Shown here: one piece after another, positions 1 through 64,000 of the stretch
Position numbering within the stretch: the first letter of the stretch is position 1
Layout of the letters: each line of letters opens with the position of its first letter
Origin: Streptomyces apocyni
GTDB lineage: Bacteria > Actinomycetota > Actinomycetes > Streptomycetales > Streptomycetaceae
Assembly (NCBI RefSeq): GCF_009739465.1
Contig: NZ_WHOM01000078.1
Coordinates: 51,230-115,229 of the forward strand
Reading direction: 5' to 3'
Length of the DNA: 64,000 nt
Notes under the pieces: model-generated
What the model was told of the DNA's origin: nothing
What the model saw: only the letters and a program-made list of their open reading frames with translations
Database searches by the model: none
Program-made: the position numbers and the translations under genes

Positions 1-108
1 CGGGCGCGCGAGCGGCGCGTGGGAGTGGCGCCCGGCCTGGCGGCCACCGGCCGGTGGGGCGGGAGGGTACGTCTGGGGCTCGTGGGATCAGGTCGCGGAG
101 TGAAGTGC

Positions 109-161
109 GACTTTGGTACACCAAAAGTCGGGCAAAAGGGGCGGCTTGCTGTACCAAAGTC
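109..161. repeat. 12-bp inverted repeat in an AT-rich pocket
   Basis: GACTTTGGTACA at 109-120 is the exact reverse complement of TGTACCAAAGTC at 150-161. A further partial copy (ACCAAAAGTC) follows the left arm directly. AT-rich inverted repeats in GC-rich DNA are often operators; no adjacent gene is visible. Confidence 0.55.
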
Positions 162-325
162 TCCCTTTACCTCCGACAGGGGTGGGATGGGGTCGCCGAG
201 CAGCCCCCAGCTCGACTCACCGACCCTGACCCCGGGCCCTCGCTCAGCGTCACGCGCTGGGCGTGAGCGACGGCCGACAGCAGACCACCACCCCTGCCAC
301 CTGCCGACCTCAAGCCGAGGCCGCA

Positions 326-376
<51 letters not shown>

Positions 377-411
377 AGGCCACACCCCACCACTCGCATC
401 CCGCAACCACC

Positions 412-690
412 CGCAACTGCCAAGCCGGGGCCCCACACCCGACCCCGCCGCTCGCGCGCCCGGCCACCCTCACTGTCCGCAGCCGCCAGGCCGACACCAC
501 ACTCCCACCCGGCCTTGGCGCGCTCGGATCACCCACGACCCGCAGCCGCCGAGCCGGGGCAGCACAACCCACTCAGCCTTCGCGCGCACCGACCGCCCCC
601 ACGACCTGCAGGCGCTGAGCCGGTGTCGGGCCACCCATCCCCCTCGTGCGCACCGGCCACCCCCACGACCCGCAGCCGCTGAGCCGGTGT
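412..690. repeat. degenerate ~65-bp repeat array, about 5 copies
   Basis: A core related to CGCAGCCGCTGAGCCGG recurs starting near 412, 478, 541, 607 and 671, i.e. at 63-66 bp steps. The last two or three copies are closest, sharing CCCCACGACC before the core and GTGTCG after it. The steps are not all multiples of three, so this is probably not a protein repeat. Confidence 0.65.
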
Positions 691-1043
691 CGCACCACCC
701 CACCCCCCTCATGCGCCCCAACAACCAATCCGCACCCGGCACTCAAACGCTCACCACCCTCCACCCGTCCCGCTGCCCTGTTTTTGGGCCGCCCGGTGTA
801 CCTCAGCCTCGCGGGTCCGGGACGGGTGTCAAGGGTGGAGCGACAGCGGAATCGGCGCAGCCGACGCGACCAAAGGGAGCGCCCTTTACACCCGGCCCGG
901 ACCCGCCACCATCCGACGAACCGGGCGGCCACCGGCGCCCAACGCGGTACTGGCCCACCACAACGCAGCCCCGCCCCACCCCCACCACCCCCACCACCCC
1001 AACCGACCCCGGCGCCGCTGGTGGTCCAGTACTCCACGGTCCG

Positions 1044-1427
1044 CTAGGTGCGGGTTGCCGTGCTGGGGGCGGTGGCTGACGCAGTGTCGATTGCTTCGGC
1101 CAGGACGTCGCGGGAGCGGACCAGGTCGGCGATCGTTCGGTCGATGCGGTCGCGTTCCGCGATCAGCTCGTTGACCAGCTGGGGCGTGGCGAACTCGTTC
1201 GGGCGGCCGTCCTCGTCCCGCATACACGGAAGCAGCCGCGCGATCTTCTTGCTGGTCAACCCTGCGGCGTAGAGCGCCTGGATACGGATGACCCGGTCGA
1301 CCGCCCACGCGCCGAAGTTCCGATGACCACCGGGCGTTCGCTCGGCCCGCAGCAGGCCCTGCTGCTCGTAGTAGCGCAGGGAACGTTCACTCACCCCGCT
1401 CCGCCGCGCCAGTTCACCGATCCGCAT
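1044..1427 (-). CDS. MerR-family transcriptional regulator
   Basis: A 127-residue MerR-type regulator. The N-terminal winged helix-turn-helix is clear: MRIGELARRSGVS at residues 1-13, then LRYYEQQGLL at 17-26 and the wing TPGGHRNF at 31-38. A dimerisation helix and a short C-terminal sensor region follow; only one cysteine (Cys68) is present, so a multi-cysteine metal site is unlikely. The ATG at 1427 begins the conserved domain; the frame extends upstream only through a 15-bp tandem repeat. It is divergent from the Old Yellow Enzyme gene and probably controls it from the shared intergenic region. The effector is unknown, but an electrophile is plausible given the neighbour. Confidence 0.9.
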   Translation of the reverse strand: MRIGELARRSGVSERSLRYYEQQGLLRAERTPGGHRNFGAWAVDRVIRIQALYAAGLTSKKIARLLPCMRDEDGRPNEFATPQLVNELIAERDRIDRTIADLVRSRDVLAEAIDTASATAPSTATRT

Positions 1428-1440
1428 GGTCCACCTCGCA

Positions 1441-1500
1441 ACTGTCCGCCCCACCACTGTCCGACCCACAACTGTCCGACCCACAACTGTCCGCCCCGCA
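1441..1500. repeat. four 15-bp tandem repeats
   Basis: Four consecutive 15-bp units of the form ACTGTCCGMCCCACM fill 1441-1500, between the start of the MerR gene and the likely operator. They could carry repeated protein-binding sites or be plain slippage repeats. Confidence 0.85.
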
Positions 1501-1540
1501 GGGCTGACACGGGCTTGACGCCCGACACGGGGCTTGAATC

Positions 1541-1554
1541 TGACACGGGTGTCA
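1541..1554. promoter_or_regulatory. candidate MerR operator
   Basis: TGACACGGGTGTCA has perfect 6-bp arms around a 2-bp centre. It sits 17 bp before the ATG of the Old Yellow Enzyme gene and within the divergent interval. MerR regulators usually bind dyads between promoter elements; TTGAAT at 1534-1539 could be the -35 element, but the -10 element is not obvious. Confidence 0.5.
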
Positions 1555-1571
1555 CCTTTTACCGTACCGGC

Positions 1572-2708
1572 ATGACGAGCACATCAGCTGACTCCCGCCT
1601 CTTCGACCCCGCCACCCTCGGGCCTCTGCGCCTGCCGAACCGGCTGGTGATGGCGCCGCTGACCCGTAACCGTGCCGGAGCCGACGGGGTTCCGCAGCCG
1701 ATCATGGCCACCTACTACGCGCAGCGGGCCTCGGCGGGGCTGATCATCGCCGAGGCGACCACGCCCAACGCCGTCGGGCAGACCTACCCCAACATCCCCG
1801 CCATCCATGACCGAACCCATGTGACCGGGTGGCGGCGTGTCACCGACGCGGTACGTGCGGCCGGTGGCCGGATGTTCCTGCAGTTGCAGCACGGTGGCCG
1901 GGTCGGCCACCCGGACAACAGCGGGCTGATGCCGGTCGCGCCCTCGCCCGTTCCGCTGCCGGACACGATCCACACCCCCGGAGGGCGCGTGCCTTCCGTC
2001 GTTCCGCGTGAGCTGGCCCTCGGCGAGATACGGACCACGGTGGCCGACTTCGCCGCGGCCTCGCGCAACGCCATCGACGCGGGCTTCGCTGGCGTGGAGG
2101 TACACGCGGCCAACGGTCAGCTCATCCACCAGTTCCTGACGAAGAACACCAATCACCGCACCGACGCCTACGGGGGCCCGGTCGCCAGCCGCATCCGATT
2201 CGCGGTCGAGGTGGTCCGCGCCGTCGCCGACGCGATCGGTCCCGAACGCGTGGGCCTGCGTATCTCCCCTGGAGCCACCTTCAACGGCATCAAGGAAGAG
2301 GAAAGTGACGCCGAGCGCGTCTATACGGCACTCGTCGACGCCGTGGCCGAGATCAGCCCGGCCTACCTGCACATCGAGTTCGCCAACCCGGACCAGGGCC
2401 TCTTCCAGGACATTCGCGCGGCCTGGCCGGGCACTCTGATCGCCAACCCCGCGCTGGCGTGGGGGCAACCGCTGCCAGCCGACGGTGGCCGCCACGCGGG
2501 CGAGCGGCTCCTGGCCGCCGGAGCCGACCTGATCGCGCTGGGCCGTGCGTTCCTGGCCAACCCCGACCTGGTCGAACGGTTGCGCGTCGGCGCACCCCTC
2601 AACCCCGTACGGGACCAGTACACGATGTACACGGGTGGAGAGACGGGTTACACCGACTACCCCGTGCTGGCCGCCGCCGCCCCGCAGCCGGCTGGAACGC
2701 CTGGCTGA
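1572..2708 (+). CDS. Old Yellow Enzyme-family alkene reductase
   Basis: A 378-residue FMN-dependent oxidoreductase that should reduce electrophilic alkenes (enones, nitro-compounds) with NAD(P)H in the cytoplasm. The N-terminus FDPATLGPLRLPNRLVMAPL and the C-terminal GRAFLANPDLVERL phosphate-binding segment are typical, and length fits the family. The substrate-binding motif reads HAANGQL (His178, Asn181): the two ligands for the substrate carbonyl are kept, but the position that holds the proton-donor Tyr in OYE1 (His-x-x-Asn-x-Tyr) is Gln183. The ATG at 1572 is chosen because the upstream frame is repeat-derived. Divergent from and probably regulated by the MerR gene. Convergent with the next gene. 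Confidence 0.92.
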   Translation: MTSTSADSRLFDPATLGPLRLPNRLVMAPLTRNRAGADGVPQPIMATYYAQRASAGLIIAEATTPNAVGQTYPNIPAIHDRTHVTGWRRVTDAVRAAGGRMFLQLQHGGRVGHPDNSGLMPVAPSPVPLPDTIHTPGGRVPSVVPRELALGEIRTTVADFAAASRNAIDAGFAGVEVHAANGQLIHQFLTKNTNHRTDAYGGPVASRIRFAVEVVRAVADAIGPERVGLRISPGATFNGIKEEESDAERVYTALVDAVAEISPAYLHIEFANPDQGLFQDIRAAWPGTLIANPALAWGQPLPADGGRHAGERLLAAGADLIALGRAFLANPDLVERLRVGAPLNPVRDQYTMYTGGETGYTDYPVLAAAAPQPAGTPG

Positions 2709-2728
2709 GGCGGGCAGCGGTCTCTTGT

Positions 2729-3301
2729 CTACTTGAAGAAGGCGATGCCGTCGTCGGGGAGGTCGCCGAGGTCCTTCGCCCAGGACTGGACGTCCTCGGG
2801 GGTGACGACCTTCTTCAGCTGAGCTGACATGTACGGGCGCAGCGGGACCTCGGGGGTCTGCTTCTCGCCGACCCACATCAGGTCGCTCTTGACGTAGCCG
2901 TACAGGCGCTTACCGCCGCTGTACGGGCCGGACGCGGCGGTGCGGGCGACCGCGTCCGTTGCCAGGTCGATCTGCGGCTTCTTGTCCGCCAGCTCGCCGT
3001 ACCAGACCTCGACGACACCGTCGTCGCGGACCATCACGACCTCGACCTTGCGCTCCTTGTCGATACGCCAGAAGCCGGACTCGGACTCCAGCGGCTTGAC
3101 CTTGTTGCCCTCGGCGTCGAGCACCCAGGTGTGGGAGCGATACTCCAGGAAGTCCCGGCCGTCGTGGCTGAAGCTGACCTCCTGCCCGAAGTTGCACTTC
3201 TCGGCGCCGGGGAAGTCAGAGACTCCCGCGCCCGCCCAGTTGCCCAGCAGGAAGGCGAGGGGGACGAGGTCCGGGTGGAGGTCGGACGGGATCTCGATCA
3301 T
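2729..3301 (-). CDS. nitrobindin-like FABP-fold protein
   Basis: A 190-residue lipocalin-like beta-barrel of the nitrobindin (DUF1794) family. The signature GNWAGAG is at residues 20-26, matching GxWxGxG. Nitrobindins bind ferric haem and can isomerise peroxynitrite, but they use a C-terminal His as haem ligand; here the matching segment reads RPYMSAQLKKV with no His. This fits the actinobacterial 'ferric nitrobindin-like' subgroup in which haem binding is doubtful. The ATG at 3301 starts the family domain. A 33-residue membrane microprotein gene lies 51 bp upstream on the same strand, probably co-transcribed. Confidence 0.88.
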   Translation of the reverse strand: MIEIPSDLHPDLVPLAFLLGNWAGAGVSDFPGAEKCNFGQEVSFSHDGRDFLEYRSHTWVLDAEGNKVKPLESESGFWRIDKERKVEVVMVRDDGVVEVWYGELADKKPQIDLATDAVARTAASGPYSGGKRLYGYVKSDLMWVGEKQTPEVPLRPYMSAQLKKVVTPEDVQSWAKDLGDLPDDGIAFFK

Positions 3302-3352
3302 GAGTTCAGCTCAGGCGATCTGTGTAGGAGGCGGTGCGGGGTGTGCGGGCGG

Positions 3353-3454
3353 TCAGCGCTGGCCCTGGTACAGCTTCTTCACGGCCAGCACGGAGAACGC
3401 GAGAACGCCGACGGCGACCAGAACCAACAGAGACTCGAAGAATGCCACAAGCAC
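3353..3454 (-). CDS. single-pass membrane microprotein (33 aa)
   Basis: A 33-residue open frame starting GTG at 3454. A GAGGAG ribosome-binding site lies at 3461-3466, 6 nt before the start. Residues 2-25 form one hydrophobic segment (FFESLLVLVAVGVLAFSVLA), followed by a basic tail KKLYQGQR, so an N-out/C-in membrane orientation is likely. Codon positions look coding (C/G in third positions). It lies just upstream of the nitrobindin-like gene on the same strand. Function unknown. Confidence 0.7.
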   Translation of the reverse strand: MLVAFFESLLVLVAVGVLAFSVLAVKKLYQGQR

Positions 3455-3610
3455 GGGGTGCTCCTCGATGAGCGATGGTGAACGGTGAGTGGTGGATGGG
3501 CGTGGTGGATGGTGAGCAGGACAGAGCCGGACCCAGCTTAGTCGGCCGCCGCCCGGCTCTCTCTGTGAGGTCCGCCGGGTGTGATTTCAGTGCGGGCATA
3601 CAGTGCGGGC

Positions 3611-3973
3611 ATGGCGAAGAAGCTCGTGATCAAGGTGACCGCCGGGGCCGATGCCCCTGAGCGCTGCTCGCAGGCCTTTACGGTGGCGGCTGTGGCCGCG
3701 GCCAGTGGGGTGGAGATCTCGCTGTGGCTGACCGGTGAGTCGGCGTGGTTCGCGTTGCCGGGGCGGGCCGCGGAGTTTGAGCTGCCGCATGCCGCGCCGT
3801 TGCCGGATCTGCTGGCGTCGATCCAGGCGGCCGGGCAGGTCACGCTGTGTACGCAGTGCGCGGCCCGACGGGACATCGGCGAGAAGGACGTGCTGGAGGG
3901 GGTGCGGATTGCGGGGGCTCAGGTGTTCGTCAGCGAGATCATGGCGGATGGGGCCCAGGCGCTCGTCTACTGA
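3611..3973 (+). CDS. DsrE-family protein
   Basis: A 120-residue DsrE/F-like protein. The start MAKKLVIKVTAG forms the first beta strand; the protein then shows the alternating fold of the family, with a CTQC motif near residues 79-82 and VRIAGAQVFVSEIM near the C-terminus. Family members take part in sulfur relay or bind small metabolites; a single CxxC and no partner DsrF/H makes the exact role unclear. Its position beside a sulfurtransferase cluster on the opposite strand supports a sulfur-related role. The ATG at 3611 is preferred over the upstream start, which adds ten non-conserved residues. Confidence 0.85.
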   Translation: MAKKLVIKVTAGADAPERCSQAFTVAAVAAASGVEISLWLTGESAWFALPGRAAEFELPHAAPLPDLLASIQAAGQVTLCTQCAARRDIGEKDVLEGVRIAGAQVFVSEIMADGAQALVY

Positions 3974-3983
3974 ACCCGGCCGG

Positions 3984-4250
3984 TCATTCGGAGCCGCGGC
4001 GCTTCTTGCCGTCCAGTTCGTCCCACCACTCGTCGGACTTCGGGTCCCCGGACGGATCGTCCCACCAGCGGTCGTCCGGGCCTCGCCGGTTGGCGACGAT
4101 GGCGGAGAGCGGCGCGAGGACCATCGCGACCACGCACATTGCGACAGCCGCGGGGACCGACCAGAGCCGTACGACGGCCGACCCCAGTACGAACAGGGCC
4201 AGACAGCCGCCCATCATGACGAAGTAGACATGCATCCGTCTCGCCAGCAT
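3984..4250 (-). CDS. DUF3099 membrane protein
   Basis: An 88-residue protein with two hydrophobic segments (about residues 10-26 and 30-47) followed by a hydrophilic tail RRGPDDRWWDD...DEWWDEL rich in Trp and acidic residues. This layout matches the DUF3099 family of actinobacteria, whose function is unknown. The ATG at 4250 (MLARRMHVYF) fits the family start; a TTG at 4310 would add 20 unusual residues. It is convergent with the DsrE gene and may be co-transcribed with the DUF1416 gene upstream. Confidence 0.75.
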   Translation of the reverse strand: MLARRMHVYFVMMGGCLALFVLGSAVVRLWSVPAAVAMCVVAMVLAPLSAIVANRRGPDDRWWDDPSGDPKSDEWWDELDGKKRRGSE

Positions 4251-4353
4251 AGGTCCAGCGTAGGACGGAAAAGCCGGAGAGCCGCACCCTTTGTCCTGGT
4301 AAGCGTCCAACCCCCAGGGGCGCGGCCCTCCGGCCGTAGGTGTGCCGTCTGGA

Positions 4354-4644
4354 TCAGACGGCGATGGCGACCTCGGCCGCCCCGCCCTGCTGGGCCACGA
4401 CCGTACGGTCGGCCGTCGCGCCGGGCACCAGGGCCCGCAGGGTCCACGTACCGGGCGCCGCGAAGAAGCGGAACTGTCCGGTCGCCGAGGTCGGAACCTC
4501 GGCGGTGAACTCGCCGCCGCCGTCGAGCAGACGTACGTAGCCGGAGACCGGCTCGCCGTCGCGGGTCACGGAACCCTGGATGATCGTCTCCCCGGCCACG
4601 TCAACGCCTGCCAGGTCCGGGCCGCCAGCCTTTGCTCCACACAT
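4354..4644 (-). CDS. DUF1416 protein, sulfurtransferase-linked
   Basis: A 96-residue beta-rich protein beginning MCGAKAGGPDL. It carries a carboxypeptidase-regulatory-like beta-sandwich: VTRDGEPVSGYVRLLD, then GEFTAEVPTSATGQFRFFAAPGTWTLR. This is the DUF1416 family, which in Streptomyces follows the thiosulfate sulfurtransferase gene. The conserved Cys2 near the N-terminus could be functional. It lies 93 bp downstream of the sulfurtransferase gene on the same strand, separated by a repeat, so is likely in the same operon and under the same attenuation. Confidence 0.85.
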   Translation of the reverse strand: MCGAKAGGPDLAGVDVAGETIIQGSVTRDGEPVSGYVRLLDGGGEFTAEVPTSATGQFRFFAAPGTWTLRALVPGATADRTVVAQQGGAAEVAIAV

Positions 4645-4679
4645 CTCGTCAGTCCTGTCCTCTGGTGCGAGTGGGTCGG

Positions 4680-4741
4680 TTGGTGTCGCTCAGTCGCTCA
4701 GTAGCTCAGTTGCTGAGTCGCTGAATCGGTCAGTCGCTCAG
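4680..4741. repeat. imperfect short repeats (CAGTCGCTCAG type)
   Basis: Degenerate repeats related to CAGTCGCTCAGT and AGTTGCTGAGTCGCTGA fill the gap between the sulfurtransferase and DUF1416 genes. Direct and inverted copies are mixed, so local hairpins can form in the transcript. Confidence 0.6.
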
Positions 4742-5574
4742 TTGGAGCCGAGCTCGATCGGCACGCCGACCAAGGAGCCGTACTCGGTCCACGAGCCGTC
4801 GTAGTTCTTGACGTTCTCGACGCCGAGCAGCTCGTGCAGCACGAACCAGGTGAGCGCCGAGCGCTCACCGATGCGGCAGTAGGCGATGGTGTCCTTGGCG
4901 AGGTCGACCTGCTCGTCGGCGTAGAGCTGCTTGAGGTCGTCGTCCGACTTGAAGGTGCCGTCGTCGTTGGCGTTCTTGGACCACGGGATGCTGCGGGCGC
5001 TCGGTACGTGGCCGGGGCGCTGCGACTGTTCCTGCGGCAGGTGGGCCGGGGCGAGGAGCTTGCCGCTGAACTCGTCGGGCGAGCGTACGTCGACGATGTT
5101 CTGGGTGCCGATCGCGGCGAGCACGTCGTCGCGGAAGGCGCGGATCGCGGTGTTCTGAGCCTTGGCCTTGTACTCGGTGGCCGGGCGCTTGGGGACCTCG
5201 CTGACCAGGTCGCGGGAGTCCAGCTCCCACTTCTTGCGGCCGCCGTCGAGGAGCTTCACCGAGTCGTGGCCGTACAGCTTGAAGTACCAGTAGGCGTAGC
5301 TGGCGAACCAGTTGTTGTTGCCGCCGTAGAGGATGACCGTGTCGTCGTTCGCGATGCCGCGCTGCGAGAGCAGGGCCTCGAAACCGGCCTGGTCGACGAA
5401 GTCGCGGCGGACCGGGTCCTGCAGGTCCTGCTTCCAGTCGATCTTGACGGCGTTCGTGATGTGGTTCTTGTCGTACGCGGAGGTGTCCTCGTCGACCTCG
5501 ACGATGACGACCTTCGGGTTGTCGAGGTTGGCCTCGACCCAGTCGGCGTCTACCAGGACGTCACTGCGGCTCAT
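4738..5574 (-). CDS. cysA: thiosulfate sulfurtransferase (rhodanese)
   Basis: A 278-residue two-domain rhodanese. The N-terminal inactive domain carries VIVEVDEDTSAYDKNHITNA; the C-terminal domain carries NIVDVRSPDEF and the active loop CRIGERS with the catalytic Cys233. It should transfer sulfane sulfur from thiosulfate to a thiophilic acceptor in the cytoplasm. The sequence matches the actinobacterial CysA sulfurtransferase group, distinct from the sulfate ABC transporter subunit of the same name. Upstream lie a cysteine-containing leader peptide and an attenuator-like hairpin, implying control by cysteine supply. The DUF1416 gene follows. Confidence 0.92.
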   Translation of the reverse strand: MSRSDVLVDADWVEANLDNPKVVIVEVDEDTSAYDKNHITNAVKIDWKQDLQDPVRRDFVDQAGFEALLSQRGIANDDTVILYGGNNNWFASYAYWYFKLYGHDSVKLLDGGRKKWELDSRDLVSEVPKRPATEYKAKAQNTAIRAFRDDVLAAIGTQNIVDVRSPDEFSGKLLAPAHLPQEQSQRPGHVPSARSIPWSKNANDDGTFKSDDDLKQLYADEQVDLAKDTIAYCRIGERSALTWFVLHELLGVENVKNYDGSWTEYGSLVGVPIELGSN

Positions 5575-5589
5575 GTTTTCTACTCCTCC

Positions 5590-5627
5590 GGGGCAGTTCG
5601 GGGCAGTTCGGGGCAGTTCGGGCAGTT
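5590..5627. repeat. 10-bp tandem repeat GGGCAGTTCG
   Basis: Three perfect copies of GGGCAGTTCG at 5591-5620 and a partial fourth lie just upstream of the sulfurtransferase start codon, where they would be transcribed in its 5' leader. Confidence 0.85.
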
Positions 5628-5754
5628 GCGGCGGGGGCGGTACGCGAGAGTGTGCTGCTGCGGACGTCGGGTCGGCACGAGCGTTTGCGGGTATGCGTCA
5701 GCGTCGGCGCAGGGCACACGGGCGGCCCTGACTGAGGTCGAAGGGCCTGGGATA

Positions 5755-5772
5755 CGGGAGTGGGAACTCCCG
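5755..5772 (-). promoter_or_regulatory. attenuator-like hairpin after leader peptide
   Basis: CGGGAGT and ACTCCCG pair as a perfect 7-bp stem around a 4-nt loop. On the transcribed strand it starts 1 nt after the stop codon of the leader peptide and about 180 nt before the sulfurtransferase start. The position is what is expected for translation-coupled attenuation; there is no strong U tract. Confidence 0.55.
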
Positions 5773-5773
5773 C

Positions 5774-5857
5774 TCAGATGGCGCGACAGAGCATGGCGGC
5801 GACGCGGCACAGGTCTACTGCCCGCCGCTTCGTGAGGTCCGCCTGTCGCTGCTTCAT
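5774..5857 (-). CDS. cysteine-responsive leader peptide (27 aa)
   Basis: A 27-residue open frame starting MKQRQADLTKRR and ending VAAMLCRAI, with cysteines at 17 and 24. Short Arg/Cys-containing peptides of this form precede sulfur-assimilation genes in many actinobacteria and are annotated as putative leader peptides. Ribosome stalling at the Cys codons when cysteine is scarce would alter folding of the hairpin that begins right after the stop codon. The ribosome-binding site is weak. Confidence 0.8.
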   Translation of the reverse strand: MKQRQADLTKRRAVDLCRVAAMLCRAI

Positions 5858-6060
5858 GGGGTCGATCGTAGGGATGCTGCCGGGCCGTGTCACCGGCGTG
5901 TCGGATCGTGAGACGCGATCGTCCGCATGTCGGGATCGAATGCGGGTCGAGGCTGGCCCCGCACGGGGACGGGGCGGCTCGGGGGTGCTGTGTATCTACT
6001 GATCGGACGAGGGCGTCTCGAATTTCGGACAACCTCGCATTTCGCTGGCCGGGACCGGTC

Positions 6061-6100
6061 AGCGACTCACCGAGTTAGCGACTCACCGAGTTAGCGAGTT
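6061..6100. repeat. 16-bp tandem repeat
   Basis: Two exact copies of AGCGACTCACCGAGTT (6061-6076 and 6077-6092) and a truncated third lead up to and touch the stop codon of the LmeA-like gene. Confidence 0.85.
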
Positions 6101-6845
6101 AGCCCGCCAGCCTCACCTGGGAGCCCGTCACCGAGATCGCGACACCGTCCGCCACCGCCTCCACCTTCTCCAGGCCGATCCCGGACGGCAGCCCGTCGAC
6201 CTTCTGCTCGAAGTCGGTGATCTCCCGCAGCTTCGCGTCGGCGATCGGCAGCGCGGTCAGCCGCGGCATCGTGTCCGCCCGTACCTTCACCGTGTTCCCG
6301 CCATCGACGATCACCGAACTCAGCACCTCCGCGGGGGTGGTGAACTTCTGCCCGGTGCCCGGCATCGTGCCGGTGACCTCGATCTCGACCTTGATCTTGC
6401 CGTCGCCGCCGTCGGACAGGCCGGTCACCTTGGCGGTCACTCCGGGCATCACCTGTACGGGCTCCACCTCGGCGGCCTTCAGCAGTTCGGCATACGAGAT
6501 CCGGGCCGAGCCGGTGGCCCGACTCGCGGTGGCCGAGCTGTAGTTGTTGGAGAACGCGACGTCGTGCATCGTGGCCTTCAGCTCCTCGATGCGGACCTTC
6601 TCGCCCTCGTTCGACGCCTCCAGGCCGTCGATGCCGATCCGCACCTCGTCGAACTCACCGCTCATGACCTGGGTGAGGAACGGGAAGCCCTTGATCGAGA
6701 CGTCCGGCGTCTGCGCCAGGCCCTCGCTGGTCCGCAGCCGGTCCGCCGCCTTGTCCTCGGCGAAGCCGACCGCCAGGCGGTCGGCCGCCACGAACAGGCC
6801 CCCCAGAACCACAGTGATGATCAGGATGATTCGCAGTGCGCGCAT
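6099..6845 (-). CDS. LmeA-like (DUF2993) secreted protein
   Basis: A 248-residue protein starting MRALRIILIITVVLGGLFVAA, a signal peptide or membrane anchor at residues 1-21. The remainder matches the DUF2993 family: a repeated alpha/beta layout with GFPFLTQVMSGEFDEVRIGIDGL. The mycobacterial member LmeA is a periplasmic, phospholipid-binding protein involved in lipomannan elongation. In this organism it may bind or carry an envelope lipid. The ATG at 6845 is chosen because residues upstream are not hydrophobic. It is separated from the upstream membrane protein gene by a hairpin terminator, so is probably a separate transcript. Confidence 0.85.
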   Translation of the reverse strand: MRALRIILIITVVLGGLFVAADRLAVGFAEDKAADRLRTSEGLAQTPDVSIKGFPFLTQVMSGEFDEVRIGIDGLEASNEGEKVRIEELKATMHDVAFSNNYSSATASRATGSARISYAELLKAAEVEPVQVMPGVTAKVTGLSDGGDGKIKVEIEVTGTMPGTGQKFTTPAEVLSSVIVDGGNTVKVRADTMPRLTALPIADAKLREITDFEQKVDGLPSGIGLEKVEAVADGVAISVTGSQVRLAG

Positions 6846-6897
6846 GATTCGGTGTTTCCCCCACCTCAGCTGTCGTTGTTCGACCCTAAACGACACA

Positions 6898-6924
6898 TCC
6901 CCCACGACTTGCCGTCGCGGGGGA
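6898..6924 (-). terminator. hairpin terminator
   Basis: TCCCCC-A-CGAC pairs with GTCG-C-GGGGGA around a 5-nt loop, with a single A/C mismatch. It lies 42 bp after the stop codon of the large membrane protein gene and before the LmeA-like gene on the same strand. Confidence 0.6.
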
Positions 6925-6965
6925 CTGTCGACCAGCTGTGACGATCAGGGGTTTCGGCCGGGCTC

Positions 6966-8243
6966 TCAGGCCACGACCCGGCCCAGTACGTACACCGCGG
7001 GCGCGGCCAGTGCCAGCGGCAGCGCGACACCCGCCGTCATGTGCACGAAGCGGGACGGGTAGTCGTAGCTGGCCACCCGCAGCCCGACCAGCGCGCACAC
7101 CCCGGCGCCGAGCCCCAGCAGCGCCGCGCCCTGGGCGACGACGCCGGTCAGCTGCCCGGCGACGATCCCGGCACCGGCAGCGGCCAACAGCGCCACCACG
7201 ACGGAGGCCACACCGGGCAGCGGCAGCGCTCGGGCGAGTACGGCGGCGGCCACGGCCACCGCGCCCACCGAGATCGCCGCGGGTTCCGCCCCGAGGTGCC
7301 CGGCCGCCAGGATGGCCAGCGCCGCCGACGCGACGGTCGCCATCAGGCCGTACATCCGCTCGTCGGCGCCCGCGCGGCTGCGCAGCTGGAGTACGAGGGT
7401 GAGCAGCACCCACCCACCGAGGGTGCCCAGGATCGCGGCGGGCGCGTGCTCCCGGCCGACGCCCAGCAGCACCGCGTCCGCGACGACGCCGCCCAGGAAG
7501 GCGAGCGCGATGCCCTGCCGGGCGGGCCACATGCCGTTCAGCCGGAACCAGCCCGCCGCGGTGACGGCCTGCAACAGCACCAGCGGCACCAGCAGCGCGT
7601 ACGACCCGATCGCGGCGCCGCCCGCGAGCAGCAGGGCCAGTACGGCGGTGAGCGCGGCGGGCTGCATACCGGGCGCGATGATCGGCGACCGGCCCTCGGC
7701 GCGGGCCCGCTGGGCGTCGGTGATCCGGGGGTTGCCGGTGGTGGTGGCGGGTCCGTAGCCGGGGCCCGCGGCTGCGGCGTCATCCGGCCGCGGGTGAGCA
7801 GCCGTGTGCGGAGAGGTCGGCGCCGGGGCTTCGGACGCGTGGGTCGGGTACGCGTGCGCCGCAGCCCCGTACGGCTGCTCGGGCGCCAGGGGCTGCGCGA
7901 AGGGGGCGTAGCCATGCTCGGGCCCGATGACCGGCTCCGGCGAGGCCTGCTGCGGCAGATACGCCGTCTCCGCCGCGTTCAGGGGCGCGGCGGGTGCGGC
8001 CGGTGCCGTCGGCGCCACGGGGGGCTGGACCGAGGTCTCCCAGGTCTGCGCCTGCCAGGTCTGGGTCTGCTGCGAGTCGCCCGGCATCTGCTGCCCGGTG
8101 GGCCACTGCGAATCGGCGGGCCACTGCGGCTCGGGCTGCGGCGGGTACGGCTGATGCGGTTGGTACGGCTGCTGCTGGTGGTGCTGGTGGTGCTGGTCCT
8201 GCTGATACGGGTCGTCGTACGGGTCGTACGGCTGGTTACTCAT
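6966..8243 (-). CDS. polytopic membrane protein with Gln/Pro-rich N-terminus
   Basis: A 425-residue protein starting MSNQPYDPYDDPYQQ. The first ~185 residues are hydrophilic and low-complexity (Gln, Pro, His, Tyr, then Ala/Pro). From about residue 190 a series of roughly nine or ten hydrophobic segments follows, e.g. ALTAVLALLLAGGAAIGSYALL and VLLTLVLQL. No enzyme motif is visible. The ATG at 8243 starts a YxxxPY-rich cytoplasmic tail like those of many Streptomyces membrane proteins. It follows the MoaD-like gene by 7 bp, so the two are probably co-transcribed. Function unknown. Confidence 0.85.
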   Translation of the reverse strand: MSNQPYDPYDDPYQQDQHHQHHQQQPYQPHQPYPPQPEPQWPADSQWPTGQQMPGDSQQTQTWQAQTWETSVQPPVAPTAPAAPAAPLNAAETAYLPQQASPEPVIGPEHGYAPFAQPLAPEQPYGAAAHAYPTHASEAPAPTSPHTAAHPRPDDAAAAGPGYGPATTTGNPRITDAQRARAEGRSPIIAPGMQPAALTAVLALLLAGGAAIGSYALLVPLVLLQAVTAAGWFRLNGMWPARQGIALAFLGGVVADAVLLGVGREHAPAAILGTLGGWVLLTLVLQLRSRAGADERMYGLMATVASAALAILAAGHLGAEPAAISVGAVAVAAAVLARALPLPGVASVVVALLAAAGAGIVAGQLTGVVAQGAALLGLGAGVCALVGLRVASYDYPSRFVHMTAGVALPLALAAPAVYVLGRVVA

Positions 8244-8250
8244 CTCGCGG

Positions 8251-8505
8251 TCACCCTCCTGCGAACGGCGGGAGCACCTCGACCGTGCCGCCCTCGGCCA
8301 GCGGTACGGTCTCATGCGCACGGGTACCGACAGGGTCACCGTCAATAAGGAACGAGCATCGCCGCAGGACGCGCTCCAGTTCCCCGGGGTGTCGCAGCCG
8401 CGCGGCGTCCAGCGCGTCGGCCAGGGTCGCCGCGTCATACGGCTCCTCTGCGACACCGGCGGCCGACTTGGCGGCCGCCCAGTAGCGGATAGTGCCGATT
8501 GCCAT
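8251..8505 (-). CDS. MoaD/ThiS-family sulfur carrier protein
   Basis: An 84-residue beta-grasp protein starting MAIGTIRYWAAAKSAAG and ending LPPFAGG. The C-terminal Gly-Gly is the hallmark of MoaD/ThiS carriers, which are adenylated by an E1-like enzyme and then thiocarboxylated to donate sulfur. No E1-like or MoaE gene is nearby, so its pathway (molybdopterin, thiamine, cysteine or another) cannot be set from context. It lies 57 bp after the hydrolase gene and 7 bp before the membrane protein gene. Confidence 0.88.
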   Translation of the reverse strand: MAIGTIRYWAAAKSAAGVAEEPYDAATLADALDAARLRHPGELERVLRRCSFLIDGDPVGTRAHETVPLAEGGTVEVLPPFAGG

Positions 8506-8562
8506 CGCAGCGGCTCCTTACGTTGTAGTACCGCCTCCATGATGCGGCCTGTGGCAGGGCGC

Positions 8563-9528
8563 TCAGACCCGGGCCGCCACCGCCCAGGCCCCGATCCGCG
8601 CCAGCAGCGCGTCGTCCGCCGCGTGCTCGGCGTGGCCCATCCCCGGCTCCAGCCACAGTTCCGTGTCGTCGGGCGCCGCCGAGGCCAGCATCCGGGGGTG
8701 GTCCAGGGGGAAGTACGGATCGGCGTCGCCGTGCACGATGAGCAGCGGCGTCGGGGCGATCAGCGGCACGGCCGCGACCGGCGACAGCGGCACCGGGTCC
8801 CACTCGTCGCGCTGGATACGGGTGCCCAGGACATGGCGGCCGACCGCCCGGCCGAGAGGGCGGGTGACCACCCAGTGCAGCCGCCGCATCGGAGCCGTAC
8901 CGCGGTAGTACCAGCGGGCCGGGCCACTGACGGACACCACACCGTCAACGCCGTCAACGCCGTCAACGCCGTCGACAGCGGCAACACCCGCGACGCCATC
9001 GACACCGTCAACCGCCGTACCGACCGCTCCACTAACCGCCCCATCGCGCGCCTCTACGCGCCCCCAGCCTTCCATGCGCCCCCCGCGCGCCGCCCCCTCC
9101 CTCGCCCCCTCCCGGGAACGCCCCAGCGCCGCCTGCCGCAGCACCACCGAACCGCCCATGGAGAAGCCAACGGTCACCACGCGCGCGTGCCCGAACGAAC
9201 GCGCCCACCGCACGGCCGCCGCCAGGTCCAGCACCTCGCGATCACCGACCGTCGAGCGCCCGGCCGACTTCCCGTGGCCCCGGAAGGAGAACGTGACCAC
9301 GGCCGCGTACCGCGTGAAGACCCCCGCCGCCCGCCGCACATGCGGCCGCTCCAGATTCCCCGTGAAACCGTGCGCGACCACGATGACCGGTCCTTCGGCG
9401 CCGAGCGCGCCCGGCTCGTACCGCGCGTCGATCGCGACCCCGTCAGCCGTGCGCAAAGTCGCGCGCAAACCAGAGTGCAATGTGGCCCGCGCCACACCAA
9501 CCGTCTCGTGCCGAGTGATCGGCTGCAC
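8563..9528 (-). CDS. alpha/beta hydrolase with low-complexity insertion
   Basis: A 321-residue serine hydrolase of the alpha/beta fold. Visible motifs: oxyanion loop VVAHGFTG, nucleophile elbow GFSMGG (Ser at about 123), acid in VHGDADPYFP and catalytic His in GMGHAEH. Between the core and the lid, about residues 136-197 form a Gly/Ala/Arg segment ending in repeated Asp-Gly-Val triplets that the family does not need. The GTG at 9528 has an AAGGAT site at a good distance; an upstream ATG at 9567 has none. Divergent from glnR. Substrate unknown. Confidence 0.82.
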   Translation of the reverse strand: MQPITRHETVGVARATLHSGLRATLRTADGVAIDARYEPGALGAEGPVIVVAHGFTGNLERPHVRRAAGVFTRYAAVVTFSFRGHGKSAGRSTVGDREVLDLAAAVRWARSFGHARVVTVGFSMGGSVVLRQAALGRSREGAREGAARGGRMEGWGRVEARDGAVSGAVGTAVDGVDGVAGVAAVDGVDGVDGVDGVVSVSGPARWYYRGTAPMRRLHWVVTRPLGRAVGRHVLGTRIQRDEWDPVPLSPVAAVPLIAPTPLLIVHGDADPYFPLDHPRMLASAAPDDTELWLEPGMGHAEHAADDALLARIGAWAVAARV

Positions 9529-9587
9529 AGAAGATCCTTCGGTTCGGCCTGCCGCGGCGGAAGTCATGTGGGTTATTCTGCTTGGCG

Positions 9588-9619
9588 AAGGACCCGGGCA
9601 ACGCAGCCCCTGGGTCCTT
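9588..9619 (+). promoter_or_regulatory. attenuator-like hairpin in glnR leader
   Basis: AAGGACCCGGG (9588-9598) pairs with CCCTGGGTCCTT (9608-9619) with one bulged base and a 9-nt loop; TTCGTGCTTTCC follows. It lies 228 nt before glnR, in the interval that must carry the glnR promoter or leader. It could end a short leader transcript or act as an antiterminable structure. Confidence 0.5.
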
Positions 9620-9793
9620 TCGTGCTTTCCGGCAGGCTTTAGGCCTCAAGCCCGATACCCACCGGAAGGCGAAGTGTGGAAAGCGGCGGCTCCAGGGCGC
9701 GGGACCGCCAAAGCACCACCAGCAACACCAGCACCACAGCACGACCAGCACTGCCACATACGTCCTCGCAGGGACCGAGGAGGAACCGACGTA

Positions 9794-9850
9794 ATGGGCG
9801 AGCGAAACCAGCACCACCCCAGTCCGAGCCAGGCAGGTGGGCGGCCATGA
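9794..9850 (+). CDS. upstream ORF coupled to glnR (18 aa)
   Basis: An 18-residue open frame starting ATG at 9794 and ending at a TGA that overlaps the glnR ATG as ATGA (9847-9850). It has a strong ribosome-binding site, GAGGAGGAA, ending 8 nt before its start. The glnR start itself has only a weak GGTGGGCGG upstream. The overlap suggests that ribosomes ending the short frame re-initiate at glnR. The peptide is Pro/Gln/His/Ser-rich with no domain. Confidence 0.5.
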
Positions 9851-10680
9851 GTTCTCTGCTGCTGCTCACCAATGCCCTCCAGCCGTCGACGGAGGTACTC
9901 CCCGCCCTTGGCTTGCTGTTGCACAACGTGCGGGTGGCCCCCGCCGAGGGCCCGGCACTCGTCGACACCCCAGGTGCCGACGTGATCCTGATCGACGGCC
10001 GCCGTGACCTTCCGCAGGTCCGCAGCCTCTGCCAACTTCTGCGGTCGACCGGCCCCGGCTGTCCGCTGGTGCTCGTGGTCACCGAGGGCGGCCTCGCGGC
10101 CGTCACCGCTGACTGGGGCATCGACGATGTCCTGCTCGACACCGCGGGCCCGGCCGAGGTCGAGGCCCGGCTGCGGCTCGCGATGGGCCGCCAGCAGCTC
10201 ACCGGCGACGATTCCCCGATGGAGATCCGTAACGGCGACCTCTCCGTGGACGAGGCGACCTACAGCGCCAAGCTCAAGGGCCGGGTCCTGGACCTGACCT
10301 TCAAGGAGTTCGAGCTGCTGAAGTACCTCGCCCAGCACCCCGGCCGGGTCTTCACCCGGGCGCAGCTGCTCCAGGAGGTCTGGGGCTACGACTACTTCGG
10401 CGGCACGCGTACGGTCGACGTCCACGTACGGCGGCTGCGGGCCAAGCTGGGCCCGGAGCACGAGGCGCTGATCGGCACCGTCCGTAACGTCGGATACCGA
10501 TTCGTCACCCCGGAAAAGGTCGACCGGGGCGCGGACGAGAAGCAGGCGAAGGCCGCCCGCCCCCAGCCGCCTGGCGAGGGGCAGAAGAGCGCGCCCCCGA
10601 GCGCACAGCCGACCGAATCGGCACCCGCCCCGTCGGACTCCGTGCATAACGATGCGGTCATGCGCCCTGCCAAGCGATGA
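9847..10680 (+). CDS. glnR: GlnR nitrogen-metabolism regulator
   Basis: A 277-residue atypical response regulator. It has an N-terminal receiver-like domain ([34 protein letters not shown]) without a cognate kinase next to it, and a C-terminal OmpR-type winged helix (about residues 120-220) with [24 protein letters not shown] and [18 protein letters not shown] disordered Lys/Pro/Ala tail follows. This is the GlnR form known in streptomycetes, which activates ammonium assimilation genes under nitrogen limitation. The ATG at 9847 overlaps the stop of a small upstream frame. A LacI regulator follows after 24 bp. Confidence 0.93.
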
Positions 10681-10704
10681 CTCTTCCCGCGTAGACTCAC
10701 GCGC

Positions 10705-11733
10705 GTGGCCAAGGTGACTAGGGACGATGTAGCGCGACTGGCGGGTACGTCGACCGCGGTCGTCAGCTACGTCATCAACAACGGACCGAGGCCGGTCGCC
10801 CCGGCCACGCGCGAGCGGGTACTCGCCGCGATCAAGGAGCTGGGCTACCGCCCGGACCGGGTCGCGCAGGCGATGGCGTCGCGCCGTACGGACCTCATAG
10901 GCATGATCGTGCCGGACGCGCGGCAGCCGTTCTTCGCGGAGATGTCACACGCCGTGGAGCAGGCCGCCGCCGACCGCGGAAAGATGGTCCTGGTCGGCAA
11001 CTCCGACTACCTGCACGAACGCGAGGTGCACTACCTGCGGGCGTTCCTCGGCATGCGGGTCTCCGGTCTGATCCTGGTCAGCCAGGGCCTCACCGCGCAG
11101 GCCGCCGCCGAGATCGACGCCTGGGACGCGCGCGTGGTGCTGCTGCACGAGCGGCCCGAGGCCATGACCGCCGACGACGTCGCGGTCGTCACGGACGACA
11201 TCGGCGGGGCGCAGTTGGCCACCCGTCACCTCCTGGAGCACGGCTACGCCTACGTGGCCTGTCTGGGCGGCACCGAGGACACCCCGCTGACCGGCGACCC
11301 AGTCACCGACCACGTCGAGGGCTGGCGCCGGGCCATGCAGGAGGCGGGCCGCTCCACCGAGGGGCGGCTCTTTCACGCCCCGTTCAACCGCTATGACGCC
11401 TACCAGCTCGCGCTGACCCTGCTGGGCGGGCCCGACCGTCCGCCCGCGATCTTCTGCGCGACGGACGACCAGGCGATCGGTGTGCTGCGGGCCGCGCGCG
11501 AGCTGCGGATCGACGTGCCGGGCGAGCTGGCCGTCGCGGGCTTCGACGACGTCAAGGAAGCCGCGCTCACCGACCCGCCGCTGACGACGGTGGCATCGGA
11601 CCGCCAGGCGATGGCGCGGGCGGCGGTCGACCTGGTCCTCGACGACGGGGTGCGGGCGGCGGGCTCCCGACGCGAGCGGCTGCGCCAGTTCCCGTCCCGG
11701 CTGACGGTCCGCCGCTCCTGCGGCTGCGACTGA
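10705..11733 (+). CDS. LacI-family transcriptional regulator
   Basis: A 342-residue LacI/GalR regulator. The N-terminal helix-turn-helix reads [22 protein letters not shown] with hinge region up to [15 protein letters not shown] at about residue 60. The periplasmic-binding-protein-like effector domain follows ([38 protein letters not shown]), and the protein ends RRSCGCD. The effector, probably a sugar or related metabolite, is unknown; no transport or catabolic operon is adjacent. The GTG at 10705 starts directly at the DNA-binding domain. It lies 24 bp after glnR and may be co-transcribed. Confidence 0.92.
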
Positions 11734-11849
11734 TCCGGCAGTCGGTAGTCCGGTCGTCCGGCTGCCTTTATATCGGGCATACACGGTTCTGCCGGGCTTC
11801 TCAGGGCGTACTCAGACAGCTCTCATGGTGGCTGGCGAAGCTCTGAGAC

Positions 11850-12905
11850 ATGACCGAGAGCTTCCGCCGCGACGGCGAGTACCCCGAGCAGCAGCCCACT
11901 GACAGCTCCGCTCCGAGTCCCGACGGCAGCGGGTACGACGGTAGCGGGTACGACGGCTTCCCGCCCCCGCCGCCGTACGCCCCACCGGCGCCCTACGCCC
12001 CACCCGCGCCCCCGACCCCGACCCGCCACCGCGCCAAGCGCCCGGTCGCCGTGCTCGCCGGTGTCGCCCTGTTCGCCGCGGCGATCGGCGGCGGCACCGC
12101 CTACGCCGCCCAGGAGCTGTTCGGGAGCGCGAGCCCCGCCGCCAGCTCCAGCACGCCCGTCGTACCCACCAGCCAGCGGGGCACGGTCAGCGGCGTCGCC
12201 GACGCGGTCAGCCCCAGCATCGTGGAGATCAGCGCGAACGGCGGCTCCGGCCAGTCCACCGGCTCCGGCGTGATCATCACCGAGGACGGCGAGATCATCA
12301 CCAACAACCACGTCATCTCCGGCGCCAGCTCGATCAAGGTGACGACCAGCGACGGAAAGTCGTACGACGCCGAGGTGGTCGGCACCGACAGCTCCAAGGA
12401 CCTGGCGCTGATCAAGCTGCGGGACGCGTCCGGCCTCAAGGCCGCCTCGCTCGGCGACTCCGACCACCTCAAGGTCGGCGATACGGTCGTCGCGATCGGC
12501 TCCCCCGAAGGCCTCACCGGCACCGTCACCAGCGGCATCATCTCCGCCCTCGACCGCGACGTCACGGTCTCGACGGACGGCGGCCAGGGCCAGCGCGGCG
12601 GAAACGGCGACGGCGGCGGCCAGGACCGGTGGCCGTTCGAGTACGGCGGTGAGCAGTTCAACGGCGACACCGGGTCGTCCAAGACGACGTACAAGGCCCT
12701 ACAGACCGACGCCTCGCTCAACCCGGGCAACTCCGGTGGCGCGCTGATCGACATGAACGGCAACATCATCGGCATCAACTCCGCGATGTACTCACCGAGC
12801 GCCTCCTCCGGCGCGAACTCGGGCAGCGTCGGCCTCGGCTTCGCCATCCCGGTCAACACGGTCAAGGACGACCTCGCGGGGCTCCGCGCGGGCGAACGGA
12901 ACTGA
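11850..12905 (+). CDS. HtrA/PepD-type membrane serine protease, no PDZ domain
   Basis: A 351-residue trypsin-like protease. Residues 1-60 are a Pro/Tyr-rich cytoplasmic tail, residues ~64-85 a membrane anchor, and the rest an extracytoplasmic S1C protease domain. The triad is visible: His in ITNNHVISGA, Asp in SSKDLALIKL, Ser in NPGNSGGALID. A Gly/Gln-rich loop with GQRGGNGDGGGQ interrupts the domain before the Ser motif. The protein ends shortly after the protease domain, so the PDZ domain of HtrA/PepD is missing. An MprAB-like two-component system follows, as with pepD in mycobacteria, so envelope stress is a likely context. Confidence 0.9.
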   Translation: MTESFRRDGEYPEQQPTDSSAPSPDGSGYDGSGYDGFPPPPPYAPPAPYAPPAPPTPTRHRAKRPVAVLAGVALFAAAIGGGTAYAAQELFGSASPAASSSTPVVPTSQRGTVSGVADAVSPSIVEISANGGSGQSTGSGVIITEDGEIITNNHVISGASSIKVTTSDGKSYDAEVVGTDSSKDLALIKLRDASGLKAASLGDSDHLKVGDTVVAIGSPEGLTGTVTSGIISALDRDVTVSTDGGQGQRGGNGDGGGQDRWPFEYGGEQFNGDTGSSKTTYKALQTDASLNPGNSGGALIDMNGNIIGINSAMYSPSASSGANSGSVGLGFAIPVNTVKDDLAGLRAGERN

Positions 12906-12923
12906 GAGCCTGTACCCGGACCA

Positions 12924-12975
12924 CTCGAACGACCCGAACGACCCGAGCGACACGAGCGACACGAACCACTCGGAC
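12924..12975. repeat. imperfect CGAACGACC/CGAGCGACA repeats
   Basis: Degenerate 9-bp repeats (ACTCGAACGACCCGAACGAC and CGAGCGACACGAGCGACACG) fill the space between the protease and response-regulator genes. Confidence 0.7.
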
Positions 12976-13010
12976 CCTGACCACCCGCACACCCCGAGGA
13001 CCCGACACCG

Positions 13011-13775
13011 ATGAACGCCGCCGCCCCCGATGCCGCCCCGCAGCGCATCCTGATCGTCGACGACGAGCCCGCCGTCCGCGAGGCCCTCCAGCGCAGCCTC
13101 GCCTTCGAGGGATACGCCACCGAGGTCGCCGGGGACGGAATCGAAGCGCTGGACAAGGCCGCGACGTACGCCCCCGACCTCGTCGTCCTCGATATCCAGA
13201 TGCCCCGCATGGACGGCCTCACCGCGGCCCGCAGGCTGCGCGCCACCGGCTCCACGACCCCGATCCTGATGCTCACCGCGCGCGACACCATCGGCGACCG
13301 GGTCACCGGCCTCGACGCGGGAGCCGATGACTACCTGCCCAAGCCGTTCGAGCTGGACGAGCTGTTCGCCCGCATCCGCGCGCTGCTGCGGCGCAGCTCG
13401 TACGCGGCGGCCGTCAGCGCCGACCAGATCGACGACGACGTCCTGTCCTTCGGCGACCTCCGGATGAACCTGGCGACCCGCGAAGTGGTACGCGGCGCCC
13501 GCCCGGTCGAGCTGACCCGTACCGAGTTCACGCTCCTGGAGATGTTCCTGGCCCACCCGCGCCAGGTGCTCACCCGCGAGCAGATCCTGAAGGCCGTCTG
13601 GGGCTTCGACTTCGAGCCGAGCTCGAACTCCCTCGACGTGTACGTGATGTATCTGCGCCGCAAGACCGAGGCGGGCGGCGAGCCGCGCCTGCTGCACACC
13701 GTGCGCGGAGTCGGCTACGCCCTGCGGACCGCGGCCAGCCCGGGTGGCCCGGGTGGCCCAGGCGGCGCCGAGTGA
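13011..13775 (+). CDS. OmpR-family response regulator (MprA-like)
   Basis: A 254-residue response regulator. The receiver domain shows the acidic pair DDEP, the phosphoacceptor Asp in [13 protein letters not shown] (about residue 63), and Lys in [12 protein letters not shown]. The C-terminal winged helix carries [26 protein letters not shown] and [14 protein letters not shown]. The protein ends in a Gly-Pro-rich tail. Its stop overlaps the kinase start by 4 nt (GTGA), so the pair is translationally coupled. Together with the protease it resembles an MprAB-PepD envelope-stress module. Confidence 0.93.
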
Positions 13776-15187
13776 TCCGTCGCTTCCGGGCGCTGCCGCT
13801 GCGGACCCGGCTCGCGATGCTGGTGGCCACGGCGGTGGCGGTCGCGGTCGCGGCCGCCGCCGCGGCGTGCTGGCTGCTGACCCGGCAGCAGCTGCGAAGC
13901 GAGCTCGACACGTCCCTGCGGGGGATGAACGCCAGCCGCGACTACCTCTTGGACACGGTAAGCAAGTGCCGCGACGAGAGCCAGACAGCTCCCGCCGGGA
14001 ACCTCCCTCCCGGCACCGCCTACATCCAGGTGATCCAGCCCGACGGCAGCCGTTGTGTCGGGTTCAGCTCGAAGTCGCTCCGGGTGGAGGACTCCGACCT
14101 GGAGGTCGCCCAGCAGTTCCTCCGTGAATCCCTGCACGACGGCCGCACCGACGACGGGCAGAAGGTCCGTGTCCTCACCCGCCAGGACACAGCGACCGGG
14201 CTCACCGTGTCGATCGCCCGCCCCACGTCGGAGATCGACAGCGCGCTGAACCAGCTGGCCCTGCTCCTCCTCGCCGTCGCCGGGATCGGCGTGCTCGGCG
14301 CCGGGGCGGCGGGCCTGGTGATCGCCCGTACCGGACTGCGCCCGGTCAACGACCTGACCGGAGCCGTCGAGCACATCGCCCGCACCCAGGACCTGACCGT
14401 CCGCATCCCGCTGGAGGGCGACAGCGACGACGAGATCGCCCGGCTGGCCCGCTCCTTCAACGCGATGACCGCCGCGCTGGCCTCGTCCCGCGACCTCCAG
14501 CAGCAGCTGATCGCGGACGCGGGCCACGAGCTCCGTACGCCGCTGACCTCACTCCGTACGAACATCGAACTCCTCGCCCGCAGCGAGGAGACCGGCCGCG
14601 CCATCCCCCCGGACGACCGCAAGGCACTCCTCGCCTCCGTCACCGCCCAGATGACCGAACTCGCCGCTCTCATCGGCGACCTACAGGAACTCTCCCGCCC
14701 GGACGCGACCTCCAGCGGCAAGATCCAGGTCGTCGCTCTGCACGAGATCGCCGAAACGGCCCTGGAGCGCGCCCGCCTGCGCGCGGGCCCCGACCTCACC
14801 ATCACGGCGGACCTCACCCCGTGGTACGTACGGGCCGAGCCCCCCGCCCTAGAGCGCGCCCTGATCAACCTCCTGGACAACGCGGTCAAGTTCAGCCCGC
14901 AGAACTCCACCATCGAAGTGACCCTCCTCGACGGCGAACTGACCGTCCGCGACCACGGCCCCGGCATCTCCCCGGATGAACTCCCGCACGTCTTCGACCG
15001 CTTCTGGCGCTCCCCGGCGGCCCGCGCCCTGCCCGGCTCGGGCCTGGGCCTGTCCATCGTGGCCCGTACGGTGCACCAGTGCGGCGGCGAGGTGACGCTG
15101 CGCGCGGCGGAGGGCGGCGGCACGGCGGCGACGGTGCGCCTGCCGGGAGCGGCTACTCCGCCCCCGGAGGCACCCCCGCACACCTGA
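13772..15187 (+). CDS. sensor histidine kinase (MprB-like)
   Basis: A 471-residue membrane kinase. One transmembrane segment is near residues 13-35 and a second near 165-185 ([20 protein letters not shown]), flanking an extracytoplasmic sensor of about 125 residues. HAMP follows (about 185-240), then the HisKA H-box [20 protein letters not shown] and the HATPase domain with [11 protein letters not shown] and [15 protein letters not shown]. It should phosphorylate the response regulator encoded just upstream. The GTG start overlaps the regulator stop. Confidence 0.93.
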
Positions 15188-15248
15188 AAGCGAGTCAGCC
15201 AGTCACGTCACCGAGACGGAACAACTCGCGAACGGCACGCGGTTACAG

Positions 15249-15356
15249 CTAACGGACCAGGTCCACCACCGCGTGGAGAGCCAGCCCGTAAACGGCCATC
15301 AGCGTCAGCACCCACACGCACGACAGCGCACGCGCCCACCAGGCACGGCGGGACAT
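15249..15356 (-). CDS. possible membrane microprotein (35 aa)
   Basis: A 35-residue frame starting MSRRAWWARAL with one hydrophobic segment (about residues 11-31) and short charged ends. The ATG at 15356 has a GGGCGG stretch about 6 nt upstream. Codon use is G/C-rich in the third position. It is convergent with the kinase gene. The length and composition fit a small membrane protein, but I recognise no family. Confidence 0.4.
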   Translation of the reverse strand: MSRRAWWARALSCVWVLTLMAVYGLALHAVVDLVR

Positions 15357-15514
15357 CACGACCGCCCGCCCTTGAGTAGGCCCAGCGCCGACCGATGGCA
15401 CAGGCACGTACCCACCAGGTACCGGACGCCGGGCGTGGGGTGCTCGCGCTGCGCCGCGTCACGGGAGTGGACGTGCATGCCAAGCGCGCAACGCGGCGAA
15501 AATGGCGGAGTCGG

Positions 15515-16645
15515 TCAGCTGATGGTCGCCGACCAGGCGCCGCGTTTGAGATGTGCGGTGCCGTCGGGGTCGATGCGGACGTGCGCGCCGTAGACGGGCA
15601 GGCCGCCCTCACAGTTGAGGCGGTGCCGGATACGTTCGAGTTCGTCCCACAGGCGGCGCGGCCCGCTCTGATGCACGGTGGGCGGGTCGGTCCACACGCC
15701 TGCAGCGCGCGCCCATGACCCGTCGGGGTGGAGCAACCACACGGTCCGCCGGTCTCCGTCGTCCATGCGCCGGTGCTCGACGCCCGGCACGGCGAGTTCG
15801 AGCATGGACCACACGTCCCACGCGTCCGGTACGTACAGCACGGGATACCGGCCGGTCGTCACCGCTTCCCCCTCCGCTGTCCTGGCCTGCTCGTACACCG
15901 CGTCGAGGCCGGGCGGGTAGTCGTCGCCATGGCGCGTGGCCATGAATCCGGCCGCGTCTGGCGTGATACGGCCAACGGCGCCGCCGTCGGGGGTCTTGTC
16001 CGCGGTGACGATCAGGCCCGTGCGGGCGATCGTCGTCACCAGGCGCCCGCCCGGCTTCAGCGCGGCCAGCCATGAGGCGGGAACGGGCTGTACGGACACG
16101 GTGGACACGATCCGGTCGTACGCACCAGGCAGGGGACCGGTGATGTCGCAGACGGCCACGCGCGGGTTCAGTCCGACGGATGCCAGCCGCTCGCTCGCTT
16201 TGTCGACGAGGGCGGGGTCTACGTCGATGCTCGTCACCTGCTTGTCTGTCAGGCGGCGACAGGCAAGCGCGGTGCCGTAGCCGGTTCCGGTCGTGACCAG
16301 CACGTCCGAGTCGTCCGCGATCACCGCGTGCCGGTACATGGTGACGACCAGGCTGGGCAGCGTCGAGGACGATGTGGGGTGCCCGCTGGTGACCTCGGCG
16401 CCGGGCTCGGCGTCGTCGGCGTGCAGCGGTCCCACGCGGGTCACGAGCGTGCCGTGACCGTACGCCGCCCGCGCCCACGCCTCGGGGTCGCTGGGGCCGT
16501 CCCGCAGCACCCACCGGTCACCGTCGTTCGCCCACCAGCGCGGCACGAGGACGTGCCGGGGGACGGTGGCGAGCGGCCCGTACCAGCGCGATTCGGGCCG
16601 GACGGTGTCGGCCGCCAGCCGCCGCGCGTGTGTCTCCCAGTCCAT
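15515..16645 (-). CDS. isoaspartyl-methyltransferase-like SAM methyltransferase
   Basis: A 376-residue protein whose central domain resembles protein-L-isoaspartate O-methyltransferase: LHADDAEPGAEVTSGHPTSSS, then motif I VTTGTGYGTALACR, VTSIDVDPALVDKASERL and LKPGGRLVTTIA. A long C-terminal region (about residues 250-376) ends with EGGLPVYGAHVRIDPDG, as in the methyltransferases that accompany peptide-maturation enzymes in Streptomyces. The ATG at 16645 lies 13 nt after the radical SAM stop with an AGCAGG site; an upstream start would overlap that gene. It probably methylates a peptide or protein, possibly the product or tail of the radical SAM enzyme. No ATP-grasp partner is present. Confidence 0.8.
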   Translation of the reverse strand: MDWETHARRLAADTVRPESRWYGPLATVPRHVLVPRWWANDGDRWVLRDGPSDPEAWARAAYGHGTLVTRVGPLHADDAEPGAEVTSGHPTSSSTLPSLVVTMYRHAVIADDSDVLVTTGTGYGTALACRRLTDKQVTSIDVDPALVDKASERLASVGLNPRVAVCDITGPLPGAYDRIVSTVSVQPVPASWLAALKPGGRLVTTIARTGLIVTADKTPDGGAVGRITPDAAGFMATRHGDDYPPGLDAVYEQARTAEGEAVTTGRYPVLYVPDAWDVWSMLELAVPGVEHRRMDDGDRRTVWLLHPDGSWARAAGVWTDPPTVHQSGPRRLWDELERIRHRLNCEGGLPVYGAHVRIDPDGTAHLKRGAWSATIS

Positions 16646-16658
16646 GACCAGCCTGCTT

Positions 16659-17603
16659 TCAGTACTTGGGGTTACAGGCTTCGGTTTCCGCGGGCGCGCA
16701 GTCCGAACCATCCTGGTCGGGGTTGCACGCCGTCACCACACCTGAGGAAGGCTGGCACGAGTCCTCTCGGGGAGTGCACGAGTCCGGGACACAGCCCCCG
16801 CCACTCCTGCGCGGAATGACGGCCATACGGTCGGCCCACTCAGGCCCGTTCAGGATCTCGGCGAGGGTCTGTGTCTGGATGCTTCCGGCCGTCAGCCACC
16901 GGGACATGACGCACGGCGTGACAACGCCGTCAGGGCTGATGGCCGCGCGGTCCGTGCCGCACCGGCCGCACAGTTCGGCCGGATCGTGAAGGGTGACGCT
17001 CACGCTGTCGCCGTTGCCGATGGCCCGGACCCGGTCGAGTCGGATTTCCCCGGCGACGCCAAGCCGCCGTAGCTCCGCGCGCGCTCCGTCGACGGCCTGC
17101 CCGTCGAGGACGTGCACGAGCGAGGCGCGTAGCGGGATACCGCGGCGGATCGCTTCGACGATGTTCGCCTTTGTGCGCGCGTAGGAGCCGCGCCCGCCGG
17201 TGATCTGCTCGTGCTCGGCCGCGTTGTCGCTGTAGTACGAGGTGGCCAGCGACACTCCGGTCCGCTCGAAGGTGCGCCACATCGACGGGCGCACATGCAC
17301 GAGGTTCGAGAACACCTCAACCCGCAGGCCAAGACTCAGCGCGCGGTCGATCAGTCGAGGCAGGTGGGGGTGCAGGGTGGGTTCGCCACCGATGTACTGC
17401 ACCATGCAGACGCCGAGCCCCTCGGCCTGGTCCAACAGCGCGAACCAGTCCTCCCGTCGCATGGTGCCGTGACTGCCGTGCGGTCCTGACTTGGCGTAGC
17501 AGTGTGAGGCGCAGGTGTTCTGACACTGGCCGGTGATCTCCAGCGCAAGCGAACTCAGCCGCTCTACGGGCGCATTGGTGGGGTTGTCGATGATGGCTGT
17601 CAC
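16659..17603 (-). CDS. radical SAM enzyme with Cys-X-Pro tail
   Basis: A 314-residue radical SAM protein. The cluster motif near the N-terminus is Cys27-X3-Cys31-X3-Cys35 followed by Tyr-Ala; the standard spacing is CX3CX2C. A SAM-binding GGEP motif is present (YIGGEPTLHPHL), and a SPASM-like half-site LCGRC...VVTPC follows at about residues 214-232. The last 44 residues hold six cysteines (271, 276, 283, 293, 302, 310), each followed by X-Pro, ending NPKY. The GTG at 17603 has a GAAGGAG site. The methyltransferase gene follows after 13 bp. Peptide maturation is the likely activity class; the substrate is unknown and no separate precursor gene is evident. Confidence 0.82.
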   Translation of the reverse strand: MTAIIDNPTNAPVERLSSLALEITGQCQNTCASHCYAKSGPHGSHGTMRREDWFALLDQAEGLGVCMVQYIGGEPTLHPHLPRLIDRALSLGLRVEVFSNLVHVRPSMWRTFERTGVSLATSYYSDNAAEHEQITGGRGSYARTKANIVEAIRRGIPLRASLVHVLDGQAVDGARAELRRLGVAGEIRLDRVRAIGNGDSVSVTLHDPAELCGRCGTDRAAISPDGVVTPCVMSRWLTAGSIQTQTLAEILNGPEWADRMAVIPRRSGGGCVPDSCTPREDSCQPSSGVVTACNPDQDGSDCAPAETEACNPKY

Positions 17604-17648
17604 GGTGGCGGACTCCTTCGCGTCGTGTCGTGCGCTGGCGCACCCGCT

Positions 17649-17705
17649 CCCCTGCCGGGGGTCTTGCGGTGTGGGAGAACCGTCAACAGGTCGCCCCGGC
17701 AGGGG
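17649..17705 (-). promoter_or_regulatory. strong inverted repeat before radical SAM gene
   Basis: CCCCTGCCGGGG (17649-17660) and CCCCGGCAGGGG (17694-17705) are perfect 12-bp arms with a 33-nt loop. It lies between the 30-residue zinc-ribbon gene and the radical SAM gene, so could terminate most transcripts, protect processed ends, or gate expression of the two enzymes. Confidence 0.55.
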
Positions 17706-17714
17706 GCGGAGTCT

Positions 17715-17807
17715 TCACAGGTAGAGCTGTCGCTTACAAGTACGGCAGTAGGTCTTGCCGTCGCGCTTCTCGGTCTTCAGGTGCTCACACGTCTTGGTCT
17801 GGGTCAT
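17715..17807 (-). CDS. zinc-ribbon microprotein (30 aa)
   Basis: A 30-residue frame starting MTQTKTCEHLKTEKRDGKTY and ending RQLYL. It contains CEH and CRTC, the four ligands of a small zinc ribbon. Its ATG overlaps the stop of the preceding gene as ATGA, which strongly supports translation. It is the last of three short overlapping genes before the radical SAM gene. It could bind nucleic acid or a partner protein; alternatively such a short Cys-containing peptide could be a substrate of the downstream enzymes. Confidence 0.6.
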   Translation of the reverse strand: MTQTKTCEHLKTEKRDGKTYCRTCKRQLYL

Positions 17808-18205
17808 CGCGCCTGCCCGGCCAGTAGAGCCGCGGGCAGGCGATCTCGCTTGCGGCGCGGTAGCCGGTGACGACCGCCGGGCTCGCCTACAGGCAAGGCA
17901 CTCGGCGGGGGTGCGTGCGCGGGCATGGTGAGCGTGGCGGACTGCGCGGCGCGGTCGGCAGGCGCGTCCCTGCCGTGCGACTGGACGCGCACCATGCGGT
18001 CAAGCTCCGCGATGCACGGGCCACAGGCGTACACGTCACCCGTCGCGCCGGGGGTGTTCACCGAGCCGACCCACAGCACGCGCACGCCGTCGCGTCGGCA
18101 GTACAACCAACAGACCCCGGCGACCCACGCGTTGCCGTCGCCCGTCTGCGCGACCAACGGCCACGCATCGCGCCACGGACGCTCGACAGCGGGGGCGAAC
18201 GTCAC
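17804..18205 (-). CDS. hypothetical protein with CGPC motif
   Basis: A 133-residue protein starting VTFAPAVERPWRDAW. Residues 25-75 contain paired cysteines (VCWLYCRRDGVRVLWVG and YACGPCIAEL), consistent with a small metal-binding or beta-rich domain; the C-terminal half is basic and Pro-rich. The GTG at 18205 overlaps the stop of the upstream gene (GTGA) and its own stop overlaps the next start (ATGA). I do not recognise a named family, but similar short proteins occur next to XRE/DUF397 genes in Streptomyces accessory regions. Confidence 0.65.
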   Translation of the reverse strand: MTFAPAVERPWRDAWPLVAQTGDGNAWVAGVCWLYCRRDGVRVLWVGSVNTPGATGDVYACGPCIAELDRMVRVQSHGRDAPADRAAQSATLTMPAHAPPPSALPVGEPGGRHRLPRRKRDRLPAALLAGQAR

Positions 18206-18528
18206 GCCGTGCCCCCGTTCGCCCGCACCAGTGCGACCCACTCTGCCGGGGGTTGCATGACCGCGTAGTCGCCGAAGTTCCGGCGGTAGCGCGTGTGCCT
18301 GGTCTCCTGGGTGTGCTTGCGCTGCCACTCCTCGACCGGTCCGGGGTGGCAGTGCGTGCCGGACCGCGCGCCGCATTCGGTTTCGTCGCCGGACACGCAA
18401 CGGGCCTCGTACTCCGGTTCCGCCGTCACGTCTTGCTCGATCGTGAATGGCACGTATCGAAAGACACGGCGGGCCTTCCGGGTCTCGCCTGTGTTCGCAT
18501 GGCGTGCCGCGCCCGCCTGCTGCTCCAC
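18202..18528 (-). CDS. hypothetical protein, possible DUF7848-like
   Basis: A 108-residue protein. Its central region reads YEARCVSGDETECGARSGTHC followed by PGPVEEWQRKHTQETRHTRYRR, a Cys/His-rich arrangement (C-x7-C-x6-C then His residues) suggesting a zinc-binding fold. It resembles short DUF7848-type proteins found in Streptomyces accessory clusters, a tentative link. The GTG at 18528 has a GGTGAGGA site. It is the first gene of the five-gene operon and is divergent from the XRE regulator. Confidence 0.6.
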   Translation of the reverse strand: MEQQAGAARHANTGETRKARRVFRYVPFTIEQDVTAEPEYEARCVSGDETECGARSGTHCHPGPVEEWQRKHTQETRHTRYRRNFGDYAVMQPPAEWVALVRANGGTA

Positions 18529-18560
18529 GTCCTCACCCTTTCCTAACTGGGCTAACAGCG

Positions 18561-18590
18561 TGGATTGTTGGCACTACGCTCCGCTAGACA
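18561..18590 (+). promoter_or_regulatory. candidate promoter of XRE/DUF397 pair
   Basis: TGGATT and TAGACA, separated by 18 bp, lie in the 118-bp interval shared with the divergent operon. Elements are only moderately like a primary-sigma promoter. Confidence 0.3.
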
Positions 18591-18646
18591 GGTGGATGTG
18601 AAGACGGAGAGTTCATATGCACTACGGCAAAGGATGACGGGGGCAC

Positions 18647-19471
18647 ATGCCAGCGCGTAAGCAGATTGACCCCTCGGAAAGCCTGGAAATGTTCCTGGGG
18701 AAGATGGTGGAACGGGCCAGGATCGCCAAGGGATGGACCCGGCAGAAGGACTTGGCGGACGCGGTCCGCGTCGCCCCCTCCCGCATCTCACAGATCGAGT
18801 GCGGCGCCGAAGCCCCCAACGTGGCGTTGGCCGAGTTCCTCGATGACGTACTCGGTACCGGTACGTACATCACCGACCTAGCGCGGATGATCGCGCGCAA
18901 GGCCATCCGGGACTACGCGCAGTTGTTCGTTGATCGCCAGCTCACCGCGCACGCCGTCCACCAGTTCGCCCCGATCGTGCCCGGCCTCATGCAGACCCGC
19001 GCATACGCACGAGCCTTGATGCTCGCTACCGACCCCAGTAACAGCGACGTGGACGACGCGCTGCGGCTCCGTATAGAGCGGCAGGAGGCAGTCACCCGTG
19101 AGAGCAGCCCGGTGTGGCTCAGTGCCGTGATCGACGAGGCGGGGCTACGCCGCACGATGGGCGACGCGGAGGCCCACAGGGAACAGCTCCGGCATCTGCT
19201 AGCTCTGTCCCAACGGGACAACGTCTTGATTCAGGTACTGCCGTTCACCGCGCCGAGCCCCACGGGAATGCTCACCTTGCTCGATCTGCCGGACAGCCCC
19301 CGATGTGCGTACGCTGAGGCTGCGTTCACCGGACGGCTCTACGAAGAACCGGCGGACGTGGCGCGCATGCAGCACACCTATGATCACCTCAGCAGCGAGG
19401 CCCTGAGCCGCCAAGGGAGCCGGGACCTCATCCGGAAGATCCTTGACAGCTACGAGGAGAACCACCAGTGA
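18647..19471 (+). CDS. XRE regulator with DUF5753
   Basis: A 274-residue regulator. Residues ~18-68 form an XRE helix-turn-helix (ARIAKGWTRQKDLADAVRVAPSRISQIECG); residues ~95-270 form the DUF5753 ligand-binding domain, with FAPIVPGLMQTRAYARALM and VLPFTAPSPTGMLTLLDLP. Its stop overlaps the start of a DUF397 gene by 4 nt. XRE-DUF5753/DUF397 pairs are abundant in Streptomyces and act as regulator and small antagonist, as in the WhiJ/BldB-type systems. It is divergent from the radical SAM operon and the obvious candidate to control it. Confidence 0.92.
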   Translation: MPARKQIDPSESLEMFLGKMVERARIAKGWTRQKDLADAVRVAPSRISQIECGAEAPNVALAEFLDDVLGTGTYITDLARMIARKAIRDYAQLFVDRQLTAHAVHQFAPIVPGLMQTRAYARALMLATDPSNSDVDDALRLRIERQEAVTRESSPVWLSAVIDEAGLRRTMGDAEAHREQLRHLLALSQRDNVLIQVLPFTAPSPTGMLTLLDLPDSPRCAYAEAAFTGRLYEEPADVARMQHTYDHLSSEALSRQGSRDLIRKILDSYEENHQ

Positions 19472-19653
19472 GTGACGCCGTACCGAACTGGCACAAGTCG
19501 AGTTACAGCAACGAAGCCGGGTCGGATTGCATCGAGGTCGCCGACAACTTCCCCGGTGTAGTCATGATCCGTGACACCAAGGGACACGAGAAGGGCACCC
19601 TGCACGTCACCCCGGACGCGTGGGCCGCGTTCACCGGGATGGCCAAGGAGTGA
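19468..19653 (+). CDS. DUF397 protein
   Basis: A 61-residue DUF397 protein: WHKSSYSNEAGSDCIEVAD near the N-terminus, VMIRDTKGHEKGTLHVTPDAWAAF in the second half. These are the typical DUF397 elements. The GTG start overlaps the XRE stop (GTGA), so the two are translationally coupled. DUF397 proteins pair with the adjacent XRE regulator and modulate it. Confidence 0.9.
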   Translation: MSDAVPNWHKSSYSNEAGSDCIEVADNFPGVVMIRDTKGHEKGTLHVTPDAWAAFTGMAKE

Positions 19654-19665
19654 TACCGGCACCAT

Positions 19666-19705
19666 GAGGGCCCGTACCGATCCAGCCGATCCGGTACGGG
19701 TCCTC
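19666..19705 (+). terminator. hairpin terminator
   Basis: GAGGGCCCGTACCG (19666-19679) pairs with CGGTACGGGTCCTC (19692-19705), 13 of 14 bases matching, 12-nt loop. It lies 12 bp after the DUF397 stop. Confidence 0.75.
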
Positions 19706-19838
19706 ACCGCTTTCCAGCGTCGTCGGGCCACCCTCGTCGTGCGCAGCAGGGCCTACCACATCGGCACAGGGAACAGCAGGCGCGCGCCGCGCAACGGCTG
19801 ACCTGCGCATCTGCCGACTCCGCCACCCGGGGAGGCCG

Positions 19839-20255
19839 CTACGCGGTTCCGAAGTCCACCATCCAGGTGACGCCGAACCGGTCCGTGCACATGCCGAAGA
19901 CGTCACCCCACATCTGCTTGTCCAGCGGGACCAGGACCGTGCCTCCGTCGGACAGCTTCTCCCAGTAGCCGCGCAGCTCGTCAGCGTCCCCAGCCTCCCC
20001 GCTGACGCTCACGGAGATGTTGTTTCCCGGCTTGTACTCCGTGTCCGGCGGGTTGTCGGCGCCCATCAGCGTGTAGCCGCTGTCGGTCGTCAGCGCGCCG
20101 TGCATGATCTTGTCGGCGACGTCTCCGGCCTTCGCCCCGCCGAGGTCGCCGTAGGTGTGCACGGTCAGGGTGCCGCCGAAGACGCCCTGGTAGAACTCCA
20201 TCGCCTGCCGCGCGACGCCGTCGAAACTGATGTAGGGGTTGAGCCTGGAGGCCAC
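19839..20255 (-). CDS. VOC-family (PhnB-like) protein
   Basis: A 138-residue vicinal-oxygen-chelate-fold protein of the PhnB/YdcF-like subgroup: LNPYISFDGVARQAMEFYQGVFGG at the N-terminus, VPLDKQMWGDVFGMCTDRFGVTWMV at the C-terminus. The subgroup resembles 3-demethylubiquinone methyltransferase-like and glyoxalase-like proteins, but usual metal ligands are not all evident and no activity can be assigned. Starts GTG at 20255. Same strand as the Nudix gene, 25 bp downstream of its stop, so probably co-transcribed. Confidence 0.88.
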   Translation of the reverse strand: MASRLNPYISFDGVARQAMEFYQGVFGGTLTVHTYGDLGGAKAGDVADKIMHGALTTDSGYTLMGADNPPDTEYKPGNNISVSVSGEAGDADELRGYWEKLSDGGTVLVPLDKQMWGDVFGMCTDRFGVTWMVDFGTA

Positions 20256-20280
20256 GAGATCACCCTTTCCTGATGAACCG

Positions 20281-20682
20281 TCAGTTCCGGCAGATTAGCC
20301 GGACCGCGGTGTCAACCAGCTCTTTGTCCCTGACCTGGGTGAGCCGGTCGCGCGCCGCGCCCGGTGGGAGCCAGAGCAGCCGGGACACTTCACTGTTCGG
20401 CGCGAAGCTGCCGCCGATGGCCTCGGCCGCCCAGTAGCGGACCTGCTTGGGGACGCCCTCCACCTCGTAGTGGACGGTCCGCAGCTCGGGGCCGGGTTCG
20501 CACGTCATCCCGGTCTCCTCCAGGACCTCCCGGAGCGCTCCGTCCCGCGCGTCCTCGCCGCGCTTGAGCTTGCCCTTGGGGTGCGACCAGTCTCCGTACT
20601 TCGGCCGGAAGACCAGGGCGAGTTCGATGCCGTCCCGGTCAGCCGAGCGGCGCCACAGCACACATCCAGCGGCCAGGATCAT
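20281..20682 (-). CDS. Nudix hydrolase (MutT-like)
   Basis: A 133-residue Nudix protein. The Nudix box is complete: G-x5-E-x7-REVLEETGM (about residues 38-60). The rest (SHPKGKLKRGE, YWAAEAIGG) resembles actinobacterial MutT1-type domains that hydrolyse 8-oxo-dGTP or diadenosine polyphosphates. The ATG at 20682 overlaps the stop of the CHAD gene (ATGA), so the start is well supported. It forms a unit with CHAD and Ppk, suggesting a shared role in polyphosphate or nucleotide phosphate metabolism. Confidence 0.92.
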   Translation of the reverse strand: MILAAGCVLWRRSADRDGIELALVFRPKYGDWSHPKGKLKRGEDARDGALREVLEETGMTCEPGPELRTVHYEVEGVPKQVRYWAAEAIGGSFAPNSEVSRLLWLPPGAARDRLTQVRDKELVDTAVRLICRN

Positions 20683-21797
20683 GGCGTGCCCACCGCCGAT
20701 CCCGATCCCGATCCCGATCCCGCCCCCCGCCACACCCGTTGGAAGGCGTACCGCGCCGCCTCCACCTCGTGGCGCTGGTCGGCGTGCAGCACGCCGAGGG
20801 CGTAGGCCGTCGTCGGGGCGATGCGGGGGGTACGGGCGGCCGAGGCGGCGGCGGCCGCGGCCTCGGCGGCGTCGCGGTGGCGGTCCAGGGCCTCGCCCGC
20901 GGTGAGCAGCCGTACGTCGGCGGTCTTGGCGTCCGAGGCGCGGATCGCCTCCTGGGCGTAGCGGTGCAGACGCAGCAGCAGGCGGACCTGGTGCCAGGGG
21001 GCGTCCTGGGACTCCGGGGCCTCGTCGGGGGCCAGGCCATGGGTGAGGGCCTCGGCGTTGTACGGGTGCCCGGCGCGCACCAGCGGGAGTGCGGCGACCG
21101 CCTCGTTCAGCCGGGCCTCGACGTCCGCGGCGAACGGCGTGAGCTGGTGCGCGGCCGCCTCCCGGCGCAGCGGCACCTCACTGGCCAGTAAAGCGACCCC
21201 GTCCGCGACGGCGTGGAAACGGGAGCTGCCCAGAGCCTGGAGGGCCGCCGAGTGGGCGCGGGTCCTGGCGAGGGTGAGTTGACGCTCCAGCAGGGCGCCC
21301 GCCTTGGCCGCGCCCACCGTCAGCTGCCCCTTCGGCGGAGGCGGGCCACCCCGCCGGGCGTCGGAGGCCGCCTGCGCGGGGAACGCCGCCGCCCCCGACA
21401 ACCGGTGCAGCGCCCCGACCAGCCGGTCGAGCCGCGCCGCGTACCCGTGCTCGCGGGCCAGCGTCCCCGACAGCCAGGCCAGTTCCGTGCGGAGCTGGTC
21501 GGACCACTCGGCGTCGAGCAGCGGCCGGAAGGTGTGCAGGGTGCCGCTGATGCGGCGGGCCGCACGGCGCAGCGCGCGGGCCGACTCCGCGGACTCCTCC
21601 GCGCCGCTCTCGCGGTGCTGCCGCAGCGCGCGCAGGAATTCCATGGCCTGCTCCCGCAGGTAGCGGGCCAGCACCTCGCCCGCTACCCGCGCGCCCTGCG
21701 CCACCGGGGCCGAAGCCGACACCGAGGCCGAGGCCGACAGCGGGTCCGGGCCCGGGGCACGCGCGGTGGCAGTGCGGTCAGGGTTTCGCTGAGCCAC
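20679..21797 (-). CDS. CHAD-domain protein
   Basis: A 372-residue protein with a helical CHAD domain: conserved basic/His residues occur in [42 protein letters not shown] and, near the C-terminus, [23 protein letters not shown] domains bind polyphosphate. N-terminal residues are Ser/Ala-rich and the C-terminus is a Gly-Ser run encoded by a GATCCC/GGGATC hexamer repeat. The GTG at 21797 has GGAGG 7 nt upstream, preferred to the TTG at 21818. The start overlaps the end of ppk by 20 bp, and the stop overlaps the Nudix start; the trio is one operon. Confidence 0.88.
20698..20727. repeat. GATCCC hexamer repeat within CHAD gene
   Basis: Four copies of GATCCC and imperfect neighbours at the 3' end of the CHAD gene, just upstream of the Nudix ATG. 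They encode the Gly-Ser tail of the CHAD protein. Confidence 0.85.
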
Positions 21798-24054
21798 GGC
21801 GGCGCCTCCGGGCGTCAATGAGCATCTCCTGTACGTTCCGCAGGGGGTGGCCGTCCGAGTCGGTCGCGTGCCGGGTCCAGTCGCCGTCGGGCCCCAGGTG
21901 CCAGGAGGCGGTGGTGTCCGACATCCCGGTCTCCAGGAGCCTGCTCAGCGCGGCGCGGTGGGCCGGGTCCTGGACCCGTACCAGCGCTTCGATCCGTCGG
22001 TCGAGGTTGCGGTGCATCATGTCCGCGCTGCCGAGCCACACCTCGGGCTCGCCGCCGTTGCCGAAGGCGAACACCCGCGAGTGCTCCAGGAAACGGCCGA
22101 GCACCGACCTGACCCGGATGTTCTCGGAGAGGCCGGAGACTCCGGGGCGTACGGCACAGATGCCGCGCACCCAGATGCCCACCGAAACGCCCGCCTGGGA
22201 CGCCCGGTACAGCGCGTCGATGACGGCCTCGTCGACCATCGAGTTGACCTTGATACGGACATAAGCGGGGCGGCCCGCCCGGTGGTGCTCGGTCTCCTTG
22301 TTGATCCGGGCGACCAGGCCGTCCCGCAGGGACTTGGGTGCCACGAGGAGACGGCGGTAGGTCTCACGGCGCGAGTATCCGGACAGCCGGTTGAAGAGGT
22401 CGGAGAGGTCGGCGCCGACCTGCGGGTCGGCGGTGAGCAGCCCCAGGTCCTCGTACAGCCGGGCGGTCTTGGGGTGGTAGTTGCCGGTGCCGACGTGCGA
22501 GTACCGGCGCAGCGTCTCGCCCTCCTGGCGGACCACCAGGGACAGCTTGCAGTGCGTCTTCAGACCGACCAGGCCGTAGACGACATGGCAGCCCGCCTCC
22601 TCCAGCTTGCGCGCCCACTTGATGTTGGCCTGCTCGTCGAAGCGCGCCTTGATCTCCACCAGGACGAGAACCTGCTTGCCGGACTCGGCGGCGTCTATCA
22701 ACGCGTCCACGATCGGCGAGTCGCCGGACGTGCGGTACAGCGTCTGCTTGATCGCCAGCACGTCGGGGTCGGCGGCGGCCTGCTCCAGGAACGCCTGCAC
22801 CGAGGTGGAGAAGCTGTCGTAGGGGTGGTGCAGCAGGACGTCGCGCTCGCGCAGGGCCGCGAAGATGTCCGGCGCCGACGCCGACTCCACCTCGGCCAGG
22901 TCCCGGTGCGTGCCCGCGACGAACTTCGGGTACTTCAGCTCGGGCCGGTCCAGGCTGGAGACGCCGAACAGACCGGTCAGGTCGAGCGGGCCAGGCAGCG
23001 GGTACACCTCGGCCTCGGAGATCTTCAGCTCGCGGATCAGCAGGTCAAGGACGTACCGGTCGATGGACTCCTCGACCTCCAGGCGCACCGGCGGCCCGAA
23101 GCGGCGCCGCATGAGCTCCTTCTCCAGGGCCTGGAGCAGGTTCTCGGCGTCGTCCTCCTCGACCTCCAGGTCCTCGTTCCTGGTGACCCGGAACATGTGG
23201 TGGGCGAGCACCTCCATGCCGGGGAACAGCTCCTCCAGGTGGGCCGGGGCCGCGATCACGTCCTCGATGGGGACGTACCGCCCGGGCGCCGCCTCCAGGA
23301 AACGGTTCAGCAGCGGCGGCACCTTGACCCGCGCGAAGTGCTGGTGCCCGGTGACCGGGTTGCGGACGACGACGGCCAGATTGAGGGAGAGACCCGAGAT
23401 GTACGGGAAGGGGTGCGCCGGGTCCACTGCCAGCGGGGTCAGTACGGGGAAGATCCGCTGCCGGAACAGGGTGAAGAGCCGGGCCTGCTCCTTCTCGGTG
23501 AGGTCGGGCCAGCGCACGATCTCGATGCCCTCGTCGGCCAGCGCGGGCGCCACGTCCTCCTGGAAGCAGGCGGCGTGCCGCGCCATGAGCTCGCGGGTCC
23601 GGGTCCAGATCAGGTCCAGCACCTCACGCGGCTGGAGCCCTGAGGCCGAACGGGTGGCGACCCCGGTCGCGATGCGCCGCTTCAGGCCCGCAACCCGGAC
23701 CATGAAGAACTCGTCCAGGTTGCTGGAGAAGATCGCCAGGAAGTTCGCCCGCTCAAGGAGCGGGGTGGTCGGGTCCTCGGCCAGTTCGAGTACCCGCTCG
23801 TTGAATCCCAGCCAGCTGCGCTCCCGGTCCAGGAAGCGGCCCTGCGGCAGCTCGTCGCCGTCCACGCCGCCGTCTTCCTCGTACACGTCGAGGTCCGAGT
23901 CGAGGTCGGGCTCCAGGTCGGACACCGCCGCCGACACCGTGTGCGGGCGGTGCGCGGCTATGGAGCCGACGGACGGCTGGACGTGCTGGACCGGAGTCGG
24001 GGCGGTGGCCTGGGCGGGGGCCTTGGCTCGGGCTTCGGCGGAGGGCTGGTTCAT
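21778..24054 (-). CDS. ppk: polyphosphate kinase
   Basis: A 758-residue PPK1-type kinase that reversibly polymerises the gamma-phosphate of ATP into polyphosphate. After a ~80-residue Ala/Pro-rich leader, the N domain begins [22 protein letters not shown]. Catalytic-core features: [25 protein letters not shown], the phosphohistidine region [23 protein letters not shown] and [28 protein letters not shown]. Length fits actinobacterial Ppk. The ATG at 24054 is preferred because the upstream frame is Arg/Pro-rich. Downstream CHAD and Nudix genes overlap it. In streptomycetes ppk is phosphate-regulated; I saw no clear PHO box here. Confidence 0.94.
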
Positions 24055-24281
24055 GTACCCATTGTTCCGCCTTCGCCCGTCGGCGGGCGCGCCGACGAGC
24101 CTCGGTCGGGGGCGGGCCTCCGCGGGCGGCGAGGGCCGAGAGCCTGCCTCAGGCACGTCGGGCTGCATTCCGCGAGCGTCGCAAGCCTGTCTGAATCACT
24201 GGTTACGGCGACATGACGTACGGGAGCCCAGGGAGCGGCTCTCAGGCATCCCCGCGATACGTCAGGTCTCCGTGCGGTGCG

Positions 24282-25217
24282 TCAGGTCTCCGTGCGGTAC
24301 ATCAGGTCCGTCTCATGGGTGACGAACCCAATCCGCTCGTAGACCGAGACCGCCGCCTTGTTGTCCGCGTCGACGTACAGCATCGCGGTGGGCAGGCCCT
24401 GGCTCTCCAGATGCCGCAGCCCGATCGCGGTGAGCGCCTTGCCGAGGCCGCCGCCCTGCGCGCCGGGCCGGACCCCGAGCACGTACACCTCACCCAGCCG
24501 CTCCGCCTCGTGCACCTTCGTCCAGTGGAAGCCGAGCAGCTCGCCGTCCGACTCCCGCTCGGCGAGGAAGAACCCGGCCGGGTCGAACCACGGCTCGGCC
24601 TTGCGGTCGTCCAGGTCGCGCTGGGTGAGCGAGCCCTGCTCCGGATGGTGGGCGAACGCCTCGGCGTTGGCGGCCAGCCAGGCCGCGTCATCCTGGCCCG
24701 GTACGAAGGTGCGCACGGCGACGCCGGGCGGGAGCACCGGCTCGGCCAGCGGCTGCGACTCACCCGGGCCCAGCGGCCGCCTCATCTGCCGCAGTTCACG
24801 GAAGAGGGACAGACCGAGCACCTGGGCCAGATGCCGGGCCGACGAGTGGCCGCCGTGCGCCCAGACCCGCAGCCGCTTCCCGGACGCGGCCAGCAGGGCG
24901 GTGCCCAGGGCGCGTCCGTGTCCGTGCCCACGCCGCGCGGGGTGCACCACCAGCTCGCCGGCCGGGGCCTCCACCGGGTCGGTGTCCTCCAGTTGGGCGT
25001 AGCCGAGCAGTTCGTGGTCGACGTGCAGCAGCAGATGGCGTACCCCTGGCCGCGGCCCGCCGCGCAGCTGCAACCGGCCCTGCTCGGACACGGCCTGCTG
25101 CCCGTCGGTGCGCGCGGCCTCCGCGATCAGGGCGAGTACGGCTTCGGCCTGTTCGGGGGTGAGCGCGTCAAGGGTCTCGATGGACCGCTGGGGTACTCCG
25201 GGAGCTGCGTCTGTCAT
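24282..25217 (-). CDS. mshD: mycothiol synthase (MshD)
   Basis: A 311-residue protein with two tandem GNAT domains. Domain 1 ends with LVVHPARRGHGHGRALGTALLAAS; domain 2 carries the acetyl-CoA loop YVLGVRPGAQGGGLGKALTAIGLRHLE and LYVDADNKAAVSVYERIGF. This double-GNAT form is MshD, which acetylates Cys-GlcN-Ins to make mycothiol, the actinobacterial low-molecular-weight thiol. The ATG at 25217 fits the family. A 20-bp duplication (24261-24300) spans the stop codon, so the last codons are repeated downstream. Divergent from the 5'-nucleotidase gene. Confidence 0.92.
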   Translation of the reverse strand: MTDAAPGVPQRSIETLDALTPEQAEAVLALIAEAARTDGQQAVSEQGRLQLRGGPRPGVRHLLLHVDHELLGYAQLEDTDPVEAPAGELVVHPARRGHGHGRALGTALLAASGKRLRVWAHGGHSSARHLAQVLGLSLFRELRQMRRPLGPGESQPLAEPVLPPGVAVRTFVPGQDDAAWLAANAEAFAHHPEQGSLTQRDLDDRKAEPWFDPAGFFLAERESDGELLGFHWTKVHEAERLGEVYVLGVRPGAQGGGLGKALTAIGLRHLESQGLPTAMLYVDADNKAAVSVYERIGFVTHETDLMYRTET

Positions 25218-25378
25218 GCCCTTGAGCGTAAAGCCCCGGGCCCCGCACAGGGGAGGACCTCCACCAGCAACCTCCTCGTAACCAGTTACCCCCTGTTGCG
25301 CTACGCGCGTTGACCATAGGCTGCGGCCCACTAACAGCACAATCAGACAGTCGTCTCGCTGTCCACTGAGGGGAACTG

Positions 25379-27238
25379 ATGTCAGCGACACCACAACGGC
25401 GCCGGGTCGGCGGCCGGTTGATCGCGGTCACCGTAGCGCTCGCCGCGGCCACCGGCGTCATGACGGCGGCGCTGCCCGCCGGAGCCGGAGAGGCCGAGGC
25501 CAAGAGCCAGGCCAGGGGCCAGGGCCACGGGCACGGCAAGGGGCCAGGCAAGGGGCCGGGGAGGAACCACGGCCGTACGGTCGACGTACAGCTGCTGTCC
25601 TTCAACGACTTCCACGGCAACCTGGAGCCGCCGAGCGGGTCTTCGGGCCGGGTGACCCACCACCACGAGGACGGCACCGAGGAGCAGATCGACGCCGGTG
25701 GTGTCGAGTACCTGGCGACGTCGCTGCGGAAGGCGCGCAAGGGCGAGCGGTTCAGCGTCACGGCCGCGGCCGGTGACGTGATCGGGGCCAGCCCGCTGAT
25801 CTCGGGGCTCTTCCACGACGAGCCGACCATCGAGGCGATGAACAAGATCGGCCTGGACGTGGCCGGTGTCGGCAACCACGAGTTCGACGAGGGCCTCGAC
25901 GAGCTGAAGCGGATACAGCGGGGCGGCTGCCACCCCGAGGACGGCTGCTACGAGAAGGGCAAGAAGTTCCAGGGCGCCGACTTCCCCTTCCTCGCCGCGA
26001 ACGTGACGTACGAGAAGAGCGGCAAGCCGGTCCTCAAGCCGTACAGCATCTGGAAGCACCGCGGCGTCAAGATCGGCTTCATCGGCGTGACCCTGGAGGG
26101 CACCCCGGACATCGTGTCGGCCGAGGGCATCAAGGGCCTGAAGTTCCACGACGAGGTCGAGACGATCAACAAGTACACCAAGGTGCTGGAGCGCAAGGGC
26201 GTGAAGTCCGTCGTCGCGCTCATCCACGAGGGCGGCTACCCGGCGAGCTCCTCGTACAACTACGACTGCGACAGCCCCGGCCCCGGTGACGGGATCTCCG
26301 GCCCGATCACGGACATCGCCAAGAACCTCTCGCCCCAGGTGGACGCGGTCGTCACCGGCCACACCCACCAGGCGTACGCGTGCACCATCCCGGACCCGGC
26401 GGGCAACCCGCGCACGGTGACGTCGGCGGCGTCCTTCGGCCGTCTGTACACGGACACCACGCTGACGTACGACCGCGCCACCAAGGACATCGTCCGCACC
26501 AGCGTGAAGTCGGCGAACCACGTCGTGCACCGCGACCAGCGCAAGGCCCGCGACATGACCCGGCTGATAGACCGGTGGAACACGCTGGCCGAGCCGATCT
26601 CCAACCGCCCTGTCGGCCATATCTCGGCCGACATCGCGGGCCGCGGCGCGAACACCCCCGAGTCCCCGCTCGGCGACCTGATCGCGGACGCCCAGCTCAC
26701 CCACGCCAGGACCCTGGACGAGGGCACGGACCTGGCCCTGATGAACCCGGGCGGCATCCGCTCCGACCTGACCTTCGCGGCCAGCGGCGGCGAGGGTGAC
26801 GGTGTGGTCACCTACGGCGAGGCCTACACCGTCCAGCCCTTCAGCAACACGGTGAATCTGGTCGACCTGACCGGCGCCCAGCTGGTCACCGCCCTGCGCC
26901 AGCAGGTCAGCGGCCGGAACGAGGAGTCCCCGAAGATCCTTCAGGTCTCCGACGGCTTCACCTACACGCTGGACCTGACGAAGACGGGCGCGGACCGGGT
27001 CGTCACGGACTCCATCCGGCTCAACGGCGAGCCGCTGGACGAGAACGCCACCTACCGCGTCGCGATGAACTCGTTCCTCGAGGGCGGCGGCGACGGCTTC
27101 ACCGCGCTCGGCGAGGGCACGAACCCGCTGGTCGGCGGTGACGACCTGGAGGCCTTCGAGACGTACCTGACGGCCAACTCCTCGGCGTCGGCCCCGATCG
27201 CCCCGCCGAAGGCGGACCGCATCACGGTCGTGCAGTAG
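25379..27238 (+). CDS. secreted 5'-nucleotidase (UshA-like)
   Basis: A 619-residue secreted metallophosphatase. A signal peptide covers residues 1-36 (RRRVGGRLIAVTVALAAATG), followed by a Lys/Gly-rich linker. The metallophosphatase domain shows LSFNDFHGNLEP, GVGNHEFDEG, ALIHEGGYPAS and VTGHTHQAYAC; the C-terminal 5'-nucleotidase domain shows LMNPGGIRSDL and YRVAMNSFLEGGGDGF. It should release phosphate from extracellular nucleotides and feed the Pst system downstream. No cell-wall sorting signal is visible, so it is probably fully secreted. Confidence 0.92.
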   Translation: MSATPQRRRVGGRLIAVTVALAAATGVMTAALPAGAGEAEAKSQARGQGHGHGKGPGKGPGRNHGRTVDVQLLSFNDFHGNLEPPSGSSGRVTHHHEDGTEEQIDAGGVEYLATSLRKARKGERFSVTAAAGDVIGASPLISGLFHDEPTIEAMNKIGLDVAGVGNHEFDEGLDELKRIQRGGCHPEDGCYEKGKKFQGADFPFLAANVTYEKSGKPVLKPYSIWKHRGVKIGFIGVTLEGTPDIVSAEGIKGLKFHDEVETINKYTKVLERKGVKSVVALIHEGGYPASSSYNYDCDSPGPGDGISGPITDIAKNLSPQVDAVVTGHTHQAYACTIPDPAGNPRTVTSAASFGRLYTDTTLTYDRATKDIVRTSVKSANHVVHRDQRKARDMTRLIDRWNTLAEPISNRPVGHISADIAGRGANTPESPLGDLIADAQLTHARTLDEGTDLALMNPGGIRSDLTFAASGGEGDGVVTYGEAYTVQPFSNTVNLVDLTGAQLVTALRQQVSGRNEESPKILQVSDGFTYTLDLTKTGADRVVTDSIRLNGEPLDENATYRVAMNSFLEGGGDGFTALGEGTNPLVGGDDLEAFETYLTANSSASAPIAPPKADRITVVQ

Positions 27239-27265
27239 TAGCAGCAGTAGCGGTATAGGAACGAG

Positions 27266-27299
27266 GGCGGGGCCGCGGGTAACTACCCCCGGCCCCGCC
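27266..27299. terminator. bidirectional terminator hairpin
   Basis: GGCGGGGCC (27266-27274) and GGCCCCGCC (27291-27299) form the stem, with further G/C pairing inside. Lies between the convergent 5'-nucleotidase and small membrane protein genes. Confidence 0.75.
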
Positions 27300-27346
27300 G
27301 TCGTCTGTACTGCCGTATTGCCGTACTGCCGTGTTGCCGCGCGGGG

Positions 27347-28027
27347 TCAGCCCCGGCGCTTGCCCGCGAGATGGGCGGTGGCGCAGGCGGCGCCCGCCGC
27401 GGCGGCCAGACCGAGCAGGGCGATACCTTCCTTGAGGCTCCCCTCCCACCAGCTCTCAGCTGGGAAGAAGGGGTCGTCCTCCAGGAGCTCGCCCACGATG
27501 TCAGCGTCGAGCGCGTCGGCGAGGATGAACACCTGGCCGTTGGTGTACCCGAAGAAGGTGCCGAGCGCGGCCAACAGGCCCGCGATCACCATCGTGGAAG
27601 CGCCCCGGGCGCCCGACTTACCCACCACGGCGCCGACGAGCGCGCCGATGGCGAGGGCGAAGCCCACGTAGCTGAGCTTGAGGCCCACCTTGGACAGGTC
27701 CTCATAGCTGGCGACGAGGATGCCCGCGAACACCAGCGAGCCGACGACCGAGACCAGCAGCCCGAGGAAGAAGGCCTTGGCGGGATTGCCCGCGGCGGGC
27801 GGCGGGAAACCCGGCTGGAAGCCCTGCGGCGGGTAGGCGTAACCGGGCTGCATGGGCTGCATCGGCGGACCTGGCTGCTGCGCCATCGGCGGGCCGGGGT
27901 AGCCGTAGCCGGGCTGCTGCTGCGGCGGGCCGGGGTAGCCGTACCCAGGCTGCTGCGGCGGGCCCGGTGGCTGCTGGCCGTACGGGTTGGGTTGCTGAGG
28001 TGGCTGCGGCTGCCAGGGCTGGCTCAT
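27347..28027 (-). CDS. Pro/Gln-rich membrane protein
   Basis: A 226-residue protein starting MSQPWQPQPPQQPNPYGQQP. The first ~85 residues are Pro/Gln/Tyr/Gly repeats of the form PQQPGYGYPGPP. Then come hydrophobic segments at about 88-110 (AFFLGLLVSVVGSLVFAGILVA), 120-140 and 145-165, and one near the C-terminus (LGLAAAAGAACATAHLAG). Function unknown. The ATG at 28027 is chosen as the start of the repetitive cytoplasmic tail. Possible roles include scaffolding at the membrane, but there is no direct evidence. Confidence 0.8.
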   Translation of the reverse strand: MSQPWQPQPPQQPNPYGQQPPGPPQQPGYGYPGPPQQQPGYGYPGPPMAQQPGPPMQPMQPGYAYPPQGFQPGFPPPAAGNPAKAFFLGLLVSVVGSLVFAGILVASYEDLSKVGLKLSYVGFALAIGALVGAVVGKSGARGASTMVIAGLLAALGTFFGYTNGQVFILADALDADIVGELLEDDPFFPAESWWEGSLKEGIALLGLAAAAGAACATAHLAGKRRG

Positions 28028-28206
28028 GGGTCCCCCGAGTGGTGACGCTAGGAAAGTGCGGTGGCTCAACGTACCAATGCTGTATTGGTGCCCGGGAGAC
28101 TCGAAGCGGGGCGGGAGAGGTCCGGTAGCCTGCCTGTGCTCTCAAGCTCTTCAACGATTCAATGATTCAACCGCGCTGAACTGGAATCAGCGCAACGGGG
28201 GATGCC

Positions 28207-28929
28207 ATGCGAACCAGCCGTACGCGAAACAGCCGTGCCCGAAGCCGTGCCCGAACCCGTGCCCTCGGGGCCGCCGCACTCGCCCTGACGGCCGCCGTCA
28301 CCCTGGCCGGCTGCACCGACGACCCGAACGACAAGGCCTTCGGCGGGCTCGGGGACGCCGGGAAGACGCCCTCGTTCAACCCGTCCGGCATGCCCAGCCT
28401 CAAGCCCCCCAACCCCGACGGCATGATCGGCGGCGGCTCCGCCGGCAGCACCGGCGTGACCGGCGGCAGCTCGGGCGGCAGCAGCGGCCTCACGGGCGGC
28501 ACCTCCGGAGGCACCGGCGGCAGTACGGGCACCACCGGGGGCAGCTCCGGCCTGACCAGCGGCGGAGCCGGCGCGCCGCAGCCCACCCGCTCGGCCCCGC
28601 CCACGTACAACCCGAACGCGCTCGGCGAGGTCGTCGGCCAGAAGTGCAACGCCTCGCGCTCGGGGGCCGTCGTGCGTATCAGCTACGAGGTGGACATCCA
28701 GAACGCGTCGACCGAACAGGCCTTCGACTACACGTTCTCCGTGGCCTTCAAGGTGGGCGCCACCCCCAGCTCGACGATCGCCACCAAGCGGATCGCCACC
28801 AGGAACGAGCGGGCGACGGTCGCCCCCAGCGGCAACCGCAAGGTCACGCTGAACGCCTCGTACACGAACAACGACAAGGGCGTCTACTCCTGCCAGGTCA
28901 CCTCGGCCCGAAAGACCCTGTCCCGCTAG
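28207..28929 (+). CDS. Gly/Ser/Thr-rich lipoprotein
   Basis: A 240-residue lipoprotein. The N-terminus is highly basic (repeated Arg-containing triplets), followed by a hydrophobic stretch and a lipobox LAGC at about residues 34-37. Residues ~75-135 are Gly/Ser/Thr repeats (GGSSGGSSGLTGGTSGG), probably a flexible linker. The C-terminal ~100 residues (VVRISYEVDIQNASTEQAF, YSCQVTSARKTLSR) form a beta-sandwich-like domain with two cysteines. Function unknown. It lies immediately upstream of the pst region, separated by a strong terminator. Confidence 0.82.
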   Translation: MRTSRTRNSRARSRARTRALGAAALALTAAVTLAGCTDDPNDKAFGGLGDAGKTPSFNPSGMPSLKPPNPDGMIGGGSAGSTGVTGGSSGGSSGLTGGTSGGTGGSTGTTGGSSGLTSGGAGAPQPTRSAPPTYNPNALGEVVGQKCNASRSGAVVRISYEVDIQNASTEQAFDYTFSVAFKVGATPSSTIATKRIATRNERATVAPSGNRKVTLNASYTNNDKGVYSCQVTSARKTLSR

Positions 28930-28937
28930 CGGGCATA

Positions 28938-28982
28938 CGGAAGCGGGGGCGGCGGGCGACAGGCCCGGCGCCCCCGCTTCCG
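28938..28982 (+). terminator. strong hairpin terminator
   Basis: CGGAAGCGGGGGCG (28938-28951) pairs perfectly with CGCCCCCGCTTCCG (28969-28982), 14-bp stem and 17-nt loop, 9 bp after the lipoprotein stop. Confidence 0.85.
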
Positions 28983-29062
28983 CGTGCTCGCCCCCGCTTC
29001 CACATGCTCACGCCCGCGACGACACGTAACCTCTTCGTGACCTCACCGCACCGACTGCGTAG

Positions 29063-29084
29063 GTTCACCTTCCGTTCACTCTCG
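29063..29084 (+). promoter_or_regulatory. PHO box (PhoP-binding direct repeats)
   Basis: GTTCACCTTCC followed by GTTCACTCTCG gives two 11-nt direct-repeat units at 29063-29084, matching the Streptomyces PhoP consensus (GTTCACC-type units). It lies about 160 bp before pstS. Phosphate starvation would therefore activate the pst operon through PhoRP; phoRP itself is not in this window. Confidence 0.8.
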
Positions 29085-29241
29085 ACGGTCGACCACTTCA
29101 CCTCTCCTGCCTAATTTCGGACTTACGCAGTGCGCGTCGCGGCCAAAGCGACCCGCACAGCCTCCCGAGATAGACGACGACCAAGCAGTCGACCTCTACG
29201 CACGCCGCCACCGACGGCGGCTCCTGGAAGGAACACCCGAA

Positions 29242-30369
29242 GTGAAGCTTCAGCGCATGAACCGGCGGGCCCTCACCCTCGGTGCTCTCACGGTCTCCGG
29301 CGCCCTGGCCCTCACGGCGTGCGGCTCGGACGACACGACCCGCGGCGGCGACGGCGGCGAGAAGACCGTCGCGAACTCGAACATCAAGTGTGACGAGGCC
29401 AAGGGCGACATCAAGGCCTCCGGGTCGTCCGCCCAGAAGAACGCGATCGACGCCTGGGTCAAGGAGTACGTGGCGACCTGCAAGGACGCCCGTATCGACT
29501 ACAACCCGACGGGCTCCGGCGCTGGTATCACCGCCTTCCTCCAGGGTCAGACCGCCTTCGCGGGCTCCGACTCGGCGCTGGACGCGGATGAGATCACCGA
29601 GTCGAAGAAGGTCTGCAAGGACAGCCAGGCCGTCAACCTCCCGATGGTCGGCGGCCCGGTCGCGGTCGGCTACAACCTGCCGGGCGTGGACGACCTGGTC
29701 CTGGACGCCGAGACCCTGGGCAACATCTTCAACGACAAGATCAAGTCCTGGGACGACCCGGCGATCAAGAAGCTGAACCCGGACGCCGACCTCCCCAAGC
29801 TCAAGGTCCAGTCCTTCCACCGCTCGGACGACTCCGGCACCACGGACAACTTCACCGAGTACCTGAACACCGCCGCCCCGAAGGCCTGGCCCTACGAGCC
29901 CGCGAAGGCCTGGGCGGGCAAGGGCGGCCAGTCCGCTCAGGGCTCCTCCGGTCTGGCCGGCCAGGTCAAGCAGGTCGAGGGCGCGATCACGTACTTCGAG
30001 CTGTCCTACGCCTCCTCCGACGACATCCCCACGGTGAAGCTGGACACCGGCGCGGCCGAGCCCGTCGAGGCCACCGTCGACAACGCCTCCGCGGCCATCG
30101 CCGCCGGCAAGGTCGTCGGCAAGGGCAGCGACCTCTCCATGGAGCTCGACTACGCGACCAAGGCCGACGGCGCCTACCCGATCGTCCTGGTCACGTACGA
30201 GATCGCCTGCGAGAAGGGCAACAAGGCCGAGACTCTCGGTGCCACCAAGTCCTTCCTGACCTACATGGCCAGCGAAGAGGGCCAGAACGTCCTGAAGGCC
30301 AACGACTACGCCCCGATCCCGACCGAGATCATCACCAAGGTCCGCGAGACCGTCGCGAACCTGAGCTGA
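29242..30369 (+). CDS. pstS: phosphate-binding lipoprotein PstS
   Basis: A 375-residue solute-binding lipoprotein for high-affinity phosphate uptake. Signal peptide and lipobox LTACG lie near residues 25-30. Phosphate-binding motifs are visible: ASGSSAQKNAIDAWV, FAGSDSALD and HRSDDSGTTDNFTEYL. The GTG at 29242 follows a GGAAGGAAC site. A PHO box lies upstream. Two strong hairpins separate it from pstC, suggesting that most transcripts end after pstS, giving excess binding protein over permease. Confidence 0.95.
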   Translation: MKLQRMNRRALTLGALTVSGALALTACGSDDTTRGGDGGEKTVANSNIKCDEAKGDIKASGSSAQKNAIDAWVKEYVATCKDARIDYNPTGSGAGITAFLQGQTAFAGSDSALDADEITESKKVCKDSQAVNLPMVGGPVAVGYNLPGVDDLVLDAETLGNIFNDKIKSWDDPAIKKLNPDADLPKLKVQSFHRSDDSGTTDNFTEYLNTAAPKAWPYEPAKAWAGKGGQSAQGSSGLAGQVKQVEGAITYFELSYASSDDIPTVKLDTGAAEPVEATVDNASAAIAAGKVVGKGSDLSMELDYATKADGAYPIVLVTYEIACEKGNKAETLGATKSFLTYMASEEGQNVLKANDYAPIPTEIITKVRETVANLS

Positions 30370-30375
30370 CCCTGA

Positions 30376-30407
30376 GTGCGGCCGGCCCCCACCAGGGCCG
30401 GCCGCAC
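30376..30407 (+). terminator. intra-operon hairpin after pstS
   Basis: GTGCGGCCGGCCC and GGGCCGGCCGCAC form a perfect 13-bp stem with a 6-nt loop, 6 bp after the pstS stop. There is no long U tract, so partial termination or 3'-end stabilisation is likely. Confidence 0.8.
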
Positions 30408-30430
30408 CTTCCGGTGCACCGCCAGCGCCA

Positions 30431-30454
30431 GGAGCTCTCCCACCGGAGAGCTCC
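30431..30454 (+). promoter_or_regulatory. second intra-operon hairpin before pstC
   Basis: GGAGCTCTCC and GGAGAGCTCC form a perfect 10-bp stem with a 4-nt loop (CACC), ending 17 nt before the pstC ATG. It could adjust pstC translation or stabilise the downstream transcript. Confidence 0.7.
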
Positions 30455-30471
30455 GCAGACCGGAGAACCCC

Positions 30472-31482
30472 ATGGACATATCGACTACCAAAGCACCTCC
30501 CCCCACCGAACCCGCCGACGCCAGGCCCCCGGCCGATGACCGTCGCAAGAGCAACAGCGCCACCCGCCCCGGTGACCGGGTCTTCCTCGGACTCTCCCGC
30601 GGCTCCGGCATCGTGCTGCTCACGATCATGGGCGCGATCGCGGCCTTCCTGACGTACCGCACGGTCCTCGCGCTGTCCGACAACTCGGGCAATTTCTTCA
30701 CCACCTTCGAGTGGGACACCGCCGCGACGCCGCCGAAGTTCGGCATCCCCGTCCTGGTCTTCGGTACGGTCGTCAGCTCGATCATCGCTCTGGTGATCGC
30801 CGTGCCGATCGCCGTCGCGATCGCGCTCTTCATCTCCCACTACGCACCGCGCAAGCTCTCCGGGCCGATCGCCTATGTGATCGACCTGCTGGCCGCGGTG
30901 CCCTCCATCGTGTACGGCCTGTGGGGCGCCCTAGTGGTCGCTCCGCACCTGGTTGGCCTCTACAGCTGGCTGGACGACTACCTCGGCTGGACCGGCATCT
31001 TCGAGTACTCGGGCGGCGCGCCGCGCTCCCTGATGACCGTCGGCATCCTGCTCGCGATCATGATCCTCCCGATCATCACCAACGTGAGCCGTGAGGTCTT
31101 CCTGCAGTCCCCGAAGATGCACGAGGAGGCCGCGCTCGCACTCGGCGCGACGCGCTGGGAGGTCATCCGCATGTCGGTGCTGCCCTTCGGCCGCTCCGGC
31201 GTCATCTCCGCCTCCATGCTGGGCCTGGGCCGCGCGCTCGGCGAGACGATCGCCGTCGCCACCGTGCTCTCCCCGAGCTTCCTGATCAACGCCTCGCTGC
31301 TTGACCCGGGCGGCGGTACCTTCGCCCAGAACATCGCCAGCAAGTTCAACGAGGCGGACGAGTTCGGCCGGGACGCCCTGATCGCCTCCGGCCTGGTGCT
31401 CTTCGTCATCACCCTGCTGGTCAACGGCGCGGCCCGCCTGATCATCGCCCGCCGCAAGGAGTACTCGGGGGCCAACGCATGA
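30472..31482 (+). CDS. pstC: phosphate ABC permease PstC
   Basis: A 336-residue permease. After a ~35-residue Pro/Asp-rich cytoplasmic tail there are six transmembrane segments. The coupling EAA-type loop is ALALGATRWEVIRMSVLPFGRSGV, and DLLAAVPSIVYGLWGA is typical of PstC. The ATG at 30472 has a CGGAG site upstream. The stop overlaps pstA by 4 nt. Confidence 0.95.
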   Translation: MDISTTKAPPPTEPADARPPADDRRKSNSATRPGDRVFLGLSRGSGIVLLTIMGAIAAFLTYRTVLALSDNSGNFFTTFEWDTAATPPKFGIPVLVFGTVVSSIIALVIAVPIAVAIALFISHYAPRKLSGPIAYVIDLLAAVPSIVYGLWGALVVAPHLVGLYSWLDDYLGWTGIFEYSGGAPRSLMTVGILLAIMILPIITNVSREVFLQSPKMHEEAALALGATRWEVIRMSVLPFGRSGVISASMLGLGRALGETIAVATVLSPSFLINASLLDPGGGTFAQNIASKFNEADEFGRDALIASGLVLFVITLLVNGAARLIIARRKEYSGANA

Positions 31483-32540
31483 GCACCGACACCGTCATCA
31501 AGACGCCCGCCCCCAGCACCCTGAGCGCGGCCCGCCTCCCCCGCTGGGCGCCGCTGGTGGTCGCCCTCGGCTCCGCCGCGACCGCCGTCGCCATCGGCAT
31601 GGTGGCCGGTCTGCACAGCCGCCTGCAGTGGGGCATGATCGCCGCGCTGCTCTTCGTCGTCGCCTCGTACGTCATCGCCGCGCGCGTCGAGGGCCAGCGG
31701 CAGGCCAAGGACCGGCTGGCCACCTCGCTGGTCTGGGTCGCCTTCCTGCTGGCGATCATCCCGCTGGCATCGCTGCTCTGGGAGACCGTCGCACGCGGCT
31801 CCAAGGTCTTCGACATGTACTTCCTCACCCACTCCATGGGCACCCTCGGTGACCGTGAAGTCGGTGGCGGTATCTACCACGCGCTGCTCGGCACCCTGCA
31901 GCAGGTCGCGCTGGCCTCGCTGATCGCCGTGCCGATCGGTCTGCTGACGGCGATCTACCTCGTCGAGTACGGGCGCGGGAAGCTGGCCAAGGTGGTCACC
32001 TTCTTCGTCGACGTGATGACGGGTATCCCGTCGATCGTCGCGGGTCTGTTCGTCCTCACCTTCTGGATCCTGATCCTGGGCTTCGACTTCTCCGGCTGGG
32101 CAGGCGCCATGGCGCTGTCGATCCTGATGATGCCGGTGGTCGTCCGCTCCACCGAGGAGATGCTCAAGCTCGTTCCGAACGAGCTGCGTGAGGCATCGCT
32201 CGCCCTCGGTGTGCCGAAGTGGCGGACTATCCTCAAGGTGGTCCTGCCGACCTCTATCGGCGGCATCACGACCGGCGTCATGCTCGCGGTAGCCCGCATC
32301 ACGGGTGAGACCGCGCCGGTACTGCTCGTCGTATGGGGTACGAACTTCATCAACACGAACCCGTTCGAGGGCGCCCAGTCCTCGCTGCCCCTGTACATCT
32401 ACCAGCAGTACGCGGCCGGTAACTCGGCCTCGTACGACCGTGCCTGGGCAGCGGCACTGACCCTCATCGGTTTCGTGATGATCCTGAACCTGGTGGCTCG
32501 CGGCATCGCCCGCTGGAAGGCCCCGAAGACCGGTCGCTAA
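31479..32540 (+). CDS. pstA: phosphate ABC permease PstA
   Basis: A 353-residue permease partner of PstC with six or seven hydrophobic segments, [19 protein letters not shown], and the coupling loop [24 protein letters not shown] at 31479 overlaps the pstC stop (ATGA). pstB follows after 68 bp. Confidence 0.95.
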
Positions 32541-32608
32541 AGCGACATATACGGCTTCGCCGCGCGGGGCCCCAGCGACTGAACCTCCCGAAAGAAGTAG
32601 TGATCCAC

Positions 32609-33385
32609 ATGGCCAAGCGAATCGACGTCAGCGGCCTCACCGCCTACTACGGCAGCCACAAGGCCATCGAGGACATCTCGATGACCGTGGAGCCCCGCTC
32701 CGTGACCGCCTTCATCGGCCCGTCCGGCTGCGGCAAGTCCACCTTCCTGCGCACCCTCAACCGCATGCACGAGGTCACCCCCTCGGGCCGTGTCGAGGGC
32801 AAGGTCCTGCTCGACGGCGAGGACCTGTACGGCTCCGGGGTCGACCCGGTGAACGTGCGCCGCACCGTCGGCATGGTGTTCCAGCGCCCCAACCCGTTCC
32901 CCACGATGTCGATCTTCGACAACGTCGCGGCGGGCCTGCGCCTGAACGGCTCGTACAAGAAGAACGAGCTGAACGACATCGTCGAGAAGTCCCTGAAGGG
33001 CGCCAACCTCTGGAACGAGGTCAAGGACCGCCTGAACAAGCCGGGCTCCGGCCTCTCCGGCGGCCAGCAGCAGCGTCTGTGCATCGCCCGCGCGATCGCG
33101 GTCGAGCCGCAGGTGCTGCTGATGGACGAGCCCTGCTCGGCCCTCGACCCGATCTCGACCCTCGCCATCGAGGACCTTATCGGCGAGCTGAAGGAGCGCT
33201 TCACGATCGTCATCGTGACGCACAACATGCAGCAGGCGGCCCGTGTCTCCGACCGCACCGCGTTCTTCAACCTCGCGGCGATCGGCCAGCCCGGCAAGCT
33301 GATCGAGATCGACGAGACGGAACGAATCTTCTCCAACCCGTCCGTCCAGGCGACCGAGGACTACATCTCGGGCCGCTTCGGCTAG
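32609..33385 (+). CDS. pstB: phosphate ABC ATPase PstB
   Basis: A 258-residue ATPase: Walker [11 protein letters not shown]-loop VFQRPNPFP, signature LSGGQQQRL, Walker [14 protein letters not shown] and switch VTHNMQQA. It energises PstCA. The ATG at 32609 ([10 protein letters not shown]) fits the family start; a GTG at 32600 in frame is closer to the AAGAAG site than is usual. Last gene of the operon, followed by a strong terminator; no phoU follows directly. Confidence 0.95.
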
Positions 33386-33438
33386 AGCCAGACCGCTAGA
33401 CCGCTGACACCTGAGCCGCTCGGCTCCCAGGACTGCCT

Positions 33439-33466
33439 CACGGTGCTGCATGGCGGTGCCACCGTG
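33439..33466 (+). promoter_or_regulatory. hairpin after pstB
   Basis: CACGGTG and CACCGTG form a 7-bp stem around a 14-nt loop that can pair further. It precedes the stronger terminator by 9 bp. Confidence 0.45.
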
Positions 33467-33475
33467 CAGGCGAAA

Positions 33476-33511
33476 GGGTCCGCCCCCTCTCGGAAGAGAG
33501 GGGGCGGACCC
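33476..33511. terminator. perfect bidirectional terminator
   Basis: GGGTCCGCCCCCTCTC and GAGAGGGGGCGGACCC form a perfect 16-bp stem with a GGAA tetraloop, flanked by AAA on the left and GTTTC on the right. It separates convergent pstB and the Pit transporter gene. Confidence 0.95.
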
Positions 33512-33540
33512 GTTTCACGTTCACGGTGGCAGCGCGAGCC

Positions 33541-34539
33541 CTACAGGAACGCGACGTTCACGACCCAGAAGCTGAGCGCCGCGACGAACGCCGCCGCGGG
33601 CATCGTGATGAACCAGCCCATGACGATGTTCTTGGCGACACCCCAGCGCACCGCGCGCGACCCCTTGGTCGACCCCACGCCCATGATCGCCGAGGTGATC
33701 ACATGCGTCGTCGAGATCGGCGCGTGGAACATAAACGCGGTGGTGAACATGATGCCCGCGCCGGTCGTCTCGGCGGCGAAGCCCTGCGGCGGGTCCAGTT
33801 CGATGATCTTCCGCCCGAGCGTCCGCATGATCCGCCAGCCGCCCGCGTACGTACCGAGCGAGAGCATGATCGCGCAGGAGAACTTGACCCAGACCGGAAT
33901 CGGGTCACTCGGATTCTCGATATCGGCGATGACCAGGGCCATCACCACAATGCCCATGGTCTTCTGCGCGTCCTGCAGACCGTGGCCGAGCGCCATTCCG
34001 GCGGCCGAGACGGTCTGGGCGATACGGAATCCGCGTTTGGCCTTGTGTGGATTGGATCTGCGGAACATCCACATGATCGCGACCATCACCAGATAGCCGA
34101 CGACCAATCCCACAAGGGGCGACAGGAACATCGGGATGACGATCTTCTGGAGCACCCCCGACCAGATAACGTCGATTCCCCCGGCGAGCGCCGCGCCGAC
34201 CATGCCGCCGAACAGGGCGTGCGAGGACGACGAAGGCAGCCCGAAGTACCAGGTGATCATGTTCCAGGCGATCGCCCCGACCAGCGCCGCGAAGAGAATC
34301 CACATTCCCTTACGGCCCTCGGGCGTCTCGATCAGCCCCTCACTGACGGTCTTGGCGATCCCGCTGCCGAGGAAGGCACCGGCGAGGTTCATAACCGCCG
34401 CCATGGCCAGCGCGGCGCGCGGGGTGAGCGCGCGGGTGGAGACCGAGGTCGCGATGGCGTTCGCGGAGTCGTGGAAGCCGTTGGTGTACGTGAATCCGAG
34501 CGCGACACCGATGGTCACGACAAGGGCAAAGGTGTCCAC
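33541..34539 (-). CDS. pitH: low-affinity inorganic phosphate transporter (Pit)
   Basis: A 332-residue PiT-family permease. The duplicated signature is visible: GFTYTNGFHDSANAIATSVSTRAL near the N-terminus and a second copy around FAAETTGAGIMFTTAFMFHAPISTTH. About ten transmembrane segments. It moves metal-phosphate driven by protons. It is encoded 5 bp after the DUF47 gene, the usual pit partner, and probably translated with it. A perfect terminator follows. The symbol is my best fit, used for the Streptomyces gene. Confidence 0.9.
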   Translation of the reverse strand: MDTFALVVTIGVALGFTYTNGFHDSANAIATSVSTRALTPRAALAMAAVMNLAGAFLGSGIAKTVSEGLIETPEGRKGMWILFAALVGAIAWNMITWYFGLPSSSSHALFGGMVGAALAGGIDVIWSGVLQKIVIPMFLSPLVGLVVGYLVMVAIMWMFRRSNPHKAKRGFRIAQTVSAAGMALGHGLQDAQKTMGIVVMALVIADIENPSDPIPVWVKFSCAIMLSLGTYAGGWRIMRTLGRKIIELDPPQGFAAETTGAGIMFTTAFMFHAPISTTHVITSAIMGVGSTKGSRAVRWGVAKNIVMGWFITMPAAAFVAALSFWVVNVAFL

Positions 34540-34544
34540 GAGGT

Positions 34545-35165
34545 TCAGGACTCCTTGACCGCGATGGTCTCCACGGTGTTGGCGACGGTCTCAAACGCGT
34601 CGGCCGCCTCCTCCAGTACGTCGACGATCTGCTTGAGCTTGAGCACCTCGATGGCGTCGTACTTGCCGTTGAAGAGGTGGGCGAGGAGCTTGCGGTGTAC
34701 CTGGTCGGCCTGGTTCTCGAGGCGGTTGATCTCGATCCAGTACTCGGTGAGGTTGTCCATCGTCCGCAGGTGCGGCATGGCCTCGGCGGTCAGCTCGGCC
34801 GCCCTGGCCAGTACCTCGACCTGCTGTTCGACACCCTTGGGGAGTTCCTCGATGTTGTAGAGGACGACCAGGTCGACGGCCTCCTCCATAAAGTCCATGA
34901 TGTCGTCGAGGGACGACGCGAGAGAATAGATGTCCTCACGGTCGAACGGTGTGATGAACGAGGAGTTCAGCTGGTGGAAGATCGCGTGAGTCGCATCGTC
35001 ACCGGCGTGTTCCGCTGCCCGCATCCGCTCCGCGATCTCGGCCCGGGCGGAGGGGTCAGCCCCGAGCAGTTCCATCAGGAGCTTGGAGCCCGTGACGATG
35101 TTGTCCGCGGACGCGGCGAACATGTCGTAGAAGCTCGTCTCCCTGGGGGTCAGACGAAAGCGCAC
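34545..35165 (-). CDS. DUF47 PhoU-like protein, Pit partner
   Basis: A 206-residue all-helical DUF47 (PhoU-like) protein starting MRFRLTPRETSFYDMFAASADNIV. Metal-binding-type acidic/His motifs appear in AEHAGDDATHAIFHQLNSSFITPFDREDIYSLASSLDDIMD. DUF47 proteins accompany Pit transporters and probably regulate them. First gene of the two-gene operon; the upstream interval is shared with csoR. No PHO box was evident. Confidence 0.92.
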   Translation of the reverse strand: MRFRLTPRETSFYDMFAASADNIVTGSKLLMELLGADPSARAEIAERMRAAEHAGDDATHAIFHQLNSSFITPFDREDIYSLASSLDDIMDFMEEAVDLVVLYNIEELPKGVEQQVEVLARAAELTAEAMPHLRTMDNLTEYWIEINRLENQADQVHRKLLAHLFNGKYDAIEVLKLKQIVDVLEEAADAFETVANTVETIAVKES

Positions 35166-35320
35166 GTGGGGTCCTCGGGGTGCTCTGGATTCGGTCAGGC
35201 TGATGCTAGGCGCATCATCCGGCCACGACTAACCGGCCGCCCACCAGTGTCGCGCATCAGGCACAGTGAACCGTACGGCCCCTGATTCGACCCCGACGTG
35301 GCGCTGGTAAATCCGCTAAG

Positions 35321-35341
35321 ATATACCCACGGGGGGTATAT
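35321..35341 (+). promoter_or_regulatory. CsoR operator
   Basis: ATATACCC (35321-35328) and GGGTATAT (35334-35341) are perfect arms with a 5-bp centre, the typical G-tract-flanked CsoR/RcnR-type operator. It lies 46 bp before the csoR ATG, supporting autoregulation. Confidence 0.85.
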
Positions 35342-35387
35342 AGATGATGAAATTCGTGATAGTTCGCCAGTTCACCAGGAGGACGCG

Positions 35388-35735
35388 ATGACGACCACCG
35401 AGGCCGGCGCGGCGACCCCAGCGCCCTCCACGGAAACCCCGCACGACCGTGGTGTGCACGGATACCACCACCAGAAGGACGAGCACCTGAAGCGGCTGCG
35501 CCGTATCGAGGGCCAGGTCCGTGGCCTCCAGCGGATGGTCGACGAGGACGTCTACTGCATCGACATACTCACCCAGGTCTCGGCCAGCACCAAGGCCTTG
35601 CAGTCCTTCGCGCTGCAACTGCTTGAGGAGCACCTGCGGCACTGCGTCGCGGACGCCTCCATCAAGGGCGGCGACGAGATCGACGCCAAGGTCGAGGAAG
35701 CGACGAAGGCGATCGCCCGGCTGCTGCGTACCTGA
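35388..35735 (+). CDS. csoR: CsoR copper-sensing repressor
   Basis: A 115-residue CsoR/RcnR-fold repressor. The Cu(I) ligands have exactly the CsoR spacing: Cys57, His82 and Cys86 (C-x24-H-x3-C), in DEDVYCIDIL and EEHLRHC. The helix RLRRIEGQVRGLQRMV is the DNA-contacting signature. ATG at 35388 has an AGGAGG site. An operator lies in its own promoter. No copA, copZ or copper chaperone gene is adjacent, so it either regulates elsewhere in trans or mainly itself. Confidence 0.94.
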   Translation: MTTTEAGAATPAPSTETPHDRGVHGYHHQKDEHLKRLRRIEGQVRGLQRMVDEDVYCIDILTQVSASTKALQSFALQLLEEHLRHCVADASIKGGDEIDAKVEEATKAIARLLRT

Positions 35736-35784
35736 CGCGATACCTGACTCGCGGTATCTGACTCGCGGCACCTGGTGCGCGACA

Positions 35785-35823
35785 GTCATATGGCGCGGCG
35801 GGTTCCGGGCCGCGCCATATGAC
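35785..35823. terminator. bidirectional terminator
   Basis: GTCATATGGCGCGGC (35785-35799) and GCCGCGCCATATGAC (35809-35823) form a perfect 15-bp stem with a 9-nt loop between convergent csoR and the 59-residue gene. Confidence 0.9.
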
Positions 35824-35852
35824 GTCGGGCGTCGAACGTCGGGTGTCGAGCG

Positions 35853-36032
35853 TCAGGCTCGTTCCGCCGCCTGGCGCTCGTCCGTGACCCTGAGCACCTC
35901 GTCGATCCGGTCATCCGTGAGGCGCTCGTCCGCGGCGGACGCCGCGATGATCAAGTCGCCACACAGCTCGATCTCGGCAAGGGCGACGTGATCGTGCACC
36001 GCCGCCTTACTCGGCATCGCAGCCACGCGCAT
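35853..36032 (-). CDS. small conserved hypothetical protein (59 aa)
   Basis: A 59-residue, mostly helical acidic protein: SKAAVHDHVALAEIELCGDL then IIAASAADERLTDDRIDEVL. It has no membrane segment or signal. Short proteins of this pattern (HDHxxLxExELxGDLxIAAS) are conserved in streptomycetes with unknown function. The ATG at 36032 is preceded by GGAAGAGG; a GTG one codon earlier or an ATG at 36017 are alternatives. Confidence 0.75.
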   Translation of the reverse strand: MRVAAMPSKAAVHDHVALAEIELCGDLIIAASAADERLTDDRIDEVLRVTDERQAAERA

Positions 36033-36203
36033 CACCTCTTCCTACCCCACCGTCGCTTCCTAGCGTAGGGAGGGGTCTACACAACGCGCATGGCACGGAA
36101 GGGCTATTCTCCGCGCGTCGCATAGCCACCCCGGGGCCCTCCCCGGGCCCTACCGGGCCCACCCGGGCGCTACTGCCGCCCTGGGGGCCCTGCTCCGGTG
36201 CCC

Positions 36204-37067
36204 CTACCCGGCTTCCCACTCCTCAGCGATCTTGCCCGCGAAGATGTCCCCCGCGGCGGGGAGTTCCGCGTTCACCGGCGTCCCGAACCCGTAGAGCAGC
36301 GTCGTCGACGCCACCTCCACCTCGTCCGACCGCCCACCCGCGCTGGGTCCGCCGCTGTGGGTGAAGTGGAAGCGGTGGCGGATCTTGCGCAGCCGCCCCT
36401 CGTCGTCGAGGTAGACGTCGAACGCCACGTCGCGCTTGCTGAACCCTTTCGCCGCGGCCTCCAGCGACCCTCGGTTCTGCTTCGACGCGGCCTTCGCGGC
36501 CCGGCCGATGTCGGCGGTCCCCCGGTAGTGCCGTACGGGGGTCCCGGCGAGCTTCGTCCGGCCGACGTACGTCGCCGCCCGCGCGCCCCGCAGGAGCTCG
36601 GCGGCGGCCATCGGGTCGGTCACCCCGCCGGTGACGAGGTTGCCGTCCGACAGCGTCGTCGTGTCGACCCGCACCCACTTGTCCGGGGGCACGCCGGCGC
36701 CGCGGTTCTTCATGTACAGCGCTCCGGGCGCGAGCAGTTCGGTGATCGGCTGCTGTCCGGGCTGACCTGACGGCTCCTGCGGCAGCGTCACCTTCAGCTG
36801 CCCCATCCGGTCCTTGAAGTCGTACGTGCCCCGGCCCCGGATGGTGACCCGGGTGCCGCCGGTCGCCATCTCCATGGCCGTACGGGCCTTGGCGCTGCCC
36901 GCGCTCTCCAGCGTCACGGGTACCCGGTGCACGGCGGCCACCGCGTCCTCGGGCGTCTGGTCGTCGGCCGCGGCCCCGCGGTCGGCGCATCCCGCCGTGC
37001 TCCACATCACCAGGGCCGCCGCGGCTACCGCCGCACCGCCTCCGCGCCCATGCTGCCGCACCACCAT
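36204..37067 (-). CDS. secreted lipoprotein, LppX/LprG-like fold possible
   Basis: A 287-residue lipoprotein. The N-terminus MVVRQHGRGGGAAVAAAALV leads into lipobox STAGC near residues 25-29. The mature part has alternating strand/helix segments: DAVAAVHRVPVTLESAGSAK, GTYDFKDRMGQLKVTLP, ELLAPGALYMKNRGAG, KWVRVDTTTL, LLRGARAATYVGRTKLAGTP and VAFDVYLDDEGRLRKIRHRF. This layout resembles the LppX/LprG/DUF1396-type lipoproteins that carry lipids across the actinobacterial envelope, an inference from the pattern. ATG at 37067 is chosen for the signal peptide. Confidence 0.8.
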   Translation of the reverse strand: MVVRQHGRGGGAAVAAAALVMWSTAGCADRGAAADDQTPEDAVAAVHRVPVTLESAGSAKARTAMEMATGGTRVTIRGRGTYDFKDRMGQLKVTLPQEPSGQPGQQPITELLAPGALYMKNRGAGVPPDKWVRVDTTTLSDGNLVTGGVTDPMAAAELLRGARAATYVGRTKLAGTPVRHYRGTADIGRAAKAASKQNRGSLEAAAKGFSKRDVAFDVYLDDEGRLRKIRHRFHFTHSGGPSAGGRSDEVEVASTTLLYGFGTPVNAELPAAGDIFAGKIAEEWEAG

Positions 37068-37439
37068 CGCCTGCCTTCCCCCGACTGGCCGTCTGCCCGC
37101 GGGGCCCGTCGTCGTCGTTCCGCTTAACGACCGGTCCTGGCCGCCGTCACGGGGCGGGCCGCGCGCCCCAGGGGCGCGGTGGTGTGAGGGACGGCGGCGG
37201 CTGGGTACCGTGGAGGCTGTGTCACCCCCGGAACAGCACCGCAGCACCACGGCCGAGCTAGGCCCTTTCTGCTTCGCTCGCTGCGTCTGCGGCTGGCGAG
37301 GCCCGGCCCGCCGAGCGCGCTCCAAGGCCCGCGACGACGCGGAGACCCACGACCGCGATCCGAGCCCGACCGCCGCCTGAGACCGTCCGTCACCTGAGAC
37401 CCGTCCGTCACCTGAGGCCGTCCGACTCCCAGGAGCCCC

Positions 37440-39035
37440 ATGGATCGCCGCTCTCTCCTCACCGCGACCGCCGCCGCGCTGACCGCCTCAGCCTGCGCGA
37501 CCCACGACGATCCCAGGACAGACACCACAGCCGACGCCACAGCCGACGCCAAAGGCGGAGCCAGCCCCGCCCGCTCCCCCACGCGCTCCCGTACCCGCTC
37601 CCCCACCCCCGACTGGCCCGCCCTCGCCCAGGACCTGGACGGCACCCTCGTCCGCCCCGGCGAAGCCCACTGGGACACCGCCCGCCAGCTGTACAACCGC
37701 CGCTTCGACGACCTCCGGCCCACCGCCGTCGCCTACGCCACCCACGCCGACGACATCCGCACGGCCCTGGCCTTCGCCCGCCGCACCCAGACACCGGTGG
37801 CCCTCCGCAACGGCGGCCACTCGTACACCGGCTGGTCCTCAGGCGACGGCCGCCTGATCATCGACGTATCGCCGCTGGACAAGATCTCCGTACGAGGCTC
37901 GACGGCCACCATCGGCGCGGGCGCCAGGCTGATCGGCGTCTACCGCGCGCTCGCCGCCCAGGGCGTCACCCTCCCCGCGGGCACCTGCCCCTCCGTCGGC
38001 ATCACCGGCCTCACCCTCGGCGGCGGCCATGGCGTGGGCTCCCGCGCCTACGGTCTGACCTGCGACAGCCTCACCCAGGCGACCCTGGTCACGGCCGACG
38101 GCACGGAGCTGGTGTGCGACGACGAGAAGGGCGGCAGGCACCGCGATCTATTCTGGGCCCTGCGGGGCGCGGGCAACGGCAACTTCGGCGTCGTGACCGA
38201 GCTCCGCTTCCGTACGCACCCCGCGCCCCGCGCCGTCAGCGCGTATCTCAACTGGCCCTGGAGCCAGGCCCGTCAGCTGCTCACGGCCTGGCAGCGGTGG
38301 GGACCGGACCAGCCCGACGAGATCTGGTCCTCGCTCAACTTCGCCGCCGAGCCGGGCGCGCGGCCCACCTACTACCTCACCGTGTTCTCGCTCGGCGGCT
38401 ACGACGAGCTGCAGAACGCCGTCGACCGCCTGGCCGACGCCGTGGGTTCATCGCCGAGCCGGGTGATCATGGAGCGCCGCGACTACCTGGAGGCGATGGA
38501 CCTGTACGCGGGCTGCGCGGGCCGCACCGACGCCCAGTGCCGCCTGCCGGGGACCACTCCCGGTCGCGATCCCGAGGGCGTACTGCGCCGTGGGACCTAC
38601 GCCTCGCGCTCGGACTTCTTCGACCGCTCGCTGCCCGATGCTGGCGTACGGACCCTGCTGGGCCAGCTGGAGCGCCTGGAGGGGATGCCACGCGAGGCGG
38701 GCAGCAGCGGGTCCATGCTGCTCACCGCGCTCGGCGGGGCGGTCAACCGGGTGGCCCCGGACGCCACGGCGTTCGTCCACCGCCGCAGCCGGATGCTGGC
38801 GCAGTACATCGGCGCGTGGGAGGCAGGGACCCCGGGAAGCGTCGCGCGGGGGTGGCTGAAAACCACCCATGACGCCCTGCGCCCGTACACGTCGGGCGCG
38901 GCCTACCAGAACTACCCGGACCCGACGCTGCCCAACTGGCGCACCGCGTACTACGGTTCGGCGGCGCCCTGGCTGGCCGAGGTGAAGAAGCGGTACGATC
39001 CGGCCCGGCTCTTCGACTTCCCACAGGCGATCTGA
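37440..39035 (+). CDS. secreted FAD-linked oxidase with bicovalent flavin (BBE-type)
   Basis: A 531-residue FAD oxidase. It starts MDRRSLLTATAAALTASACA, a Tat- or lipoprotein-like export signal, followed by a low-complexity Thr/Ala/Arg linker to ~residue 58. FAD_binding_4 domain: RNGGHSYTGWSSG with His127 and GTCPSVGITGLTLGGGHG with Cys183, the two residues that attach FAD in bicovalent BBE/GOOX-type enzymes. C-terminal BBE segment: YQNYPDPTLPNWRTAYYG. Likely oxidises a sugar, alcohol or phenolic substrate outside the cell. It stands alone; no cluster partner is visible. Confidence 0.9.
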   Translation: MDRRSLLTATAAALTASACATHDDPRTDTTADATADAKGGASPARSPTRSRTRSPTPDWPALAQDLDGTLVRPGEAHWDTARQLYNRRFDDLRPTAVAYATHADDIRTALAFARRTQTPVALRNGGHSYTGWSSGDGRLIIDVSPLDKISVRGSTATIGAGARLIGVYRALAAQGVTLPAGTCPSVGITGLTLGGGHGVGSRAYGLTCDSLTQATLVTADGTELVCDDEKGGRHRDLFWALRGAGNGNFGVVTELRFRTHPAPRAVSAYLNWPWSQARQLLTAWQRWGPDQPDEIWSSLNFAAEPGARPTYYLTVFSLGGYDELQNAVDRLADAVGSSPSRVIMERRDYLEAMDLYAGCAGRTDAQCRLPGTTPGRDPEGVLRRGTYASRSDFFDRSLPDAGVRTLLGQLERLEGMPREAGSSGSMLLTALGGAVNRVAPDATAFVHRRSRMLAQYIGAWEAGTPGSVARGWLKTTHDALRPYTSGAAYQNYPDPTLPNWRTAYYGSAAPWLAEVKKRYDPARLFDFPQAI

Positions 39036-39075
39036 GCGGGGCCTGAGCGGGTTCTGAGCGGGTTCTGAGCGGGTT
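39032..39075. repeat. 11-bp tandem repeat CTGAGCGGGTT, 4 units
   Basis: Four 11-bp units start at 39032, 39043, 39054 and 39065; the first has GC in place of TT. The first unit includes the stop codon of the FAD oxidase gene, so the TGA is repeated downstream. Confidence 0.88.
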
Positions 39076-39157
39076 TCGACGGCGGGCTCTCACCCGTACG
39101 GCCCTATCGACCCCGCGTCGGCTGGCCCACCCGGCGTAAGCACGCTGTCCTGAACGG

Positions 39158-39352
39158 GTGACCCTCCACCCCACAGACCACACCCGCCACTCCCGCCACC
39201 CCCCGCAGCCCGCGCACCCTCCGCAGCCCCGGCAGCCAGGGCAGCCCCGGCCACACCGAGCGGGTCGCAGCGCGATCAGGCTGGCGTTCGGCGCCTCAGC
39301 CCTGTGCGCCCTGGCGGCCGTACTCCTCCAGCTCGTCCCGGCCCTGCGCTGA
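39158..39352 (+). CDS. possible small membrane protein (64 aa)
   Basis: A 64-residue frame with a His/Pro/Gln-rich N-terminal half and one hydrophobic C-terminal segment (FGASALCALAAVLLQLVPAL). GTG start at 39158; no strong ribosome-binding site. Could be a real tail-anchored protein or a chance frame in biased DNA. Confidence 0.35.
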   Translation: MTLHPTDHTRHSRHPPQPAHPPQPRQPGQPRPHRAGRSAIRLAFGASALCALAAVLLQLVPALR

Positions 39353-39398
39353 ACCGCTCAACCGCTGGGCCGCTGGGCCGCTGGGCCACCCAACCCCG

Positions 39399-40112
39399 TC
39401 ACGCCGCGAGGTCCTTCCCGCCTGACCCCGCCGACCCCGCTGACCCGGCCGTCGCCGCGGCCCGTGGCTCGGGCAGCTCCACCGCCCCCGCGACCGGCCG
39501 CGCCCGCACCAGCCACCCCAGCCGTCGCGACCGGGAAACCGCCCTGGTCAGCGGCGTGAGCAGGGCCATCGCCAGCGGCGCGAGCAGCAGCGTCACCGCC
39601 GTACCGAGGGCGAATCCGCCGATCACGTCGGTCGGGTAGTGCACCCCCAGGAACACCCGCAGCAGGCCCTCGACCATCGCGAGCCCGATCGCCACCAGGC
39701 CGAACTTCCGGTGGGCGACGAACAGCCCGACGCCCAGCGCCATGGCCAAGGTCGCGTGATCGCTGACGAACGAGTAGCCGGACGGTTCGTCGCCCAGCAC
39801 CGCGATCCCGTCCTGCTCGACGAACGGCCGTGGACGCCCCACGAAGCCACGGATCGGGATGTTCACCAGCAGCGCGCCCAGCGCGGCGAGCGGCGCCCAG
39901 AGCACGGCGGCGACGGCCCCCTCCGGGTCGGCCACGCGCCGTACCGTGATCCAGCACCAGAGCACCAGCAGCACCATGGCCGCCAGCAGCCCGTACTCGC
40001 CGACGAACCCCAGGGTCAGGTCGAGCCAGCGTGGGGTGCTCTCGGCGAGGCCGTTGATATCGCGCAGCAGCCCGACGTCGGGGTTCGACCCGGAGGTCTC
40101 CAGTACAGCCAT
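39399..40112 (-). CDS. PAP2-family phosphatase
   Basis: A 237-residue membrane phosphatase with about six hydrophobic segments. The three PAP2 signatures are present: GRPRPF (from KxxxxxxRP), a FVSDHA variant of PSGH, and RVFLGVHYPTDVIGG (from SRxxxxxHxxxD). It probably dephosphorylates a lipid phosphate such as undecaprenyl or phosphatidyl substrates. The C-terminus is an Ala/Gly/Ser tail. ATG at 40112. A palindrome GGAACGTTCC lies upstream at 40196-40205. Confidence 0.9.
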   Translation of the reverse strand: MAVLETSGSNPDVGLLRDINGLAESTPRWLDLTLGFVGEYGLLAAMVLLVLWCWITVRRVADPEGAVAAVLWAPLAALGALLVNIPIRGFVGRPRPFVEQDGIAVLGDEPSGYSFVSDHATLAMALGVGLFVAHRKFGLVAIGLAMVEGLLRVFLGVHYPTDVIGGFALGTAVTLLLAPLAMALLTPLTRAVSRSRRLGWLVRARPVAGAVELPEPRAAATAGSAGSAGSGGKDLAA

Positions 40113-40305
40113 GGTGCCGTGGCCCCTTGTCCTCGTCGCCGGGGTGATGCTCCGGAAGGTGATGTTCCGTCAAGAGAACGCCACCATCCCCCATGGGAAC
40201 GTTCCTTCCCCCCATCTACGTTCCACTCTCCACCGAAAGATCACCGCGACGTTATCGAAGAGAGACACAATCACCGCAGCTCAGGGGCGGGGCATAACGG
40301 AGAGT

Positions 40306-41313
40306 TCAAGCCACCTCACCCGCCGGAAGGGCCTTGGCACCGGCTTCCGTTACGCGCGTGGCCCCGAAGTAGTCGGGTGTGTCGACTGGCGCGAAACGGA
40401 TGACGGCGCCGGGCCGGGGAGCGTCGATCATGTACCCGCCACCCACATAGATCCCGACATGCCGAATCGCCCGCGAATTGGTCAGATCGTCGGAGAAGAA
40501 CACCAGATCCCCGGGGAGCAGCTCATCGCGCTTCGGGTGCGGACCCGCGTTGTACTGGTCGTTGGCCACCCGTGGCAGCGTGACCCCGACCTTCTCGTAC
40601 GCCGCCTTCGTCAGCCCGGAGCAGTCGAACCGGCCGTCCTGTTCCGGCGTGCCGTTCCCGCCCCACAGGTACTCCTTGCCGAGCTGCTCCTGCGCGAAGG
40701 AGATCGCCCCCGCCGCCTGCTTCGACGGGTCGACCCGCCCGACCGGCCGGGCGAAGCTCTTCTCCAGCTGCTGGATGTTCTTCACGTAGTTCTGCGTCTC
40801 GCTGTAGGGCGGCACGCCTTTGTACTTGATGACGGCGTACGCGCCCGCGTTGTAGGCCGCGAGCATGTTGTGCGTCGGATCTCCGGGCGCGTCCTTCACG
40901 TACTCGGCCAGCTTGCAGTCGTACGTGGCGGCCGACGGGATCGCGTCGTACGGGTTCCAGACGTCCTTGACGCCGTCCCCGTCCCCGTCGACGCCGTGCG
41001 CCGCCCAGGTCCCGGGGATGAACTGCGCGATGCCCTGCGCCTGTGCCGGGCTCTGCGCCTTCGGGTTCCACCCGCTCTCCTGGTACAACTGCGCGGCCAG
41101 GAGTGCCGGGTTGATCGCCGGGCAGAGGTTGCCCCATTTCTGCACGACCGGCTGGTACTCCGCGGGCACCGCGCCCTTGGCCAGCCCGACGGCTCCCTTG
41201 CCCACGCCGTTGACGAGATTCCCGGCGACCATGACGGTGCCCACCACCAGCAGCAGAACGAAGCTGAGCATCCCCGCGAAGCAGACACCGGCCAGCAGCC
41301 ACGCCTTACGCAC
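40306..41313 (-). CDS. cell-wall hydrolase: lytic transglycosylase + NlpC/P60
   Basis: A 335-residue exported enzyme. A membrane/signal segment is at residues ~8-34. The first domain is SLT-like: LLAAQLYQESGWNPKAQSPAQAQGIAQF, with the catalytic Glu in QES. The second is NlpC/P60: EYLWGGNG, catalytic Cys in RFDCSGLTKAAY and His in AIRHVGIYVGGG. It should cut both glycan strands and stem-peptide bonds of peptidoglycan. The GTG at 41313 has AGGGGTGG upstream at better spacing than the TTG at 41319. Confidence 0.92.
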   Translation of the reverse strand: MRKAWLLAGVCFAGMLSFVLLLVVGTVMVAGNLVNGVGKGAVGLAKGAVPAEYQPVVQKWGNLCPAINPALLAAQLYQESGWNPKAQSPAQAQGIAQFIPGTWAAHGVDGDGDGVKDVWNPYDAIPSAATYDCKLAEYVKDAPGDPTHNMLAAYNAGAYAVIKYKGVPPYSETQNYVKNIQQLEKSFARPVGRVDPSKQAAGAISFAQEQLGKEYLWGGNGTPEQDGRFDCSGLTKAAYEKVGVTLPRVANDQYNAGPHPKRDELLPGDLVFFSDDLTNSRAIRHVGIYVGGGYMIDAPRPGAVIRFAPVDTPDYFGATRVTEAGAKALPAGEVA

Positions 41314-41398
41314 CGTCAACCACCCCTAGCACCCTGGAAGTCCGCGGAAGTCAGCCGAAGCCGTCGAAGCCCGCGGCTAAGTCTAGAACCGGGTCATG

Positions 41399-41431
41399 GC
41401 TGTACGGGCCCGGAAACCGAGCCCGTACAGC
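41399..41431 (-). terminator. hairpin terminator after ABC operon
   Basis: GCTGTACGGGC (41399-41409) and GCCCGTACAGC (41421-41431) form a perfect 11-bp stem with an 11-nt loop, 11 bp after the permease stop. Confidence 0.8.
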
Positions 41432-41442
41432 GCGGGAATGGC

Positions 41443-42810
41443 TCACGCGGCCAGCGCCACCGCCTCCACCGCCGGAGTCCGCAGCCCCCGCCGCGCCGTC
41501 CCCAGGCTGGTGACCAGCGTCGCCGCCGCGGCGATGGACACCACCCCCAGCCAGATCCCGAGCCCCTGCCCCTGACCCGGCCCCGACCCCGACCCCAGCG
41601 GGAGCGCCTCGTCCACCCGTACCGAACTGAACGCCACGATCCCGGCGAGCCCCGACAGCGTCCCGAAGAACACCCCGGTCAGGGTCAGCACCAGACCCTC
41701 CACGCCGACCATGCCGAGCACCTGCGCCGGAGTCGCCCCGGCCAGCCGCTGCTGCCCGAACTCCCGGCTCCGGTAGGAGGTCGCCGCGTACAGGCTGTTG
41801 ATGAGCATCACGCAGGCGAAGACCACGATGATCCCGACGACGACGAGGTTCAGCGTCTCCAGGTTCTTGTCGTCCACGGACTTGGCCACGCCCGACGCCT
41901 TGATGGCGTCGTTCTCGATGGCCTGCATATACAGCGTCGCGGTGGCCATCCCCGTGAACAGCACCAGCGGCATCAGCACCCCGGCCAACTGCGCGGCCCG
42001 CTGCCGCATGTTGTGCACCGTCAGATACCCGCTGGCCCCGGCGAGCGCCCCGAGCGGCCGCTCCAGCACACCCAGCACTCCGCTCAACAGCCGTGGCGAC
42101 AGCAGCGCGAAGCCGACCGACAGCAGGATCGCGCCATACGCGGGTGCCGCCATCAGCGCGGGCTCCGTCGCGTCCATCGCGAAGGTGGCGCTGACCGCAC
42201 CCGCTCCGGCGACGAGTGCGCCGTACGCGAAGAACCCGCGCAGCCGGGTACGGGGCTCGCGCTCCCCCGTCGCGACGGCCCTGGTCGCCCGCCGCACCGC
42301 GAGGAACGCGGCACCGGCGCAGGCGAGCAGCATGATGGAGAGCCCGGACATCAGCGCGACGGGCCCGAAGGCGTAGTCCACCCGCTCCGCGACCTGCCCA
42401 CTGTCCCGAAAGACGGACAGCAGCGCCCGCCCCGCGAGCATCGCGGGCCCCACCGCCAGCACCGAAGCCACCAGCCCCACCACCGAGGCCTCACCCACCA
42501 CCATCCGCCGGATCTGCGCCGGGGTGGCCCCGGTGTTGCGCAGCAGGGTGATCTCCTCGTGCCGCTGCCGTACGTTCACGGTCAGCGTCGAGGCGACGGC
42601 GAAGAACACCAGCAGCGTCCCGTAGCCGCCGACGACGGAGGCCGAGGTGGTGAGCGTGTCGGAGCTGACGGTGTCGACCCCGGCCCCACCCGCCGTGTCA
42701 TGCATCGAGTTGAAGGTCATGATGATCGTCGCGCCCAGGAAGGCGGACAGCAGCGTCGCGACGAAGCGCCCGGGGCGCAGCCGGATGGATCGCATGGCGA
42801 GCGAGAACAT
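41443..42810 (-). CDS. FtsX/MacB-type ABC permease
   Basis: A 455-residue permease starting MFSLAMRSIRLRPGRFVATL. It has around eight hydrophobic segments and two FtsX-type domains, with LRNTGATPAQIRRMVVGEA and QRLAGATPAQVLGMVGVEG as the repeated coupling motif. This class exports peptides or lipids or couples to envelope enzymes. It is shorter than ~800-residue members with large extracytoplasmic domains. It follows the ATPase gene by 3 bp. Confidence 0.9.
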   Translation of the reverse strand: MFSLAMRSIRLRPGRFVATLLSAFLGATIIMTFNSMHDTAGGAGVDTVSSDTLTTSASVVGGYGTLLVFFAVASTLTVNVRQRHEEITLLRNTGATPAQIRRMVVGEASVVGLVASVLAVGPAMLAGRALLSVFRDSGQVAERVDYAFGPVALMSGLSIMLLACAGAAFLAVRRATRAVATGEREPRTRLRGFFAYGALVAGAGAVSATFAMDATEPALMAAPAYGAILLSVGFALLSPRLLSGVLGVLERPLGALAGASGYLTVHNMRQRAAQLAGVLMPLVLFTGMATATLYMQAIENDAIKASGVAKSVDDKNLETLNLVVVGIIVVFACVMLINSLYAATSYRSREFGQQRLAGATPAQVLGMVGVEGLVLTLTGVFFGTLSGLAGIVAFSSVRVDEALPLGSGSGPGQGQGLGIWLGVVSIAAAATLVTSLGTARRGLRTPAVEAVALAA

Positions 42811-42813
42811 GGC

Positions 42814-43644
42814 TCAGACCCCCAGCGGAGCGTCGTAGCCGGAAGCATCGGCATCGGCGCTGTCACCGAGGTGCGCCATCCGCTCGGCCACCGCGTCCAC
42901 GGTCGGCGCGTGCAGCTCACCGGCGAGGCGCCCGTCCGCGAGGAAGACGACGGAGTCGGCGTACGAGGCGGCGACCGGGTCGTGCGTCACCATGACGACG
43001 GTCCTGCCGTGCACCCGTACGGTCTCCCGCAGCAGCCGCAGCACCTCGCGAGCACTCCGGGTGTCCAGCGCGCCGGTCGGTTCGTCGGCGAAGATGACGC
43101 TCGGCTCGGTGACGAGGGCCCGCGCGATGGCGACCCGCTGCCGCTGCCCGCCGGAGAGCTCGTCGGGCCGGTGCCCGAGCCGGTCGCCGAGCCCCACCTG
43201 CGCGAGGATCTCGCGCGCCCTGTTCCGGTCGATCCGCCGCCCGGCGAGCTTCAGCGGGAGGGTGGTGTTCTGCTCGACGGTGAGCGTCGGCAGCAGGTTG
43301 TACTGCTGGAACACGAACCCGATCCGCTGCCGCCGGAACTTGGTGAGCGCGGCCTCGGTGCCGCCCGTCATCTCCTCGCCGTCCACCCTGACCACCCCAC
43401 GGTCGGGCCGGTCGAGCCCGGCCGCGCACTGCAACAACGTGGACTTACCGGACCCGGAGGGCCCCATGACGGCGGTGAAGGTCCCGGCCCGCAGCCCGAG
43501 GCTGACGCGGTCGAGCGCGGTGACGGCGTTCTCGTCCGACGACCCGTAGGTCTTGGTGACGCTCACCAGACGCAGGGCCTCGGAGCTGGTGCTCCGGCCG
43601 GGCCCGGCGGTCCCCTTGCGGCTCGTTCCCGTACGACGAAACAT
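42814..43644 (-). CDS. LolD/MacB-type ABC ATPase
   Basis: A 276-residue ATPase: Walker A GPSGSGKST, Q-loop FVFQQYNLLPTLT, signature LSGGQRQRVAIARAL, Walker B VIFADEPTGALD and H-loop VTHDPVAASYAD. It pairs with the downstream permease. An 11-bp inverted repeat lies upstream of its start. No dedicated two-component system is adjacent, unlike many such exporters. Confidence 0.92.
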   Translation of the reverse strand: MFRRTGTSRKGTAGPGRSTSSEALRLVSVTKTYGSSDENAVTALDRVSLGLRAGTFTAVMGPSGSGKSTLLQCAAGLDRPDRGVVRVDGEEMTGGTEAALTKFRRQRIGFVFQQYNLLPTLTVEQNTTLPLKLAGRRIDRNRAREILAQVGLGDRLGHRPDELSGGQRQRVAIARALVTEPSVIFADEPTGALDTRSAREVLRLLRETVRVHGRTVVMVTHDPVAASYADSVVFLADGRLAGELHAPTVDAVAERMAHLGDSADADASGYDAPLGV

Positions 43645-43675
43645 GTCGGCCTCTCCGTTGCTTCGTAGCTTCGTG

Positions 43676-43711
43676 GCTTCGTAGGCGCTCCCTGCGCCAT
43701 GCCTACGAAGC
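43676..43711. promoter_or_regulatory. 11-bp inverted repeat upstream of ABC operon
   Basis: GCTTCGTAGGC (43676-43686) and GCCTACGAAGC (43701-43711) are perfect arms with a 14-bp spacer; more copies of CTTCGTAG occur at 43661-43675. It is 32 bp before the ATPase ATG and a candidate operator for the exporter. Confidence 0.55.
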
Positions 43712-43834
43712 TACGGACGGTGACGGCGGTACACATTGGGCGTACACCCCGAGTGCGGGGTGGTGCTGGCTACACCCTGCGCTGGACTTCACCCGCTATC
43801 CACAGCCTGTGGACAACTTCCCGGCTTCCCGACT

Positions 43835-44989
43835 TCACGGTCGGCGGGCGTTGAGCCGGGCGGCCTGGCGCGTCAGGTGGTCGCGCTCGGCGAGGTTGGG
43901 GGCCTTGTGGGCCGCCTCGGCGTACAGCCGTGCCGCCGTCGCCTGGTCGCCGTCGCGCTCATGGAGGTACGCCGCCACGGCGGTGTGGCGGGGCAACGAG
44001 TCCTCCAGCTCCGCGAGCGCGGTCAGCCCGGCGCGCGGTCCGTCGGCCTCCCCGACGGCGACGGCGCGGTTGAGCCGTACGACCGGGCTGTCGGTCAGGC
44101 GGGTGAGCTCGTCGTACCACTCGACGATCTGCACCCAGTCGGTCTCCTCGGCGGTGGGCGCGTCAGCGTGCAGTGCCGCGATGGCGGCCTGGGCCTGGAA
44201 CTCGCCCAGCCGGTCACGGGCGAGCGCCGCCTGCAAGATCCCCACACCCTCGGCGATCAACGCGGTGTCCCACCGGCCACGATCCTGCTCGGCGAGCGGC
44301 ACCAGGCTGCCGTCAGGCGCGGTCCTCGCGGCGCGCCGGGCGTGGTGGAGCAGCATGAGGGCGAGCAGGCCCGCCACCTCGGGGTGGTCGATCGCGGCCG
44401 CGAGCTGCCGGGTGAGCCGGATGGCCTCGGCGGCGAGGTCGACGTCACCGGAGTAGCCCTCGTTGAAAACGAGGTAGAGGACGCGCAGCACGGTGGCGAC
44501 GTCGCCGGGCTGGTCGAACCGTATGCCGGAGACGGTGCGCTTGGCCCGGCTGATGCGCTGCGCCATGGTCGCCTCGGGCACCAGGTAGGCCTGGGCGATC
44601 TGGCGGGTGGTCAGCCCGCCGACGGCGCGCAGCGTGAGCGCGACCGCGGATGCCGGGGTCAACGACGGGTGGGCGCACAGGAAGTAGAGCTGAAGCGTGT
44701 CGTCCACCGAGGGCGCGGGCCCGGGCCCCGGCTCCTCCTCGACGCGCTCCTCACGCCTGCGGCGGGCGGTGCTGGCGCGCGTCGCGTCGAGGAACTTGCG
44801 CCAAGCCACGGTGACCAGCCAGCCCTTCGGGTCGCGCGGCGGCGCTTCCGCCCAGACCCGTAGCGCCTCGACCAGAGCGTCCTGCACGGCGTCCTCGGCC
44901 ACCGCGAAGTCAGCTCCGCGGCGGACGAGGACGGTGAGCACGCGCGGCGTGAGGCTCCTCAGCAGAACCTCGTCCATCAGTGACGTCAC
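43835..44989 (-). CDS. ECF42-type RNA polymerase sigma factor
   Basis: A 384-residue ECF sigma factor with a long C-terminal extension. Sigma region 2 is VRRGADFAVAEDAVQDALVEAL; region 4 is LTLRAVGGLTTRQIAQAYLV followed by MAQRISRAK. The C-terminal ~200 residues (YLVFNEGYSG, RLNRAVAVGEADGP) are helical TPR-like (DUF6596), the mark of group ECF42. No anti-sigma factor is present; the upstream DGPF protein is the usual partner. GTG at 44989; an ATG at 44977 is possible. Confidence 0.9.
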   Translation of the reverse strand: MTSLMDEVLLRSLTPRVLTVLVRRGADFAVAEDAVQDALVEALRVWAEAPPRDPKGWLVTVAWRKFLDATRASTARRRREERVEEEPGPGPAPSVDDTLQLYFLCAHPSLTPASAVALTLRAVGGLTTRQIAQAYLVPEATMAQRISRAKRTVSGIRFDQPGDVATVLRVLYLVFNEGYSGDVDLAAEAIRLTRQLAAAIDHPEVAGLLALMLLHHARRAARTAPDGSLVPLAEQDRGRWDTALIAEGVGILQAALARDRLGEFQAQAAIAALHADAPTAEETDWVQIVEWYDELTRLTDSPVVRLNRAVAVGEADGPRAGLTALAELEDSLPRHTAVAAYLHERDGDQATAARLYAEAAHKAPNLAERDHLTRQAARLNARRP

Positions 44990-44998
44990 TGTGTGATG

Positions 44999-45406
44999 TC
45001 ACTCGGTGATGGTGGGCGGCGCGGCCAGGAACGGGCGCACCTCCAGCCACTCGTGGATCGGCTTGCCGCCCGCGCCGGGGGCGGCGGACAGCTCCCCGGC
45101 CAGCTCGACGGCGCGCTCGTAGTTGTCGACGTCGATGATCATCCACCCCGCGATGAGATCCTTGGTCTCCGCGAACGGCCCGTCGGTGACCGGCGGACGC
45201 CCCTCACCGTCGTAGCGGACCCAGGCGCCCTCGGGCGCGAGCGCCTGACCGTCGACGAACTCGCCGGTCTTCTCCAGCCGGTCCGCGAAGTCCTGCATGT
45301 ACTGCACATGCGCCGAGATCTCCTCCGGCGTCCACTGGTCCATCGGGACGTCGTTCACGGCGGCCGGGGCGCCACGGTAGTGCTTGAGCAGCAGGTACTT
45401 GGCCAT
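44999..45406 (-). CDS. DGPF/YCII-family protein, ECF42 partner
   Basis: A 135-residue YCII-related protein starting MAKYLLLKHYRGAP. It contains the signature VTDGPFAETKDLIAGWMIID that names the DGPF group. Such proteins are encoded next to ECF42 sigma factors, where they are thought to be targets or effectors. It ends 9 bp before the sigma gene, on the same strand. ATG at 45406 is well placed after an AGGAG site. Confidence 0.9.
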   Translation of the reverse strand: MAKYLLLKHYRGAPAAVNDVPMDQWTPEEISAHVQYMQDFADRLEKTGEFVDGQALAPEGAWVRYDGEGRPPVTDGPFAETKDLIAGWMIIDVDNYERAVELAGELSAAPGAGGKPIHEWLEVRPFLAAPPTITE

Positions 45407-45500
45407 GATGCTTCTCCTCGATGCTGGTGCGACCGACCCATTGTGGTCGTGTTCACTACGGGGACGGAGCCAGCCACGCCTTCTCGACATCCTGGCCCGA

Positions 45501-45971
45501 TTAGTTTTCGGCAGGTGTCGCAGCTGTCCAGCGCCAGCCCTTCACCCGGAACTCCACCCACAGCAGCTTCCCGGGCCACCGCCACCCGAAATCGTCTCCC
45601 GCCAGGCTGTACGCGCCCCACTCGTCGGCGCACAGTTGCACCAGGAAGAGCCCGCGCCCCGACTCGGCGCACTCGTCCGGGGCCCGCCCCATCCCCTGGA
45701 ACGGCGGCGGGATGTCGGGGTTGCTGTCCCACACCCCGACCCGCACCCGATCCGGCGCCATCACCCGCAACCGGAGCGCGTACGGCCCGCCCGAGTACTG
45801 GTGAGCGTTGGTGACAAGCTCACTGGCCAACAGCTCGGCGGTCTCGATGAGTTCGGGGAGGTGGTGGGACCGGAGTACGGCACGGAGGGTGGTGCGGGCG
45901 ATTCCGGGGGCGCGGGGGTCGTGGGGGAGGTGGAGGGTGTAGGTCCAGGGGGCGGTTACGGTGGCGGTCAT
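45501..45971 (-). CDS. HATPase-fold serine kinase-like protein
   Basis: A 156-residue protein of the RsbW/SpoIIAB-type HATPase family: N-box ELLASELVTNAHQYSG, then VWDSNPDIPP and G-box ESGRGLFLVQLCADEWG. In Streptomyces many single-domain members sit next to XRE-DUF397 pairs; here one is 180 bp away, divergent. It may bind a sigma or anti-sigma-antagonist partner, none of which is adjacent. ATG at 45971. Confidence 0.88.
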   Translation of the reverse strand: MTATVTAPWTYTLHLPHDPRAPGIARTTLRAVLRSHHLPELIETAELLASELVTNAHQYSGGPYALRLRVMAPDRVRVGVWDSNPDIPPPFQGMGRAPDECAESGRGLFLVQLCADEWGAYSLAGDDFGWRWPGKLLWVEFRVKGWRWTAATPAEN

Positions 45972-46079
45972 GGGGTTCTCCGTTCAGGTAGGGGGAGTTG
46001 GCTGATGTCCCAGTGACCCGGCCGCTCCGTCGAGCGGGGTACTTCTGGGTGGGGGCCCGAGTTAGAAGATAGGGCGCAA

Positions 46080-46112
46080 CAAAGTTCCTTTGCAGAGATA
46101 CGAGAAACTTTG
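46080..46112. promoter_or_regulatory. candidate operator upstream of XRE gene
   Basis: CAAAGTT (46080-46086) and AACTTTG (46106-46112) are perfect arms 19 bp apart in a notably AT-rich stretch 41 bp before the XRE start. A likely autoregulatory site or promoter region. Confidence 0.4.
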
Positions 46113-46152
46113 GCAGACTTCCCCCCGTGTGGGTGACAGCAGAGGAGTTCGC

Positions 46153-47004
46153 ATGACCCCGAGGCCTGCCTTGACAGCTCGCCGCCTCAGACTGGCGGTG
46201 GAGCTACGCAAGATGCGTGAGCGGGCAGGAATGACCGCAACAGACGCGGCTCGCGCGCTCAGCAGCAGTTCGGGCCAGCTCAGTAACGTCGAGTCCGCCC
46301 GGTTCGGGGTCAGCCCCGATCGCATCCGGGCTATGGCGCGCGTGTACTCCTGCCCCGACCAGTCTTTGACCGATGCCTTGGTCGAGATGGCAGCTGACAA
46401 GACACGCGGCTGGTGGGAGACATACCGCGAGGTGCTGCCGTCGGGCCTACTGGACCTGGCCGAGTTGGAGCATCACGCAACCGCTGTGCGTACCGCGTAC
46501 ACCTCTCACATCCCTGGACTGCTCCAGACGACCGATCACGCCCGCGAGATCTTCCGCCATGTCATCCCTGCCCCCACGCCTCCCGAGGTCGAGCACCGCG
46601 TTTCCCACCGCATCAAACGGCAGGACGTCATCTACCGAGACGAACCAACCCCGTACAGGACCGTCATTCACGAAGCAGCCCTGCACATGCGGGTCGGCGG
46701 ACGGGACGTAGCACGCGCCCAGCTCCAGCACCTGCTCAACATGAGCGAGCGGAGGCACATCGCCATCCGGGTGCTCCCGTTTGACGTCGGCGCGTTCCCC
46801 GGGTCAGGCCAGTCGATCAACTACCTGCACGGCCCGGTACCACCGTTGGATACCGCCCAGCTCGACCAGTTCCACGGCCCCGTACTGCTTGACGCCGAGG
46901 CCCACTTGCAGAAGTACCGGCGGCTCCTCGACACCGTGGAGGCCACCGCCCTCAGCCCCGAGAAATCCCGGGACCTGATCCGCTCCATCGCTCACGACCT
47001 GTGA
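46153..47004 (+). CDS. XRE regulator with DUF5753
   Basis: A 283-residue regulator like the one at 18.6 kb. HTH: LRKMRERAGMTATDAARALSSSSGQLSNVE (about residues 17-47); DUF5753 domain: YTSHIPGLLQTTDHAREIFRHV, VLPFDVGAFPGSGQSINYL, and a C-terminus SPEKSRDLIRSIAHDL. ATG at 46153 has a GAGG site. Two DUF397 genes follow. Divergent HATPase gene may be under the same control. Confidence 0.92.
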   Translation: MTPRPALTARRLRLAVELRKMRERAGMTATDAARALSSSSGQLSNVESARFGVSPDRIRAMARVYSCPDQSLTDALVEMAADKTRGWWETYREVLPSGLLDLAELEHHATAVRTAYTSHIPGLLQTTDHAREIFRHVIPAPTPPEVEHRVSHRIKRQDVIYRDEPTPYRTVIHEAALHMRVGGRDVARAQLQHLLNMSERRHIAIRVLPFDVGAFPGSGQSINYLHGPVPPLDTAQLDQFHGPVLLDAEAHLQKYRRLLDTVEATALSPEKSRDLIRSIAHDL

Positions 47005-47015
47005 AGGGAACGCAC

Positions 47016-47210
47016 ATGCCTGTGCGCAGTTGGCAGAAGTCGTCCTACTGCCAGGAGGGCGACGCCTGCGTACACATCGCCACCCCCCATGCCGGAACCA
47101 TCCAAGTGACCGAATCAGCTGACCCCACCCGATCCATACTCTCGACCACCCCGCACGCGTTCACCGCCCTCCTCCGCACCCTCAAGGAGACCCGCCCCCA
47201 TGGCTGCTGA
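47016..47210 (+). CDS. DUF397 protein
   Basis: A 64-residue DUF397 protein: WQKSSYCQEGDACVHIA and IQVTESADPTRSILSTTPHAF. ATG at 47016 has AGGGAA at a good distance; a GTG at 47001 would overlap the XRE stop. The stop overlaps the next gene by 11 nt. Confidence 0.88.
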   Translation: MPVRSWQKSSYCQEGDACVHIATPHAGTIQVTESADPTRSILSTTPHAFTALLRTLKETRPHGC

Positions 47211-47475
47211 CGTACCGCCGAACCTGACCTGGGTCCGAGCCGCGCCTGAAGACGCCACCGGGCCCGGCCCCTGGATCGAGCTCGCCTTCGGCGACGACGG
47301 CACCGACAACCCCCCGGTCTATATCCGCGAGACCAGCGACCCGGACAACGTCGTCACGACCACCCAACGCAAGTGGGACGCCTTCGTACTCGGCGTACAG
47401 GCAGGCGAGTTCGACCACTTCGTCGAAGGCGTAGAAGGCGCCGAGGAGGTGCGCGGCTGGCCTGAGAGCCCGTAG
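47200..47475 (+). CDS. DUF397-like protein
   Basis: A 91-residue protein with a DUF397 layout: LTWVRAAPEDATGPGPWIELA and VYIRETSDPDNVVTTTQRKWDAFVLGV, plus an acidic C-terminal tail (FVEGVEGAEEVRGWPES). It overlaps the upstream DUF397 gene by 11 nt. Two DUF397 proteins for one XRE regulator is less common than one. Confidence 0.8.
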   Translation: MAADVPPNLTWVRAAPEDATGPGPWIELAFGDDGTDNPPVYIRETSDPDNVVTTTQRKWDAFVLGVQAGEFDHFVEGVEGAEEVRGWPESP

Positions 47476-47477
47476 GG

Positions 47478-47905
47478 GTGGACGACTTCATTGGGACTCA
47501 GGCACCACGACTCCGACTGACCGAACCACTTGGGTCAGTTGCCGAACTGGAGCGGTCTGTGCCCGGCCTTGGTGCGCATCGGCTGGCTACGCCAGCCAAC
47601 GTGGACTGGGGCGTGGTCGAGTCCGAGCTGGGCACGGCCCCGTCCCAGCGGACTTCAAGCTGCTGTGCGGCCTCTATCCGACGTTCGACCTGGGCGACTT
47701 CTTCCTGTGGTGTACCAGCCCCGCCGGGCCCGAGGAATGGGCGGTCACCGTCGCGTCACGCAACGGTGGATGGTGGCATTACGCCGGAGGCACGGTTCAG
47801 TTCCTCGCCGACCTGGTGACGGGGGCCGTGGAGCCCTGGGGGCTCCCTCCGGTCCGTGCGGAGGTCACCTGGTCACTCAGCGGGGACGCCAGTCGGACCA
47901 GCTGA
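47478..47905 (+). pseudogene. frameshifted SMI1/KNR4 (SUKH) protein
   Basis: From GTG 47478 the frame reads a plausible N-terminus ending NVDWGVVESELGTA. Near 47640 the coding signal moves to another frame that continues ADFKLLCGLYPTFDLGDFF, WCTSPAGPEEWAVTV and WWHYAGGTVQFLADLVTG to a TGA at 47903-47905. The parts together look like a SUKH-type protein (WxxVExxLGxxLPxDYK). One missing base (or two extra) at the junction explains the break. SUKH proteins are often immunity proteins; no toxin gene is adjacent. A sequencing error is possible. Confidence 0.6.
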
Positions 47906-48121
47906 GCCGGTGGGCGAGGTCGTTCAGCGGGCGGAACGTACAACTCCCGGTCCGCCGCCGCGTGCCCGCGCATCCCCGCAGAGACGAGAGACGAGATAGG
48001 CGGCGACCTGGGGGGCTTGGCGCTGCCCCCGCGCGATGTGGCTGCCATCACACGCGGGTGGTGTCACATCTGATGCCGCTGCCCCCGTCCTACTACCGAA
48101 GCGAGGGAAGGGACCGTGAGG

Positions 48122-48592
48122 ATGAAGACCATCATCGTGTGCGCCTCCGTGTCGCACGGCAATACGCGTCGTGTCGCCGACAGCATGGCGCAGGTACTGG
48201 GCGCGAAGGTCGTCTCCCCCGAGCAGGCCGACCTGGCGGAGCTGGCCGACGCCGACCTCGTGGGATTCGGCTCAGGCGTCTTCTACAGCAGGCTCCACTC
48301 CCACCTGACCGACTTCGTCAAGGCACTTCCCGCCGGGCGGGGCCGGGCGTTCGTGTTCGCCACCAGTGGGCTCCCGGACATCCCCTTCGCGCCTTTCACC
48401 CGCCCCCTTGTCCAACTCCTCGAAAGCAAGGGCTTTGAGGTGGACGGGAGCTTCTCCTGCCGGGCGTTCGACACCTGGACACCCTTCAAGCTCGTCGGCG
48501 GTATCAACAAGCAGCGGCCGAACGACGGGGACCTGGCCGCCGCGCGGGCGTTCGCCGAGCGGCTACGGGACGGGCGAGGACCGGCGTCCTGA
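48122..48592 (+). CDS. flavodoxin-family protein
   Basis: A 156-residue flavodoxin-like protein: KTIIVCASVSHGNTRRVADSMAQ forms the first strand and phosphate loop; LVGFGSGVFYSRLHSHL and FVFATSGLPDIPFAPF follow, and FDTWTPFKLVGG is near the end. It probably binds FMN and acts in electron transfer or quinone/nitro reduction. The ATG at 48122 has an AGGGAAGGG site; a GTG at 48116 is the alternative. Confidence 0.85.
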   Translation: MKTIIVCASVSHGNTRRVADSMAQVLGAKVVSPEQADLAELADADLVGFGSGVFYSRLHSHLTDFVKALPAGRGRAFVFATSGLPDIPFAPFTRPLVQLLESKGFEVDGSFSCRAFDTWTPFKLVGGINKQRPNDGDLAAARAFAERLRDGRGPAS

Positions 48593-48644
48593 CACATGCC
48601 GCTCCACCCAGCCGGGGCCAGAACCCGAGATTCTCAGCAACCTT

Positions 48645-49595
48645 CTAGTACGCCAGCGGGAGCGTAATCCCTGCTGGGGAAGGAGCCTGGTAGGGCAGGT
48701 ACGCAAGGCGGGCCTGTTCCTGCCGGGAGTACATGAACGATTCGAGGATGTAGCCGACAAGCAGCACGAGAACCGCGATGATCATGATGGCGGCGGCCAG
48801 GACGGCGGTCGGCAGCCGGGGCACGGTCCCCGACTGGGCGAACTCGGCGACGACGGGCAGTCCCAGCGCCACCGAGGCGGTCATCAGCATCGCGGCGATC
48901 ACCGAGTGGAACAGCGCCGGGCGCTGCCTTCGGGCCAGCCCCAGAATGAGGCTGAGGATGCGCCAGCCATCGCGGTAGGTGCGCAGCTTGCTCGTGCTCC
49001 CGGCCGGGCGGTCCTTGAAGTCGACCTCGATCTCGGCCGTCGGCAGGCGCAGGCTGAGCGCGTGCACGGTCATCTCGGTCTCCGTCTCGAACTCACGCGA
49101 CAGCGCGGGGAAGGACTTGACGTACCGGCGCGAGAAGACGCGGTAGCCGCTGAGCATGTCGCTCACTTCGTTGCCGAACAGTGAGGCGACGGCGCCGGTG
49201 AGCACCTTGTTGCCGACCGCGTGTCCGGTCCGGTACGCGGTCTCGACGATCTCCCGGCGGGCACCAACCACCTGATCGTAGGGACCCTCGAACAACAGGT
49301 CGACCATCTCTCGGGCGCGCGAGGCATCGTAGGTGTCGTCCCCGTCGATGATCAGCAGCGCGTCGGCCTCGACGTCGGCGAAGGCGCGGCGGATCACGTT
49401 GCCCTTGCCCTTGTGCGGTTCGTGTCGCACCGTCGCACCCGCCGCCTCGGCCTCGGCGACGGTGTTGTCCGTCGACGCGTTGTCGTACACATAGACCAGG
49501 GCCTCAGGCAGGGAGGCGTGCAAGTCGCGCACGACCTTCCCGATGGCCGCCTCTTCGTTGTAGCAGGGGACAACACACACGACGGTAGGGCTCAT
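48645..49595 (-). CDS. GT2 polyprenyl-phosphate glycosyltransferase
   Basis: A 316-residue GT2 enzyme: VVPCYNEEAAIGKVV near the N-terminus, the DxD-type LIIDGDDTYD, and KGKGNVIRRAF. Two C-terminal hydrophobic segments (VIAAMLMTASVALGLPVV and AVLAAAIMIIAVLVLLVGYIL) anchor it to the membrane. Such enzymes charge polyprenyl phosphate with a sugar for transfer outside the cell. Divergent from a GtrA fusion protein, which fits a flippase/transferase partnership. ATG at 49595 is preceded by CGAGGG. Confidence 0.88.
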   Translation of the reverse strand: MSPTVVCVVPCYNEEAAIGKVVRDLHASLPEALVYVYDNASTDNTVAEAEAAGATVRHEPHKGKGNVIRRAFADVEADALLIIDGDDTYDASRAREMVDLLFEGPYDQVVGARREIVETAYRTGHAVGNKVLTGAVASLFGNEVSDMLSGYRVFSRRYVKSFPALSREFETETEMTVHALSLRLPTAEIEVDFKDRPAGSTSKLRTYRDGWRILSLILGLARRQRPALFHSVIAAMLMTASVALGLPVVAEFAQSGTVPRLPTAVLAAAIMIIAVLVLLVGYILESFMYSRQEQARLAYLPYQAPSPAGITLPLAY

Positions 49596-49686
49596 CAACA
49601 TCCCTCGAAACGCCACGATTGCTTCACCTGAGCACTTATATCGGGCATTTTAGACATTCTTCGCCCTCTGTCGTTAGCTTTGACGC

Positions 49687-51678
49687 ATGCTGCTTTCGAC
49701 GTCGTGGGAGCGACGTGTGCCCGCGTGGTTGCGGAGGATCTGGCGGGAAGTCGCGGCCTTCGGCACCGTCGGCGCGCTCGCGTTCCTCGTGGAGACCGCG
49801 GCGTTCAACCTCCTGATCCTTGGCGCGGGGGACGGCGGCGGCTCACTGAGCGGCGCACCGGTCCTCGCCTCGGCCGTCGCCACGCTGCTCGCCATGGCGG
49901 TCAGCTGGTTCGGCAACCGGCACTGGACCTACCGCGACCGGAAAGGCCGGATCGACCGGCGCGAGGTCGCCTGGTTCCTGGCCGTCAACCTGGCGGGACT
50001 GTTCGTCACAGCCGTTCCCCTCTACGTCGCACACGAGTTCTTCGGCCCTGGCTCGCCGTTGAGCGACAACGCGGCACGGCTGGTCGGGTGGGCGGCGGCG
50101 TCCCTGCTGCGCTTCACCGCGTACCGCAGTCTCGTCTTCACCTCCACCCGAGAGGACTCCGCACCCGTGCCCAGTACCACCGACCGGCGGACTCTGACGC
50201 TCCGTCACGACCGCTACTGGCCCTGGTGTCTCGCGGCCGTCGCGGCGTTCTGCGGCTACGCCGTGTCCGTGGTCTTCCATCCGGGATTCCTCAGCAAGGA
50301 CAGCGTCGAGCAGTTGCTGCAGGCAGAGGGCGTCCGGCCGGTGACCGACTGGCACCCGCCGGTGATGGCACTGCTGTGGCGGACCCTCATCGACATCACC
50401 GGGGCGCTCGCGACGATGGCCGCGCTGCAGGCCGCGGTGCTGTGGGGGGCGTTGTGGGCAATCGCCGTCGCCGTCTGGAAGCGCACCGGCAGCCGACCTC
50501 TTTCGCTCCTGGCGCTTTCGATCGGTCTGGCACCCCACATCGTGACGTTCACAGGTGTGGTGTGGAAGGACACCCACATGGCCTACGCGCTGCTGGCGGT
50601 GTGCGCGATCGCGTTCCTCGCGCGCGAGTTGCCCGCGGGCCGCGACCGTACTCGATGGGCCCTGCTGGCACTGGGCATCCTGTTCCTCGCCTACGCGATC
50701 CTGGTCCGGAAGAACGGTTTCCCGGCCGCGGTCGTGGTCTTCGTTCTCCTCGTCCTCGCCATCTGGCCGAAGCCCGGCCGACGCCGCTGGCTGGTTGCCG
50801 TCGGCTCGTTGCTGGCGATCACGGCCGTCGGCAGCGTGCTCGTGTCCTCGGCGACCCATCCGGTCGCCGCCCGGCAGCACGCACAGATCCCGCTCGACGA
50901 CGTGGTCCACGTACTGACACCGGAACAGGTGCGCACCGCGGCCGAGAAGGCGGGCGCGGACCCGGAGTTCCGCGACACCCTCGTCTCCACCGCCCGCAAG
51001 TGCCGGCAGCGGGACATCCCCGCGGACGCGTACTTCGCCTGCTACCCACGCACGCCGGGCGATCGTCCCATCGGCCCGACGATCCCCGCCGAACACGCCG
51101 ACGTGCTGGTGAAGATGTGGGTACAGCAGATGCCGCAGCACGCGGCTGGCTATGTCGAGTACCGCACCCGGATCTTCGCCAGGTTCCTCTTCCAGGGCAA
51201 CCTGCCTTACTTCAACGGCACCTGGCAGGGCACACCAGAGAGCGTCCAGGTGAACCCGACCCTCAACGCCACCCTCAGGTCCTACGTGACCGGCTTCGTC
51301 CGGGATGTTCCAGCGCTCTTCCAGGGCTGGTTCTGGCTGACGGTGGCCCTGATTCTGCTGCTACGACGCCGCTGGAGCGGCCTCTGGGCCCGTGACCTGC
51401 GCCTCCTCGGCGCCAGCTCCGTGCTCTACCTCGCCACCTATTTGCCCACCGCACCCGAGTCGAACTACCGGTCCATGTACTGGCCCGCCCTCGCGGGCAC
51501 CCTCGCGGCGGTCCTGATCGTGTCGTCCCACGTGACGCGCCGCCGTGCACCCCGGACCACCGAGGAGACCAAGGAGACTAAGGAGACCGAGGAGTCGGCG
51601 CCGACAACGTACCCCGACGAGAGCCCAGCCACACCGCGCCCCGACAACTGGCGCGACCGGGCCGACGCCTGGAACTGA
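49687..51678 (+). CDS. GtrA fused to a polytopic glycosyltransferase-like domain
   Basis: A 663-residue membrane protein. Residues ~15-150 match GtrA, a four-helix flippase-like domain (AAFGTVGALAFLVETAAFNLLI, FGNRHWTYRDRKGR, LRFTAYRSLVFTS). Residues ~175-640 form a large polytopic domain with about ten helices and extracytoplasmic loops (HPGFLSKDSVEQLLQAEG, TDWHPPVMALLWR, NYRSMYWPALAG) that resembles GT-C-type enzymes; this assignment is by layout only. The C-terminus is Glu/Lys/Thr-rich (repeated ETKETKE). With the divergent GT2 gene it could flip and transfer a lipid-linked sugar. Confidence 0.82.
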   Translation: MLLSTSWERRVPAWLRRIWREVAAFGTVGALAFLVETAAFNLLILGAGDGGGSLSGAPVLASAVATLLAMAVSWFGNRHWTYRDRKGRIDRREVAWFLAVNLAGLFVTAVPLYVAHEFFGPGSPLSDNAARLVGWAAASLLRFTAYRSLVFTSTREDSAPVPSTTDRRTLTLRHDRYWPWCLAAVAAFCGYAVSVVFHPGFLSKDSVEQLLQAEGVRPVTDWHPPVMALLWRTLIDITGALATMAALQAAVLWGALWAIAVAVWKRTGSRPLSLLALSIGLAPHIVTFTGVVWKDTHMAYALLAVCAIAFLARELPAGRDRTRWALLALGILFLAYAILVRKNGFPAAVVVFVLLVLAIWPKPGRRRWLVAVGSLLAITAVGSVLVSSATHPVAARQHAQIPLDDVVHVLTPEQVRTAAEKAGADPEFRDTLVSTARKCRQRDIPADAYFACYPRTPGDRPIGPTIPAEHADVLVKMWVQQMPQHAAGYVEYRTRIFARFLFQGNLPYFNGTWQGTPESVQVNPTLNATLRSYVTGFVRDVPALFQGWFWLTVALILLLRRRWSGLWARDLRLLGASSVLYLATYLPTAPESNYRSMYWPALAGTLAAVLIVSSHVTRRRAPRTTEETKETKETEESAPTTYPDESPATPRPDNWRDRADAWN

Positions 51679-51865
51679 CGGCCGGTGAAACGGGTGATGG
51701 TCGTTCCCCTCCATTCGGCGCAGGGGCACCGCGCGTCGTTGGCCCATTGCGATGACATTCGTACAGCATTCCGTGGCGCGCTGAGGCGGCACGTACGGAC
51801 CGAGGGACGCTCCTCTCGCCTCCGGCCGGAGCCCCAGATGTCCGCACCGACGAGGGAGTAACCGC

Positions 51866-52771
51866 ATGGGTCCTGTGCCCAGGACTAGCCGACGCAGGTG
51901 GCTGGCCAGCAGTCTCGTTCTTCCGGTGGCGCTCGCACTCGCGGGCTTCACCGCACCCGTCGCCGTAGCCGCGTCTCCCACCGCGGAGTCGGCCACGCTG
52001 GCGGCCCCCACCACCGACAAGTGCCCCCCGCACAAGCCGCACCACAAGCCGAAGCCGAAGCCGAAGCCGAAGTCGGATAAGCGCGGGATGGCCGATGGGG
52101 CAGTCCCGAGCACCGACAAGTGCCCTGGGCCGCCTGGCCCGCCCGGGCCCAAGGGCCCCAGAGGACCCAAGGGGCCCAAGGGGCCCAAGGGCGACACGGG
52201 ACCTGCGGGCCCTGAAGGACCGGCAGGCCCGAAGGGCGACACTGGCGACACGGGTCCGCAGGGTCCGGCAGGCCCCCAAGGACCGGAAGGACCGGCAGGA
52301 CCGGCAGGACCGGCAGGCCCCGAAGGACCCGCAGGTCCGAAGGGCGACACCGGCGACACAGGACCCGCAGGCCCCCAAGGCCCAGTAGGTCCCGAAGGTC
52401 CCGAAGGCCCCCAAGGACCGAAGGGTGACACCGGCGACACGGGACCGACCGGACCGTGCTCCAGCATTGATTCGTACCTGCCGTCGAACTCGGAGGAGTT
52501 CACCGTCGTCCTCGTGGACGGCGAAACGAGCATCGGCCGTAGGGCGAGGCCTGCGGTCGGGCAGGACTTCGGTCCCTTCGCCTGGCAGGACCTGTCAGGC
52601 AACACCGGCTACCCGGACGGCGTCTGCTCGGTGACGGGCAGCACCCAGGGCAACGACACCTGGGTCAAGGCGCTGACGACCGACGGCACGGTGTACCAGA
52701 CGCGCTGCGACTCGGAGGGTCAGTCGCTGGTCTGCGAGGAAGCGTGGGTCGAGGTCACCGCCCAGCCGTGA
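51866..52771 (+). CDS. secreted collagen-like protein
   Basis: A 301-residue exported protein. Signal peptide covers residues ~1-36 ([20 protein letters not shown]). A Pro/Lys-rich segment follows ([16 protein letters not shown]), then about 36 uninterrupted Gly-X-Y triplets (residues 88-197) containing repeated [11 protein letters not shown], bounded by Cys86 and Cys198. The C-terminal ~100 residues form a small globular domain with Cys residues. It should form a trimeric collagen helix on or outside the cell. No sorting signal is visible. Neighbours do not indicate a partner. Confidence 0.9.
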
Positions 52772-52825
52772 CACCCCGCGCCGGGCCCGGCCCCCGGGGA
52801 ATTTGATCTCACCCGTTCGGAGGAC

Positions 52826-52880
52826 ACGGGCGCCGATACGCGTACACGCGACCGAACGCGGACGAAGAATCGGCGCCCGT
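52826..52880 (+). promoter_or_regulatory. inverted repeat reaching into YhcG start codon
   Basis: ACGGGCGCCGAT (52826-52837) and ATCGGCGCCCGT (52869-52880) are perfect 12-bp arms with a 31-bp loop. The right arm includes the first two bases of the GTG start at 52879. No ribosome-binding site is visible next to the start, so the mRNA hairpin could hide it, or the transcript could be leaderless. Confidence 0.6.
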
Positions 52881-53946
52881 GACCAAGAACAACACCACTG
52901 GCAGGCCCAGCCTCCCCGCACAGCAGCAGCCGCTGCCCTCCTGGTACGGCGACCTGCTCGGCGAGATCAAGCAGACCGTCTCCCAGGCCCGCATCCGCGC
53001 CCAGCGGGCCGTGAACACCGAACTCATCCAGATGTACTGGGAGATCGGCCACCAGATCCTGCGCCGCCAGCGCGAGGAAGGATGGGGTACCAAGGTCGTC
53101 ACCCGCCTCGCCGCCGACCTCAAGACGACCTTCCCGAACCAGCGCGGCTTCTCCCGCACGAACTTGATGTACATGCAGCAGATGGCCCGCACCTGGCCGG
53201 ACCCAATTGTCCAACAGCCTGTTGGACAATTGCCCTGGGGCCACATCACCGTCCTCATGCGCAGCCTCAAAAACCCCGATGACCTCGACTTCTACGCCAC
53301 CGAGGCGGTCCGCTACGGCTGGTCCCGAGGCTGGCTGGAGCACTGCATCGCTCAGGGGCTGCACCTCACCCAGGGCGCCGCCCCCTGCAACTTCGAGGCG
53401 ACGATCCCCGAGGGATCGAAGATCGTGCAGGACATCACCAAGGACCCGTACCGGCTCGACTTCCTCAGCCTCGACGGCGAGTACACCGAACGCGAACTCG
53501 AAGACGCCCTGGTCGCCAACATCGTCCGCTTCCTCACCGAACTCGGCGTCGGCTTCGCCTTCATGGGGCGCCAGGTCCCGCTCCTCATCGGCGGCGAGGA
53601 GTACCGCATGGACCTGCTCTTCTACCACGTCAGGCTGCGCCGCTACGTGGTCGTCGAGCTGAAGACGAAGGACGCGCTCCCCGAGCACGTCGGCAAGCTC
53701 GGCTTCTACGTCACGGCAGTCGACCAGCTGGTACGCGACCCGGAGCAGGACAACGAGACGCTCGGGATCCTCATCGGGTCCAAGCACAACCGTGCCGCCG
53801 TCCAGATGGCGCTGCAGAGCAACAACAGCCCGATGGCGGTCAGTACGTACTCCATCTCCTCGCTCACGCCGGAGATGCGCGCTCTGCTGCCCACCGAGGA
53901 GGACCTCTCCCGAGTAGCGCAGGACGTCCTGGACGCCAACGCGTAG
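52879..53946 (+). CDS. YhcG/DUF1016-family PD-(D/E)XK nuclease
   Basis: A 355-residue protein of the YhcG family. The N-terminal DUF1016 domain contains YWEIGHQILRRQREEGWGTKVV and FSRTNLMYMQQMARTWP; the conserved QQPVGQLPWGH follows. The C-terminal PD-(D/E)XK nuclease domain contains MDLLFYHVRLRRYVVVELKTK (catalytic D...ELK) and PEHVGKLGFYVTAVDQL. YhcG nucleases are often encoded with type I restriction systems or alone and are linked to defence; none of the restriction genes is here. GTG at 52879. It contains a 29-bp palindrome. Confidence 0.92.
   Translation: MTKNNTTGRPSLPAQQQPLPSWYGDLLGEIKQTVSQARIRAQRAVNTELIQMYWEIGHQILRRQREEGWGTKVVTRLAADLKTTFPNQRGFSRTNLMYMQQMARTWPDPIVQQPVGQLPWGHITVLMRSLKNPDDLDFYATEAVRYGWSRGWLEHCIAQGLHLTQGAAPCNFEATIPEGSKIVQDITKDPYRLDFLSLDGEYTERELEDALVANIVRFLTELGVGFAFMGRQVPLLIGGEEYRMDLLFYHVRLRRYVVVELKTKDALPEHVGKLGFYVTAVDQLVRDPEQDNETLGILIGSKHNRAAVQMALQSNNSPMAVSTYSISSLTPEMRALLPTEEDLSRVAQDVLDANA
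53204..53232. repeat. 29-bp palindrome inside YhcG gene
   Basis: CAATTGTCCAACAG (53204-53217) and CTGTTGGACAATTG (53219-53232) are perfect 14-bp arms separated by a single C. It is markedly AT-rich for this genome and encodes the conserved IVQQPVGQLPW segment. Confidence 0.9.
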
Positions 53947-53979
53947 CTGGCAACACTGGCAGGACCAGTGACGGACCTC

Positions 53980-55065
53980 TTAGTCACCGCCACCGCCACC
54001 GCCACCACCGTCCCCGCCACCACCGCTACCGCCGTCGCCACCGCCGCCTCCCCCGCCGTCGCCGCCATCGCCGCCGTCTGAGCCCCAACCATCGCCGCCG
54101 CCAGGCTCGTTGTCCTCCCTCCCGGAGCCGAGGTTGCTGTACCAGGGTTGCTCCCAGGGGCCCACCACGAAGGCGTCATCCGCCGACGCGTCGCGCCGGG
54201 CCTGGAAGCGGTACGTACCCGTGCCGTCCCCGAGCCCGAATGCGGTCGCGAAGGTGTGCGCCATCACCGCGGCAAGAGGGTCGGACGTGTCGTATCGCAC
54301 CCCGGCCAGAGGCAGCAGCACAGTGCCCGGCTCGGGGCGGGTGCGGGGGCCCGGCCGGGTGAGGAGCGCGACCCGGTGTCCGTCCCTCAGGAGCCGCGAC
54401 GTGCTGGCGCTCTCCCGTTGCAGCTCCCACTGGCCCTGCGGCGTCCGCGCGGACACGGAACTCCGCGACTTCCGCCAGACCTTGGTGAGCGTGAGCTCCG
54501 CTGGCACCTCGCCCACGGTCAGCACCAGGCCCTTCCCCGGCGAGGTGTCACCCGCGTACAGCCCACCCGGCGCCCGTACCCGTACGACAGGCGCGCCCGG
54601 TCCCCACACATCCACCCGCACCAGCCGCCGGTCAACGGCGACCGCAACCGGTCCCAGGGGCCCGGCGGCAAACCGCCGCGCGATCCACAGCGGCACCCCC
54701 TCCGACCTGGCCCGCGCCCCCAGCGCGGCGACCTCATCGGGCCCACCGCACCGCTCAACCGCCAACTCCCCTAGCTGCCGCGCGAACTCAGCGGCCTGCC
54801 GCACCTTGACCGGCTTCGCCGTCCCGGTGACGCGTGTCACCGGCACCACTCCCGGCCCGTCCGCCAACGCCCGCAGCTCCCGCTCGGAGCCCCCGCCCCC
54901 AAGCCAGCCCCCGCGCAGGTACGCCTCCGCCATGGCCCCGAGGTTGAGCTCGCTCAGAGCCGCCGTCCGCCCTCCGACTCGCAGGCCGTCCGCACTCAAC
55001 TCCACCGTCTGTGCGAGGGGGTTCCAGGACCGCCCCTCCTCGTAGACCGCTACTGCGTGACTCAC
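53980..55065 (-). CDS. hypothetical protein with Gly/Asp tail
   Basis: A 361-residue protein starting VSHAVAVYEEGRSWNPLAQT. The main part is beta-rich with VSAFPL-free, evenly mixed composition and no membrane segment; ALSELNLGAMAEAYLRGGW and FAAGPLGPVAVAVDRRLVRVD are notable segments. The last ~50 residues are almost only Gly with Asp (GGDGGGGGGGGD-type). I do not recognise the family. GTG at 55065 has GGGGGAGA 6 nt upstream. Convergent with the YhcG gene. Confidence 0.78.
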   Translation of the reverse strand: MSHAVAVYEEGRSWNPLAQTVELSADGLRVGGRTAALSELNLGAMAEAYLRGGWLGGGGSERELRALADGPGVVPVTRVTGTAKPVKVRQAAEFARQLGELAVERCGGPDEVAALGARARSEGVPLWIARRFAAGPLGPVAVAVDRRLVRVDVWGPGAPVVRVRAPGGLYAGDTSPGKGLVLTVGEVPAELTLTKVWRKSRSSVSARTPQGQWELQRESASTSRLLRDGHRVALLTRPGPRTRPEPGTVLLPLAGVRYDTSDPLAAVMAHTFATAFGLGDGTGTYRFQARRDASADDAFVVGPWEQPWYSNLGSGREDNEPGGGDGWGSDGGDGGDGGGGGGGDGGSGGGGDGGGGGGGGD

Positions 55066-55163
55066 GCGCACTCTCCCCCGCGACTCAGAAGACCACTCAA
55101 AAGACCGGCCAGCATCCAACACAGCACGACGCCGAACGGCAACTTCTCGGTTCGCGGGAGGTC

Positions 55164-55925
55164 TCAGGTGCGGGGGCGGTAGGTGTCGAAGGCTGCGAGG
55201 AACGGGTTCGCGCGGTAGGGCTGCCAGTAGGCCTCGCCCTTTCTGGCTATCGCGTCCGCGGGGATCTCGGCGGGGTGCCAGACGGGGGCCGCGAGTCCGG
55301 CCGAGGTGGCGGCTTCCTCGTAGACGTCGCGGTCCCAGCGGCGGTAGCGCAGCCGGGTCGGAGGTGTGGACAGGATGTCCATGGCCAGCTCGGTGTGGCG
55401 GAAGCCGGGGGCCGCGTCGACGACCCGGAGCCCGTACGGCTCCCAGGAGGGGCCGGAAGGGTCGTAGTCGGGGCCGATGGTGATGGCGACCAGGCGGCCG
55501 CCCGGGAGCAGGTTGGCGTGGAGCGCGGTGAACATGGACGCCAACTGGTCGGGGCTGTCGGCGTAGTTGAACAGCCAGACCGCGGTCGCGGCCTGGAAGG
55601 TGCCCAGGACCGGCATGCTGGCGACGTCGTGGACGTGGTACGCGGCGCCGGTCGGCTCGTCCTGCTCGATCCGACGGGCCAGCGCGACCATCTCGGCCGA
55701 GATGTCGACGCCGACGGCGGTCTTGGCGCCGAGTTGTTTGACCAGCCGGGTGTAGTGCCCGTAGCCGCAGGCCAGGTCGAGTACGTCGGCGCCACTGACG
55801 TTTCCGAGGAGCCTGCGGACGGTGTGCTGCTCCGGGAGGGGGTTGTGGGACCGTTTGAACTGGAGGTAGCGCTCGCCGACGGCGTCGTATTGGGCGGGGC
55901 TGGTGGCGGGGTTGGTAGGGCGCAT
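55164..55925 (-). CDS. class I SAM-dependent methyltransferase
   Basis: A 253-residue methyltransferase. Motif I is VLDLACGYGHYTRLV, followed by AVGVDISAEMVALARR, YHVHDVASMP and NLLPGGRLVAITIGP. C-terminal substrate region: RRWDRDVYEEAATSAGL. Small-molecule methylation is likely, but the substrate is not predictable. ATG at 55925. The adjacent genes on the same strand are not closely spaced, so it may be a single transcript. Confidence 0.88.
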   Translation of the reverse strand: MRPTNPATSPAQYDAVGERYLQFKRSHNPLPEQHTVRRLLGNVSGADVLDLACGYGHYTRLVKQLGAKTAVGVDISAEMVALARRIEQDEPTGAAYHVHDVASMPVLGTFQAATAVWLFNYADSPDQLASMFTALHANLLPGGRLVAITIGPDYDPSGPSWEPYGLRVVDAAPGFRHTELAMDILSTPPTRLRYRRWDRDVYEEAATSAGLAAPVWHPAEIPADAIARKGEAYWQPYRANPFLAAFDTYRPRT

Positions 55926-56067
55926 GGAGGTTGCGGTCTCCTTCTGGCTAGAACCAGCTAGAACCAGAGCAGTCGGACTAGAGCAGTCGAACTGGAGACT
56001 GATATCGCGTCAAGTACCCGCCCGGCCCCCCGCGTCCCGGGTCATCTTGCGTAACGTGCGTACGGCG

Positions 56068-56799
56068 TCACGGCACGGTGTACGGGTGCGCTACGCCGTC
56101 CTCTTCCTCGTGCTGGCACTCCTCGTCGTCCTTGAACAGGACCAGTTCGCAGCTCAGCATCTGGCCGGACTCCGGGTGCGAGGGGCCAGGGACGACGGAC
56201 ATCAGGGTGAGGCCGAGGGTCTGCTGGGCGTAGCTGAGGGTGTGGTTGAAGGGGAGGGCAGGGGTCGGGTCCGGACCCGGACCCGGTCCCGGTCCCGGTC
56301 CCGGTCCCAGGGATGTTCCGGTCTGGAGGCCCGCGCACTCGGTGATGTACTCGCCGGTGCCGCGCAGCGCCCGTGCCTCGTGGCCGCGCGTGTCCAGCTT
56401 CAGGAAGACCCGTTCGCCGGGGGCTACGACCTCCTCCCACAGGTCGTCCAGGCGGCGCGGCCCGGTCGGCTGACCGTCGCTGGTGTCGCCGAGCGCGAAG
56501 GGCAGTACGGACCAGCGCTCGTCGGCCGCCGCCGCGCGGTGCAGCGCGGCGCGCGGGGCTCTGAGCGGCTCGAACGAGACGATGCGGCCGTGGTAGCCGC
56601 CGCGCCGGAGCTGGGTGCCGTAGCCGCCGGAGCGCCCGCCGACGTCGAGGACCAGGTCGACGGCGTACCGGTGCAGCAACTGGACGAGCTGCGGGCCTGA
56701 CCAGCAGGGCGGGGTCGGCGGGCGGCGGAGGGCAGGGCCAACGCCGGCTCCGGTGGTGATGCGCTGGGCCAGTTCGCGGGCCCGGTGGACGAGGGTCAT
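56068..56799 (-). CDS. FkbM-like methyltransferase with Gly-Pro insert
   Basis: A 243-residue protein similar to FkbM-family methyltransferases: VDLVLDVGGRSGGYGTQLRR as motif I, RIVSFEPLRAPRAALHRA, VLPFALGD and VFLKLDTRGHEARALRG. Between two strands it holds an alternating Gly-Pro run (residues ~165-176) encoded by a tandem hexamer. It overlaps the TagA-like gene by 4 nt (ATGA), so is the last gene of a three-gene glycopolymer operon and may methylate its sugar. Confidence 0.82.
   Translation of the reverse strand: MTLVHRARELAQRITTGAGVGPALRRPPTPPCWSGPQLVQLLHRYAVDLVLDVGGRSGGYGTQLRRGGYHGRIVSFEPLRAPRAALHRAAAADERWSVLPFALGDTSDGQPTGPRRLDDLWEEVVAPGERVFLKLDTRGHEARALRGTGEYITECAGLQTGTSLGPGPGPGPGPGPDPTPALPFNHTLSYAQQTLGLTLMSVVPGPSHPESGQMLSCELVLFKDDEECQHEEEDGVAHPYTVP
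56267..56310. repeat. hexamer repeat in FkbM-like gene
   Basis: About seven copies of a GGTCCC/GGACCC hexamer lie inside the coding sequence and encode the Gly-Pro run. Confidence 0.9.
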
Positions 56800-57773
56800 A
56801 CCCGTACCGCTCCTTTACTTACGGCCCACACGAACCGGGGGTTGTTCCACAGCGCCCGGCGCCACCCAACCCCCCGCCGCCGCGCCGCCCCCGACACCTG
56901 GTCGACCGCCGCGCGCCCGACCGCGACGTACACGGCGGGGTGTGCGGCGGCCAGTTGGGCGGCCTCCCGGTTCTGGCGCGGGGCGTCGAGGCCGAGCCAG
57001 ACGAGTTGGGCGCCGCTGTCCCTGATGCGGGTGAGCTGGGCCCGCCGTTCCTCGGCGGTGGGTTCGCGGCGTGGCGGGGCCTCGGCGCCGACGACGCGGG
57101 CGCGGGGGTAGCGGTCCAGGAGTGCGGAGCTGAGGCGGTCGACGGACGCCGGGGTCACCCCGATGAGGTAGTGGCGCAGGCCGACGGACTCGCCGACGCG
57201 GAACACGTCCAGCAGGAGTTCCGGTCCGTGCACGCGCTCGCGGGGGAGTCGGCGGTCGTGGTGGACGAGGCGGTTGGCCCAGCCCACGCCGGGGCCGTCG
57301 GGGAGGTTGAGTGCGGCGGAACGCAGCAGTCCGCGCAGTCTCCGGTCGCGGTCGGCGAGGGCGAGGGCGTACGCGTCGCAGAGGTGGACGTCGGCCGCGG
57401 TGCCGCCTGCGGCGAGCCGTACGACCGCGGCGGCGGCCTCGGCGGGGCGTAGGGCGGCCAGCGGCACTCCGGCGCAGCTGACGGTCGCGGCGGCGACACC
57501 GGCACCGGCGTCGGGTACGCCGTCGGTTGTGCCCCGGGTGGCGCGGGCGGCTCCGGTGGCACGGGTGGCGCGGGCCGCCGTGTGGGCGGCGAAGGCGGCG
57601 CGGGCCTCGGAGGCGGCGCGTGCGACGCGCTCGCCGGTGTCCCCCGGTTTCGGTCCCGGTTCCAGGCCCGGGCCCGATTCCAGTCCCCGCTCCAGTCCCG
57701 AACTCGGTCCCGAACTCGGCCCCCGTCTCCGTCCCGGCCTCCGTCCCGGATCAGGCGTCGTCGTCGTGGTCAT
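56796..57773 (-). CDS. WecG/TagA/CpsF glycosyltransferase
   Basis: A 325-residue GT26 enzyme. The catalytic domain begins at about residue 95 (VSCAGVPLAALRPAEAAAAV) with LNLPDGPGVGWANRL, ERVHGPELLLDVF, LIGVTPASVDRL and QLVWLGLDAPRQNREAAQL. Family enzymes add ManNAc or related sugars to a lipid-linked GlcNAc. The first ~95 residues are low-complexity (Pro/Gly/Arg then Ala/Thr/Arg repeats) and are not needed by the family; an internal start is possible, but no better one was found. It ends overlapping the FkbM start and begins 3 bp after the TagO-like stop. Confidence 0.85.
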   Translation of the reverse strand: MTTTTTPDPGRRPGRRRGPSSGPSSGLERGLESGPGLEPGPKPGDTGERVARAASEARAAFAAHTAARATRATGAARATRGTTDGVPDAGAGVAAATVSCAGVPLAALRPAEAAAAVVRLAAGGTAADVHLCDAYALALADRDRRLRGLLRSAALNLPDGPGVGWANRLVHHDRRLPRERVHGPELLLDVFRVGESVGLRHYLIGVTPASVDRLSSALLDRYPRARVVGAEAPPRREPTAEERRAQLTRIRDSGAQLVWLGLDAPRQNREAAQLAAAHPAVYVAVGRAAVDQVSGAARRRGVGWRRALWNNPRFVWAVSKGAVRV

Positions 57774-57775
57774 CG

Positions 57776-59140
57776 TCAGCCCCTTGCCAGGTCTGCTGCG
57801 GACTGTGGTGGTACGTCGTCGGCCCGCCGCCGGAAGCCGTGCCCGGGGAGCGGGAGCCGTACGCCGCTCGCCCTGGGTGCCGAGCGGGCCGAACGCGGGG
57901 CGGCGACCCGGCCAGGCGGGCTGGGAGGCAGCGGCGGCGCCCCTCCGCCCGCACCCGGCGCCCGCGTCCTGGACGTACGGGGCGATGCCCCAGCCCCGTA
58001 CACCCGCACCGCGAGCAGCCCCCCGACCGCCAGCAGCAGGACACCCGCCAGCGGCAGTACGGCGGCGGGGCCGAGCGTCCCGCGGTGCACCAGCAGGCCC
58101 GTCAACGTACCGGCGACGGCGAACACGGCGAGGACGACGGCCGTCCCCTGCGCGGTGAGCCCGACGCGGCGCAGCCGGTACGCGATGTGGTCGGCGCCGA
58201 CAGGCGGCAGCGGACGCCCCGCACGCCGACGGGACAGCCGGGCGAGCAGGGCCAGCACGACGTCGGCGCTGACCACAGCCGTCAGCGCGAACAGCGCGGC
58301 CACGCTGGGCAGCGCCGGGTGGCCGACGTGCACCAGGATCGCGGCCGACGCGAGCAGGAAGCCCAGGAAGCGCGCACCACAGGTACCGAGGTGAATCCGG
58401 GCCGGCTGCCAGTTATGGACGAGGAAGCCCCCGACGGACGCGGCCAGCACGCTCAGGACCAGGGCGAGCCCGGCGAGCCCCGCGGCGGCCGCGCCCAGCG
58501 CGAGCCCGATCGCGGTGACGACGCCGACCAGGCCCGCCGCCCCGTCCGCGTGGTCAAGACCGCCGAAGGCGTGGGTGACGAGGACGATCCAGAGGACGGC
58601 GAGTGCCCCGCTGAGCGGCGTGAGCCCGCTGCCGTACACGACGGCGATCGCGGCCGCGGCCTCGACGACCAGCTGTGGCCGGGCGCGCAGCGGGCGCAGA
58701 TCGTGTACGAGCCCCAGCAGGGCCACCACGCCAGCGGCCGTGAGCAGCGTCAGCGTGCGCGGGCCGGGCTCCAGCGCCGTACGGCCGACGCAGACGGCGC
58801 AGAGCACGCAGACGAGCAGCGTGCCGACGGCGACCGCGACACCGCCGATGCGGGGTGTCGGGCGGCCAACACGCCCGCCCGGCCCAACACGAGGCACGCG
58901 AACAGCACGACCGACACCACCGGCACCACTGGCACCACCGGCACCACCGGCACCACCGGCACGACCTGTCCGACCGTCCCGACCTGTCCGACCAGCCCGA
59001 CCAGCCCGATCAGCCCGACCGGCCCGTCCCGTCCGATCGGCAAGCCCGACCCCGGCCCACAGGGCGAACCTGCGCACCAGTCCAGTAAGTACAGCGGTAA
59101 GCAGCAGGGCGCCGAGCGCCGCCGCGGTCCCATAGAGCAC
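57776..59140 (-). CDS. TagO/WecA-like polyprenyl-phosphate GlcNAc-1-P transferase
   Basis: A 454-residue membrane enzyme of the MraY/WecA/TagO group with about ten or eleven hydrophobic segments. PTPRIGG at residues 94-100 and FGGLDHADGAAGLVG (in place of the usual DGLDG motif) are the family signatures; LARLSRRRAGRPLPPVGADHIAYRL gives the late cytoplasmic loop. It should start a lipid-linked glycan. Residues ~37-92, in the first cytoplasmic loop between LADR and PTPRIGG, are a Gly/Arg/Thr repeat insertion. The C-terminus has a Pro/Ala/Arg tail. GTG at 59140. Confidence 0.85.
   Translation of the reverse strand: MLYGTAAALGALLLTAVLTGLVRRFALWAGVGLADRTGRAGRADRAGRAGRTGRDGRTGRAGGAGGAGGASGAGGVGRAVRVPRVGPGGRVGRPTPRIGGVAVAVGTLLVCVLCAVCVGRTALEPGPRTLTLLTAAGVVALLGLVHDLRPLRARPQLVVEAAAAIAVVYGSGLTPLSGALAVLWIVLVTHAFGGLDHADGAAGLVGVVTAIGLALGAAAAGLAGLALVLSVLAASVGGFLVHNWQPARIHLGTCGARFLGFLLASAAILVHVGHPALPSVAALFALTAVVSADVVLALLARLSRRRAGRPLPPVGADHIAYRLRRVGLTAQGTAVVLAVFAVAGTLTGLLVHRGTLGPAAVLPLAGVLLLAVGGLLAVRVYGAGASPRTSRTRAPGAGGGAPPLPPSPPGRVAAPRSARSAPRASGVRLPLPGHGFRRRADDVPPQSAADLARG
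58890..59035. repeat. 9-bp and 12-bp repeats in TagO-like gene
   Basis: A run of GGCACCACC 9-mers (about 58919-58960) and then CCGACCAGC/CCGATCAGC-type repeats encode the Gly/Arg/Asp insertion near the N-terminus of the TagO-like protein. Confidence 0.85.
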
Positions 59141-59384
59141 GGTGACAAGCTAGCCCTAAATGTCGCAATATGTGGTGAATAACACGATCGGAATCATCAA
59201 ACAAACCCCTGACCGAACACGCTCGCCACACACCAAGGCAACCCTCAGCGACGCAGATCACCGCGACCCTGGCTACAGTGCGGCGTGATAAATGGGTACC
59301 CTCAGACGGACTGCATAAGTTACTGCTTAGTAATCGACCTGAAGCCCACCAAAGCCCCACCTCGCAGGCCCGAGGAGCCCCCAA
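59141..59384. promoter_or_regulatory. divergent promoter region, AT-rich
   Basis: A 244-bp interval between the divergent TagO-like and Fe-S oxidoreductase genes. It is clearly richer in A and T than the flanks (e.g. AATATGTGGTGAATAACACG near 59167) and must hold both promoters. I cannot assign exact -35/-10 pairs. Confidence 0.4.
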
Positions 59385-61661
59385 ATGCAACTCGCCGCGA
59401 TCATCGTGTCGCTGACCCTGACCGCGGTCGGCGTCGCCTTGCTAGGCCGCGCCATCGCGCAGTTCGCGCGCTACTTCCGGCTCGGCCAGCCCGTACCGGC
59501 CGGGACGCGGACTGACAATCCGTACCAGCGCAGCGTCACCCTGGTCCGGGAGTTCCTCGGGCATACGCGCATGAACCGATGGGGCGTCGTCGGCATCGCC
59601 CACTGGTTCGTGGCGATTGGCTTCCTGACGCTGCCGCCGACGATCATCACGGCCTACGGCCAGCTGTTCAAGGCGGACTGGACGCTCCCCGTCATCGGCA
59701 CCTTCCTGCCGTACGAGATGTACATCGAGTTCATCGGCGCGATGACCACCCTCGGCATCCTCACGCTGATGGCCGTCCGCCTGCTCAGCCTGCCTTCGCG
59801 GGCGGGCCGCAAGTCCCGGTTCACGGGCTCCAAGATGGGCCAGGCGTACTTCGTCGAGTACGTCATCTTCATCATCGGCTTGGCGATCATGGTCCTGCGC
59901 GGCCTGGAGGGCGCGCTGCACCACGTCGAGGGCTACGACGCCGCGTACTTCGCCTCGTACCCGCTGGTCCTGCTCTTCGACGGCATGAGCGTCGGAACGC
60001 TGCAGAACCTCGTCTACTTCTTCGCGATGATCAAGCTGGGCACCACCATGGTCTGGATGATCACGGTGAGCCTCAACACCAACATGGGTGTGGCCTGGCA
60101 CCGCTTCCTCGGCTTCCCCAACATCTGGTTCAAGCGCGACGCGGACGGCGGAACCGCTCTCGGCGAGCTCCAGCCGATGACGTCCGGCGGCAAGCCAATC
60201 GACTTCACCGACCCGGGTGAGGACGACGTGTTCGGTGTCTCCCAGGTCGAGCAGTTCTCCTGGAAGGGCCTCCTCGACTTCTCCACCTGTACGGAGTGTG
60301 GCCGCTGCCAGTCGCAGTGCCCCGCCTGGAACACCGGCAAGCCGCTGTCCCCGAAGCTCCTGATCATGTCGCTGCGCGACCACGCGCACGCCAAGGCCCC
60401 GTACCTGCTGGCGGGTGGCGGCAAGACGATGGAGGGCGAGGAGAAGGCGAGCGAGGAGCAGCTGAAGGACGTCCCCGCCGCCGCGCTCGCTGAGGCCGAG
60501 CGCCCGCTGATCGGGACGCTCGAGGAGAACGGCGTCATCGACCCGGACGTGCTGTGGTCCTGCACCACCTGCGGCGCATGCGTGGAGCAGTGCCCGGTCG
60601 ACATCGAGCACATCGACCACATCGTCGATATGCGCCGCTACCAGGTGATGATCGAGTCCAGCTTCCCCAGCGAGGCGGGCACGATGCTCAAGAACCTGGA
60701 GAAGAAGGGCAACCCCTGGGGTCTGGCCAAGAAGCAGCGCCTGGAGTGGACGAAGGAGGTCGACTTCGAGGTGCCGGTCGTCGGCAAGACGATCGAGGAC
60801 CTGACCGAGGTCGAGTACCTGTACTGGGTCGGCTGCGCGGGCGCGCTGGAGGACCGGGCGAAGAAGACCACCAAGGCCTTCGCCGAGCTGCTGCACATGG
60901 CGGGCGTCAAGTTCGCGATCATGGGCGGCGACGAGAAGTGCACCGGTGACTCGGCACGCCGCCTGGGCAACGAGCCGCTGTTCCAGGAACTCGGCATGGA
61001 GAACGTCGCCACGCTGAACGCGGCCTTCGGCGAGGACGACGAGGACGAGTCGACCAAGAAGCCGAAGACGGCGAAGAAGATCGTCGCCACCTGCCCGCAC
61101 TGCCTCAACACCCTCGGCAACGAGTACCCGCAGATCGGCGGCGACTACGAGGTCATCCACCACACCCAGCTGCTCCAGCACCTCATCGACGAGGGCAAGC
61201 TGATCCCGGTGACGCCGGTCGAGGGCCTCATCACGTACCACGACCCCTGCTACCTGGGCCGCCACAACAAGATCTACACGCCGCCGCGCGAGATCATGTC
61301 CGCCGTGCCCGGCCTGCGCCAGCAGGAGATGCACCGGCACAAGGAGCGCGGCTTCTGCTGTGGCGCCGGTGGTGCGCGGATGTGGATGGAGGAGCGCATC
61401 GGCAAGCGCATCAACACCGAGCGCGTGGACGAGGCGCTGTCCCTCAACCCGGACATCGTGTCGACGGCGTGCCCGTTCTGCCTCGTCATGCTGACGGACT
61501 CGGTCAACGGCAAGAAGAACGACGGCCAGGCCAAGGAGGCCCTCCAGGTCGTGGACGTCGCGCAGTTGCTGCTCGACTCGGTCAAGGCTCCGGCCGACAC
61601 GCCGCCTCCGGCGGGGGAGGCGGAGGGCGCGGACGCGCCGGAGCCGGAGCCTGTGAAGTAG
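59385..61661 (+). CDS. membrane Fe-S oxidoreductase (CCG-domain, HdrD/GlpC-like)
   Basis: A 758-residue protein. The N-terminal ~240 residues hold about five or six hydrophobic segments resembling a NarI-type cytochrome b subunit (WGVVGIAHWFVAIGFL). Next come two 4Fe-4S ferredoxin motifs, CTECGRCQSQCP and CTTCGACVEQCPV. The C-terminal half has two CCG domains: VGCAGALEDR...CTGDSARR and CYLGRHNKIY...GFCCGAGG. It resembles actinobacterial heterodisulfide-reductase-like proteins thought to move electrons between quinones and an unknown donor. ATG at 59385 has GAGGAG. The C-terminal tail is Pro/Glu-rich. Confidence 0.92.
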   Translation: MQLAAIIVSLTLTAVGVALLGRAIAQFARYFRLGQPVPAGTRTDNPYQRSVTLVREFLGHTRMNRWGVVGIAHWFVAIGFLTLPPTIITAYGQLFKADWTLPVIGTFLPYEMYIEFIGAMTTLGILTLMAVRLLSLPSRAGRKSRFTGSKMGQAYFVEYVIFIIGLAIMVLRGLEGALHHVEGYDAAYFASYPLVLLFDGMSVGTLQNLVYFFAMIKLGTTMVWMITVSLNTNMGVAWHRFLGFPNIWFKRDADGGTALGELQPMTSGGKPIDFTDPGEDDVFGVSQVEQFSWKGLLDFSTCTECGRCQSQCPAWNTGKPLSPKLLIMSLRDHAHAKAPYLLAGGGKTMEGEEKASEEQLKDVPAAALAEAERPLIGTLEENGVIDPDVLWSCTTCGACVEQCPVDIEHIDHIVDMRRYQVMIESSFPSEAGTMLKNLEKKGNPWGLAKKQRLEWTKEVDFEVPVVGKTIEDLTEVEYLYWVGCAGALEDRAKKTTKAFAELLHMAGVKFAIMGGDEKCTGDSARRLGNEPLFQELGMENVATLNAAFGEDDEDESTKKPKTAKKIVATCPHCLNTLGNEYPQIGGDYEVIHHTQLLQHLIDEGKLIPVTPVEGLITYHDPCYLGRHNKIYTPPREIMSAVPGLRQQEMHRHKERGFCCGAGGARMWMEERIGKRINTERVDEALSLNPDIVSTACPFCLVMLTDSVNGKKNDGQAKEALQVVDVAQLLLDSVKAPADTPPPAGEAEGADAPEPEPVK

Positions 61662-61679
61662 CTCCATACGGCGCATAGA

Positions 61680-61732
61680 GCGCACACAGCGCATACAGCG
61701 CATACAGCGCATACAGCGCATACAGCGCACAC
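61680..61732. repeat. 9-bp tandem repeat GCATACAGC
   Basis: About five or six consecutive 9-bp units (CGCATACAG) follow the oxidoreductase stop, with slightly varied units at both ends. Confidence 0.88.
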
Positions 61733-61752
61733 GGCACATGAGGGAGAGGCGA

Positions 61753-61787
61753 GGGGTCGCCCGACGTACACACGGTCGGGCGGCCCC
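61753..61787 (+). terminator. hairpin terminator
   Basis: GGGGTCGCCCGAC (61753-61765) pairs with GTCGGGCGGCCCC (61775-61787), with one T-G wobble and a 9-nt loop, downstream of the oxidoreductase gene. Confidence 0.78.
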
Positions 61788-61931
61788 TTACTCGTGTCCG
61801 GGTGTACCCCGCCGGGTACGCGCCGGGTACGCGCCGGGCACCCCTTAGGGGTTGTCACAGGTCGGCCGCAAACCACCCCTCTTCGGGCCTCCCCGCACCA
61901 CCACCCAGCAGGACCAGGTACGTTCGTTGAC

Positions 61932-62903
61932 GTGGCAGGATTCAGGATCGGACGCGGCCGGGACAACCGCTCACAGCAACCGCGACCGCGGCAACCCTCG
62001 CAGCAGCAGCAACAGCCGTACGGCCAGCAGTCGCCGTACGGCGGCCCGCCCGCGCACCCGCAGCCGCACCCGTACCCGCAGCAGGGGCGACCGGGCACGC
62101 CGGGCTACCCCGGCCAGCCGCAGTGGCCCCAGGCAGGCGGAGCGCACGGCGGCGGGGCCCGGGGCGGTGGGGCCCACGGCGGCGGCGCGCACGGTGAGCC
62201 GGAGTACTTCTCGGACCCGTACCAGCCGAGCGCGCCCGCGCCCCACGACCCGTACGCGGCGAGCAACAACCCCGGCCACACCCAGGCGTTCTCCCTCGGC
62301 GACGACCCGTACAGCCAGGGCGAGACCTACCGCGCGGGCACCACACCCGCGCCCCCCGTCGGGCCGCGCCTGCACTGGAAGGACCTGCTCAGGGGCGTGG
62401 TCCTGCGCCCCGGGCCGACCTTCCTGCAGATGCGCGACTACGCGCTGTGGGGCCCGGCCCTCATCGTCACGTTCCTCTACGGCCTGCTGGCGGTCTTCGG
62501 CTTCGACGAGGCCCGCGACGAGGCGATCAACTCCACCCTCGCCACCACCGTCCCGATCGTCCTGACCACGGGCGTCGCGATCGTGCTCAGCGCCCTGATG
62601 CTGGGCGTGGTCACCCACACCCTGGCCCGCCAGCTGGGCGGCGACGGCGCCTGGCAGCCCACGGTCGGCCTGTCCATGCTGATCATGTCGCTCACGGACG
62701 CGCCCCGCCTCCTCTTCGCCATGTTCCTGGGCGGCGACGCGTCGTTCGTGCAGGTGGTCGGCTGGGCGACGTGGCTGGGGGCGGGCGCGCTGCTGACGCT
62801 GATGGTGAGCAAGTCACACGACCTGCCGTGGCCGAAGGCGCTGGCGGCGTCGTCGATCCAGCTGATCGCGCTGCTCTCGATCATCAAGTTGGGCACGTTC
62901 TGA
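61932..62903 (+). CDS. Yip1-family membrane protein
   Basis: A 323-residue protein. The N-terminal ~145 residues are Gln/Pro/Gly/His-rich and low-complexity (QQPRPRQPSQQQQQPYGQQ, GGGAHGGGARGG-type). From about residue 150 a Yip1 domain follows: LLRGVVLRPGPTFLQMRDY, then five hydrophobic segments, ending LIALLSIIKLGTF. The function of bacterial Yip1 proteins is not known. GTG at 61932 (VAGFRIGRGRDN) fits the common start of this group; the upstream frame is unlikely. Confidence 0.85.
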   Translation: MAGFRIGRGRDNRSQQPRPRQPSQQQQQPYGQQSPYGGPPAHPQPHPYPQQGRPGTPGYPGQPQWPQAGGAHGGGARGGGAHGGGAHGEPEYFSDPYQPSAPAPHDPYAASNNPGHTQAFSLGDDPYSQGETYRAGTTPAPPVGPRLHWKDLLRGVVLRPGPTFLQMRDYALWGPALIVTFLYGLLAVFGFDEARDEAINSTLATTVPIVLTTGVAIVLSALMLGVVTHTLARQLGGDGAWQPTVGLSMLIMSLTDAPRLLFAMFLGGDASFVQVVGWATWLGAGALLTLMVSKSHDLPWPKALAASSIQLIALLSIIKLGTF

Positions 62904-62912
62904 GAAGCTGAA

Positions 62913-62956
62913 CGGCAGCTGCGCGGCAGCTGTGCGGCAGCTGTGCGGCAGCTGTG
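62913..62956. repeat. 11-bp tandem repeat CGGCAGCTGTG, 4 units
   Basis: Four 11-bp units, each containing the palindrome CAGCTG, lie between the convergent Yip1 and choice-of-anchor genes, where the terminator would be expected. Confidence 0.88.
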
Positions 62957-62976
62957 CGGCGGGCGGGGCCGGTGTC

Positions 62977-64000
62977 CTAACCCACCTGGTAGATCGCCGT
63001 CGTGCCCGACACCTCGTGGCCCACGACCAGCAGCGGCTTGCCGTTCGGGCTGTCGGCGGCCGGGATGAAGTGCAGGCCCTCGGGGGCGAGGTCGCCCGCC
63101 GTGCCCGCGGCCGGGTCGCCGGTGAAGTCGCGGGTGCTGAGGTGACCGGCGAACTTCGGGCTGCGCGGGTCGGTCAGGTCGTACGCGACGATCCCGCCGA
63201 CGCGCTCAAGGCCGACGAAGGCGTACGGGGTGCCGTTCACCGTTCCCGTCGTGAGGCCCTCGGGCTCGGGGCCCTTGGCGTCGCTGCGGGAGTCGAAGTT
63301 GTTCTTGGAGTTGGTGCTGTTGAAATGGTCGGGGTGCAGGCGTGCGGTCAGCTGCTCGAAGTCGTCGCCCGAGTCCCAGACCAGGCGGCCCTTGGCGTCC
63401 CGTACGGAGAACGACCGGCCGCCGAAGGCGTGCAGCTCCGTGACACGGCCCGCGGCGTCACGCGGCGAGGACGACGTCACCGCGAGGCGGCCGAGGGCGG
63501 CGTCCTGTCGCAGCTCGGTGGCGTTCGGGAAGACGGTGGGGGACAGGTCGAGGTCCTTGACACGTACCTCTTCCCCGTAGCAGGCGTAGTCGCGGGCGTC
63601 GCCTTCGTTGGCCACGACCGTGTACGGCTTCCTGCCCTTGCCCTTGCCCTTGCCCTTGCCGGAGGTGAACGCGGCGATCGAGTCCGGCTGGTACATGCCC
63701 TTCACCGGCCACTGGGCGATGTTGACCCCGCCGTCCTTGTCCGACGCGTCCAGGCCGTTGCCGGGCAGGCTGTGGTCCTTGAGGCCGAGCGGCTTGATCT
63801 TGCGGACCTTGGCGTGCTTGAGGTCGACGATGGCCATGGCGTTGTTCTCCTGCAGCGTGACCCACGCCGTGCGGCTGTCCGCCGAGACCGCGACGTACTC
63901 GGGCTCCAGGTCCTGGCTCGCGGACGCGCCGGGCCCGGTGATCCGTACGCCCGCCGCGCGCAGCTTCGCCGTCTTCCGCTCGCTGTCCCACTTCTCGAAG
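62977..64000 (-). CDS. choice-of-anchor I domain protein, 5' truncated at window edge
   Basis: The frame stays open to the window end (first full codon at 63999), so only the C-terminal 340 residues are seen. It shows beta-propeller-like repeats: LEPEYVAVSADSRTAWVTLQ, MAIVDLKHAKVRKI, PYTVVANEGDARDY, RSFSVRDAKGRLVWDSGDDFE, EPEGLTTGTVNGTPYAFVGLE and GKPLLVVGHEVSGTT. This is the choice-of-anchor I / phytase-esterase-like group, usually secreted. An alternating Gly-Lys run near 63640-63660 is encoded by a hexamer repeat. Substrate unknown; a phosphoester is possible given the family. Confidence 0.85.
   Translation of the reverse strand, partial: FEKWDSERKTAKLRAAGVRITGPGASASQDLEPEYVAVSADSRTAWVTLQENNAMAIVDLKHAKVRKIKPLGLKDHSLPGNGLDASDKDGGVNIAQWPVKGMYQPDSIAAFTSGKGKGKGKGRKPYTVVANEGDARDYACYGEEVRVKDLDLSPTVFPNATELRQDAALGRLAVTSSSPRDAAGRVTELHAFGGRSFSVRDAKGRLVWDSGDDFEQLTARLHPDHFNSTNSKNNFDSRSDAKGPEPEGLTTGTVNGTPYAFVGLERVGGIVAYDLTDPRSPKFAGHLSTRDFTGDPAAGTAGDLAPEGLHFIPAADSPNGKPLLVVGHEVSGTTAIYQVG

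Follow-up and report, generated by a model that had tools for sequence, protein, structure and literature searches.

The window analysed here is a 64,000-nt stretch of Streptomyces apocyni DNA (contig NZ_WHOM01000078.1). The features of the locus are as follows, in window coordinates.

18202..18528, minus strand: 108-aa ORF, a DUF7848 protein (PF25232, 46.2 bits), accessory and sporadic
17804..18205, minus strand: 133-aa ORF, accessory and sporadic in relatives
17715..17807, minus strand: 30-aa ORF whose Cys and His spacing resembles, by eye, that of a small zinc ribbon
17649..17705: perfect 12-bp inverted repeat (arms 17649-17660 and 17694-17705) between the 30-aa ORF and the radical SAM gene
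16659..17603, minus strand: radical SAM/SPASM gene
16812..17603, minus strand: radical SAM/SPASM body, residues 1-264 (Pfam domains and pLDDT)
16662..16811, minus strand: Cys-x-Pro C-terminal tail of the radical SAM enzyme, residues 265-314, the proposed fused precursor (pLDDT and C-x-P count)
16746..16793, minus strand: tail unit 1, CVPDSCTPREDSCQPS
16662..16727, minus strand: tail unit 2, CNPDQDGSDCAPAETEACNPKY (alignment with 34 other units)
15515..16645, minus strand: PIMT/PAMT-like methyltransferase with a C-terminal domain, 376 aa (PF01135, TIGR04188 and structure model)
18647..19471, plus strand: divergent XRE/DUF5753 regulator (PF19054, 146.6 bits)
19468..19653, plus strand: DUF397 protein (PF04149, 63.3 bits), overlapping the XRE gene

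The layout described in an earlier note on this DNA was confirmed. The 4-nt gene overlaps could be read in the sequence (GTGA at 18202-18205 and ATGA at 17804-17807), the strong inverted repeat before the radical SAM gene is perfect, and the XRE/DUF397 pair is divergent. The 115-nt leader had a folding z of -3.98, and none of 200 shuffles was equally stable. Of 121 related loci, 81 contained a match to the XRE protein at some position. Judging from its conserved MDW start, 13 nt past the stop codon of the radical SAM gene, the methyltransferase most likely begins at 16645 and not at 16711, where the longer ORF starts.

The three small genes had been regarded as parts of one system with the two enzymes. 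In related loci they were sporadic or undetected. Two sets of related loci, 40 and 80 in number, were searched by tblastn (E 0.01). The 108-aa and the 133-aa protein each had matches in four loci of the first set and three of the second, and the 30-aa peptide had none in either, although a diverged 30-residue peptide could escape such a search. This half of the earlier reading was refuted, because the radical SAM and methyltransferase genes regularly occur without the small genes. The small proteins of 30, 133 or 108 aa share one gene run with the enzymes and overlap one another by 4 nt, which is what could be said for them as the substrates. The conservation counts speak against it, and we consider it extremely improbable; they were ruled out on conservation, for which the 30-residue query is weak. 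The earlier note had offered either the 30-residue protein or the tail of the enzyme as the substrate. The former found no matches, and the latter is favoured by the comparisons below.

The radical SAM enzyme passed both Pfam cut-offs, with 42 bits for PF04055 (cut-off 29.5) and 33.9 bits for PF13186 (cut-off 21.5). Its closest solved relative was the RiPP maturase SkfB, both by profile (8.5e-20) and by fold (3.5e-15, with 22% identity in the fold alignment). The substrate of SkfB is a separate precursor. The CX3CX2C cluster motif was absent from the window enzyme, which has CX3CX3C (CQNTCASHC). Among 136 homologues, 16 had CX3CX3C, 116 had CX3CX2C and four had neither. A SPASM domain has seven cysteines; in alignments of these enzymes, only three conserved ones (C212, C215 and C231) were found in the folded domain, between the core and the tail. 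In the structure model, pLDDT was at least 90 at 202 of 314 residues, all outside residues 268-314, where it fell below 50. Such a low-confidence tail is consistent with disorder, of which low pLDDT is not proof.

The methyltransferase matched PF01135 with 41.1 bits, and its model was closest to 1dl5, which the portion of PMC13001092 drawn on here describes as a PIMT with a C-terminal extension. It is a PIMT-type methyltransferase with an extra C-terminal domain. At the WXXXGXP site near the C-terminus, some relatives have WxxxGxLP and the window methyltransferase has LNCEGGLP. The resemblance to peptide-maturation enzymes that was noticed earlier held up: the nearest family was TIGR04188, the ATP-grasp-associated methyltransferases of graspetides, at 246.4 bits, which is under the cut-off of 380. 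Unlike in the graspetides, no ATP-grasp gene is present here; as the note had stated, no ATP-grasp, dehydratase, transporter or protease was found among the seven proteins scanned from the stretch. Several near relatives of the methyltransferase that lack a radical SAM partner follow what appears, by eye, to be an ATP-grasp C-terminus, one of them in the genome of the window.

The locus had been described as lacking a visible precursor. This was true for separate genes, but the radical SAM enzyme itself bears a precursor-like tail. We obtained 163 loci and kept 136, after dropping four at contig edges, 15 with broken or partial bodies, seven duplicates and one without a body. In these 136 homologues, 646 of 665 tail cysteines lay within Cys-x-Pro, compared with two of 920 body cysteines. 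The length of the tail was variable. By pattern count, the methyltransferase-linked tails had no unit in four cases, one in 56, two in 16 and three in four; the tail of locus L053 comprised two identical 21-residue copies. As for the first tail unit, an EDSCxPS unit was present in 12 of the 16 homologues with the CX3CX3C motif, versus three of the 120 others. The second tail unit was aligned with others to give 35 core units, which are 35 of 74 and were chosen by a pattern requiring C-x-P and Asp-[Ser/Gly]. The invariance of C, P and the first Asp is therefore by construction; the free findings were only A17 and a second Asp (D9), which was invariant across all 35 at a position not demanded by the pattern. 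In five close pairs, three of them methyltransferase-linked, dN/dS was 0.26 for the tails and 0.18 for the bodies.

Considering the sequences, the structure model and the analogy with known systems, we think it fairly probable that the locus encodes a two-enzyme, RiPP-like modification unit in which the radical SAM enzyme carries the precursor as its own C-terminal extension. This estimate was lowered slightly on account of the pattern-built invariance of the core unit and of the invariant tail cysteines described next. The tail might instead bind an Fe-S cluster or another metal as an atypical part of the enzyme, with the true substrate encoded elsewhere. C-terminal cysteines serve SPASM enzymes as cluster ligands. 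Some tail cysteines look fixed, and only three conserved cysteines follow the core within the body, which would be compatible with metal binding by the tail: C271, C302 and C310 were each invariant in at least one alignment (C271 and C310 in 21 aligned enzymes, C302 and C310 in 62). However, tails linked to the methyltransferase contained between 1 and 10 cysteines and the remaining tails between 0 and 14, at varying spacing; the tail with none, that of L050, was cut off by an insertion. Three intact tails had two cysteines only, a diverged homologue at a contig edge, outside the counts (L204), had none in its tail, and the units are repeated, once exactly. The Asp motif described below follows the methyltransferase, which is not predicted by a ligand role. 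Metal binding was judged unlikely.

The motif, Asp-[Ser/Gly/Thr] between cysteines (CxP..D[SGT]..C), was present in 76 of 80 tails linked to a PIMT/PAMT-like methyltransferase and in five of 56 others, by a pattern that was defined only after the tails had been inspected. When the tails were shuffled with Cys and Pro fixed, the pattern was found in a mean of 31.2 and a maximum of 46 of the 80 (1000 shuffles). Among the 56 homologues without a following methyltransferase, 39 have APH-like partners. The methyltransferase-linked exceptions were L057 (DDQS), L062 (DS, wider spacing), L196 (first C-x-P lost) and L276 (short tail), and the five fitting tails of the other group were APH-linked (L051, L058, L059, L064 and L270). 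L050 stayed within the 136, scored as having neither partner nor motif; its displaced methyltransferase and tail sit downstream. In another family (L264, L265 and L269), the last Cys unit was lost and Asp-Thr between two C-x-P was kept beside the methyltransferase. The association of the Asp motif with the methyltransferase rests on four changes on the tree, three of them forced by well-supported branches, and a sign test on three pairs (P = 0.25) reflects how few the independent evolutionary events are. The counts were unaffected by a phylum-level search (E ≤ 1e-45), which yielded 4 of 396 genomes. The motif Asp was spaced as CX3D or CX4D, of which CX3D is freyrasin-like.

A motif that accompanies its partner enzyme would also be expected if the tail were a docking segment recruiting the methyltransferase or another protein, the modified substrate being something else. 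However, Asp followed by Gly, Ser or Thr fits the known or inferred sites of RiPP PIMT homologues in the part of PMC13001092 used here. Besides the radical SAM, methyltransferase, APH-like and XRE/DUF397 genes, the neighbour families common to at least three of 41 loci reached at most eight loci. We consider docking quite improbable, well below metal binding.

We also searched for a separate precursor with a profile of the 35 core units in 297 genomes, scoring up to 30 candidates per genome. Among the matches listed there were 37 in total, 29 of them below 1e-5, and 26 of these 29 lay inside radical SAM ORFs by their coordinates. The remaining three were in an interrupted radical SAM gene (L050), in a broken one (L194) and at a locus without any (L193). 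Of the eight weaker matches, L195, L240 and L242 were looked at; the other five had E values of 0.015-0.04. At L193, L240, L241 and L242, pieces of tail were found upstream of intact methyltransferases, without a radical SAM gene. The L193 piece was not counted as a separate precursor, because the nearest start codon in a suitable position lies in a different reading frame. Thus the core-motif search revealed no separate Cys-containing precursor among the candidates scored in these genomes, unlike in sactipeptides and ranthipeptides. No conserved small gene that could be a precursor beside the PAMT was found in the related loci compared, and no conserved protease or transporter was recognised among the part of the neighbour families scanned. 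A separate precursor gene may never have been found beside the two enzymes because the precursor is the radical SAM tail.

With the tail as substrate, we infer both chemistries, their order, the fate of the product and its regulation as follows. The radical SAM/SPASM domain would act on the Cys-x-Pro units of its own tail or of another molecule's, and would most likely close small loops there by means of thioether or comparable cross-links. The methyltransferase would then methylate the loop-held Asp of Asp-[Ser/Gly/Thr], and the methyl ester might give an aspartimide or isoaspartate. The tail could be freed by some general protease or remain attached, and the divergent XRE/DUF397 pair probably regulates expression.

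Lee et al. (2023) reported 249 radical SAM-PAMT pairs for which no precursor was found (PMC10787088, section 2.3), and we expect our loci to overlap with them. As far as that section describes them, they likewise have an adjoining radical SAM gene and a PIMT-like PAMT that is extended by a C-terminal domain, and they lack a nearby precursor gene; they were given no substrate, whereas the radical SAM tail is proposed here. From what is covered of PMC11285071, most PAMTs need a cyclised precursor, and in borosins of types I-III, such as OphMA, the precursor is fused to its own modifying enzyme. The borosin enzyme is a backbone N-methyltransferase and ours a radical SAM enzyme, so the layout alone is common. 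Pamtides and imiditides, the PAMT-only RiPPs, likewise combine a PIMT-like enzyme with a peptide that is rich in Pro, sometimes also in Cys, and contains a conserved Asp, but their precursor is a separate gene and they have no radical SAM enzyme. In the parts of the open-licence literature that the search covered, no fusion of a precursor to a radical SAM maturase was found.

It is conceivable, although we would give it slightly less than even chances, that there is a superfamily of RiPPs in which radical SAM enzymes carry modular Cys-x-Pro core peptides as tails and the second enzymes are interchangeable. One branch would use a PAMT that targets Asp and other branches APH-like enzymes that might phosphorylate Ser or Thr, and every second enzyme would be paired with a tail that fits it. 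Peptide engineers would also be interested in tails of several units whose second enzyme can be exchanged. If the tail is the substrate, genome mining that looks for short, free-standing precursor genes would have overlooked this class, and the published orphan radical SAM-PAMT clusters would become testable.

In the window, the radical SAM/SPASM enzyme (rSAM) closed, after residue 264, with a cysteine-rich tail that contained CVPDSCTPREDSCQPS and CNPDQDGSDCAPAETEACNPKY and has the character of a precursor joined to its enzyme, in some homologues with several units. The locus comprised the following genes.

Genes of the locus
DUF7848 protein, 108 aa, minus strand
133-aa ORF, minus strand
30-aa ORF, minus strand
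Radical SAM/SPASM enzyme, 314 aa, minus strand
PIMT/PAMT-like methyltransferase, 376 aa, counted from 16645, minus strand
XRE/DUF5753 gene and DUF397 gene, divergent from the minus-strand genes

An earlier note had described gene overlaps, an inverted repeat and a divergent XRE/DUF397 pair. Inspection of the sequence revealed the overlaps and the repeat, and the XRE/DUF5753 and DUF397 genes indeed face away from the others. The three small genes (30, 133 and 108 aa) had also been counted as parts of the system, but they were sporadic or undetected in related loci. An XRE match was present somewhere in 81 of 121 loci. This is far above the background taken from the window's genome, which had 32 DUF5753 matches in 7.03 Mb (an assembly of 78 contigs). 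The folding of the 115-nt RNA leader was more stable than that of 200/200 shuffles.

In Pfam, the rSAM scored above threshold for both PF04055 and PF13186, and its closest solved relative was the RiPP maturase SkfB (profile E 8.5e-20; model fold E 3.5e-15). Its cluster motif was CX3CX3C rather than CX3CX2C (residues 27-35, window 17499-17525); among 136 homologues, 16 had the former, 116 the latter and four neither. The tail unit EDSCxPS occurred in 12/16 homologues with CX3CX3C and 3/120 others. At one locus (L062), the first cluster Cys was missing (YQLTCPTLC) and the tail and methyltransferase were kept; this rSAM is possibly inactive. The window's methyltransferase matched PCMT (41.1 bits) and scored 246.4 bits against TIGR04188, under the cut-off of 380; the structure closest to its model was Thermotoga PIMT 1dl5. 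In the window's genome, a second related methyltransferase (G000:C32:104898-106031) follows a C-terminus that seemed ATP-grasp-like by eye, so a graspetide cluster may be present there too.

Tails were counted in the 136 homologues retained out of 163 loci. Cysteines lay in Cys-x-Pro (C-x-P) in 646 of 665 cases in tails, compared with 2 of 920 in bodies. No C-x-P was found in the last 60 residues of eight other rSAM ORFs of the window's genome, kept from 20 other matches. Methyltransferase-linked tails had 1 to 10 cysteines, and 16/80 had more than one C-x-P core unit by pattern count; the L053 tail comprised two identical copies of 21 residues, and three tails (L049, L068, L073) had three units apiece. 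In the aligned units (35 of 74), the C-x-P positions and the first Asp were common to all, as the picking pattern required, and so was a second Asp, which it did not demand. In the model, residues 268-314 had pLDDT < 50, which fits disorder without proving it. Estimated from five close pairs (three with a linked methyltransferase), dN/dS was 0.26 in the tails and 0.18 in the bodies.

Invariant cysteines might point to another role. C271 and C310 of the tail were invariant in 21 aligned rSAMs, C302 and C310 in 62, and only three conserved cysteines followed the core in the body; the tail may therefore bind metal. However, the number of tail cysteines changes between homologues, units are repeated, tails with just two cysteines occur, and one homologue (L204) has no tail cysteine.

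A core-unit profile matched in 30/297 genomes at E <= 0.05. Among 29 matches below 1e-5, 26 lay inside rSAM ORFs by coordinates; the remaining three fell at L050, which has an insertion, at L194, where the rSAM is broken, and at L193, which lacks an rSAM. No separate precursor was seen with this profile in the 297 genomes, three of eight weaker matches being examined. At L050 (genome G044), a transposase-like ORF, IS30-type by eye, split the body from the tail, and the tail motif persisted downstream, adjoining the methyltransferase. Four loci (L193, L240, L241, L242) had methyltransferases and tail remnants with no rSAM gene recognised, L240 having a weak rSAM match (E 0.00025). At L193, an ORF that starts with ATG and is preceded by a Shine-Dalgarno-like stretch (MGKAKNTVSAAKN...) overlapped the tail in another frame; this might reflect either a precursor that became detached and frame-shifted or simple decay.

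The motif CxP..D[SGT]..C occurred in 76/80 tails followed by a methyltransferase and in 5/56 others (Fisher P = 1.2e-26, ignoring kinship and with a pattern written after the tails were seen). Exceptions were L057, L062, L196 and L276 among linked loci and L051, L058, L059, L064 and L270 among the others. Any D[SGT] was present in 79/80 and 11/56 tails, respectively. Within-tail shuffles that kept Cys and Pro gave the full motif in a mean of 31.2/80 and a maximum of 46/80. When methyltransferase linkage was mapped onto a tree of the 136 bodies, four changes were needed, three of them forced by well-supported branches, and a sign test on three independent pairs gave P = 0.25. The link is strong, but few evolutionary events underlie it. 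In tails from another family (L264, L265, L269), the last Cys unit was lost and Asp-Thr was retained beside the methyltransferase.

By profiles, the 56 non-methyltransferase loci had a first APH-like kind of partner (14), a second kind (25) or none recognised (17). Pfam bore out APH in one second-kind member (L105, PF01636, 26.6 bits), assigned neither L067 (of the first kind) nor L156 to any family, and identified the tested second-kind neighbour of L095 as an AAA ATPase (PF13304). In L095, L105 and their relatives, the C-x-P tails were very Cys-dense and two conserved genes came next; in tested members, these encoded an AAA ATPase and an APH-like protein. The tail end [ST]..CxP[RK] occurred in 13/14 first-kind loci and 7/122 others; that APH-like partners act on the tail is our guess. 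A subgroup with no partner enzyme recognised (L071, L075, L078, L202, L205, L206) had the nearly constant tail CTPPQFLPMCGPCGPCVPSVGHCDP.

Homologues of the rSAM were found in 47/297 genomes of a family-level sample (E <= 1e-30) and 26/296 of a class-level sample (E <= 1e-18). Among the best 80 of 421 relatives in a scan of genome contigs, the closest named homologue belonged to Streptomyces pacificus (87% in its best segment). Of 25 plasmid records with the rSAM at E <= 1e-40, 21 were Streptomyces; in the two inspected, a 'radical SAM protein' was annotated before a 'protein-L-isoaspartate(D-aspartate) O-methyltransferase'. Neighbour families in 41 loci were XRE/DUF397 (26), methyltransferase (23), APH-like (10) and a next family (8); no conserved protease or transporter was recognised among these families, scanned in part against Pfam.

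Lee et al. (2023) reported 249 rSAM and PAMT (RiPP-associated PIMT homologue) clusters without precursor, in the available part of that paper (PMC10787088). In the accessible main text of a 2026 review of aspartimide RiPPs (PMC13001092), 'radical' and 'rSAM' are absent. We found no rSAM with a fused precursor in the open-licence literature searched; 'fused precursor' in the accessible part of PMC7136475 denotes precursors joined to one another. Precursor and enzyme are fused in borosin types I-III (PMC11285071, available part), and burpitide cyclases are another fused case (PMC12186524, likewise). Most PAMTs need a cyclised precursor, according to the available text of PMC11285071. It seems quite probable that the tail is the substrate. 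In the likely order, the rSAM would first close loops at tail cysteines, by thioether chemistry as a tentative suggestion, and the methyltransferase would then act on the loop Asp, with aspartimide or isoaspartate the probable product.
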